DNA of 35,815 nt from Candidatus Nitrosocosmicus sp. GTDB taxonomy: Archaea > Thermoproteota > Nitrososphaeria > Nitrososphaerales > Nitrososphaeraceae. Of the stretch, positions 1-35,815 are shown piece after piece. The first letter of the stretch is position 1. Every line of letters begins with the position of its first letter. The DNA is taken from NCBI GenBank assembly GCA_013114705.1, contig QCWC01000001.1, positions 1 through 35,815 of the forward strand, given 5' to 3'. Made by a program: the position numbers and the translations under genes. The notes under the pieces were generated by a model. It was not told the origin of the DNA, did not search any database, and saw only the letters and a program-made list of their open reading frames with translations.

Positions 1-955
1 TTCTTTCTGAAGCGGGATGACCAGGTGTATCTAGCCATTCATAAACGTTGACAGGACATGCATCTATGCAAGCGCCATCTGACACACATATGTCAAAATC
101 AACACAAACGTCTGTACCCCATATCCCAAGCTGTCCTGGTGCATTATACGGGCCCCAAACTTGGATGCCTTGAAATTTACCCACAGGCTGTCTTGTGGAT
201 TTGAAACCTGTATCTATTGGGCCTTCAGCAGCTTGATGGTCTGTACCCGTACCTGTTAATTGCAGAGTAGTATTCTCTGATAATGGAACAGCTACAGGGG
301 TGGGAGGTGCTGGGACAGATGCTAATGATAATGCAGACTGGTTTTCTGCAGAACTGTCGACACCAGGTTTACCATTTGAAACTACAGTTGATGTCGCAGA
401 CAATGATTTTTGGTCTTCTTTGAGATCACGTGTCTGATTGGCCAGTGGAGTAATCTCTTCCAACCTTTTTATTGCATCTTCTTGGCTTAACTTTTGAATC
501 TTTTGATAGTAAGAAATTAACTTTTGGCCTATCTTTGTGTTTCTTATTATATTATCGATAATTATTTTTGCTCTATGATCGGCCTTTTGCCTGTAATTTT
601 TTATCCAGTAAAAATCACCAAAATTCTCTATTGGCCTAATTTGATAAATTATATCTAATACCTCACCGGTAACTATTTCAACAGTAACATCAAGTTCTGC
701 TGACTCTTTTTTATTTGAAAAAATATCAAATCCCTCTTCAACCCATTTTGATGTGACAAATATTCTATCTGCATAGGTATCTAAGGTGTACCCGAGTTTT
801 TTCAGCTCGTTCATTAAACCACTTATCTCAGATTGGCCAAACAATTCTACAGGTAACCTGAATATTCCAAGCTTTGCACCATGAGTTGGATAAATTCCTC
901 TTTTTGCAACTTCAGAAAGCATTATCCAGACTTTATCTGATAGCAAGAGAGACAT
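1..955 (-). CDS. Zinc-ferredoxin-type iron-sulfur protein with long N-terminal extension (3' end outside window)
   Basis: An open frame runs from an ATG at 955 to the window edge (318 codons, C-terminus missing). Residues 1-160 are an unrecognised domain, about 175-240 are a Ser/Thr/Pro/Ala-rich linker, and about 250-318 match the start of archaeal seven-iron zinc ferredoxins: STRQPVG, then CVSDGACIDACPVNV and TPGHPASE, which supply the first cluster cysteines. The second Cys cluster should lie beyond the edge. Aligned without gaps to the Sulfolobus ferredoxin as I remember it, the three histidine zinc ligands are replaced by Phe, Ile and Trp. Such ferredoxins carry electrons in the cytoplasm, for example for 2-oxoacid oxidoreductases; the N-terminal extension may give a dedicated partner (inference). 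A TATA-like stretch near 980-988 fits a leaderless start. The ferredoxin assignment is firm; the role of the rest is unknown. Confidence 0.85.
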   Translation of the reverse strand, partial: MSLLLSDKVWIMLSEVAKRGIYPTHGAKLGIFRLPVELFGQSEISGLMNELKKLGYTLDTYADRIFVTSKWVEEGFDIFSNKKESAELDVTVEIVTGEVLDIIYQIRPIENFGDFYWIKNYRQKADHRAKIIIDNIIRNTKIGQKLISYYQKIQKLSQEDAIKRLEEITPLANQTRDLKEDQKSLSATSTVVSNGKPGVDSSAENQSALSLASVPAPPTPVAVPLSENTTLQLTGTGTDHQAAEGPIDTGFKSTRQPVGKFQGIQVWGPYNAPGQLGIWGTDVCVDFDICVSDGACIDACPVNVYEWLDTPGHPASER

Positions 956-1011
956 AGAATAAAATTACTCTTACAGTAGGATATTAAAACTTATGTGATC
1001 CTTTCTAGATT

Positions 1012-1344
1012 CTAAATGTCGTCTGGACAAGTCATTTCTCTTATTTCCCTATATCTTTTCTCCATTTTTTCTGCATCTTCAATCACATAGTTGAGGTTGT
1101 ATCGTGACTTCGGATATAACCACCTTATTGTTACTCTGTGGCCCCTCCCTTCCAAGTCATAAATCATACCCCTGACAGATTCAATACCGGTTTGCTCGTC
1201 CGTGAACTTGTCTTTTATTTCTAAACCCCGTTTTGTCTTGTCTACTAATTCATAAAAATTCCTGTTTTCATAAATAAAATAGAATCTTGCTTTCTTAATC
1301 GGGGAAGGTTCCATAACCGGCTTAACAGGCAGATTATCGTTCAA
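1012..1344 (-). CDS. Conserved-looking hypothetical protein, 110 aa
   Basis: I do not recognise this protein. It is small, charged and soluble, with no signal peptide or membrane segment. The N-terminus is Pro/Lys-rich (about residues 5-20), followed by alternating beta-type stretches (RFYFIYENRNFYELVD) and a Lys/Glu/Arg-rich C-terminal helix. The start is TTG at 1344, since no in-frame ATG is near. It lies 16 bases downstream of the rhodanese gene on the same strand, so the two are probably co-transcribed. Codon use resembles the neighbouring genes, which supports a real gene. Confidence 0.65.
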   Translation of the reverse strand: MNDNLPVKPVMEPSPIKKARFYFIYENRNFYELVDKTKRGLEIKDKFTDEQTGIESVRGMIYDLEGRGHRVTIRWLYPKSRYNLNYVIEDAEKMEKRYREIREMTCPDDI

Positions 1345-1360
1345 AGCATATTAACCCTTT

Positions 1361-2209
1361 CTATTTTTCAATTGGATTTCCAATCATGTTACCCCATTCT
1401 GTCCATGAACCATCGTAGTTTTTTACCGATGGATACCCTAACAAATACTTTAATACAAACCATGTGTGTGATGAACGCTCACCTATTCTGCAATAGCATA
1501 TTATGTGTTTATCTGGAGAAATGTCATTTCCTGCATATAATTTTTCTAGCTCATCTGCAGTTTTGAATGTCCCATCTTCGTTTAGAGCCTGTATCCACGG
1601 GATATTTTTAGCACCAGGTATGTGGCCACCCCTTTGTGCATGCTCCATTGGATATTCTGGAGGGGCAGTTATTTCTCCCTTGAATTCTTTAGCAGAGCGA
1701 ACATCAACCAATCCCACTTCTTGTTTCTGAAGAGATCGTTTAACATCATCAAGGTATGCTCTTATACCCTCATCAGGAGCAGAGGCGATGTAATTGCTGG
1801 GGTTAGCGACAGGCTCTTCTTTTGTATACGGCCTGCCCTCAGATTCCCATTTCTTTCTGCCTCCATTCATGATTTTGATTTTTTCGTGTCCAAAGTATTT
1901 GAAGACCCAGAAAGCAAATGCAGCGAACCAATTATTGAAATCTCCATATAGAATCAATTCGTCATTTTTTTGAACCCCAAGGCGCGACATTAAATTTTCA
2001 AATTGTTTTTTGTTAATGATATCTCGGGTAGACGGATCATTGATATCTCTTTTCCACCATACCATATGCGCATTTGGGATATGCCCTTCCTTGTAGGCAT
2101 TCTCAACATCATAGTCCACTTCCAGAATTTTGATTTCATTATTTTTTAGATTATTACTTACCCAGTCTGTTTCACATAAGACATTTTGATTGGCATATTG
2201 TTTGGTCAT
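1361..2209 (-). CDS. Thiosulfate/3-mercaptopyruvate sulfurtransferase (tandem rhodanese)
   Basis: The 282-aa protein has two rhodanese domains (about 10-125 and 150-278), the normal length for tandem SseA/CysA-type sulfurtransferases. The C-terminal domain carries the active-site loop CRIGERSSHT, where the Cys would hold the persulfide during transfer of sulfane sulfur from thiosulfate or mercaptopyruvate to an acceptor. The N-terminal domain has Asp (YGDFNNW) where the Cys would be, which is usual for the structural, inactive domain. The start is ATG at 2209, about 25 bases below a strong TATA-like box, so the mRNA is probably leaderless. Thiosulfate:cyanide sulfurtransferase is the likeliest activity, but the physiological acceptor cannot be read from sequence. 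Confidence 0.9.
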   Translation of the reverse strand: MTKQYANQNVLCETDWVSNNLKNNEIKILEVDYDVENAYKEGHIPNAHMVWWKRDINDPSTRDIINKKQFENLMSRLGVQKNDELILYGDFNNWFAAFAFWVFKYFGHEKIKIMNGGRKKWESEGRPYTKEEPVANPSNYIASAPDEGIRAYLDDVKRSLQKQEVGLVDVRSAKEFKGEITAPPEYPMEHAQRGGHIPGAKNIPWIQALNEDGTFKTADELEKLYAGNDISPDKHIICYCRIGERSSHTWFVLKYLLGYPSVKNYDGSWTEWGNMIGNPIEK

Positions 2210-2230
2210 AAGTAAATTACCGGCTTTGAG

Positions 2231-2242
2231 TATATAATATAT
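2231..2242 (-). promoter_or_regulatory. TATA-like box of the rhodanese gene
   Basis: A TATATAATATAT stretch is centred about 27 bases before the ATG at 2209, the spacing expected for an archaeal TATA box driving a leaderless transcript. It lies in the spacer shared with the divergent tRNA-Ala gene. Confidence 0.45.
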
Positions 2243-2314
2243 TTGTCAAACTTGCCATCTGGTTAAAAACAATAAAATAGTACGTGAAATATGTTTGAAT
2301 AAAACAACCAAAAA

Positions 2315-2406
2315 GGGCCGGTAGTTTAGACTGGTAGAATACCTGCCTTGCATGCCATAGGCAGAGGATACGTAGGTGGTCGTGGGTTCAAATCCCACCC
2401 GGTCCA
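2315..2406 (+). tRNA. tRNA-Ala (anticodon TGC) with probable 18-base intron
   Basis: A full cloverleaf can be folded. The acceptor stem GGGCCGG/CCGGTCC carries the alanine-identity G3:U70 wobble and discriminator A73. The D stem is GTTT/GAAT, the anticodon stem CCTGC/GTAGG, the anticodon TGC at 2349-2351, the variable loop TGGTC, and the T arm GTGGGTTCAAATCCCAC. The 92-base gene is 18 longer than the mature form. The best solution is an intron at the canonical 37/38 site (2353-2370), which forms its own UGCC/GGCA hairpin. An alternative placement of the extra 18 bases at 40/41 also restores a paired stem, so the splice site is not fully certain. No CCA is encoded. Confidence 0.92.
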
Positions 2407-2775
2407 TCCTCATACCAGCAATAGAATTGTCAGCCTACAATCAGAAACTTGTACAAATAGCCACATATAAAAAACAAATATCATACATGCTGAGACCATT
2501 CAATGAGATCTGGCTCTCAAGCTCGGGATAAAAAATAAAACATTATGCGACATGAGAATATGATTTGATAATTCGCTTTCCTTGATCCCTCCCCCCAAAA
2601 ACATTGACACAAAGATACTCAAATGCCATATTAGCATTGCCAATCTTTTTAATGAAATCCGACAAATTGGGTCATAGTTGCGTGGAAAAGTAAAGACTAG
2701 TTCCCATAAGGAAATGTGCGATATTCTATATTCTCGGGCTAGATAAACCACAACACGTGTAGATACAAAAAGTAG
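2407..2775. other. Non-coding stretch after tRNA-Ala
   Basis: I see no credible gene here. The only sizeable reading frame (minus strand, 2500-2793) has atypical composition and no recognisable features. No duplication of the tRNA 3' end, which would mark an integrated element, was found in the window. Confidence 0.5.
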
Positions 2776-3662
2776 AGAAGGGCATCTGTACACACTAACT
2801 ATCCTTTTTTAGTAAATAAAACTCCAGTATTCTTCATTTTTGCTTCATTTCTTATTATATGTGTTTTAATTTCAACTTCCCCTTTGTTGATATTTCAGGC
2901 ATCAAACTGACAGTCACTTAATACAACGAATGTGTCCAATAGGCGTCTAATTAGTAACATATTTGATCTTCAATACTCACTACTAGTCAATTTTACTTTA
3001 AAAATCGACCAGATTTATGGACATCTGAATCCTCTGGTAACGAACAGACTTTATGGAAATGAAACATTGACTGTCTCACTTGCTGGTCACCCCAACGAGT
3101 AAATATATCCAATCAATAATTGAGCCTCAACTTACAATTCAAAAATAAACAGATCGCTTTCAGATACACTTTATTCAAAACTTCCGAGGCTTCCTGATCT
3201 TCCCAAGAAGTCTACGTATGATGAGTATGTAGGCCAGGTGGTAGAAAGTAATTCCATTCTCAAATAAACATTAAGTGAAGCGACCCCCAATTATTTTCAA
3301 AACGATACAACATTTGATATCTTTGTAATTGTTGATCTATTGGATACTGCCGATACGGAATATCAAAAAGGGATTACAAACAATTCTATAACGGCTATGT
3401 TGAAATATCAGAATAGTAACGCATTTGTTGAGATCGCGCACAAGCTGTTTTCCGACATGACAATTTACCACGACGACAACAGTACGTTGACTCTTCACAA
3501 TAATTTTACACATTTATTTGACTTGCTTGATTCTGCAATTCAAAAATATTTCATCCTAAACAACTCGACTCATCTATTGTTAATATATCCCTAAGTTTGT
3601 CAAATACTATTGAGTTAGATTTACATACTCTTTTAAGCAACCTGGGAAACACCTCTGACTAG
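2776..3662 (+). pseudogene. Decayed gene for a secreted, sequon-rich protein
   Basis: One reading frame stays protein-like from 2776 to 3594 although it is cut by four in-frame stops (TGA 2908, TAA 3100, TGA 3121, TAA 3265). It then appears to shift frame near 3550-3580 and end at TAG 3660-3662. The first part reads like a signal peptide (FFIFASFLIICVLISTSP). Downstream segments are rich in Asn-x-Ser/Thr sequons (NTTNVS, NFT, NET, NDTT, NNST), a pattern common in exported archaeal proteins. No usable start codon remains upstream of the hydrophobic segment. I cannot name the family. The longest surviving open piece is 84 codons from ATG 3340. Sequon density and hydrophobicity support a once-real gene; chance is less likely but not excluded. 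Confidence 0.5.
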
Positions 3663-3685
3663 AAAGAATTTTTCTACAAGTATCA

Positions 3686-3731
3686 TTTTCTAATTTAGCA
3701 TCAATTCATTTTCTAATTTAGCATCAATTCA
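3686..3731. repeat. Tandem duplication of a 23-bp unit (2 copies)
   Basis: Two perfect, adjacent copies of a 23-base AT-rich unit (begins TTTTCTAATTTAGC) occur at 3686-3708 and 3709-3731. This looks like a simple slippage or local duplication in non-coding DNA. Confidence 0.8.
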
Positions 3732-4093
3732 TAGAGATATAATAAGTCATATCTTGTAGAAATCGCTACTATTAACAGTATTATGCATCTCTTGATTATC
3801 GGAAAAGGACAATAAAAATTAGCTCAGATGTTGTCTACATTCACTTAGAGTTCCGAGATAACTTTTCTTAAATTAATTTGAAAATGTAACTTGTAATATT
3901 TTATGGATGTAATGAAGATAGTAACAATCTCAATAGACAAGGCAAATGTAATCAGAATCATGTCACTGATTCAATGGTTTGCAATTTTTCGTATTCTGAT
4001 TTCTCAGGAAAATTTTTAGCACCATATCGCCAAAAAAAAATAAGCGAAAAAAAGAATTTTATCCCAGTTAGTCTTGCTTTAATATAGGAAGGT
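3732..4093. other. Non-coding spacer before the beta-propeller gene
   Basis: No supported gene. A 38-codon frame begins at ATG 3903 but has no further support. A short inverted repeat, GAATCA-6-TGATTC, lies near 3956-3973. The last bases (AGGAAGGT) form a good ribosome-binding site for the gene at 4094. Confidence 0.4.
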
Positions 4094-5848
4094 ATGCTGA
4101 TTACTAATTTTTTTTTATTTAAATTTCTGTTTATTTTTTGTTCATTGACTTTGGTTATTTTTCTTGGTTCAAGTAATTTTCAACACGTTTTTTCTTCTAC
4201 AGATGAATCATCCAGTGGTCAGTTGTCTTCACCATTATCTTCATCATTGGCATCATCGGATCAACCAAGTTCTAGTACGGTAATTACATCAAATGATAGT
4301 TTAAACAATAATGCCGCAGGGTTAGAAATCTTTGAGACAGGAATGGAAGCCGAAAATAAAAACAATTGGATTTTTGTCAATCACGATATATTGGGGACCC
4401 GTAATAGCAATCAGACTGAAATAGGAAAATCGAATATCGACAACTTGGAGGTTAAATGGCGGTTAAATAATACATTTGAAATTCAAGAGCCTCCAATAAT
4501 CGTTGGAAACACCGGCTATTTTCAAGATTACATTGGTAATATTATTTCCTTTGATACCACAAATGGAGATATCAATTGGAAGTTAGAAACAGGCGGAGGC
4601 CCAACGATGGGATTGTATTATTCTAATGGTGCTATTTATGCAACGGTAGGAACAGAAGCAAAAATTATCTCTATCGACGCTGAAAATGGAGAAATCATCT
4701 GGGAATCACCTGCGTTAGGCGATACAAGCCTGGGATATGCTATTAATTCCCCTCCACTTTTATGGAAAGACTATGTCCTTGCAGGTTCAGGAGGTAGTGG
4801 ATTACCACCTGGTGAAGGGTATGTTAAAGGTAACATTACCGCTCTGAACAAGACAACCGGGTATATAATTTGGAATATAGACACTACAGCCGGCGAGTGG
4901 ATAGATGATGAAAAAAATCCACCCAATGGAGGAGCCACGGCCTGGTCAGGGGGTTCAATTGATCCTGATACTGGTATCGCATATATTCCCTTAGGAAGTG
5001 CCTCTCCTAATTTTAACGCATCTACAAGACTGACTCCAAATCTATATTCAAACCACATGGTAGCCGTAGATATTCCTTCCGGCAACATCATCTGGGCGAC
5101 TCCGTTTATCGCTCATGGCACAGTGCTGGATATAGATGTACCCGATAGTCACGATTGGGATGCATCTTGGGGAAGCAGTGTCAGTAATGTGAGATTCGAC
5201 AATGGAACAGTAAAAAAAGTAGTAATAGGACATGACAAAGCAGGTAATCTTATTGCCATGGACGCTATTTCAGGAAAAGAAATTTGGTGGACTACTCTAG
5301 GCAAGCAAATAGGGACAGAAAAGTTACCTTCTCCCGAAGGAACAGGTATGACTTGGTCACATGGTGTATATAATTTTCACGCAGTCGATAACGATACTCT
5401 CTACATAACATCAACCAATAGAGGGTTGAACTTTTTTACTGACGGAATAAGTGGACATAAGGAAGCCCCAGATGAATCGATTGAACAAGGTTTGGTGAAC
5501 GGAACTATTTATGCTATCGAGCTAAAGAACGGAAATGTAAAATGGAAGATTGATACAGAATATCCCCCCCGGGTTTCTCCCATGATCTCAAACGAAATAC
5601 TTTACACGGGTTACATAGAATTTGGGAATAATGAAAGAAATGGTATAGTTTTGGCTTTGGATAAAGATACTGGGGAAAAGCTTTGGGAATACAATGTCGA
5701 TGCATCGATTTCTCCTGTAGGTCCTTCTATAGGAAATGAGATGCTATTCATACCAACGGAGAAAGTGAATGTAGATGGCGACAATAATGATGATGAAGAT
5801 GAAGAAGAAGAAATCGGCGGCTCCATAGTAGCGTTTGGACTAAAGTGA
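4094..5848 (+). CDS. Secreted PQQ-type beta-propeller (quinoprotein-like) protein
   Basis: 584 aa. Residues 1-35 form a signal peptide (FLFKFLFIFCSLTLVIFLG), followed by a Ser/Pro-rich linker to about residue 75. The rest consists of repeated propeller blades with the tryptophan-docking pattern of PQQ/quinoprotein dehydrogenases, for example GNIISFDTTNGDINWKLETG, NGEIIWE, KTTGYIIWNID and DKDTGEKLWEYN. About residues 560-575 are a run of Asp/Glu (DGDNNDDEDEEEE) just before the C-terminus. Length and blade layout resemble polyvinyl-alcohol-dehydrogenase-like or alcohol-dehydrogenase-like propellers. Whether it binds a quinone is not shown: no cytochrome c motif is present. ATG 4094 is preceded by AGGAAGGT at ideal spacing. 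The 3' end overlaps the convergent gene by 9 bases. It could be a redox enzyme or simply a cell-surface scaffold. Confidence 0.82.
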   Translation: MLITNFFLFKFLFIFCSLTLVIFLGSSNFQHVFSSTDESSSGQLSSPLSSSLASSDQPSSSTVITSNDSLNNNAAGLEIFETGMEAENKNNWIFVNHDILGTRNSNQTEIGKSNIDNLEVKWRLNNTFEIQEPPIIVGNTGYFQDYIGNIISFDTTNGDINWKLETGGGPTMGLYYSNGAIYATVGTEAKIISIDAENGEIIWESPALGDTSLGYAINSPPLLWKDYVLAGSGGSGLPPGEGYVKGNITALNKTTGYIIWNIDTTAGEWIDDEKNPPNGGATAWSGGSIDPDTGIAYIPLGSASPNFNASTRLTPNLYSNHMVAVDIPSGNIIWATPFIAHGTVLDIDVPDSHDWDASWGSSVSNVRFDNGTVKKVVIGHDKAGNLIAMDAISGKEIWWTTLGKQIGTEKLPSPEGTGMTWSHGVYNFHAVDNDTLYITSTNRGLNFFTDGISGHKEAPDESIEQGLVNGTIYAIELKNGNVKWKIDTEYPPRVSPMISNEILYTGYIEFGNNERNGIVLALDKDTGEKLWEYNVDASISPVGPSIGNEMLFIPTEKVNVDGDNNDDEDEEEEIGGSIVAFGLK

Positions 5849-6139
5849 TAGAGACTTTGCATGTTCCTTTTCTTCAGCGGAGCAATGCAAACAACACAAA
5901 AGAATCGTGTTTGACTTGTTGTTCTTGTACTTTATCGTGCAAGTTTTGCATTGTTCAGAAGCGCAATAGTCACATTTTCTAACTTCGTTCTCACATATTA
6001 GATTAGAGCAAATTCTGCAATCGCTATAGTGTTTGTTGCAGATAGTATTGTTACAGTAAAAGCATCTTTTGATTTCGTTTCCCCTAGTAATATCAATATT
6101 TTTCTCGCAAACTATACATATTTTCTTAGCAGAAGGCAA
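5840..6139 (-). CDS. Small Cys-rich, multi-zinc-site protein
   Basis: 99 aa with a regular series of metal-ligand pairs: C8xxC11, C26xxC29, C34xxH37, C41xxC44, C49, C56xxC59, C64xxC67 and a CCxHC group at 82-86. The alternation suggests interleaved treble-clef or cross-brace zinc fingers (RING/B-box-like), perhaps three or four zinc ions. No signal peptide is present, so it is cytoplasmic. The start is TTG at 6139, without an in-frame ATG. The stop overlaps the end of the beta-propeller gene by 9 bases. I do not recognise a named family; a protein- or nucleic-acid-binding adaptor is a guess from the fold type only. Confidence 0.7.
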   Translation of the reverse strand: MPSAKKICIVCEKNIDITRGNEIKRCFYCNNTICNKHYSDCRICSNLICENEVRKCDYCASEQCKTCTIKYKNNKSNTILLCCLHCSAEEKEHAKSLSL

Positions 6140-6740
6140 ATTAACCTACCCTCCCTTTGACGAACAATTTCTCCAACAATACATGATATTAGAGCGTATT
6201 GCAAATAAAAATCATTGACAAAGCTTGCATTCCAACATCCATGTGTATTTGAGTCAAAGCAGCCTCCCCTCTCTTTTTTTGACATACCCACGTAATCGAC
6301 CACATTATTAAAGTAATTTGTTGTTGTAAATACAGCCAAATTCCAAAAAGAATAGTCGGGTTATCTTGCGACAGCTAAATTCTAATTTAAACGAGTATAC
6401 CAAAAATCGGCTCAAATATTTGTGAAACTAACAATACCATCTAAATTGAATATACTGATTGATATACTATGGGTCTTTTTGCAATGAAAATTTATCTATC
6501 GACCCTTTAACTATTCAAGTAGATATTAAGCATCATCATCGATGACCACTGATCCGACAAATTTAAAAAATTGAGAGGCAGGAGATCCGAATTAGCATCT
6601 TACATATTTATATAGCTTTAATTTTCTATTATAAAATACTAGTGTGCTATTATCTAGTAAAACATTTTAGAATAAGACCTTATGCTAAATGTACAAAAGC
6701 GTCTTAAGAATTATAAATAAATCAAAAAAGCAAAGTAACT
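6140..6740. other. Long intergenic region
   Basis: About 600 bases with no supported gene. A 75-codon minus-strand frame (6112-6339) overlaps the zinc protein in another frame and lacks protein-like features. The right end carries the promoter for the gene at 6747. Confidence 0.45.
6711..6720 (+). promoter_or_regulatory. TATA-like box for the secreted repeat protein
   Basis: TTATAAATAA lies about 30 bases before ATG 6747, fitting a leaderless or near-leaderless transcript. Confidence 0.45.
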
Positions 6741-6746
6741 TTGATT

Positions 6747-7112
6747 ATGAACAATATTATTATTCTTAGTCTAATTACTATGATTACATTATTTCTTGTT
6801 ATGAATACTAATTATATATTTGCAGATAAAATTGATTCTTCAGAGTTGTTTGACGAGTCGGGTAGTACAGGTCTTGAGAGTCAGGCAAACGAAGCAAAGG
6901 ACATTAATCAAGATAATTATCAGAATAATCACTGCAAAGATAGTGCAAAATGCGAAAATCAATCTTTCGAACAGCTCAACAATCAAAACAATCATTGCAA
7001 AGATAGTGCGAATTGTGTAAATGAATCCGTATCAAATATTTTTGTCTGCGAGGAGAGATCATTATGTTTGATTCAATATGAAGGTCCATTTGAGCTCCTA
7101 AATCCCTATTAA
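6747..7112 (+). CDS. Small secreted protein with two Cys-containing repeats
   Basis: 121 aa from ATG 6747 (a TTG two codons earlier is possible). Residues 1-26 are a clear signal peptide (NNIIILSLITMITLFLVMN, cleavage near IFA-D). The mature part is acidic and Asn/Gln-rich and contains a duplicated motif, NNHCKDSAKCEN and NNHCKDSANCVN, spaced about 23 residues apart, then a third Cys pair (CEERSLC). Six cysteines in pairs suggest disulfides or metal binding outside the cell. The two repeats are also similar at DNA level. Function unknown; the form is typical of small exported proteins in this group. Confidence 0.7.
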   Translation: MNNIIILSLITMITLFLVMNTNYIFADKIDSSELFDESGSTGLESQANEAKDINQDNYQNNHCKDSAKCENQSFEQLNNQNNHCKDSANCVNESVSNIFVCEERSLCLIQYEGPFELLNPY

Positions 7113-7304
7113 ATTCTACTTTTACCAATTTTAGCTCAGCTGGGTTATTTGGTTTGAGGTGTATTATCCAACTGATTAAAATAATCAACTCTTCGCGATA
7201 GTCAGAAACTATAATAGTATTATGCTTGACAAACCACCAAAGCATTCTACCAAAAATACTTGAAATCGTCAGTGATTGTAATGTTGAATTCTTATTCTAC
7301 AAAG

Positions 7305-7314
7305 GTTTAAAAAA
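7305..7314 (+). promoter_or_regulatory. TATA-like box for the 55-aa zinc protein
   Basis: GTTTAAAAAA is centred about 26 bases before ATG 7336, as expected for a leaderless archaeal gene. Confidence 0.4.
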
Positions 7315-7335
7315 TTCAAAAATATCTGTATTATC

Positions 7336-7503
7336 ATGAAGGTGCAACAATTAATTTGCGACAAATGTAAAGTCGTATTATTAGAAAAGGATTCTAAACA
7401 TCTAGACAATGAAAGGTTTCCTATAACTGACGAGGAAGCCAAAATTATAGATAAAGAACACAGAGGTCATGAATGCCATATTGAACTAGTAGAAAAATTT
7501 TGA
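7336..7503 (+). CDS. Small zinc-binding protein, 55 aa
   Basis: The frame runs from ATG 7336 to TGA 7501-7503. A CDKC pair at residues 8-11 and a C-terminal HRGHECH group (42-48) could form one zinc site of the zinc-ribbon type. The middle is charged and helical (LEKDSKHLDNERFP, TDEEAKIIDKEH). There is no export signal. The correctly placed TATA-like box and Cys/His pairing argue that it is real despite its size. It sits among other small Cys/His-rich genes. I do not recognise the family. Confidence 0.65.
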   Translation: MKVQQLICDKCKVVLLEKDSKHLDNERFPITDEEAKIIDKEHRGHECHIELVEKF

Positions 7504-7702
7504 TTCCGACAGGGTTGTTGCAAACAAAGAACTTTAATAATAACTACCAGAAAAAAATATTTGGCAATGAAGAAAATTTTTTATGAAATTGATGATTAAA
7601 AAATGTTATCCCTCGGAGCCATCTTTCCTGTATATCTTTTACGTAAATTTTGTTTTTGATGTCGGTTGCTGTTTTTAGTCTCTTTTTTACTTTTAATTTT
7701 TT

Positions 7703-7948
7703 TTAAGAGTTGAAGAACTCGTACTTGTGTTCCTGGCTACAAAAGTATTCTATTTTTTTCACCCCTAAATTGGCATCTCCGTCTATATGAGCCCACGCTT
7801 GGCTTTCATGCAACTTTGTACCACAAAAAATACACACAACCGTCTCAGTTTCTAAATTTTCATCTTCCTTACTTTCGGCCAACGTTCGTACCAGATTGCT
7901 GTATTCTGTTATATAATTTACATTGGCGAAAGGATTTATGTGAGACAA
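7703..7948 (-). CDS. Small TRASH-like metal-binding protein
   Basis: 81 aa. The N-terminal half is acidic; the C-terminal half carries CIFC (39-42), His residues in HESQAWAHID, and a terminal YFCSQEHKYEFFNS. The last segment resembles the end of TRASH/YHS-type metal-binding domains (yFCs..Ck..F), with His in place of the final Cys. Such domains bind copper or zinc and often accompany metal-handling proteins (family knowledge). The start is TTG 7948, directly after an in-frame stop. It is divergent from the HNH-like gene with only 16 bases between start codons. Confidence 0.6.
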   Translation of the reverse strand: MSHINPFANVNYITEYSNLVRTLAESKEDENLETETVVCIFCGTKLHESQAWAHIDGDANLGVKKIEYFCSQEHKYEFFNS

Positions 7949-7964
7949 TCAAATAAAAAGATCA

Positions 7965-8255
7965 TTGTCGTTCTTTGGAAATGCAGCCGGCAACAATAGT
8001 AAAAAACGAGACAAATACAAGGAATTAACGCTAGCCATAAAGCAAATTGTTCTGGAAAGAGCAAAATACAGATGTCAGAATTGCTCAAAAAAATTATCAG
8101 GTACCAATTCACCTAATTTTATTCATCTTGGATCAAAAAAAGATAATAGACCTGAAAGTTTGAGAGTAGTGTGTCCGCAATGCTTTGAGGAAAACGCTCC
8201 AAGTGAAAAGGGCCCAATGTTTTCTTCTCTCAAAAAGATTTTTTCCAAGTCCTAA
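7965..8255 (+). CDS. HNH-like zinc-finger protein, 96 aa
   Basis: The core, IKQIVLERAKYRCQNCSKKL, then FIHLGSKKDNRPESLRVVCPQC, follows the HNH-nuclease zinc-finger outline: a CxxC pair (37/40), a His in the middle, an Asn and a second CxxC near residue 74. The typical catalytic second His is not obvious, so it may be a binding protein rather than an active nuclease. The start is TTG 7965; TGA at 7941 blocks any longer form. The C-terminal tail is Lys/Phe-rich. No toxin/antitoxin partner or mobile-element context was recognised. Confident as a gene, moderate on the fold. Confidence 0.62.
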   Translation: MSFFGNAAGNNSKKRDKYKELTLAIKQIVLERAKYRCQNCSKKLSGTNSPNFIHLGSKKDNRPESLRVVCPQCFEENAPSEKGPMFSSLKKIFSKS

Positions 8256-8325
8256 AACTTGGAAAATACCAAAATTTTTTAGTTTTTCACAAGTTAGTTG
8301 CTCAGGATAAATATAATAGATATTA

Positions 8326-9135
8326 TCATCCTAGCTTAAAGTTTGCCTTCATGAATGGATGTAAAGTACAGAAGTACTCGTACTCTGATTCGGATAGAGT
8401 TGAAGTATCAAGTACATATTTTTCGTTCGTCATTATTAAAGATGAATCAAAAGACTTGCCATCATCTGCAAAACTAGTAACCGTATGTGGAACATTATCT
8501 AAATTCGTCCATTCTATTGCTTCACCTTTCTTTGCTTCTATAATCGCCGGCTCATAACTGGGATTACCTTGGCCAGATGCTCCTGCAGGTATTGTAGCCG
8601 GAACTATAGTGGTATTAACTACTTTAGGAATGGTAGCTTCTTCGGTAGAAGTTGCGTTATTCTCACCGTCGGTACTTGCAGTAGCTGTGTCACCCATCCA
8701 AATTGTAGAAATCAAAATTCCCGAACCTACGACCATGACAATCACACAGGCCGCGGATATTTTCATAAAATGTGCCATTTTTTTATATGAAGCAATTATT
8801 ATGATAATCGAAGGAATGCTAATTGTAAGAACAATAGCCATATACTGAAAAATGGATGGGACCTTTGTGCTTACTTGTACGGCGCCGATAATTCCAGCAC
8901 TGATAAACAAAATGAGGATAATTCCTGCAGCAGTCTTTGCCTTTTTTGAAGTAGGAAATCCATCCTTAAATAACCCTGCAGTTAAAAAGATCAAACCAAA
9001 AAACATACATAAAATGGATACAGCATGCATACCATCCATAAAGGTCTTTGCAATTCCAGATAAAGCAACAGTCACACCAACTGCTCCAACAGTTGTTAAT
9101 CCAGCTCCAGGCATAAGCAAGTCCCAGTCTGTCAT
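8326..9135 (-). CDS. Membrane-anchored cupredoxin (type 1 copper protein)
   Basis: 269 aa. Residues 10-150 contain about five hydrophobic helices, a Thr/Asn-rich linker follows (150-190), and residues 190-269 form a plastocyanin/amicyanin-like domain. The type 1 copper ligands are visible: H217 in VPHTV, then C256, H259 and M262 in the C-terminal FCTLHPFM. The domain probably faces outside and shuttles electrons, as in the many blue-copper proteins that replace cytochromes c in ammonia-oxidising archaea. The start is ATG 9135. No oxidase or reductase gene lies next to it, so its donor and acceptor are unknown. Confidence 0.9.
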   Translation of the reverse strand: MTDWDLLMPGAGLTTVGAVGVTVALSGIAKTFMDGMHAVSILCMFFGLIFLTAGLFKDGFPTSKKAKTAAGIILILFISAGIIGAVQVSTKVPSIFQYMAIVLTISIPSIIIIIASYKKMAHFMKISAACVIVMVVGSGILISTIWMGDTATASTDGENNATSTEEATIPKVVNTTIVPATIPAGASGQGNPSYEPAIIEAKKGEAIEWTNLDNVPHTVTSFADDGKSFDSSLIMTNEKYVLDTSTLSESEYEYFCTLHPFMKANFKLG

Positions 9136-9195
9136 GAATATGTTAAGGGTGGTAATGGCATAATTAATACTTTCTTTATTTCAGGTCGTCAATAA

Positions 9196-9207
9196 TTTAT
9201 TAAATAT
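9196..9207 (+). promoter_or_regulatory. TATA-like box for the JAMM gene
   Basis: An ATTTATTAAATA stretch is centred about 25 bases before ATG 9226. Confidence 0.4.
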
Positions 9208-9225
9208 TAAAGCCAGATTGAAAAT

Positions 9226-9660
9226 ATGGACAATCGATCAATGATTGTTAATCAAACGCACCTGTCATTTCTAGATCAATTGGTTAAAGATAGCCGTCCT
9301 TTTGAATCCTGTGCTATCCTGTTAGGAAAATGCGACAAGGGCCAATATTTTGTTCAAGAAATAATACCAACTCAAAATGAAGAATCTTCTGAGATACGGT
9401 TTACAATAGATGATAATAGGCTTTTTGAAATATACAAATTGGCCGATGATAAAAATATGTCAGTCATTGGAATATTTCATTCACACCCATCCTTGCCGTT
9501 TCCTTCGGAAACAGATAAAGTCTATATGAAGATAAACCCTGTTCCTTGGATCATAAAATCAACTACGACAAATGAAATGCGATGTTTTATTTCTGAGGAC
9601 CAAAAAAATGGTAACGAAAACAATATGATTAGTGAGATCGAAATTAAAGTCAGGGACTGA
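9226..9660 (+). CDS. JAMM/MPN+ domain metalloprotease
   Basis: 144 aa, a single MPN+ domain. The zinc and catalytic set is present: E27 (FESCA), H85 and H87 (FHSHP), S94 and D97 (PSETD). Archaeal and bacterial JAMM proteins of this size cleave C-terminal extensions from ubiquitin-like or sulfur-carrier proteins, or remove such modifiers from targets (family knowledge). No ubiquitin-like gene is in the window, so the substrate is open. H87 and S94 are separated by six residues, one fewer than my recollection of AfJAMM; this looks like a minor loop variant. The last 11 bases overlap the convergent aspS. Confidence 0.88.
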   Translation: MDNRSMIVNQTHLSFLDQLVKDSRPFESCAILLGKCDKGQYFVQEIIPTQNEESSEIRFTIDDNRLFEIYKLADDKNMSVIGIFHSHPSLPFPSETDKVYMKINPVPWIIKSTTTNEMRCFISEDQKNGNENNMISEIEIKVRD

Positions 9661-10975
9661 TACGAGTCGTATCCCTTGGATACAGAACAGTTTCTCTTAT
9701 GTTATTTACACCCGCTAACACCATGAGTAATCTATCCAAACCAAGGCCACAACCTGAATGAGGTGGCATCCCCCATTCAAAAACCCTTAAATGATCTTTA
9801 AAACTCTGGTGCGAAAGACCCTGCACCTCTAACCGCTTTTTGAGTTTCGACACGTCATGTTGTCTAGTACCCCCTGAAACTAACTCCAAATAACCAAACT
9901 GTAGATCAAAGGATTTGGAGATTTTCGGATCATCTTCCTTCTCATGGATGTAAAATGGCTTTAAATCCAGTGGCCAATCAAGTATAAAAAAGAATTTGTC
10001 GAACCTTTCACCAAGTCTTTTTAGCGAAGCATCTGAAAGATCTTCACCAAATTCGACTTTCTCACCCAGTTTTTTTAGCTCAGTTATACAATCTTCATAT
10101 CTAATTCTAGGAAACGGTTTATTGATTAACTCCTCAAATGTTTTTTGCTCAAGTAAGGGATTTTCTATTTCCACTCGCCCAGAATCTTTAGTAAAGTTAA
10201 GGATTCTTTTGATCAGATCTTCTACCAGATCCATTACAGCAGTATAATCAAGATAAGCAGCCTCCATATCCACACTTTGAAATTCGTTTAGATGTCTTAA
10301 GGTGTGGGAATTTTCAGCTCGAAAATACGGAGCAATCTCAAATACTCGGTCTAAAGAGAGTACCAATTGCTCTTTATATAACTGGGGACTTTGTGCAAGA
10401 TATCCTTTCCTCTTAAAATAATCAAATGAAAAGAGATTAGAGCCTCCCTCGCTTGCGCTTCCAATAATTTTTGGTGTATTTACTTCAATAAAATTTTGTT
10501 CTGAGAAAAAATCCCGAATTACGCGAAGTATTCCAGAACGAAGCACAAAAATGTTTAGCACCTTGGGGTTCCGAAGGTCAAGGGCCCTGCTATCAAGCCG
10601 AGTGTCAAGATTTGATTCAACTCTACCTGTAGGATCAATAGGCAAGCTCAGTGATGCCTCTGAAAGCACAATTATTTCGCTTACACTTAACTCGATTGGA
10701 AAATTTTTTGACTTTGTATCTTGAACTTTTCCAATAATTAAAACATTACTCTGTCTAGGAATATTGCGCGCCTTTTGCAAATGTTCTCCTTTCAATACGG
10801 TTTGAACCAATCCGGATACATCCCTTAACATTATGAATCCAAGTTTTCCTATGTCCCTAAAATCTTCAATCCATCCTGCCACAATAACCTCAAAACCAAT
10901 ATTCTCCTTTGTAATCTGTGACGCATAGTGTGTTCGTGAAAAATTATTCATCCTGTTGTGGGTCGTAGAAGTCAT
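9650..10975 (-). CDS. aspS: Aspartyl-tRNA synthetase (archaeal type)
   Basis: 441 aa, the usual length for archaeal/eukaryotic-type AspRS without the bacterial insertion. An OB-fold anticodon-binding domain (about 20-115) is followed by the class II core. Motif 2 is FRAENSHTLRHLNEF and motif 3 is CGLGLDRLLMVL. It charges tRNA-Asp, and in organisms lacking AsnRS also tRNA-Asn. At the position equivalent to Trp26 (discriminating) or His26 (non-discriminating) of characterised archaeal enzymes, as I remember them, this protein has Glu (GWIEDF), so its specificity cannot be called. The start is ATG 10975, with an AT-rich box (AATTTAATTAAAA) about 30 bases before it. Confidence 0.95.
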   Translation of the reverse strand: MTSTTHNRMNNFSRTHYASQITKENIGFEVIVAGWIEDFRDIGKLGFIMLRDVSGLVQTVLKGEHLQKARNIPRQSNVLIIGKVQDTKSKNFPIELSVSEIIVLSEASLSLPIDPTGRVESNLDTRLDSRALDLRNPKVLNIFVLRSGILRVIRDFFSEQNFIEVNTPKIIGSASEGGSNLFSFDYFKRKGYLAQSPQLYKEQLVLSLDRVFEIAPYFRAENSHTLRHLNEFQSVDMEAAYLDYTAVMDLVEDLIKRILNFTKDSGRVEIENPLLEQKTFEELINKPFPRIRYEDCITELKKLGEKVEFGEDLSDASLKRLGERFDKFFFILDWPLDLKPFYIHEKEDDPKISKSFDLQFGYLELVSGGTRQHDVSKLKKRLEVQGLSHQSFKDHLRVFEWGMPPHSGCGLGLDRLLMVLAGVNNIRETVLYPRDTTRISP

Positions 10976-11032
10976 AACAAAAGAAAAGAATCAACAACCT
11001 TTTAATTAAATTACCTATAGACGAAAAAAACT

Positions 11033-11572
11033 CTAACCATCGGATTCAATTATAAGGTCAATTTTTCTAACGGCCATTGATATTTTTTTTATGGTTTCAA
11101 GTTTGTTTTTATCAATTTTAGCAAACGCCGATTTTTCAATAACGATTCTGGTTAGCTTACTATCATCTGGTAACCAAACGAAATTTACACTTTCCAGATG
11201 TATTGGATGAAACAAGTTCTCTAAAAATCTACGATCGTTTGAATCGGATTCAATTATCCATACAGACTTGCCAAATGCATTGTTAATTATTTTAGAGAGC
11301 TTGTCATTTGAGCGAATTAATCTGACATCAGAGTTCTTTAAGAGCAATACCTGTTCTTTTTCAATTTCTATGGCAGAAACAAGCGTCATTTTGTTTATTA
11401 ATGGATCTTTTTGAGCCAGTTTGGAAAGAATAATCGAACTATCTACATCAGCTTGTGTTATTTCACCTGATTCAAGCTTATTTTCACATAAATTGCACAA
11501 AATACCTGTTTTAGCATCAAAAGTACAAATAGGAGTCTTAAGTACCACCTTAAATTTTAAAAATAAATGCAC
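11033..11572 (-). CDS. NusA-like KH-domain protein with N-terminal zinc site
   Basis: 179 aa. The N-terminus carries Cys residues in ICTFDAKTGILCNLCENK (C-x8-CxxC), which could bind zinc. The body has the alternating pattern of a double KH-like fold, with KIINNAFGKSVWIIES and VNFVWLPDDS resembling archaeal NusA-like proteins, which bind RNA during transcription. The start is uncertain: GTG 11572 gives the longest form, but GTG 11548 (VVLKTP) sits better behind the GATATTTAAG box at 11575-11584. The NusA-like assignment is an inference from recall of the family; the gene itself is well supported. Confidence 0.6.
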   Translation of the reverse strand: MHLFLKFKVVLKTPICTFDAKTGILCNLCENKLESGEITQADVDSSIILSKLAQKDPLINKMTLVSAIEIEKEQVLLLKNSDVRLIRSNDKLSKIINNAFGKSVWIIESDSNDRRFLENLFHPIHLESVNFVWLPDDSKLTRIVIEKSAFAKIDKNKLETIKKISMAVRKIDLIIESDG

Positions 11573-11672
11573 TTAAATATCTTTGATTTTGCGACATTCA
11601 GATTTAATTACCCCATAAAAAAATAAATTAACAGTTAAACCAAATTGTGTAAAAAATTTTTATACCCTGTTT

Positions 11673-11936
11673 TCATTTGCATTTTGGTAAGAAATTCAAG
11701 TTATTTGGCAACTTTTTGTTGGTGGTAGTTGTCAGGTATGGTTCATTAGTTATTGGATCTCGCAGTACAAAAACCCTTAACCTTATTCCCATCACAATGG
11801 TATAGTAAGCATTTTCTCGTTTCAAGATTTTTTCAGAGATTGTTTTAACATCAAATATTTCTCCATCTATCCCAACTTTCTCAATAATTCCTTGGGCATT
11901 TTTCTTTACACATGAAATAATGTATTCTGATGTCAT
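11673..11936 (-). CDS. DUF3892-like small protein
   Basis: 87 aa, no Cys pairs or export signal. The pattern resembles DUF3892: an N-terminal strand (YIISCVKKNAQGIIEKVGI), a central YYTIVMGIRLRVFVLRD, and a C-terminal PYLTTTTNKKLPNNLNFLP, where the family has a 'yLrT...NNL..LP.c' ending; here it ends in PKCK. Function of the family is unknown. ATG 11936 is preceded by GGAAGG and by a TTAATATATAT box 15-25 bases further up. Confidence 0.6.
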   Translation of the reverse strand: MTSEYIISCVKKNAQGIIEKVGIDGEIFDVKTISEKILKRENAYYTIVMGIRLRVFVLRDPITNEPYLTTTTNKKLPNNLNFLPKCK

Positions 11937-12137
11937 TGCCTTCCTTCAATATATATTAAGAATATGGTCCAAATTAAAACCTTAAATAATGAAACTTATA
12001 TGCAACTATCTGATTGTTTTTGTTGCCAATATTAACCAGTTCTCAGTAACCGAAACAAAATTATCATCTGAGAAAGTATATGCTATAGATATAGTATGCT
12101 ACTACGGCTACTAATATGGGTTAAAACGTAATTTAAG

Positions 12138-13142
12138 ATGAGAAAAAAATTTAAAGAAAATAATGATCAGGTTAGTGAGACGTCATCTGATAAAGTGATA
12201 ATTAGAGATTTATCTATTTCATACAAGACCAGATCTAGAACTGTTGTCGCAGTTGATCAAATGTCTTTTATAATTAACGATGCGGAAGGTATCGGTATTA
12301 TAGGGGAATCTGGATCTGGAAAGAGTACAGTTGGATATGGAATCATGCGATCGCTTCCAGAAAACGGCTTGGTTGAATCTGGAACTGTTTTGTATGAAAG
12401 CACCGATCTTTTGAAAATTCCAAAGAAAGAATTTGATTTCAAGTATCGATGGAAAAAAATATCAATGGTCTTTCAAGGTTCGATGAACAGCCTGGACCCT
12501 GTCTTTACAATTAAAAATCAGATGAGAGAAATTTTGGCCACCCATCGAAGGGATCTGCCCAGAGATAAGCATAACCAGATTATCAAAAATGCATTACAAG
12601 ATGTAGGGCTGGACCCTAGTTATGTATTAAACAAGTATCCCCATGAACTAAGCGGTGGAATGAAGCAAAGAATAGGCATAGCCAATGCGCTACTAGCAGA
12701 CCCTACGATCCTAATCGCAGATGAACCAACAACTGCTTTGGATGTGGTGACACAAGCACAAATTTTGCAGTTACTAAAAAAATTAAAGAGAGAAAACAAG
12801 ATGAAAATCATAATAATTACTCATGACATGTCTTTGATACCAAATTTGGTCGATAAGTTGATTATTATGTATGCGGGTCAGGCAGTTGAAATATCTGATG
12901 TCGCCTCCGTTTTTAAAAAGCCATTACACCCCTACACTCAGGCTTTAATTCAGTCAATCCCCAAGATTAATTCTACGGAGAAAAACATACGGTTCATTAA
13001 GGGGAATCCTCCAGATTTGGCAAATGTAGATAGAGGCTGCAGATTTAGATATAGATGTCCAAAGGCTTTTGACAAGTGCGATCTTGATCCTCCAGACTTT
13101 TACGTCGAAGAAAACATGGTGAAGTGTTGGTTGTATGAATAA
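12138..13142 (+). CDS. Oligopeptide/dipeptide-type ABC transporter ATP-binding protein
   Basis: 334 aa. Walker A is GESGSGKS (56-63), the Q-loop VFQGSMNSLDP, the signature LSGGMKQR (171-178) and Walker B ILIADEP (191-197), followed by the C-terminal oligopeptide-transporter extension with four Cys (GCRFRYRCP...FDKC...KCW). This is the DppD/OppD subfamily, which powers import of peptides or nickel. No permease, binding protein or partner DppF gene lies beside it, which is odd because the family normally sits in five-gene operons. Either the other subunits are elsewhere or the ATPase has been recruited to another job. Confidence 0.9.
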   Translation: MRKKFKENNDQVSETSSDKVIIRDLSISYKTRSRTVVAVDQMSFIINDAEGIGIIGESGSGKSTVGYGIMRSLPENGLVESGTVLYESTDLLKIPKKEFDFKYRWKKISMVFQGSMNSLDPVFTIKNQMREILATHRRDLPRDKHNQIIKNALQDVGLDPSYVLNKYPHELSGGMKQRIGIANALLADPTILIADEPTTALDVVTQAQILQLLKKLKRENKMKIIIITHDMSLIPNLVDKLIIMYAGQAVEISDVASVFKKPLHPYTQALIQSIPKINSTEKNIRFIKGNPPDLANVDRGCRFRYRCPKAFDKCDLDPPDFYVEENMVKCWLYE

Positions 13143-13202
13143 CCAAATTATATGTTAAACTCCTCTATGTGAGAAGAGCAATCTTGGTTATATTTGATAT
13201 TA

Positions 13203-13213
13203 AGTTTATATCT
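13203..13213 (+). promoter_or_regulatory. TATA-like box for sufS
   Basis: AGTTTATATCT is centred about 30 bases before ATG 13238. Confidence 0.4.
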
Positions 13214-13237
13214 TAAATTAGAGAAGTATACTTGTTT

Positions 13238-14488
13238 ATGCAAGCTCTTCTCGATGTCTATAAGATTAGACAAGACTTTCCCATATTAAATAGAAAGTTA
13301 AATGATGGAAAGAGGCTGGTGTATTTAGATAATGCAGCTACCACTCAAAAACCTAAAGAAGTTATCGACTCTATTAGTAGATACTATTCAGAATATAATT
13401 CAAATATTCACCGAGCAGTGTACCAAATCGCAGAAGAAGCAACACAAGAATATGAAAATACCAGAGAAAAAATCCGAAAATTCATCAATGCAAGATACCC
13501 AGAAGAAATAATTTTTACAAGAAATACTACTGAATCCATAAACTTGGTCGCTTATACGTGGGGAAATTCAAACATCAAGAAGGGCAACAAAGTAATCCTT
13601 ACAGAGTATGAGCACCATAGCAATATCGTACCCTGGCAAACTCTGTGTCATAACAAAGGTGCAAAAGTCAAATATCTAGAAGTTGATGATGATGGATACA
13701 TCAGTCTAGAAGATTTGGAGGTATTGATTTCACAAAAGGGTGGAGGGAAAACCAAAATGATCGCCCTAAGTGAAATGTCTAATGTTTTGGGCACAATTTT
13801 TCCTGCAAGAGAAATTATAAAATTGGCACATGAGAAAGAGATCCCAGTCCTTTTGGACGGAGCCCAGTCTGTTCCACATATGAAAACAGATGTTCAACAA
13901 ACTGACTGCGACTTTCTTGCTTTCTCAGCCCATAAGATGCTTGGTCCCACAGGTGTAGGAGTTCTTTACGTCAAAAAGGAAATTTTGGAGGATATGAAGC
14001 CATTTATTTTAGGCGGCGATATGATAAAGGAGGTTCACAAGGAAAATACCATTTTTAACGATTTGCCCTATAGATTCGAAGGCGGGACACCAAATATAGC
14101 TGATGTCATCGGGTTTAGCGCTGCTATAGATTATCTCAATAGAATAGGAATGGAAAATGTGCGCGAACATGAGCATAAAATGACGACTTATTTGCTGGAC
14201 AAGATTCAGAATATCAAATCCACTACAATTTACGGTCCCAAAAATGCCAAAGATAGAGGAGGACTGGTCTCATTTAATATGGAAGGAATACACCCTCACG
14301 ATTGCGCTACAATACTAAATGATTATGGAGTCGCTATTAGGTCTGGCCATCACTGTGCTCAAGTTCTAATGGAAAAATTAGACATAGTTGCCTCTTCTAG
14401 GGCTAGCATCTATATTTATAACACAAATGAGGAAATTGATATATTGATAGAGGCTTTAAATCATGCTAGGAGGATATTTGACATATGA
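13238..14488 (+). CDS. sufS: Cysteine desulfurase, SufS type
   Basis: 416 aa from ATG 13238 (a TTG two codons earlier is possible). This PLP-dependent aminotransferase-fold enzyme removes sulfur from cysteine for Fe-S assembly. The PLP lysine is K233 in FSAHKMLGPTG, and the persulfide Cys is C373 in RSGHHCAQ, the group II (SufS/CsdA) signature. The entry motif YLDNAATTQKP is intact. The stop overlaps the start of sufU (ATGA), so the two are translationally coupled and probably transfer sulfur directly. SufB/C/D are not in the window. Confidence 0.96.
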   Translation: MQALLDVYKIRQDFPILNRKLNDGKRLVYLDNAATTQKPKEVIDSISRYYSEYNSNIHRAVYQIAEEATQEYENTREKIRKFINARYPEEIIFTRNTTESINLVAYTWGNSNIKKGNKVILTEYEHHSNIVPWQTLCHNKGAKVKYLEVDDDGYISLEDLEVLISQKGGGKTKMIALSEMSNVLGTIFPAREIIKLAHEKEIPVLLDGAQSVPHMKTDVQQTDCDFLAFSAHKMLGPTGVGVLYVKKEILEDMKPFILGGDMIKEVHKENTIFNDLPYRFEGGTPNIADVIGFSAAIDYLNRIGMENVREHEHKMTTYLLDKIQNIKSTTIYGPKNAKDRGGLVSFNMEGIHPHDCATILNDYGVAIRSGHHCAQVLMEKLDIVASSRASIYIYNTNEEIDILIEALNHARRIFDI

Positions 14489-14913
14489 GCGAAGATATTT
14501 ATCGAGAAATGATTCTCGACCACTATAGAAACCCAAGGAACAAGGGTAAAATTGAAGAGCCCGATATCAGGATTAATGATAGTAATCCGCTGTGTGGAGA
14601 TGAAATTTCTATTGACCTGAAAGTTGAAGATGAAATTATTAAAGATATTAAATTCGATGGAAGGGGATGTGCCATCAGCCAAGCTAGTGCTTCGATGTTG
14701 ACAGAAATGGTTTCAAACAAACCACTAACGACAATCAAAGAAATCACAAAAGATGACATATTAGAGAATATTGGCCTGACGAATTTGGGTCCAGCGAGAA
14801 TAAAATGTGCTTTGTTGTCGTTAAAGGTATTGAAATTAGGAATGGTAAAGTATTACGTAGACAAGGACCCATCTTCAGCTGACGAGATGAAAGATCAATC
14901 AAAGGTCTTTTGA
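14485..14913 (+). CDS. sufU: SufU/IscU-type Fe-S scaffold or sulfur acceptor
   Basis: 142 aa. The three conserved cysteines and the Asp are in place: C37 (NPLCGDE, with D39), C62 (GRGCAIS) and C108 (RIKCALL). The N-terminal YREMILDHYRNPRN is typical of SufU/NifU-N proteins. Some SufU proteins bind zinc and activate SufS, others act as scaffolds; I cannot decide which from sequence. It overlaps sufS by four bases (ATGA), so it is part of a two-gene operon. Confidence 0.93.
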   Translation: MSEDIYREMILDHYRNPRNKGKIEEPDIRINDSNPLCGDEISIDLKVEDEIIKDIKFDGRGCAISQASASMLTEMVSNKPLTTIKEITKDDILENIGLTNLGPARIKCALLSLKVLKLGMVKYYVDKDPSSADEMKDQSKVF

Positions 14914-14991
14914 TTCATTTTTTTCCTCAATGAATATTAAATTACAGATTATTTGTGGTAAACGATCATAACAACTACCTAGATTCTTTTC

Positions 14992-15960
14992 ATGAATACA
15001 CAAATCTACAAAGACACGGTCAACCCATTTTGGAATGCGAAGATATCACTTGTTTTTTTTCTGATTATTTCATTTGTTATAGTTAGTACAATAGCGTTAT
15101 CGGGAATAACCAATAATTTAGATAATTCTATTACAGCGTACTTCGATACTATACAAAATGAAACACTAGACTTAATTTTAATCATTATTACAACAACTTC
15201 TGATACTATTAACCTAATCATAGCAGGATTTGTTCTGACGATTATTAAGCGAACAAGACGGTTTGGAATGATACTATTAATTTCTCTTGTTGCAATAACA
15301 ATTCTGGTAACTTACATCAAACCACTATTTGGTGTCGAACATCCGCAGGAGACTTTTGTACCGTTAGTCTCTTTGCCTGAAAAATTTACCCTCGAGCGAG
15401 ATAGCTTTATGCCGCTGGCCCAAGGTTATTCGTATCCGTCCAATCACATTGCATCGGCTGCAGCATTTGGGTTCATAATAGGAGGTCTTTCTTATCGATA
15501 TTCATACAAATTCGGCCTTGCCTTCATGATTTCATTTCCGGTTCTAATAGGCTTTACAAAATTGTATTTGTTTCAACATAATTTGATGGATTTGATTGGC
15601 GGATACCTATTTGGACTAACAGTTGCTGTATTGATTGTAAAGGGACTAAAGGCTAATACCCAGACTCTGAAAAATTCTGGAGAGAGTCAGGACGCAAATG
15701 TGACAAAAGAAGAAGAGGAAGAAGTAGGACAAGATGAGGAAGAGTACGTGAAGGAAGTAAAGGAGGAGGAAGAACAAGTAGGACAAGATACGAAAGTTAT
15801 CCGGGGACTAAACGAAGGGCAACAAGACAGGAAACTGGTAGAAGGAGAGCGGCAAAAACTGAAGAGAGAGGTTAAAGACAAGGCTACAAGAGCGACTATC
15901 ATCTCAAAGAATGAAAAAAAAGAGGATATAGACAAAAGCTACAAACAAAATCAGGTATGA
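14992..15960 (+). CDS. PAP2-like membrane protein with charged tail
   Basis: 322 aa. Residues 1-222 form six hydrophobic helices of the PAP2 lipid-phosphatase fold. All three phosphatase motifs can be located but each is altered: KX6HP (usual KX6RP), PSNH (usual PSGH) and TKX5HX3D (usual SRX5HX3D). The catalytic His pair and Asp remain. Residues about 225-322 are a highly charged Glu/Lys tail with repeated EEE...VGQD blocks, likely disordered or coiled and cytoplasmic. It might act on polyprenyl or phospholipid phosphates, or be a non-catalytic relative. The start is ATG 14992, and the gene stands alone. Confidence 0.78.
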   Translation: MNTQIYKDTVNPFWNAKISLVFFLIISFVIVSTIALSGITNNLDNSITAYFDTIQNETLDLILIIITTTSDTINLIIAGFVLTIIKRTRRFGMILLISLVAITILVTYIKPLFGVEHPQETFVPLVSLPEKFTLERDSFMPLAQGYSYPSNHIASAAAFGFIIGGLSYRYSYKFGLAFMISFPVLIGFTKLYLFQHNLMDLIGGYLFGLTVAVLIVKGLKANTQTLKNSGESQDANVTKEEEEEVGQDEEEYVKEVKEEEEQVGQDTKVIRGLNEGQQDRKLVEGERQKLKREVKDKATRATIISKNEKKEDIDKSYKQNQV

Positions 15961-15996
15961 TGTTTGAGAACATCTGCGGATTGTTTATGCCAAATC

Positions 15997-16338
15997 TTAT
16001 TCGAAATGATTAGAAAATGAAGGATCGAATAATATCCATCCGTAATAATCAGCATCATGAACGTACCGAAATTCTTTGATGTTAGGTTTTAATTTGGAGG
16101 ACCTGATTCCAGACAAAAGTTCATTTTGCAAATACATGCCCATTTTTTTTGAGTTATTATTTACTTTTTGTGAATCAGCAGCCCTTGGTAGAAGAATCCT
16201 AAAAGTAAAATTATGATTCGAATAGCATTTTGTATAGTGCTCCAATAATTTCTTTGATATTTTTGGTATCTCTTCGAAGTTAGTTACTTTGACTGTGAAA
16301 TCTGTTTTAAAAGTTTTAAGCGTTTGCGCATTTACCAA
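15997..16338 (-). CDS. Hypothetical protein, 113 aa
   Basis: I do not recognise this protein. It is basic, soluble and mixed alpha/beta, with a KTDFTVKVTNFEEIPKISKK start, a central FTFRILLPRA strand and an aromatic C-terminus (YYGWILFDPSF). No Cys pairs or export signal are present. The start is TTG 16338, since an ATG at 16331 is out of frame. A strong nested inverted repeat lies 60-90 bases upstream. Codon use fits neighbouring genes. Confidence 0.6.
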   Translation of the reverse strand: MVNAQTLKTFKTDFTVKVTNFEEIPKISKKLLEHYTKCYSNHNFTFRILLPRAADSQKVNNNSKKMGMYLQNELLSGIRSSKLKPNIKEFRYVHDADYYGWILFDPSFSNHFE

Positions 16339-16397
16339 TTAAAATACACTTTGTAACTAGACTATATTTATTATATAGATTTTAACAAAGTAGATTT

Positions 16398-16429
16398 AGA
16401 CCTGAAGGGAAGGATCGATCCACAGGTCT
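16398..16429. repeat. Nested inverted repeat (hairpin)
   Basis: An outer 7-bp stem, AGACCTG (16398-16404) with CAGGTCT (16423-16429), encloses the 10-bp palindrome GGATCGATCC (16412-16421). It lies between the 52-aa gene and the 113-aa gene on the minus strand. It could be a terminator, a leader structure or an operator. Confidence 0.6.
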
Positions 16430-16465
16430 GATTATGTTTCATAATTTCCTGAAAATAATGACTAT

Positions 16466-16624
16466 TTATTTTTGGACCTCGCTTTTTTTCTTAAACAATG
16501 ACTTTAGTTTAGTCAGGTTACTTGACATGGACTTGACAGATGATTCTAATTTCTTGATTTCGTTAAGCGCGGCTGACTCATCTTTTTTTTCACTTGGCTT
16601 TTTTTCAGATTTTTTTGAACCCAT
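16466..16624 (-). CDS. Small Lys/Ser-rich protein, 52 aa
   Basis: The frame runs from ATG 16624 to TAA 16466-16468. The product is very basic, beginning GSKKSEKKPSEKKDES, then an amphipathic stretch (LNEIKKLESSVKSMSSNLTK) and a Lys-rich end (KSLFKKKSEVQK). The heptad-like spacing of Leu/Val in the middle suggests a short coiled coil. Such small lysine-rich proteins are common in thaumarchaea, but their role is unknown; nucleic-acid binding is only a guess. The opposite-strand frame over the same DNA is Phe/Leu/Ser-rich, as expected for a shadow. Confidence 0.6.
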   Translation of the reverse strand: MGSKKSEKKPSEKKDESAALNEIKKLESSVKSMSSNLTKLKSLFKKKSEVQK

Positions 16625-16838
16625 ACATATTTCCTAAAGTTGAAGGAATAAATAATGAACGTCTAAATCTTGTAGAAAATATTAGTCTTACAATGAAATT
16701 CGTCATTTACTACTAGCAATATCTTTTTTAATATTTTCATAGCACAACCTATAAAAAGTTCAATAGAATCCGGATATTGCTTGATTAAATCCATCTGTGC
16801 AATGGATTCAGATATTTGAAACCAATTTATTGATTAAA

Positions 16839-16849
16839 CTTAAATATAT
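16839..16849 (+). promoter_or_regulatory. TATA-like box for glutamate dehydrogenase
   Basis: A CTTAAATATAT box is centred about 31 bases before ATG 16875. It supports that start over the earlier in-frame start at 16797, which would lie upstream of the promoter. Confidence 0.5.
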
Positions 16850-16874
16850 CAAAATTTTTCCCTGTTATTATAAC

Positions 16875-18134
16875 ATGTCAATTGACAATAAAGATAATCC
16901 CTATCAAATGGCATTAAAGCAACTTGACGAAACTGCAAGAATTTTAAACTTAGACAAAGGTATACACAAGATTCTGGCCAAACCTAAGCGCGTACTTACA
17001 GTATCACTTCCGGTACAGATGGATGATGGAAGTATTGAAGTATTCACAGGATTTAGATCTCAGCATAATGACGCCAGAGGTCCATTTAAAGGCGGAATAA
17101 GGTATCATCCTCAGGTTAGTATCGAGGAAGTTATGGCACTGTCTATGTGGATGACTTGGAAATGCGCCATAGCTGGAATCCCATTAGGTGGTGGCAAAGG
17201 AGGAATCATCTGCGACCCAAAGAAAATGTCAAAAAATGAATTAGAAAGGCTTACTAGGAGATATGCATACGCAATATCAGATATTATAGGTCCTTACACG
17301 GATATACCAGCACCAGATGTATATACCGGAGGCCAAGAAATGGCATGGATTATGGACACCTATTCTGCACTGAAGGGAAACTTTGGTCAGCCTGGAGTAA
17401 TTACAGGAAAACCCATACCAGTTGGTGGTTCCCTTGGTCGAAATGAAGCAACAGGCAGAGGACTCTCCTTTACAGTAAGAGAAGCATCAAAGCAAAAGAA
17501 CATTTCGATGAATGATGCCACTGTAGTCGTTCAAGGATTTGGCAATGCAGGCCAGTTTGCAGCACAGCTTGTCGAAGAACAAGGAGCAAAGATAATAGCA
17601 GTATCTGACACTCAGGGAGCAATTATTAACAAGAATGGTTTTTTGGTAAATGAACTGATAAAATTCAAAAAGGAGACCAAATCAATCAAAGGATTTCCGG
17701 GTTCAACAGAGATATCCAATGAAGAATTATTGACTACTGAATGCACTATTTTGATACCTGCAGCTCTAGAAAATCAGATTACAAAAGAAAATGCTTCCAA
17801 GATAAACACAAAGATAGTAGCCGAAGCTGCAAATGGTCCTACCACTCCTGAAGCTGACCAAATTCTCTATGATAATGGAGTACTAGTAATTCCTGATGTT
17901 TTGGCAAATAGCGGTGGAGTTACCGTATCATACTTTGAATGGCTTCAGAATCTAAGTAGAGAGTACTGGACGGAAAGAGACGTAAACGATAGATTAGATA
18001 CCATTATGACTAGGGCTTTTAAGGAAGTCTATGATGCACATTTGTCTTACAATACAAATATGCGTACTGCAAGCATTGCATTGGCTGTAAATAGAGTAGC
18101 AGAAGCCACAAAGCTGAGAGGAATTTGGCCATAA
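16875..18134 (+). CDS. gdhA: Glutamate dehydrogenase (Glu/Leu/Phe/Val family)
   Basis: 419 aa from ATG 16875. This start gives the normal archaeal length and lies just below a TATA-like box; 26 further in-frame codons upstream are hydrophobic and unlike the family. The substrate-binding and catalytic motifs are clear: GPFKGGIRYHP, then WKCAIAGIPLGGGKGGI with the catalytic Lys, and PAPDVYTGGQEMAWI. The nucleotide-binding domain follows with VVQGFGNAGQFAA. It interconverts glutamate with 2-oxoglutarate and ammonium, the main ammonium-assimilation step in these autotrophs. NAD(P) preference is not decided. Single-gene unit. Confidence 0.95.
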   Translation: MSIDNKDNPYQMALKQLDETARILNLDKGIHKILAKPKRVLTVSLPVQMDDGSIEVFTGFRSQHNDARGPFKGGIRYHPQVSIEEVMALSMWMTWKCAIAGIPLGGGKGGIICDPKKMSKNELERLTRRYAYAISDIIGPYTDIPAPDVYTGGQEMAWIMDTYSALKGNFGQPGVITGKPIPVGGSLGRNEATGRGLSFTVREASKQKNISMNDATVVVQGFGNAGQFAAQLVEEQGAKIIAVSDTQGAIINKNGFLVNELIKFKKETKSIKGFPGSTEISNEELLTTECTILIPAALENQITKENASKINTKIVAEAANGPTTPEADQILYDNGVLVIPDVLANSGGVTVSYFEWLQNLSREYWTERDVNDRLDTIMTRAFKEVYDAHLSYNTNMRTASIALAVNRVAEATKLRGIWP

Positions 18135-18218
18135 CTAAGACAAAGCAAAATTCTTTTTATATGAATTTTTACATTCAGGTTTTTAGATAATATAACTTTC
18201 ACAAAAGAACAAGGCGTT

Positions 18219-18238
18219 AATATCGCCGTAACGATATT
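18219..18238. repeat. Inverted repeat between gdhA and the A-type carrier
   Basis: AATATCG and CGATATT are separated by six bases and followed by TTTTAAA. This is a plausible hairpin terminator between two convergent genes. Confidence 0.4.
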
Positions 18239-18357
18239 TTAAACCTTATTTTAAAAAGGACTATTTGCTGACTCTGGAGAACGAAAATACACTAAAAAAT
18301 AGTACAAACTAAAAGTAAAAAGAATAGGTTGAGATTCTACTACTGCTGCTACTAATA

Positions 18358-18708
18358 CTACTCAGTAGAGAATGAATGTCCACAAGAACAGCTCTTTGTG
18401 ACATTTGGATTGGTAATCTTAAAGCCTGATCCCATCAAACTTTCAATATAATCGACTACAGCACCTTTGAGATATTTTTGGCTGTAATTGTCTACTAGGA
18501 TTTTTACGTTATTTTGCTCCAACACTACATCATCTTCATCTGGATTTTCTTCAAAACCCATTCCATATGACAAACCTGAGCAGCCACCGCCAGTAACATA
18601 GACTCTAAGGAAGAGGTTGTCTTTGCCTTCTTGTTTCATAAATTCTGTTACTTTTTCTGCTGCTTTGGGAGTAACGTCGATAATCTTTGGTTGTTGAACA
18701 CTTGCCAT
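18358..18708 (-). CDS. A-type Fe-S carrier (IscA/SufA/HesB family)
   Basis: 116 aa. The three cluster-binding cysteines are present: C43 (GGGCSGLSYG) and C107/C109 (SCSCGHSF). This family receives Fe-S clusters from a scaffold and hands them to target proteins, so it complements the SufS-SufU pair about 4 kb away. The start is ATG 18708, with a TTATTAAAT box about 27 bases before it. After the stop, the sequence continues as near-triplet repeats of TAG/CAG with several more in-frame stops. Confidence 0.95.
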   Translation of the reverse strand: MASVQQPKIIDVTPKAAEKVTEFMKQEGKDNLFLRVYVTGGGCSGLSYGMGFEENPDEDDVVLEQNNVKILVDNYSQKYLKGAVVDYIESLMGSGFKITNPNVTKSCSCGHSFSTE

Positions 18709-18731
18709 GATATACTATATTTATGCGAACA

Positions 18732-18740
18732 AATTTAATA
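18732..18740 (-). promoter_or_regulatory. TATA-like box for the A-type carrier gene
   Basis: On the minus strand TTATTAAAT is centred about 28 bases before ATG 18708. Confidence 0.4.
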
Positions 18741-18806
18741 AGGTTTTCCTATAAATAAACTAAAAAAAAGAGAAAAACGTTGTAAAAATTTGATGGTTTT
18801 TTATGC

Positions 18807-20924
18807 CTATTTTTTAGATAGTGCGGCCCATTTGGCCAATGAACTTGCGGCTATGCTCCAAGTGTTTACCGACTGATAAACTGGGACATTGTTATCCTCA
18901 AGCTTGTTAGCCATCTTTTGAGTGAATGGACCTCCCAGTGCACCTACCAAAATCGGCTTTTTGCCAAGTCTGTTAAATTCTGCTAGAACATCTACGATTT
19001 TTTCCTCTAATGGATCGTCTTGGAAAACAAACCAAGGCATAATGATATCCACATTAGGGTCGTCCATAAAGGTTTGAATTGCAAACTTGTAGTCGTCAGC
19101 ATTTGCAGAGCCTGTAACATCACATGGATTTCCAATCACATAAGTGGCAGGATAGTGTTCCTTAAATGATTTCATACTTTGATCACTGAGCGTAGCAACT
19201 TGTAACCCCAGTCTCTCAAACTGATCGATGGCCGCAATAATTGGTCCGGCACCATTTGTGACCATCGCTACTCTATTACCCGAAGGAATTGGTTGCCAAG
19301 ACAGTGCTTTAAGAGAGGCCGTAAGTTCATCATAACTGTCTACTGAAATTATTCCGTTTTGTGTAAATGCCCCTTTTACAACACTGAAGGTCCCACCGAG
19401 AGAGCCTGTGTGAGAGGCAGCTTGCTTAGCACCTCTAGTTGTACGCCCGTTTTTAAATACTACAATTGGTTTCTTTTTGTCACCAATAACTCGTTTAGCA
19501 GTATTTACGAATTTTCTGCCATCGCCTAATCCTTCAACATACAAGCCGATAACTTTCGTTTGAGGGTCTTCAGCAAGATACCAGATCATGTCAGCTTCGT
19601 CGACATCAGAACGATTTCCATAGGAAATCATTTTGCTCATACCAAATGGGAAAGAGTGTTCCATAAATGCAATGCCTATAGTGCCACTTTGTGACAAAAA
19701 TGCTACGTTTCCATTCTTAGGTCTCAACATACGTTCATGGCCCTGAAAAGCGCAATCTAATCTATTTTCACCATTAAACATGCCGATGCAGTTTGGTCCA
19801 ATTATTCTAATCTTTAATTGTGATGAAAGTTCCTTTACTTGTTGTTCGATAGCGGCTCTTTCCCCACCTAGTTCTTTCCCTCCACCAGAAATAATAACGA
19901 CATTGTGTATGGATTTTTGTCCGCAAATCCTTAGCAGGTCAGGCACGAATTTCAAGTCAACAGTGACAACGACCACATCAATTGGCTCATTAATGTCCTC
20001 CAGACTCTTGTATGCTGGAATTCCCATTATCTCAGGATAGCCCTTGGCATTTACCGGATAAACTTTACCTTTGTAATCATGCTTTACCAGGGTTTCTAAT
20101 ACAGAATTTCCAATCTTACCGACTTCGGGTGAGGCACCAATTAATGCTATAGATTTGGCATTAAAGAATTGATCCATATGTGTAGAATTTGGCTGGTCAA
20201 CAGAAATTACATTATGATTAGGTTGCTCAGACAGTAAGATTTTTGCATCCGCTACAAAATAGCTGTTTGGATAAACGATAACCGGGTTAAAATCAATACT
20301 TTCGTAATACGGTGCAATATCATACCCCAATTTGCCAATATTTAGCAACGCATCGGACAAAACGTTCAGGTCTATTGGTTCCGATCCCCGGTAACCCTTG
20401 AGAAGCATTTTTCCTTGCAGCTCTTCAATCATTTCTAATGCATCATCTTTTGAAATTGGAAGAACTCTAAACGAAACATCCTTGAACAATTCGGTAAATA
20501 TTCCACCCAGGCCCACCATCATAACTGGACCAAATTGAGGATCGTTCTGTAGCCCCACAATCATCTCAACTCCCTTGGGAACCATTTTTTCCAAAAGAAC
20601 TCCTTTTACATCATAATCTTTTGACAGCCTGTTGTACATATCGTTAAAAGCAGATCTGACAGATTCCTCATCTTTTAAATCAATTTTAACACCTCCTACA
20701 TCAGTCTTGTGCAAAATTTGTGGTGAAACTATTTTGGCAACTAGGGGAAATCCAAGTTTTTTTGCTTCGGCGACAGCAGATTCTTCATCTTTCACCAATG
20801 CAAATCCAGGTACAGAAATTTGATAGTCGGAGAGAATACCCTTTGCAGTCTCCTCTGTGATTACCTTAACTTGATTCTTAAATGAATCCTCAAATATAGA
20901 TTTGATTTTGTTTTGATCTGTCAA
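18807..20924 (-). CDS. ADP-forming acyl-CoA synthetase (3-hydroxypropionate or 4-hydroxybutyrate type)
   Basis: 705 aa. The order is ATP-grasp domain (about 1-235), then CoA-binding Rossmann domain (about 250-345, [18 protein letters not shown]) and ligase domain. This reversed fusion is characteristic of the thaumarchaeal enzymes that activate 3-hydroxypropionate or 4-hydroxybutyrate while splitting ATP only to ADP, part of the energy-efficient HP/HB CO2-fixation cycle. The phosphohistidine residues are H72 (HKTDVGGVK) and H505 (ASHTGSLGG). Which substrate it prefers cannot be read from motifs, and an acetyl-CoA synthetase role is the alternative. The start is TTG 20924, about 27 bases below a GTTTAAAAA box (reverse strand), suggesting a leaderless mRNA. 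Confidence 0.9.
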
Positions 20925-20946
20925 TAAAAATCCAATATTGTATTCG

Positions 20947-20955
20947 GTTTAAAAA
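20947..20955 (-). promoter_or_regulatory. TATA-like box for the acyl-CoA synthetase gene
   Basis: On the minus strand TTTTTAAAC is centred about 27 bases before the TTG start at 20924, which supports that non-ATG start. Confidence 0.45.
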
Positions 20956-21073
20956 TTTACCTTACATTATTAATGTAAAATAATGCTGAATTATTACTAG
21001 ACTTGCCTTGTCGAATACGAGTCCAGAGGCAAAATATGACGCCATACGTGTTTGGATTACTGGGGTAATAGAA

Positions 21074-21133
21074 CTATACTACAACTACAACTTTAACTAC
21101 AACTACTGCGGCAGCTGCCTATACTACCACTAA
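21074..21133. repeat. Low-complexity ACT/ACA triplet tract
   Basis: About 60 bases of imperfect ACT/ACA triplets with a central GCGGCAGCTGCC lie in the spacer between the methyltransferase and the CoA synthetase. Stops flank it in the only frame that reads as Thr/Ala-rich, so it is not a gene as it stands. Confidence 0.6.
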
Positions 21134-21168
21134 AACAGAATTGGCCGACATAACGGGGTATTAGCGAC

Positions 21169-21879
21169 TTATTTGTAAGAAATTACTATAATGGCACCAC
21201 CAAGGAGCTTTTTTCGAAAATCAACTTTTGAAAATTTTTTTGATAAAAGCTGATTCAAGTCATTATTCTTGGGCCATCTCAAATACGTTCCATACAGTGT
21301 TCGAAAAGGTAGACCCTGCTTTCCCGCTGTTAAAAAGGCTACCACCACTAAAATATACTTTAGGTACGCCGTTACTAGTATCCGTGCCAGAATGTTATCT
21401 GGTTTTCCCAAATCTACAATCAGGAACCTGCCATCAACTTTCAAAACTCGATGAATCTCCTCGAAAGCCTTTTCCAAGTCTATGGCATCTCGTATTGAAT
21501 ATCCACAAATAACCGCATCAAATGATTCGGATTTAAATGGAATTTTTTCAAAAATCCCGCTACACATATGGAATCTCGCATCATAACCCTTAAAGTTGCC
21601 AGGTATGCCATTGAGCATCTCGGGGATGGGATCATAAAAATGGAGCGTTACGTCCCTTGAAACATTATCCAAAACTAGTTTAGACATGTTACCATAACCA
21701 GACCCTGCATCCAATACCTTGTTACCGGGAAAAACAGACTTGAGTATACCCTCAATTCTAAACTGGTTATCCTTACCCATCGATATTGCGCTATTTACCT
21801 TATCATATACGGGGATGATGTTACGGAGTATTTTGATTACTTCACTCCAATAGGTGCTTCCAAGGCCATGACTATTCAA
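21169..21879 (-). CDS. UbiE/MenG-like SAM-dependent methyltransferase
   Basis: 236 aa. Residues 23-45 (IPVYDKVNSAISMGKDNQFR) match the N-terminal signature of UbiE/COQ5 quinone methyltransferases. SAM motif I is VLDAGSGYGNMS, a later FDAVICGYSIRDAID fits motif II, and VLKVDGRFLIVDLGKPD fits motif III. It probably methylates a menaquinone precursor or another membrane lipid; no other quinone genes adjoin, so substrate is inferred from family only. The start is TTG 21879. It is divergent from the cgi121-like gene. Confidence 0.82.
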   Translation of the reverse strand: MNSHGLGSTYWSEVIKILRNIIPVYDKVNSAISMGKDNQFRIEGILKSVFPGNKVLDAGSGYGNMSKLVLDNVSRDVTLHFYDPIPEMLNGIPGNFKGYDARFHMCSGIFEKIPFKSESFDAVICGYSIRDAIDLEKAFEEIHRVLKVDGRFLIVDLGKPDNILARILVTAYLKYILVVVAFLTAGKQGLPFRTLYGTYLRWPKNNDLNQLLSKKFSKVDFRKKLLGGAIIVISYK

Positions 21880-22127
21880 TGGGAAAAATACTGGTAGGGA
21901 GGATATTGAGTTTTTGTATGGTCAATTTAGACTGAATAACCGATTTAGTGGTATAGCAGCCGAGAATTCATAAAAAAGAGACTTGCATCTTGACACATTC
22001 ATCAAGTAAAGATGAGGACCATGTAATCAATATGTCAGTTGGAAAATTCATTTTCACTTGTTAGCGTGTACAACTGCACATATAGCGGAAGGATATTAGC
22101 ATGGATTAGTGCAATATTCCTTTGGTG

Positions 22128-22727
22128 ATGGATAGCCATTTCAGAAATAACGTCATGGTGGTTGGAAGTTTGAAAGCCAAAATTGTCCCGATGAAATTTT
22201 ACATAGACAAGGATGTAAGAGAAGCGTATAATGAGATAAAGGCAAATCCAAAATACAAAAAGGCTGATCTTGTATTTTTAGATTCTAAGCTGGTTTTTGG
22301 CTGCGAGCACATTGCTGGAATCATGAAAATATTAAGCGAAAGAAAGAAAAGAAACATAGTTTCGCACATAAAAAATATCGAGATCGAATTTTTGCTGAGA
22401 GTTTGTTGTACTGATCAGATAAATGAAGCATTAAAAGTTAATTTTGGCGATAAATCCAACAAGGATTTTGTGATAATAATAATCTCAGATGATGATCACA
22501 TCTTTGAAGAATTCGAACGCGATTTTGCAATGTATGGTAATCTGGATTACGAAAACGTATCACAAACCGAAATTAAAGATTTGATTGCTGCAGACACCTA
22601 CAAGAGAGATTATATCATTGAAAAATTTTTTAGAGAAAAGATCAAAGACAAAAACTCTACAGTGTTAAATAGCAATGACGAATTCTTGAAATTCTTAGTT
22701 GAAAGAGCAGCGATCTCTTTAGCCTAG
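22128..22727 (+). CDS. cgi121: KEOPS complex subunit Cgi121-like
   Basis: 199 aa from ATG 22128 (a TTG two codons earlier is possible). The middle carries the Cgi121 pattern: LVFLDSKLVFGCEHIAGIMK, then IKNIEIEFLLRVCCTDQINE (usual 'EilLYlsgeRQI.eAl') and a beta strand VIIIISDDDH. Cgi121 binds Bud32 and the tRNA 3' end in the KEOPS complex, which makes t6A at position 37 of ANN-decoding tRNAs. The Sua5-like enzyme that makes the TC-AMP substrate is encoded about 0.6 kb away on the other strand. The C-terminus (KDKNSTVLNSNDEFLKFLVE) extends beyond the common core. Confidence 0.78.
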   Translation: MDSHFRNNVMVVGSLKAKIVPMKFYIDKDVREAYNEIKANPKYKKADLVFLDSKLVFGCEHIAGIMKILSERKKRNIVSHIKNIEIEFLLRVCCTDQINEALKVNFGDKSNKDFVIIIISDDDHIFEEFERDFAMYGNLDYENVSQTEIKDLIAADTYKRDYIIEKFFREKIKDKNSTVLNSNDEFLKFLVERAAISLA

Positions 22728-22787
22728 TTAGAATAAACAGCCCATCGCTTTTGCTTTCTACTTTTGCAGTAGCAACAAAAAAAATTA

Positions 22788-23321
22788 TCATTCGGTAACT
22801 CGCTTTTCGATCATGGAGCTAAACAATAGATCTTGTGGTAATACCGAAATTCCGGAATATTTTCCAATTATCTCGACTAAAAGCATCCACTTTGGGTTCG
22901 TCAGATCAACTGGCAATTTGATATGAGGCCCTACAGCATCAATGATGTCCATTTTTTTTAGTGGTGTATGTCTTTTTTCTACAAGAATTTTTATTGGTTC
23001 ATCTATGGGGATCTGGGAATCCTCAACTAATTTTACCAATGCATTTTTGATATTTTCAATCTCCGTTACCACCACGGTTTGGATTGGTATAAATCGTAAC
23101 AAGTATCTAATTTCCCAAGATGAATTCTCTAACTTTGATCGCAAAAAAGAGATAAACTCCCTTGGATCTGTAGAAGAAGACTTGCCAGTTATCAATCCTG
23201 AAACATTTGTTTCACTTACTTCCAAGTCAGTTTCTCCAAATTCATAAAAAAGGTCTTCCAGCTCATCCATAAGGTCTTCTTCTCTAAACCTAAACGTTGT
23301 GGCAACAAAATTGAAATCCAT
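22788..23321 (-). CDS. THUMP-domain protein, Tan1-like
   Basis: 177 aa. The whole protein fits a small THUMP unit: an N-terminal NFVATTFRFREEDLMDELED, then DPREFISFLRSKLENSSW, ILVEKRHTPLKKMDIIDAVG and the terminal NPKWMLLVEIIGKYSGIS. Tan1/THUMPD1 binds tRNA and supports N4-acetylation of cytidine 12 by a Kre33/TmcA-type enzyme. No catalytic domain is attached. It begins at ATG 23321, 11 bases after the stop of the Sua5-like gene, so the two are co-transcribed. Both act on tRNA. Confidence 0.78.
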   Translation of the reverse strand: MDFNFVATTFRFREEDLMDELEDLFYEFGETDLEVSETNVSGLITGKSSSTDPREFISFLRSKLENSSWEIRYLLRFIPIQTVVVTEIENIKNALVKLVEDSQIPIDEPIKILVEKRHTPLKKMDIIDAVGPHIKLPVDLTNPKWMLLVEIIGKYSGISVLPQDLLFSSMIEKRVTE

Positions 23322-23332
23322 ATTATTATAGC

Positions 23333-24019
23333 CTAACTAGCGATTTTAAGTACCTCAATAATTTTATCCTTTGGTACTATCCCCTGACGAATTATCCGGG
23401 GGTTTTGTTCATCTGTGAGATCTATGATTGTCGATTCACCACCTGTTTTTGTAGTCGAAGATTGTTCTTTTAGTTTTAATCTTTCATCATGAATCACAGC
23501 ATCACACCTTGAGACCAACTCAGAATCCAATTGGTTGAATTTATTAGACGAAGGATACCTGGAGAGATTGGCGCTTGTTCCTACCAAAAATTTGGTTTTT
23601 GTTGCCTCAATTACCTTTTTTATACATTCATTGCCCGGAACTCGCAAGGCAATAGATTGAGTGAGGCCGTCAAAAACATATTTAGAGAATCCTAAATTTT
23701 TGCACACTTCATTAGATTTTAGAATTATGGTCAATTGACCCGGCCAGAATAGATCCATTAGTTTGCGTGCAGGGACAGAAACTTGAGCAACTTCAGAAAC
23801 CATTATCTGTGAAAAAGTAAGTAGAGGTAAAGTCTTGGTCAGGGGTCGATTCTTGAGGTTATATAATTTTCTTACAGCGCTTTCATTGGATGGATCGCAT
23901 CCAATGCCATAAACTGTGTCGGTAGGAAATATGATGATTCCCCCTCTATCGATAAGTTTGGCGCATTCAATCAACTCGCCAGGATCAGAACAAGTAAAAT
24001 CCAGCACTCCCACTCTCAC
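23333..24019 (-). CDS. Threonylcarbamoyl-AMP synthase (Sua5/YrdC/YciO family)
   Basis: 228 aa, one YrdC domain without the C-terminal Sua5 domain. The key motifs are GGIIIFPTDTVYGIGCDP near residue 26, KNRPLTKTLPLL (K-x-R...K binding ATP and threonine), and LVGTSANLS near 148. It makes threonylcarbamoyl-AMP from Thr, bicarbonate and ATP for t6A. The start is GTG 24019, with further in-frame GTGs close by. It heads a two-gene unit with the THUMP gene and faces the plus-strand KEOPS subunit gene. Confidence 0.9.
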   Translation of the reverse strand: MRVGVLDFTCSDPGELIECAKLIDRGGIIIFPTDTVYGIGCDPSNESAVRKLYNLKNRPLTKTLPLLTFSQIMVSEVAQVSVPARKLMDLFWPGQLTIILKSNEVCKNLGFSKYVFDGLTQSIALRVPGNECIKKVIEATKTKFLVGTSANLSRYPSSNKFNQLDSELVSRCDAVIHDERLKLKEQSSTTKTGGESTIIDLTDEQNPRIIRQGIVPKDKIIEVLKIAS

Positions 24020-24128
24020 TTTTATGAATAACTAGAGTCAATTTAACTCATACTTCATATATCATGATGTTCAATACAAATTTAGAAATTAAAATAAATA
24101 TTTGATATTGTAAAATTTTTAGAAAAGC

Positions 24129-24140
24129 ATATATATATAT
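24129..24140 (+). promoter_or_regulatory. TATA-like box for the cyclase gene
   Basis: CATATATATATA is centred about 25 bases before ATG 24160, supporting that start rather than the TTG at 24154. Confidence 0.45.
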
Positions 24141-24159
24141 GGATTGGTAATCATTGTCA

Positions 24160-24993
24160 ATGTCACACAATATCGATGTCCTTAATCAGGGAGGGTTCTT
24201 GGGGTCAGAAAAGCTATTTTTTCAAACTAGTGTTCAGAACCTGGCACAGAATAGCGACAATCAGTTAATTCTCACTGAAACCTACAAACTGCCCATAACT
24301 ATCGTATTTTGGGACATTAGTGGATTTTCAAGATTAGCAAGGACTTTATATGAAATTGATCAGGAACAGATCGTTTTAGAATTTCTAGAGAAATACTACA
24401 ACATAGCAAGACAAATTATAACCAAAAATTATGGAGTTTGGGATAAGGCAATCGGAGATGGTATTATGTCTTGGTTTGGCTCCTTTGATAATCGCCATGG
24501 CAAAGTTGAATCCGCCGACGAAGGGGCGCTAGACGCTATTAATGCGGCCATAGAGTTACGTAATAGTTTTAAATCTACGAAAGAAGAACTAAAAAACGAG
24601 TGGTTGGGTAGACCATCGCTCCAAGAAAATCAAAGTAGAATAAGAGTAAAAAAAAGAATTGGGGTGGAGATATCGCAATCAATACGAGAGAATAACAGAA
24701 TAAACAAATTAGCTCAAAATAAGGCAAGCTTGTTTGATTTTGATTTAAAGTGTGGAATTAATACAGGTCCTGCAAGAGTTTGTTTGATATATAATCAGCT
24801 TACAGCAGTTGGTAATAACGTCAATATAGCCAACAGGTTACAAGAATTTGCAAAAAAAGATCAAATAGTGATCTCCTGTTCAACTGAAAGAAAAATTCGA
24901 GACAAACATTTCATGTTACGCAAAATTGACATCGATTCGAAAAATCCTATAAAATCTTTTGAAGATATCCTATGCTGCTATGAAATCATTTAG
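24160..24993 (+). CDS. Class III adenylate/guanylate cyclase-like protein
   Basis: 277 aa from ATG 24160. A single catalytic domain: metal Asp D52 in FWDISGFSR and D100 in KAIGDGIMSWFG, GINTGPARV near 199-207, and VGNNVNIANRLQ with the transition-state Asn and Arg. About 50 residues between the two halves (KEELKNEWLGRPSL through NRINKLAQNK) are an insertion not usual for the minimal domain. There is no transmembrane or sensory domain, so it is soluble. It would form cAMP or cGMP as a homodimer; substrate choice is not decided, and no cyclic-nucleotide receptor is encoded nearby. Confidence 0.85.
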   Translation: MSHNIDVLNQGGFLGSEKLFFQTSVQNLAQNSDNQLILTETYKLPITIVFWDISGFSRLARTLYEIDQEQIVLEFLEKYYNIARQIITKNYGVWDKAIGDGIMSWFGSFDNRHGKVESADEGALDAINAAIELRNSFKSTKEELKNEWLGRPSLQENQSRIRVKKRIGVEISQSIRENNRINKLAQNKASLFDFDLKCGINTGPARVCLIYNQLTAVGNNVNIANRLQEFAKKDQIVISCSTERKIRDKHFMLRKIDIDSKNPIKSFEDILCCYEII

Positions 24994-25056
24994 TAAAATA
25001 ACGAAAGGATTTTTATTTGAATTCCTTCAGTATTATTATTTAACATACAGATCAAA

Positions 25057-25677
25057 ATGGTTGCAAAAGAAAAGATGAAATTAAAAAGTAAGGGATTAAC
25101 CGACGAAATATACATGGACGTTCCCCGAGACGAATTAAACGAAACAGTAAATGGTTATTACAGATTAATCGGAGGAGAAAACAAAAATTATGACAAAGAA
25201 ACAAGCAGAAGGTTGCGTGCTTTTGGTGAAGAGCTGTATAGAAAAAGGTCTTATGAAAAATTTACGGCTTTCAAGGCCGACCATGATGATATGATAATTG
25301 GAAATCATCTTAGGCTATTTTCATTTTGCGAACACCACCTTTTGCCGTTTTTTGGCGAGGTAGCAATAGGTTACATACCAAATAACAAGATTTTTGGTCT
25401 GTCAAAGTTTCAACGTCTTGTCGACAAGGTTTCTTCAAAACCTCAGCTGCAAGAGAGACTAACATACCAGATTCTTGAAGAAATTAAAAACAGGCTGGAG
25501 CCAAAAGGTGTCGGAGTAGTGATTAAGGCTATTCACACTTGTGTCTTTGCCAGGGGTACACAATCTACTTCTGCTGAATTTACAACATCAGCTGTGGATG
25601 GAATATTCAAAGAAAATCACAATACAAAACAAGAGTTCTTTTCTATAATAAATTCCGATGGCCGACTTCGCCTCTAG
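25057..25677 (+). CDS. folE: GTP cyclohydrolase I
   Basis: 206 aa. The zinc site is complete: C91 and H94 in SFCEHHLLPFFG and C162 in IHTCVFARG. The GLSKFQRLVD segment is the family's substrate loop. It converts GTP to 7,8-dihydroneopterin triphosphate, the first step to pterins. Most archaea use the unrelated MptA instead; bacterial-type FolE is a known trait of thaumarchaea. The start is ATG 25057. It stands 63 bases after the cyclase gene on the same strand, possibly as a separate unit. Confidence 0.95.
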   Translation: MVAKEKMKLKSKGLTDEIYMDVPRDELNETVNGYYRLIGGENKNYDKETSRRLRAFGEELYRKRSYEKFTAFKADHDDMIIGNHLRLFSFCEHHLLPFFGEVAIGYIPNNKIFGLSKFQRLVDKVSSKPQLQERLTYQILEEIKNRLEPKGVGVVIKAIHTCVFARGTQSTSAEFTTSAVDGIFKENHNTKQEFFSIINSDGRLRL

Positions 25678-25839
25678 TCTAAGAATTTCAAGTTTTAAAT
25701 TTTCTTTATAGGATATCAGTCTATTTAACCTAACAGACAATTAGCATAGAAACGCGTAAATGTAACTTGCATCAAAAAAAATTATCGACTAGTTCTGAGG
25801 TACCTAGAGGCGAGTTGGACACCAGGCTTAATACCTACG

Positions 25840-25850
25840 ATATATTTTAA
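25840..25850 (+). promoter_or_regulatory. TATA-like box for the NorQ/NorD pair
   Basis: ATATATTTTAA is centred about 36 bases before ATG 25881, which allows a short leader containing GAGGGAG. Confidence 0.4.
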
Positions 25851-25880
25851 TTAGATAGAAGAGGGAGAAAATTTAAATTG

Positions 25881-26696
25881 ATGTCTACAGCCAGCGATTC
25901 AAACATCGAGTATATTGACTGGAATCACGCTTTTGATACGCTTCAAAAAGCATATCAATTAGGAATTTTTGTTTTGATTATAGGTCCAAAGGGTACTGGT
26001 AAAACAACTCTTGTAAGAAAATTTGCCTCCCAGATGGGCAAGGAATTATCTTCGGTAAACTTTAGTTTAAGAACCAGAGAATCACACCTAATAGGTACCA
26101 ATACTTTAGATAATGGTCAAATTAATTTCGTCAATGGAGTACTAGTTCATTCGATGAACCAAGGTGATATATTGTATCTGGATGAATTAAATGCCGCTGA
26201 ACCTGATGTGTTGTTAAGACTTGATGAAGCGCTTGACGACAGAAGGCAAATTGTTTTAAAAGAATTTCACGGCCAGACGATAAAAGCAAAGGACAACTGG
26301 TTTGTAATAGGAACGATAAACCCATTATCTCATGTAGGAACAAAGGAGCTCCCCCCACAAATTTTGAGTCGTTTCCCAATAAGAATAATGCTAGATTATC
26401 CACCTGAAGAGACTGAATTGGAGATTATCAGAAAGCACGTAAATATAAACAACATTACTCAAGAAGAAAACATTCGAAGTGCTATCAAATTAGCAAGTAA
26501 TTTGCGAAAAGCTGCTTCATTGGAAGAAATTTTTTATAGTCCGAGTTTGAGGGAGACAATTGCATATTCTAAACTAGTAGTAAGCGGTACAAATGCAAAA
26601 GATGCAGCCGAAATAGTTTTTGCAAACGTCTATCATCAATGGGGCGAAATCGAATATAGAAAAGTCATGGATATTATCGCTTCTATTTTCTTATGA
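25881..26696 (+). CDS. MoxR/NorQ/CbbQ-type AAA+ ATPase
   Basis: 271 aa from ATG 25881. Walker A is GPKGTGKT (about 35-42), Walker B LYLDELNAAE (about 98-107), sensor 1 is FVIGTINP, and an Arg finger region follows in PQILSRFPIR. NorQ/CbbQ-type ATPases work with a VWA protein to insert metals into, or reactivate, enzymes such as nitric oxide reductase, nitrite reductase or Rubisco. The VWA partner follows 18 bases downstream, so the two form an operon. No obvious client enzyme is encoded in the window. Confidence 0.9.
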   Translation: MSTASDSNIEYIDWNHAFDTLQKAYQLGIFVLIIGPKGTGKTTLVRKFASQMGKELSSVNFSLRTRESHLIGTNTLDNGQINFVNGVLVHSMNQGDILYLDELNAAEPDVLLRLDEALDDRRQIVLKEFHGQTIKAKDNWFVIGTINPLSHVGTKELPPQILSRFPIRIMLDYPPEETELEIIRKHVNINNITQEENIRSAIKLASNLRKAASLEEIFYSPSLRETIAYSKLVVSGTNAKDAAEIVFANVYHQWGEIEYRKVMDIIASIFL

Positions 26697-26714
26697 TGTT
26701 AATTAGGGGAAAAA

Positions 26715-28508
26715 ATGTCCATCTTTTGGAATAAGAAGAAAACCTCCGGAGAGGAAGAAGAGAAAGAACAATCCAAGATAGGCGCTCCCTTATCAAACAC
26801 TTACAACACTAGCAATACTACCAAGACAAACTCCAAATCAGAGATAAAAACAAAACACGAGTCAATTCTAAGGTTTGATGATATGGATCTGGAAAATATC
26901 CATATCAGAAATGATGTGTTACTAGAAATTGCTACTTTTCTTTCTCGCAGGTGGTCGGATAGTTCCGATTCTACGATTCATATTTCCAGAGAAGGAAAAA
27001 CTTCAACTAATTTAGAAAAAAAAAGAATAACCCTTCCGGGTTTAGATTACTTTTATGGCAATATTTTTCAAAAATATAGACAATGGCGAACGTTACTATG
27101 GTATGAATCTATAAGACTAAAATATTCATTTAAAATTTTTGATACTGATGTAGTATTTGGATTCATTTTTAATATCCTTGAGACAAAACGAGTAGAAATT
27201 TTGGGGCTAGAAGAATGGAAAGGTATGATTAAAGAAATTATTTTTTATGAGGGTCTTTCATGGCATAACAAGCCACTTTTAAACTCTCTTCATGGTAGAA
27301 ATAAAGTTCTAGAAGCATTCTCACAGTACTTTTTGACTGGTTATATAAAGGGAGAATTATTTGGCGGCGAAAACGAAAGAGTGGTAAAGGCTTCAGAGTA
27401 TGCCCACGAAATTATCAAAGATTATGTAAAGAAATTCAATCTCAAAAACAAAACACATGACCCAACCGAAGATCAAAAATGGTTGGAAAAAGAAACCAGA
27501 CAAATTATCAAGATTTTGCAAGTTGATTCATTGATGTCGGCTCCTCCGATACCCATGCTTATGCCCAAAAGTAAAGTAGGATTATCCATGAAACAAGAAG
27601 AGATATTATCTCAAATAGAAAAATTGGTAAAAATAAAGACAAAGGAAATCGAAATTGAGAAATTAAAAAAAGAGATCGTTCAGGGAGACGACATTAATGA
27701 GGAATTTAGGATAATCGTAAAAGAGAGTCAAAAAAATGATAACAAGGGATTTGAGTCGACTGAAAATTTGTCCATTGCAATTCCAGATAATACCGGTATT
27801 AACGAAAATGCAATATACGACTTTAATTTGATAAACAAAGTCAAGACTGCTCTCAAAGAATGGAAGAGCGGTTGGAGAGAAAGATATGACTTTACTGGAG
27901 AAGAGATAGAAGTTGAAAACTACATTGAGAGACAACCCAAAGTCTTTATCAAAGACAAAAAAATCGCCATAAATGTCAAGATTGCGATATTGCTGGACCT
28001 TTCTAGTAGTATCGAAGATAACGAAATTGAATATAAGAAGGCCACTGTAGCGTTATGCGAAGGACTGGATTATTTGGGAATAAAATTTTCAATCTACGCT
28101 TTTAACACAGAATCTCGCTCTGTTAAATGCTGGATAATAAAACCCCCCTCTGTTAGATGGGGAGCGTTATATGCCAGAAGACTGATGCAAGTAAGGCCAT
28201 TAGGTGGAACACCATTAGGTGAGGTTTACAAAATACTAAATCCCAGTATCAATGCTTTTAAGCCAGACATATTTGTAACATTAACCGATGGTGAGCCATC
28301 TGACATGGATGCGGTGAGATCCATCGTTTTATCCTATAAGCGCAGTGGTATTCAAATGATTGCAATAGGTTTGGGCGCGGACCTAGGGGATGCAATAGGC
28401 ATTGGCCATAATCTAAAGTATCTTAACTACCAGAGAACACTAACACTGTCTAAAAAAAGATTACAAGATTTACCCAAAAAGGTTCTGGGTCTGCTAACCG
28501 TAGATTAG
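26715..28508 (+). CDS. NorD/CoxE-like VWA-domain protein
   Basis: 597 aa. A Thr/Ser/Lys-rich start is followed by a helical domain (about 60-400, containing a Lys/Glu-rich coiled-coil stretch near 290-340) and a C-terminal von Willebrand A domain (about 420-597). The MIDAS metal site is intact: DLSSS near residue 427, a Thr in GGTPLGE, and TDGEPSDMD. This is the expected partner of the MoxR/NorQ ATPase immediately upstream. A GGGG-rich ribosome-binding site (TTAGGGG) precedes ATG 26715. Client enzyme unknown; copper nitrite reductase or ammonia monooxygenase are possible in this group. Confidence 0.88.
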   Translation: MSIFWNKKKTSGEEEEKEQSKIGAPLSNTYNTSNTTKTNSKSEIKTKHESILRFDDMDLENIHIRNDVLLEIATFLSRRWSDSSDSTIHISREGKTSTNLEKKRITLPGLDYFYGNIFQKYRQWRTLLWYESIRLKYSFKIFDTDVVFGFIFNILETKRVEILGLEEWKGMIKEIIFYEGLSWHNKPLLNSLHGRNKVLEAFSQYFLTGYIKGELFGGENERVVKASEYAHEIIKDYVKKFNLKNKTHDPTEDQKWLEKETRQIIKILQVDSLMSAPPIPMLMPKSKVGLSMKQEEILSQIEKLVKIKTKEIEIEKLKKEIVQGDDINEEFRIIVKESQKNDNKGFESTENLSIAIPDNTGINENAIYDFNLINKVKTALKEWKSGWRERYDFTGEEIEVENYIERQPKVFIKDKKIAINVKIAILLDLSSSIEDNEIEYKKATVALCEGLDYLGIKFSIYAFNTESRSVKCWIIKPPSVRWGALYARRLMQVRPLGGTPLGEVYKILNPSINAFKPDIFVTLTDGEPSDMDAVRSIVLSYKRSGIQMIAIGLGADLGDAIGIGHNLKYLNYQRTLTLSKKRLQDLPKKVLGLLTVD

Positions 28509-28518
28509 AATAAACCAT

Positions 28519-29184
28519 TTAGAATTTGAGGTCTGGATGCTCCTTTTCTAGCTTTTTCCAATCATTTAAAAACAAATCTAGTCCCTTGTCTGTTAATGGG
28601 TGTCGGATCATCTTGTCTAAAATATCTGGAGGAAGTGTGACTACGTCTGCGCCCATTTTTGCAGATTCTATAACATGTAGAGGATGACGTACGCTGGCCA
28701 CCAGCACTTGCGTAGATATATCATAACTTGCAAAAATTTGAACTATTTCGCTAACAAGGTTTAACCCCTCACTTCCAATGTCATCCAATCGGCCAATGAA
28801 GGGACTTACATATGTAGCACCTGCTTTTGCTGCAAGCAGTGCCTGATTAGCCGAAAATATCAAAGTAACGTTTGTTTTAATGTCGTTGCTACTCAACGCC
28901 TTTACAACTTTAAGTCCATCCATAGTCATTGGCACTTTTACCACGACATTCTTTCCATATTTTGCGAGTTTCAATCCTTCATCCATCATCTCATCAAAAG
29001 TACTGGCTACAATTTCCAAGCTGACCGGTCCGTTGATGTATTGCACAATTTCTTTCATGGTTTGAATGGGATTTCCCTTTTCTTTTGAAAGCAATGTAGG
29101 ATTAGTAGTGATACCATCCACAATGCCCATTTCACTATATTTTTTAATGGAATCTAAGTTGGCTGTGTCTAAAAAAATCTTCAT
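28519..29184 (-). CDS. tal: Transaldolase (small TalC/Fsa-type)
   Basis: 221 aa, the short single-domain transaldolase family. The N-terminus (KIFLDTANLDSIKKYSEMG) and GITTNPTLLSKE are diagnostic, and the Schiff-base Lys lies in VVVKVPMTMDG (about residue 84). It transfers a dihydroxyacetone unit between fructose-6-P/erythrose-4-P and sedoheptulose-7-P/glyceraldehyde-3-P; some members act instead as fructose-6-P aldolases. Its ATG overlaps the transketolase-C stop (ATGA). It is the last gene of the pentose phosphate operon. Confidence 0.94.
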   Translation of the reverse strand: MKIFLDTANLDSIKKYSEMGIVDGITTNPTLLSKEKGNPIQTMKEIVQYINGPVSLEIVASTFDEMMDEGLKLAKYGKNVVVKVPMTMDGLKVVKALSSNDIKTNVTLIFSANQALLAAKAGATYVSPFIGRLDDIGSEGLNLVSEIVQIFASYDISTQVLVASVRHPLHVIESAKMGADVVTLPPDILDKMIRHPLTDKGLDLFLNDWKKLEKEHPDLKF

Positions 29185-30173
29185 TTTTTCTCTCTTTTAT
29201 TTAGTTCTACAGCATTTCTTACTATTTCTTTCGGAGACAATCCATATTTATCTAAAAGTGAATCGATTTCCTCATCTCTTGCAGATTCACCATACTTGTC
29301 TTTAATACCTATTTTTCTTACAAAGGTAGGGCATATGTCGGATGTTACTTCAGAAATTGCAGATCCAAGGCCACCCACAACATTATGCTCCTCAACAGAA
29401 ATCAAAGATCCAGTTTCTTTGGCGCATTTGTAGATCAAATCAGTATCGATTGGTTTTATGGAATACATATCAATAACCCTGCATGAAATTCCATGTTCTT
29501 TTTTCAGAGTATCACTTGCTTTTTGAGATGCAGAGACCATAGTACCACACGCGAAAATGCTCAAATCAGCACCATCAGTTACTACTTTTCCTTTACCTAT
29601 TTCAAAATCTGTCTCTTCGGGGTAGAGCTCCTCGGTAGATGGTCTTGCTAGCCTCACGTAGAAGGGACCTGGAATTTGCACAATGTTTTCTAACAATTTC
29701 TTGACTGATGGAGCATCTGCAGGGACGAGTACTCTCATATTTGGCAACGATCTCATTATAGAGATATCTTCGATTTGCTGATGAGAAGCCCCATCCGGTC
29801 CTACAGATAACCCAGCATGAGATACAACAATTTTTACATCCAGATTAGGATAACAAATTGCATTGCGGATTTGATCAAGGCAGCGTCCGGGAATAAAAGC
29901 AGCATACGTGCTTGCAAAAGAAATTTTTTCAGCAATTGCGAGCCCAGCAGCAATAGAAACCAAGTTTGCCTCGGCAATGCCTACATTAAATAGCCTATCA
30001 GGAAACATTTCACCAAATTTCTTGGTCTTTAGTGAGTCAGTAGTGTCTCCACCTACGCATACAATATTGGGGTATTTTTTGCCCAAGTTTACAAGAGATT
30101 CACCATATGCAGATCTCATGTCGGAGAAGCGAATTTCATTGGTAGTGTTCAAAGAGTACAAATCATTTTTCAC
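29181..30173 (-). CDS. Transketolase C-terminal subunit
   Basis: 330 aa. It covers the pyrimidine-binding and C-terminal domains of transketolase; the catalytic Glu lies in NVGIAEANLVSIAAG, and HAGLSVGPDGASHQ is the conserved His loop. With the N-terminal half encoded separately, the two must assemble to make the thiamine-diphosphate active site. The start is GTG 30173, overlapping the stop of a 26-codon ORF (GTGA); the stop overlaps tal (ATGA). Split transketolases are usual in archaea. Confidence 0.94.
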   Translation of the reverse strand: MKNDLYSLNTTNEIRFSDMRSAYGESLVNLGKKYPNIVCVGGDTTDSLKTKKFGEMFPDRLFNVGIAEANLVSIAAGLAIAEKISFASTYAAFIPGRCLDQIRNAICYPNLDVKIVVSHAGLSVGPDGASHQQIEDISIMRSLPNMRVLVPADAPSVKKLLENIVQIPGPFYVRLARPSTEELYPEETDFEIGKGKVVTDGADLSIFACGTMVSASQKASDTLKKEHGISCRVIDMYSIKPIDTDLIYKCAKETGSLISVEEHNVVGGLGSAISEVTSDICPTFVRKIGIKDKYGESARDEEIDSLLDKYGLSPKEIVRNAVELNKREKK

Positions 30174-30250
30174 CTACACATAATAATTTTTTCTTTGTCA
30201 AGAATTGCAGCAGCATAAGCAGGGGCAAAATATCCAGTTAACATTTTCAT
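30170..30250 (-). CDS. Possible 26-aa peptide between transketolase subunits
   Basis: ATG 30250 starts four bases after the stop of the fused transketolase-N/epimerase gene. The frame ends in TGA that overlaps the GTG start of transketolase-C (GTGA). The peptide begins KMLTGYFAPAYAAAILDKEK, with a short hydrophobic Ala-rich part. Exact abutment on both sides suggests translational coupling, so it could be a coupling cistron or a small subunit. It could also be a chance frame in an 81-base gap. Confidence 0.35.
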   Translation of the reverse strand: MKMLTGYFAPAYAAAILDKEKIIMCR

Positions 30251-30254
30251 TAAT

Positions 30255-31913
30255 TTATACACTTTTAATTTCGTATCGATCCAATATAGTTTTTCTGCCT
30301 TTGATCCAATCTTCTCGTATATTCAATTTCTGCGAGTTAGCCAGTAATGTTTGTTCCAGATGAGAATCTAGCTTAAATTTAGTCTCCGAAATCCTCTTGT
30401 CTATGTCCTCAGAACCAAAAATTGCATTACCCATGACGAAAATCCTACAGCCTACTTCAAAACAGCTTTCTATGGTCGATTGATCTATTCCTCCATCAGC
30501 CTCAATATATCCTGTGTATCCATTTTCCCTCAACTTTGGTATCAAGTTTTTCATCTTGGGTAACACTTCTGGTATAAACTTTTGGCCAGCAAATCCAGGA
30601 TTTACAGACATTATGATCAAGACATCCAGATCATCCAAGTGTGAATAAATCCACCCAGGCAAATCTGTAGCGGGGTTTATTGCCAATCCAGGACTTATGC
30701 CATTGGAAATTAACTTTGCACTCATTTTCTCAAATTCCTTCTCACCGTTACAAACTTCGCTATGTGTTGTAATTATATCACATCCTGCATCAATGAAGGA
30801 ATCCAAATAAGAATCAGGACTTTGAATCATCAAGTGCGCGTCAAATGGCAATTTGGTGATCCCTCTTAGATTCTTTATAACATCAAAAGAAAAAGTGGTA
30901 TTTGGCACGAATTTTCCATCCATCACATCCAGGTGAATCATATCTGCTCCGAATTTTTCTGCAAGTTCAATTTTATTAATTAGGCTCTTTTCTTCGATTC
31001 CGGTAGACCCTGCGATAATGGAAGGAGATATCAAGTATTCACCCTCAAGCTCCTCAATGAGCAATGGCAAATGTTTTTTTGAAGGTGCCTTACCATGCCA
31101 TTGAGGATTGTTGGCCATATGTTTTATTCCGTTTCCTTTTATGGTATTTGCTATGATTATTTTGGGTTTGTTTGGAGGCCTATTTAGCAGTTCGGGCACC
31201 AATTGTTCAATTTTGTGACCATTAACCTCTACGACATCCCAATTAAAGGAACTCCACTTTTCTTTAATCGGATCTATAGGCATAATATCCTCTGTAAAGC
31301 CATCTTGTTGGATCTTGTTTCTATCCAATATTGCTACCAAGTTATCAAGTTTAAATTTTGAAGCTGCCATAGAAGCCTCCCAGACCTGTCCCTCGTTTGT
31401 CTCCCCGTCTCCCAGCAAGCAGTATACAGTATTGTCTTGTTTATCAAGTCTATTTGCCAAACATAAACCAATTGAGACTGACAGTCCAATTCCTTCTGAC
31501 CCACCAGAGTATTCAATACCTGGAACGCTATGATGTTTCTGGTATTCGCTGTACCTTACGGGGTGTCCTTGAAGTCGGGAGTTTAGTTTCCTTAGAGTCT
31601 TCATTTCCTCCTTTGGAAAAGAGCCAGCCAATGACAAAGTGGCGTAATATCCGGGCGCCGAATGCGCCTTTGAATTAATAAAATAATCTCGTTGACGTAA
31701 TCTCGGATTGGAAATATCTACGTTCATTATTTGGAAATAAAGTGATCCCATTATCTCAGCAGCGGAAAAGGATGCTCCCGGATGACCTGATCCGGCTTCA
31801 GTTATACCAGTTAAAGCTAGTATACGGATTTCTCGAATCTTTTCTTTTAATTTTAAATATCTATTTATAAAGTACAATCTCTTATCGTCCTCCCTAAAAT
31901 GAACACTTTCCAC
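30255..31913 (-). CDS. Fusion: transketolase N-terminal subunit + ribulose-phosphate 3-epimerase
   Basis: 552 aa with two enzymes in one frame. Residues 1-290 are the thiamine-diphosphate-binding half of transketolase (SGHPGASFSAAEIMG, then GDGETNEGQVWEA with D169 and N173), ending normally in HGKAPSKKHLPLLIEELE. From residue 294 a complete ribulose-5-phosphate 3-epimerase follows: ISPSIIAG, metal ligands H327/D329 (IHLDVMDG), H360 (DAHLMIQ) and D473 (EADGGID), and VNPGFAGQKF. Residues 510-552 are a charged tail I do not recognise. One polypeptide would thus make xylulose-5-P and use it with the separate C-subunit. The start is GTG 31913. No stop or frame change occurs at the junction. Confidence 0.93.
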   Translation of the reverse strand: MESVHFREDDKRLYFINRYLKLKEKIREIRILALTGITEAGSGHPGASFSAAEIMGSLYFQIMNVDISNPRLRQRDYFINSKAHSAPGYYATLSLAGSFPKEEMKTLRKLNSRLQGHPVRYSEYQKHHSVPGIEYSGGSEGIGLSVSIGLCLANRLDKQDNTVYCLLGDGETNEGQVWEASMAASKFKLDNLVAILDRNKIQQDGFTEDIMPIDPIKEKWSSFNWDVVEVNGHKIEQLVPELLNRPPNKPKIIIANTIKGNGIKHMANNPQWHGKAPSKKHLPLLIEELEGEYLISPSIIAGSTGIEEKSLINKIELAEKFGADMIHLDVMDGKFVPNTTFSFDVIKNLRGITKLPFDAHLMIQSPDSYLDSFIDAGCDIITTHSEVCNGEKEFEKMSAKLISNGISPGLAINPATDLPGWIYSHLDDLDVLIIMSVNPGFAGQKFIPEVLPKMKNLIPKLRENGYTGYIEADGGIDQSTIESCFEVGCRIFVMGNAIFGSEDIDKRISETKFKLDSHLEQTLLANSQKLNIREDWIKGRKTILDRYEIKSV

Positions 31914-32295
31914 TCCAACTTACCCATATCCCAATACACTGATCCTTCAAAAGACAAATAGATAAAAAGGTAACTTCCAAAGTTATTATAAATTAACCGA
32001 AATAATCGGGTTTCTTCCAAAACCAGTTTCCATATCCTGATTCTCTCTAATCAATGGTCCATCTACAGTATACCAGCCCGTAGTGATTAGTCCATTATTT
32101 TATTAACATGCCAAGATTTACAAAACAAAAAGAATTTTATCTGGGCACTGAATTCTAGTCAAGTCAATTAAACTAAAATTCTTTCGAGTTAAAAAGAAAA
32201 ACAGAGACGGCGTTTTAAAATCTACTATAATTTAATATTTGTACAGAGGTAAAGCAGGCTGCATGAATTACTTTAAAAAATTGCAGGCGGACCAT
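31914..32295. other. Intergenic region with a possible gene remnant
   Basis: No intact gene. On the minus strand, 31986-32098 reads as 35 residues ending in a stop (GLITTGWYTVDGPLIRENQD and on to a GFGRNP motif), closed upstream by two consecutive TAA codons. It has a protein-like composition and may be the 3' remnant of a lost gene. The rest is AT-rich and featureless. Confidence 0.3.
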
Positions 32296-32535
32296 CTAGT
32301 TCATAACTCTTCCAAATTCATCATTGTCTGCGGCTCCCTTGAATACTTTATCATAGCACACTTCTGCATTTTCCATAGAAAATGTACCGTTATGATTTGC
32401 TGCCCTTGTTACGCAATTAAAATACCTTGTCAAGGCATTTGCGGGCTCTACAATAGAAATTTGTGCTATTATTAGCAAAGAAAATACAATGCATGAAATT
32501 TGTAAGATGTTTTCCATATTGGGATTCAAAGTCAT
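32296..32535 (-). CDS. Small secreted protein, 79 aa
   Basis: ATG 32535 gives 79 aa; a second in-frame ATG six codons later is a plausible alternative start. Residues 8-33 are a signal peptide (ILQISCIVFSLLIIAQISIV, cleavage near ANA-L). The mature part of about 45 residues has two cysteines (NCVTRAA, EVCYDKVF), probably joined by a disulfide, and ends acidic. I do not recognise the family. It begins six bases after the corrected stop of the frameshifted gene upstream, so both were probably one operon of exported proteins. Confidence 0.6.
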   Translation of the reverse strand: MTLNPNMENILQISCIVFSLLIIAQISIVEPANALTRYFNCVTRAANHNGTFSMENAEVCYDKVFKGAADNDEFGRVMN

Positions 32536-32541
32536 TTTGAC

Positions 32542-32897
32542 TTACAGACCTCCGAAATCAAAACCCTGTTCATCAAAAAAATCATAGTCTAAGAGTGTTT
32601 CTCCAAGCAAGACTTTACCATTACAAGTTTTTATTTGATTTTTTGTAGGTTCCTTTTCAAAGGATTCGCATTTTTCTGTACCTCTGCATTTAGCATCAAT
32701 TTTTTTTCATTAATACATTCACAAAAAGCATGCAACCAGCTATTATCAAGGGACTGGTCACCAAAGTTGATTTTAACTAGACTTTGGACCTGAGTGTTAG
32801 CTGTTTTAAATTGAGTTTGAAAACCTTTGTCTATACTGGTCGACAAAGTACCTATAAAAGTTGAGATAACTAATGAATCTGCCAGAAGATGCTTCAT
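32542..32897 (-). pseudogene. Secreted-type Cys-containing protein, frameshifted at an A8 run
   Basis: From ATG 32897 the frame is open for 88 codons, but the final part (NPLKRNLQKIK) is unlike the rest. Adding one A to the A8 run (T8 on the plus strand, 32700-32707) joins the start to a second frame (KIDAKCRGTEKCESFEKEPT) that continues through KTCNGKVLLGETLLDYDFFD to TAA 32542-32544. The restored product has 118 residues, five Cys, an N-terminal hydrophobic segment (LLADSLVISTFIGTLS) and ends six bases before the next gene. The coding quality of the second frame and the tight spacing argue for a real gene with a slippage mutation, a sequencing error or programmed slippage. Confidence 0.6.
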
Positions 32898-33184
32898 CTG
32901 TACAATCTTCTAGATAAATTATATAACGCATGCTACATTATTTTATGATTCAATTCTAAATAACAAATTTATTGTCGTTATTGTCAAAACCTTCCAAGGT
33001 CATTGCACAATCGGATCATTGAATGTTGGGATTGGGGTATTTGTGCAACGGAACGATAACTACCGGAATATTCTTGGTGAACTTGTGTTTTTCTTACGAT
33101 GAATATTTTAAAATGCTAAAAATAAATTTTCTCTAAATATAATATATAAATATAATTATTAGTATAATATCATAGTGATTTTTT
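32898..33184. promoter_or_regulatory. Divergent promoter region with inverted repeat
   Basis: The spacer between the secreted-protein operon and htrA. TTGCACAA (33003-33010) and TTGTGCAA (33041-33048) form an 8-bp inverted repeat with a 30-base gap. TATA-like boxes (TAATATATAAATATA near 33140-33154 and GTATAATAT near 33162-33170) precede htrA. Confidence 0.4.
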
Positions 33185-34489
33185 TTGCATCAAAGTAGTT
33201 TGTTATATTTGATTTTAATTTTTGCGGTGAGTTTATTTCTTTCTCAACAATCAATCTCATTTGTATTTGCTCAAAGTCAGAATTTAGAAGAACATTTGGG
33301 CCTTTTTGGAAATGGAAACAACTCTCTGTTAAATGACGTTTTTAACAATGTAAAAGACTCTGTCGTACAAATAACAACAGAGTACCAAGATCCAAACTAT
33401 CCTGGCGGCCTGTATGATTCCACTGGAGGTGCTCCTTTCCCAATGAAGTTTGGATCAGGATTTGTTTATGATGATACAGGGATAATAATTACAAACTACC
33501 ATGTGGTGAGTTCGGCGACCAACATCATTGTTACTTTTAACAATGGCAATAGCTATACCGCCAAGGTTGTTGGTGTAGATCCGTATGGAGACATTTCAAT
33601 ACTTAAGTTGGATAACCCTGCAGGTGAAAAGCTTGTTCCCGTCACTTTATCAAATTCATCAAACCTAAAGGTTGGAGATCCCGTATTGGCAATTGGAAAT
33701 CCATATGGATTAGATAATACACTTACATTTGGAATTGTTAGTCAGATTGGCAGGCTGTTACCCAATTCTGATCTAGGATATTCGATTCCAAATGTGATTC
33801 AGACCGATGCTGCAATCAATCCTGGAAATTCCGGAGGTCCGTTAATTGATCTGGATGGTAAAGTGGTAGGCATGAATACGGCTATATTTTCAAATACTGG
33901 TGCGTATACAGGAGTAGGATTTGCAATACCATCCAATGATATTATCCGAATCATCCCATCATTAATAAAAACAGGAACCTACGAACATCCCTGGCTTGGA
34001 ATATCTGGATCGAAATTGTCCCCAACTTTGGCTGAAGTATTTGGACTTGGTCATAATTACAAAGGGGTTCTGATCGAGGATGTAGTGCCCAATGGGCCAG
34101 CAGATAAAGCAGGATTGAATGGAATGCTAATACAAGGAAATAGGTATGGAGAGCAACAGATCATAGATAAAGACATTATAGTAGAAATAGATGGAAAACC
34201 CGTCTCTAGAATTGATGATATTATTTCTTATTTGGACATTAACAAGAAAGTTGGGGACAAGATTACTTTGACTGTGAATCGTAATGGCCAAATAGTTAAT
34301 CTCGTGGCAACACTGGATGCAAGACCGGATTTACCTTTGCAAGAAATCCAATCGCAGTCAGAACCGGATAATGAAATTCGACCAAACACTCCGTTTCCTA
34401 ATTTCAAATTGCCTGAATTACCTGATTTCAAATTGCCTGAATTGCCTAACTTTAACCTACCGGGATTGATTATTCCTTTTACAAGATAG
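33185..34489 (+). CDS. HtrA/DegP-like secreted serine protease with PDZ domain
   Basis: 434 aa. Residues 1-29 are a signal peptide (LLYLILIFAVSLFLS, cleavage near VFA-Q). The trypsin-like domain has H106 (TNYHVV), D136 (YGDISIL) and S216 (NPGNSGGP), followed by one PDZ domain (about 268-378, LGISGSKLSP and GPADKAGLNG). The last 35 residues are a Pro-rich repeat (FKLPELPDFKLPELPNFNLP), perhaps a cell-surface or binding tail. It would degrade or refold misfolded exported proteins. The start is TTG 33185: a TGA just upstream blocks longer forms, and no ATG is available. Confidence 0.94.
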   Translation: MHQSSLLYLILIFAVSLFLSQQSISFVFAQSQNLEEHLGLFGNGNNSLLNDVFNNVKDSVVQITTEYQDPNYPGGLYDSTGGAPFPMKFGSGFVYDDTGIIITNYHVVSSATNIIVTFNNGNSYTAKVVGVDPYGDISILKLDNPAGEKLVPVTLSNSSNLKVGDPVLAIGNPYGLDNTLTFGIVSQIGRLLPNSDLGYSIPNVIQTDAAINPGNSGGPLIDLDGKVVGMNTAIFSNTGAYTGVGFAIPSNDIIRIIPSLIKTGTYEHPWLGISGSKLSPTLAEVFGLGHNYKGVLIEDVVPNGPADKAGLNGMLIQGNRYGEQQIIDKDIIVEIDGKPVSRIDDIISYLDINKKVGDKITLTVNRNGQIVNLVATLDARPDLPLQEIQSQSEPDNEIRPNTPFPNFKLPELPDFKLPELPNFNLPGLIIPFTR

Positions 34490-34600
34490 ATAATTAGATC
34501 TTTTTTTCTTTTCGAGGTAGGGCAGCAATTAATCAATCTATTAACCAATCAATCCTGCTAATCCACCAATACCCTTTAGTTTTTTTAATAAAATTAGTTT

Positions 34601-34774
<174 letters not shown>

Positions 34775-34776
34775 AA

Positions 34777-35568
34777 ATGATTAAGGATATGTCCGAGTCT
34801 AAACTGATCCCCTCAGAGAAACCGTCGTTACCTACGCCGTTAGTCGTATTGGAGAATGTAAGTGTTAAAAATAACTCGGATATCATATTAGATGATATAT
34901 CTTTTAGAATAGATAAAGGAGATTTCCTAGGAATAATTGGTCCCAATGGAGCAGGCAAGACAACGCTTTTCAAGTGCTTGCTTGGATTGAACAAAGAATT
35001 TAAGGGAACCATAAAGATTTTTGACAAAGATATAAGAACTAACGCCAAAGAAATCTACAAGAAAATTGGCTATATCCCACAGTCGAATAGCTTTGATCCT
35101 AGATTTCCTGCAACTGTGAAAGAGATAATATATCTTGGGATATCAAGAAAAAAAATTGACAATCAAGAAAAAATTGAAGAGCTGATCCAATTGACCGGTA
35201 TCGGCGATTACCTTCAAAAAAGAATTGGAGATCTTTCAGGTGGCCAACAACAACGTGTAATGATAGCCAAAGCCTTGATTCACGAACCAGAGTTGCTAAT
35301 ACTTGATGAACCAGATACTGCCATTGACGCTGGTGTTTTAAAACTATTTTACAAGCTTCTTATCAAGCTCAATAGAGAGAAAAACATTACCATAATATGG
35401 TCATCTCATGATTTGGATGCTGTAAATATGGTATCCAACAAAGTGGCATGTTTATACAAAAAACTCTTTTTTCATGGAAATTCTGAAGAATTCTTTAACA
35501 ATGAAAGTAACCTCAAAACATTCAATGAATATTCCATGCATATCCACATAAAGAGTCATTCGCATTAG
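34777..35568 (+). CDS. Zinc/manganese-type ABC transporter ATP-binding protein (ZnuC-like)
   Basis: 263 aa. Walker A is GPNGAGKT (55-62), the Q-loop YIPQSNSFDPRFPATVKEII, the signature LSGGQQQR (about 152-159) and Walker B LLILDEPD. The Q-loop wording and the His-rich C-terminus (MHIHIKSHSH) are typical of the ZnuC/MntB branch, where the tail may bind zinc. The permease and metal-binding lipoprotein genes expected beside it are not visible in the remaining 250 bases. ATG 34777 begins two bases after the polyalanine ORF. An iron or manganese substrate is possible. Confidence 0.88.
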   Translation: MIKDMSESKLIPSEKPSLPTPLVVLENVSVKNNSDIILDDISFRIDKGDFLGIIGPNGAGKTTLFKCLLGLNKEFKGTIKIFDKDIRTNAKEIYKKIGYIPQSNSFDPRFPATVKEIIYLGISRKKIDNQEKIEELIQLTGIGDYLQKRIGDLSGGQQQRVMIAKALIHEPELLILDEPDTAIDAGVLKLFYKLLIKLNREKNITIIWSSHDLDAVNMVSNKVACLYKKLFFHGNSEEFFNNESNLKTFNEYSMHIHIKSHSH

Positions 35569-35612
35569 TTAAGCTACAGCTGTAATCGTCATTATCATCA
35601 TCAACCATCCTA

Positions 35613-35653
35613 TTTGTAATTTAGTGCTTGTATGTACTAATTCACATTACAAA
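35613..35653. repeat. Nested inverted repeat downstream of znuC
   Basis: TTTGTAAT (35613-35620) pairs with ATTACAAA (35646-35653); inside, TTAGT (35621-35625) pairs with ACTAA (35636-35640). It could be a terminator for znuC or an operator for the next gene. Confidence 0.45.
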
Positions 35654-35754
35654 CTACTGATGTAAGCTGTCAAATTATCAGATCGATGTAAAAAATAAAC
35701 TAATTAATTCGGAAAAAGAATTTAAAACGAATTGGTAAACGCATCAAAGTCGTT

Positions 35755-35815
35755 ATGCCGGGAAAGATGGAATCATTGAATGTTGCATCAGCAGCAACAG
35801 TCTGTTTGTTCGAGC
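35755..35815 (+). CDS. Start of an unidentified ORF (3' end outside window)
   Basis: ATG 35755 opens a frame to the window edge (20 codons, beginning PGKMESLNVASAATVCLF). A TTTAAAAC box at 35721-35728 is centred about 30 bases upstream, which fits a leaderless gene. Too short to identify; it does not resemble the start of a ZnuB-type permease. Confidence 0.35.
   Translation, partial: MPGKMESLNVASAATVCLFE

Follow-up and report, generated by a model that had tools for sequence, protein, structure and literature searches.

A fusion of the transketolase (Tkt) N-terminus to ribulose-5-phosphate 3-epimerase (Rpe) was reported by Padalko, Nair and Sousa in 2024 as cluster 341.1, which is present in 73 of 98 Thaumarchaeota assemblies (PMC11237513). 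The main text of that report gives the cluster a sentence or two and describes neither a junction, tail, operon or phylogeny nor unfused collinear relatives or a reversed fusion. The closest characterized relative of the transketolase portion is the split-gene transketolase of Carboxydothermus hydrogenoformans (6yaj, 6yak; PMC7661550), in which the PP domain and the Pyr and C domains are carried by two chains. The subunits of the split enzyme are inactive alone and active as an alpha2beta2 assembly (PMC7661550). The Carboxydothermus N-subunit carries no epimerase, and the ∼70-residue PP-Pyr linker of full-length transketolases is absent. For the epimerase portion, the free-standing RPEs 2fli, 1rpx, and 1tqj serve as the reference.

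The protein described here is encoded in a window of 35,815 nucleotides from Candidatus Nitrosocosmicus sp., the term window denoting the whole stretch of DNA that was analyzed. It has the same architecture as cluster 341.1, a transketolase N-terminal domain (TK-N) followed by RPE in one chain, and it lies within a clade of fused Nitrososphaeraceae and Nitrosopumilaceae sequences; the published cluster was compared by its description. The window protein is a member of the documented Tkt-N/Rpe fusion and is not new. An earlier note on this DNA, made from the sequence alone, knew of no described enzyme with this domain order; that statement is overturned by PMC11237513, prior documentation being what the note itself had named as counting against it. 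What is new here are the staged relatives, the single origin, the constant junction, the tail found only with the fusion, an independent reversed fusion, and gene-content evidence on the direction of flux.

The fused gene is a single open frame on the minus strand, with the plus strand over the same positions rich in stops. The uninterrupted 552-residue frame of the earlier note is indeed present, and the strand, which had been left unstated, is supplied in Table 1. The partner subunit and transaldolase that had been placed in the same operon were both found on the same strand, and the transaldolase gene overlaps the stop of the transketolase C-subunit (TKC) gene by 4 bases. The closest solved relatives of the transaldolase are 1vpx and 3s0c, both deposited as (probable) transaldolases.

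Table 1. Features of the fused transketolase/epimerase operon in the window.
Feature	Positions	Strand	Basis or remark
Fused TK-N/RPE gene	30255..31913	minus	552 codons + stop from GTG 31913, or 540 from TTG 31877
Transketolase N-subunit (PP / thiamine-diphosphate domain), residues 19-290	31044..31859	minus	PF00456 24-276; 6yak chain
Junction, residues 291-293	31035..31043	minus	AlphaFold2 secondary structure; constant H273-to-P297 spacing
Ribulose-5-phosphate 3-epimerase domain, residues 294-505	30399..31034	minus	PF00834 295-499; alignments to 2fli, 1rpx, 1tqj
C-terminal tail, residues 511-552	30258..30383	minus	AlphaFold2 helices, invariant L523 and W536
Transketolase C-subunit (TKC; Pyr + C domains), 330 aa	29181..30173	minus	PF02779, PF02780; 6yaj chain E 2e-90
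Transaldolase, short (MipB/TalC) type, 221 aa	28519..29184	minus	PF00923, TIGR00875
TATA-like stretch TACCTTTTTATCTATTTG, upstream of fused gene	31955..31972	minus	conserved in four Nitrosocosmicus-type genomes

The codon at 31877 is TTG in the window and ATG or GTG in close relatives, and the longest frame of one relative begins at the matching codon. Because of these relatives, and because the AlphaFold2 model gives residues 1-10 a mean pLDDT of 29, the true start may be TTG 31877 instead of GTG 31913. The TATA-like stretch TACCTTTTTATCTATTTG is a possible promoter. The leader between 31878 and 31950 is strongly conserved in three Nitrosocosmicus genomes; within it, a short out-of-frame ORF (MGKLEWKVFILGRTIRDCTL in the window) overlaps the possible TTG start. 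For a leader RNA element, no Rfam match was obtained apart from a tRNA located elsewhere, at 2315-2406, which occupies 92 bases for a 71-position model and possibly contains an intron. On the other side of the operon, a gene pair of AAA+ ATPase and VWA-domain-like type (25878-28508) runs convergently toward the transaldolase gene and is kept at the same place in Nitrosocosmicus and some Nitrososphaeraceae.

Pfam analysis of the fused protein revealed Transketolase_N (PF00456, residues 24-276, E 2.3e-40) and Ribul_P_3_epim (PF00834, residues 295-499, E 1.9e-53). The best solved relative of the TK-N half is a 6yak chain (residues 19-290, E 2.6e-67); the Carboxydothermus split transketolase is also the best sequence match to both window subunits and the best fold match to TK-N. 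As in that enzyme, the PP and Pyr + C domains lie on separate chains encoded by neighboring genes, and the thiamine-diphosphate motif GDG...N and the substrate histidines are in place. The difference is that the RPE and tail are attached at the end where the Carboxydothermus subunit stops. The cofactor and substrate residues H44, H84, H117, G168-D169-G170, N199, and H273 are present and invariant in 55 fused proteins.

The epimerase half shares its fold (TM-score 0.87-0.92, normalized by the known structure), ligands, and motifs with 2fli, 1rpx, and 1tqj, and differs from them in being placed behind TK-N and in carrying a helical tail of ∼40 residues. All four metal ligands listed in the earlier note (H327, D329, H360, and D473) sit on the TIM barrel, align with the HxD, H, and DGG motifs of solved RPEs, and are invariant across the 55 fused proteins. 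The RPE half scores 197.7 bits, below the TIGR01163 equivalog cut-off of 212.6, which guides annotation and does not define an RPE, and passes the cut-off of the RPE subfamily PRK05581 (197.1 versus 165 bits). Based on the Pfam domains and catalytic residues, the earlier description of a complete transketolase half and a complete epimerase in one frame stands, and the fused chain is likely bifunctional. Because the fused protein is the sole match to either half in its own genome, as it is in most fused genomes, the TK-N and RPE activities probably have no other source.

A class-wide sample of 300 genomes was examined for the fusion. Two families carry it: f1, the family of the window, which includes Nitrosocosmicus and Nitrososphaera, and f2, a Nitrosopumilaceae-type family that includes Nitrosotalea and that we infer to be the Nitrosopumilaceae. 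A near full-length single match was found in 43 of 45 f1 genomes and 159 of 171 f2 genomes (totals counted by hand). The rest comprise four f2 genomes with one open frame containing an inserted stretch, four genomes without a match, and partial matches that are cut by contig ends. No unfused form was found among these 216 genomes; fission in some of them was considered and rejected, the weak or partial matches that were checked being either contig-end cuts or a single frame with an insertion. The survey of Nitrososphaeria proposed in the earlier note thus finds the fusion in nearly all sampled genomes of both families. In these two large families almost every ammonia-oxidizing archaeon carries it, and the window copy is ordinary. 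In some Nitrosopumilaceae-type genomes a second TK-N gene, ∼40-44% identical and lacking RPE, is present as well (L199 2987-4731 on the minus strand; L237, L238, L241, and L231); in L199 it is followed by a TKC gene.

The single chain was modeled with AlphaFold2 using an alignment of 55 fused sequences (pLDDT 83.8, pTM 0.87). In the model, the last TK-N helix (279-290) is followed by three residues and then by the first RPE strand (294-299). The stretch between the final histidine motif of TK-N (H273) and the first proline of RPE (P297) spans 24 residues in all 100 fused proteins that were measured; the one remaining protein of the 101, judged by eye, shares this spacing, with a conservative change. 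The 42-residue C-terminal tail recognized in the earlier note, residues 511-552, is predicted to be helical and ordered, with helices at 504-529, 533-539, and 541-546. After the DGG motif, 75-88 residues remain in fused proteins versus 44-65 in unfused relatives, L523 and W536 of the tail are invariant in the 55 fused proteins, and a conserved ordered helical tail is confined to fused proteins. A known domain in the tail was considered and rejected, as Pfam gives no match. Comparison with solved structures by Foldseek matched the split transketolase chain and RPEs and no structure with both domains.

Two family-specific insertions were observed in the alignment. Members of f1 have ∼8 extra residues (RYSEYQKHH) directly after the substrate histidine motif GHP; these correspond to window residues ∼120-128 (31530-31556), have low pLDDT, and are absent in f2 and in unfused relatives. 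Most f2 proteins have an extra stretch of up to ∼20 residues after MPLD (A1 columns 216-235), which is missing in f1 and is longer in G037, G159, G181, and G233.

The unfused relatives suggest how the fusion came about. Families f3, f4, f5, and f12 have the genes in the order TKN-RPE-TKC-TAL, TKN and RPE being separate neighbors, and the same four-gene order is found outside the class in two of three genomes of f77. More distant families (f7, f16, f17, and f20) have TKN-TKC without RPE in between. The TKN stop and RPE start overlap in several unfused relatives, for example, as ATGA in f5 and in the f3 genome G067. Because four quick trees each place the fused genes in a single clade (SH-aLRT support of 100 for all four genes, 98 for TKC and TAL, 99 for TKN, and 96 for RPE), the phylogeny indicates that the fusion arose once, and we propose that this took place in the ancestor shared by Nitrososphaeraceae and Nitrosopumilaceae. 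There, the stop of one gene and the overlapping start of its neighbor would have been bridged; a by-eye comparison of junction DNA from f5 and f3 with the window suggests that shifting the frame by a net one position is enough to connect the two genes with no added linker. The ammonia oxidation gene amoA is present in unfused f3, presumably Nitrosocaldaceae, and f5, and is absent in f4 and f12, and therefore the fusion is not simply tied to ammonia oxidation. In small f7 genomes, a single-chain transketolase lies beside transaldolase in place of the split form (L091 4744-6708 and L092 5738-7213), and in L091 an RPE gene is beside them as well.

A more distant example was found in a phylum sample of 398 genomes, in which odd frames were read. 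Two genomes, G566 and G571, encode a protein of 537-538 residues in the reversed order, with RPE at 8-196 and TK-N at 268-523 (L185 4596-6212 and L186 4684-6297, both on the minus strand). The two proteins are 83% identical, and only these two of the 91 genomes of their family, which belongs to another class of the phylum, carry the gene. As in the window, the same two domains share a chain and TKC and transaldolase genes come next; the differences are that RPE is first and is separated from TK-N by ∼70 residues, whereas the window protein has TK-N first and a 3-residue junction. Because of the opposite order and the different class, the sequences indicate that the reversed fusion is independent of that in ammonia-oxidizing archaea. 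No mention of it was found in the main text of PMC11237513 or in other literature searched.

The gene content of the examined genomes bears on the direction in which the two activities operate. In the ribose-making direction both transketolase reactions release xylulose-5-phosphate, so RPE acts after transketolase. RpiA was found in 18 of 18 genomes tested; in the same 18 genomes HxlB gave nothing above cut-off and 6-phosphogluconate dehydrogenase (6PGD) was absent, save for fragments in one. The exception is an f1 genome with pieces of a 6PGD-like gene (G109:C1:480917-481360 and 524891-525037), one of which has an in-frame TAG. Since RpiA is present, no HxlB exceeds the cut-off, and the oxidative pathway, judged by 6PGD, is incomplete, flux is probably from sugar phosphates to ribose. 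In addition, soil ammonia-oxidizing archaea encode and express FBP aldolase/phosphatase, which has been taken as evidence for gluconeogenesis (PMC11131427). The proposal in the earlier note that RPE supplies xylulose-5-phosphate as donor to transketolase is therefore probably backwards, and would hold during pentose breakdown.

Taken together, we consider it quite probable that the window protein is a bifunctional chain, a split transketolase N-subunit joined once to an active RPE, that pairs with TKC and works toward ribose. The fused chain would pair with the product of the adjacent TKC gene in an archaeal split (alpha2beta2) transketolase, which would move a C2 unit from fructose-6-phosphate or sedoheptulose-7-phosphate onto glyceraldehyde-3-phosphate and release xylulose-5-phosphate. 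The attached epimerase would convert this to ribulose-5-phosphate, and RpiA would yield ribose-5-phosphate. Because each transketolase turnover would give one xylulose-5-phosphate, a fixed 1:1 ratio of the two enzymes would suit this flux. Activities, direction, and assembly are all predictions from gene content and sequence.

Why the fusion persists can be read in several ways. It could well be, though we would put the chance somewhat under even, that the fusion is a near-neutral by-product of overlapping genes in a compact operon, became fixed a single time, is hard to lose, and ensures co-expression in equal amounts with no catalytic gain. The genes of unfused relatives are adjacent, and in several the stop and start overlap by 4 bases or a similar length, so that one net reading-frame shift suffices for fusion, while fission requires a new start and a new stop. 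Weighing against this reading, no fission was found among the 216 sampled genomes, the tail occurs only with the fusion and keeps L523 and W536 invariant, and a second, reversed fusion exists. Another reading is true channeling, in which xylulose-5-phosphate would pass from the transketolase site to the RPE site without bulk mixing. Transketolase and RPE catalyze successive steps, and the constant junction length, the predicted fixed domain arrangement, and the independent reversed fusion all agree with channeling; however, both domains resemble normal free-standing enzymes, and the opposite order with ∼70 interdomain residues in the other lineage speaks against one special geometry. We consider channeling rather improbable. 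RPEs often form hexamers, and the RPE domain could instead be mainly a structural organizer that draws tetramers of transketolase together into larger assemblies, the tail serving as a contact. The ordered fusion-specific tail and the solved RPE relatives deposited with 6 or 12 chains are in keeping with such a role, for which the AlphaFold2 prediction covers a single chain; yet all catalytic residues are kept, which argues that the domain is not only structural, and we find this reading equally doubtful. Finally, an assembly or frameshift error that joined two genes, for which one could cite the unfused relatives with both genes side by side, was rejected, as was chance, because the same frame is open in ∼200 genomes, single-contig as well as draft, of both families and from many studies.

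Returning to the bifunctional, ribose-directed chain, we suggest, as a tentative and on balance unlikely extension, that two fusions of opposite order in TKC-transaldolase operons might have arisen as coupling helps organisms that can make ribose solely by running transketolase in reverse. In that case the fusion would be a ribose-synthesis module with a kinetic or assembly benefit, the tail included. The two natural designs, in the window order and in the reversed order, make a benefit of coupling transketolase to the epimerase testable. The fusion represents a lineage-wide joining of two consecutive sugar-phosphate enzymes in globally abundant autotrophs, and its pre-fusion stages are still present in relatives.
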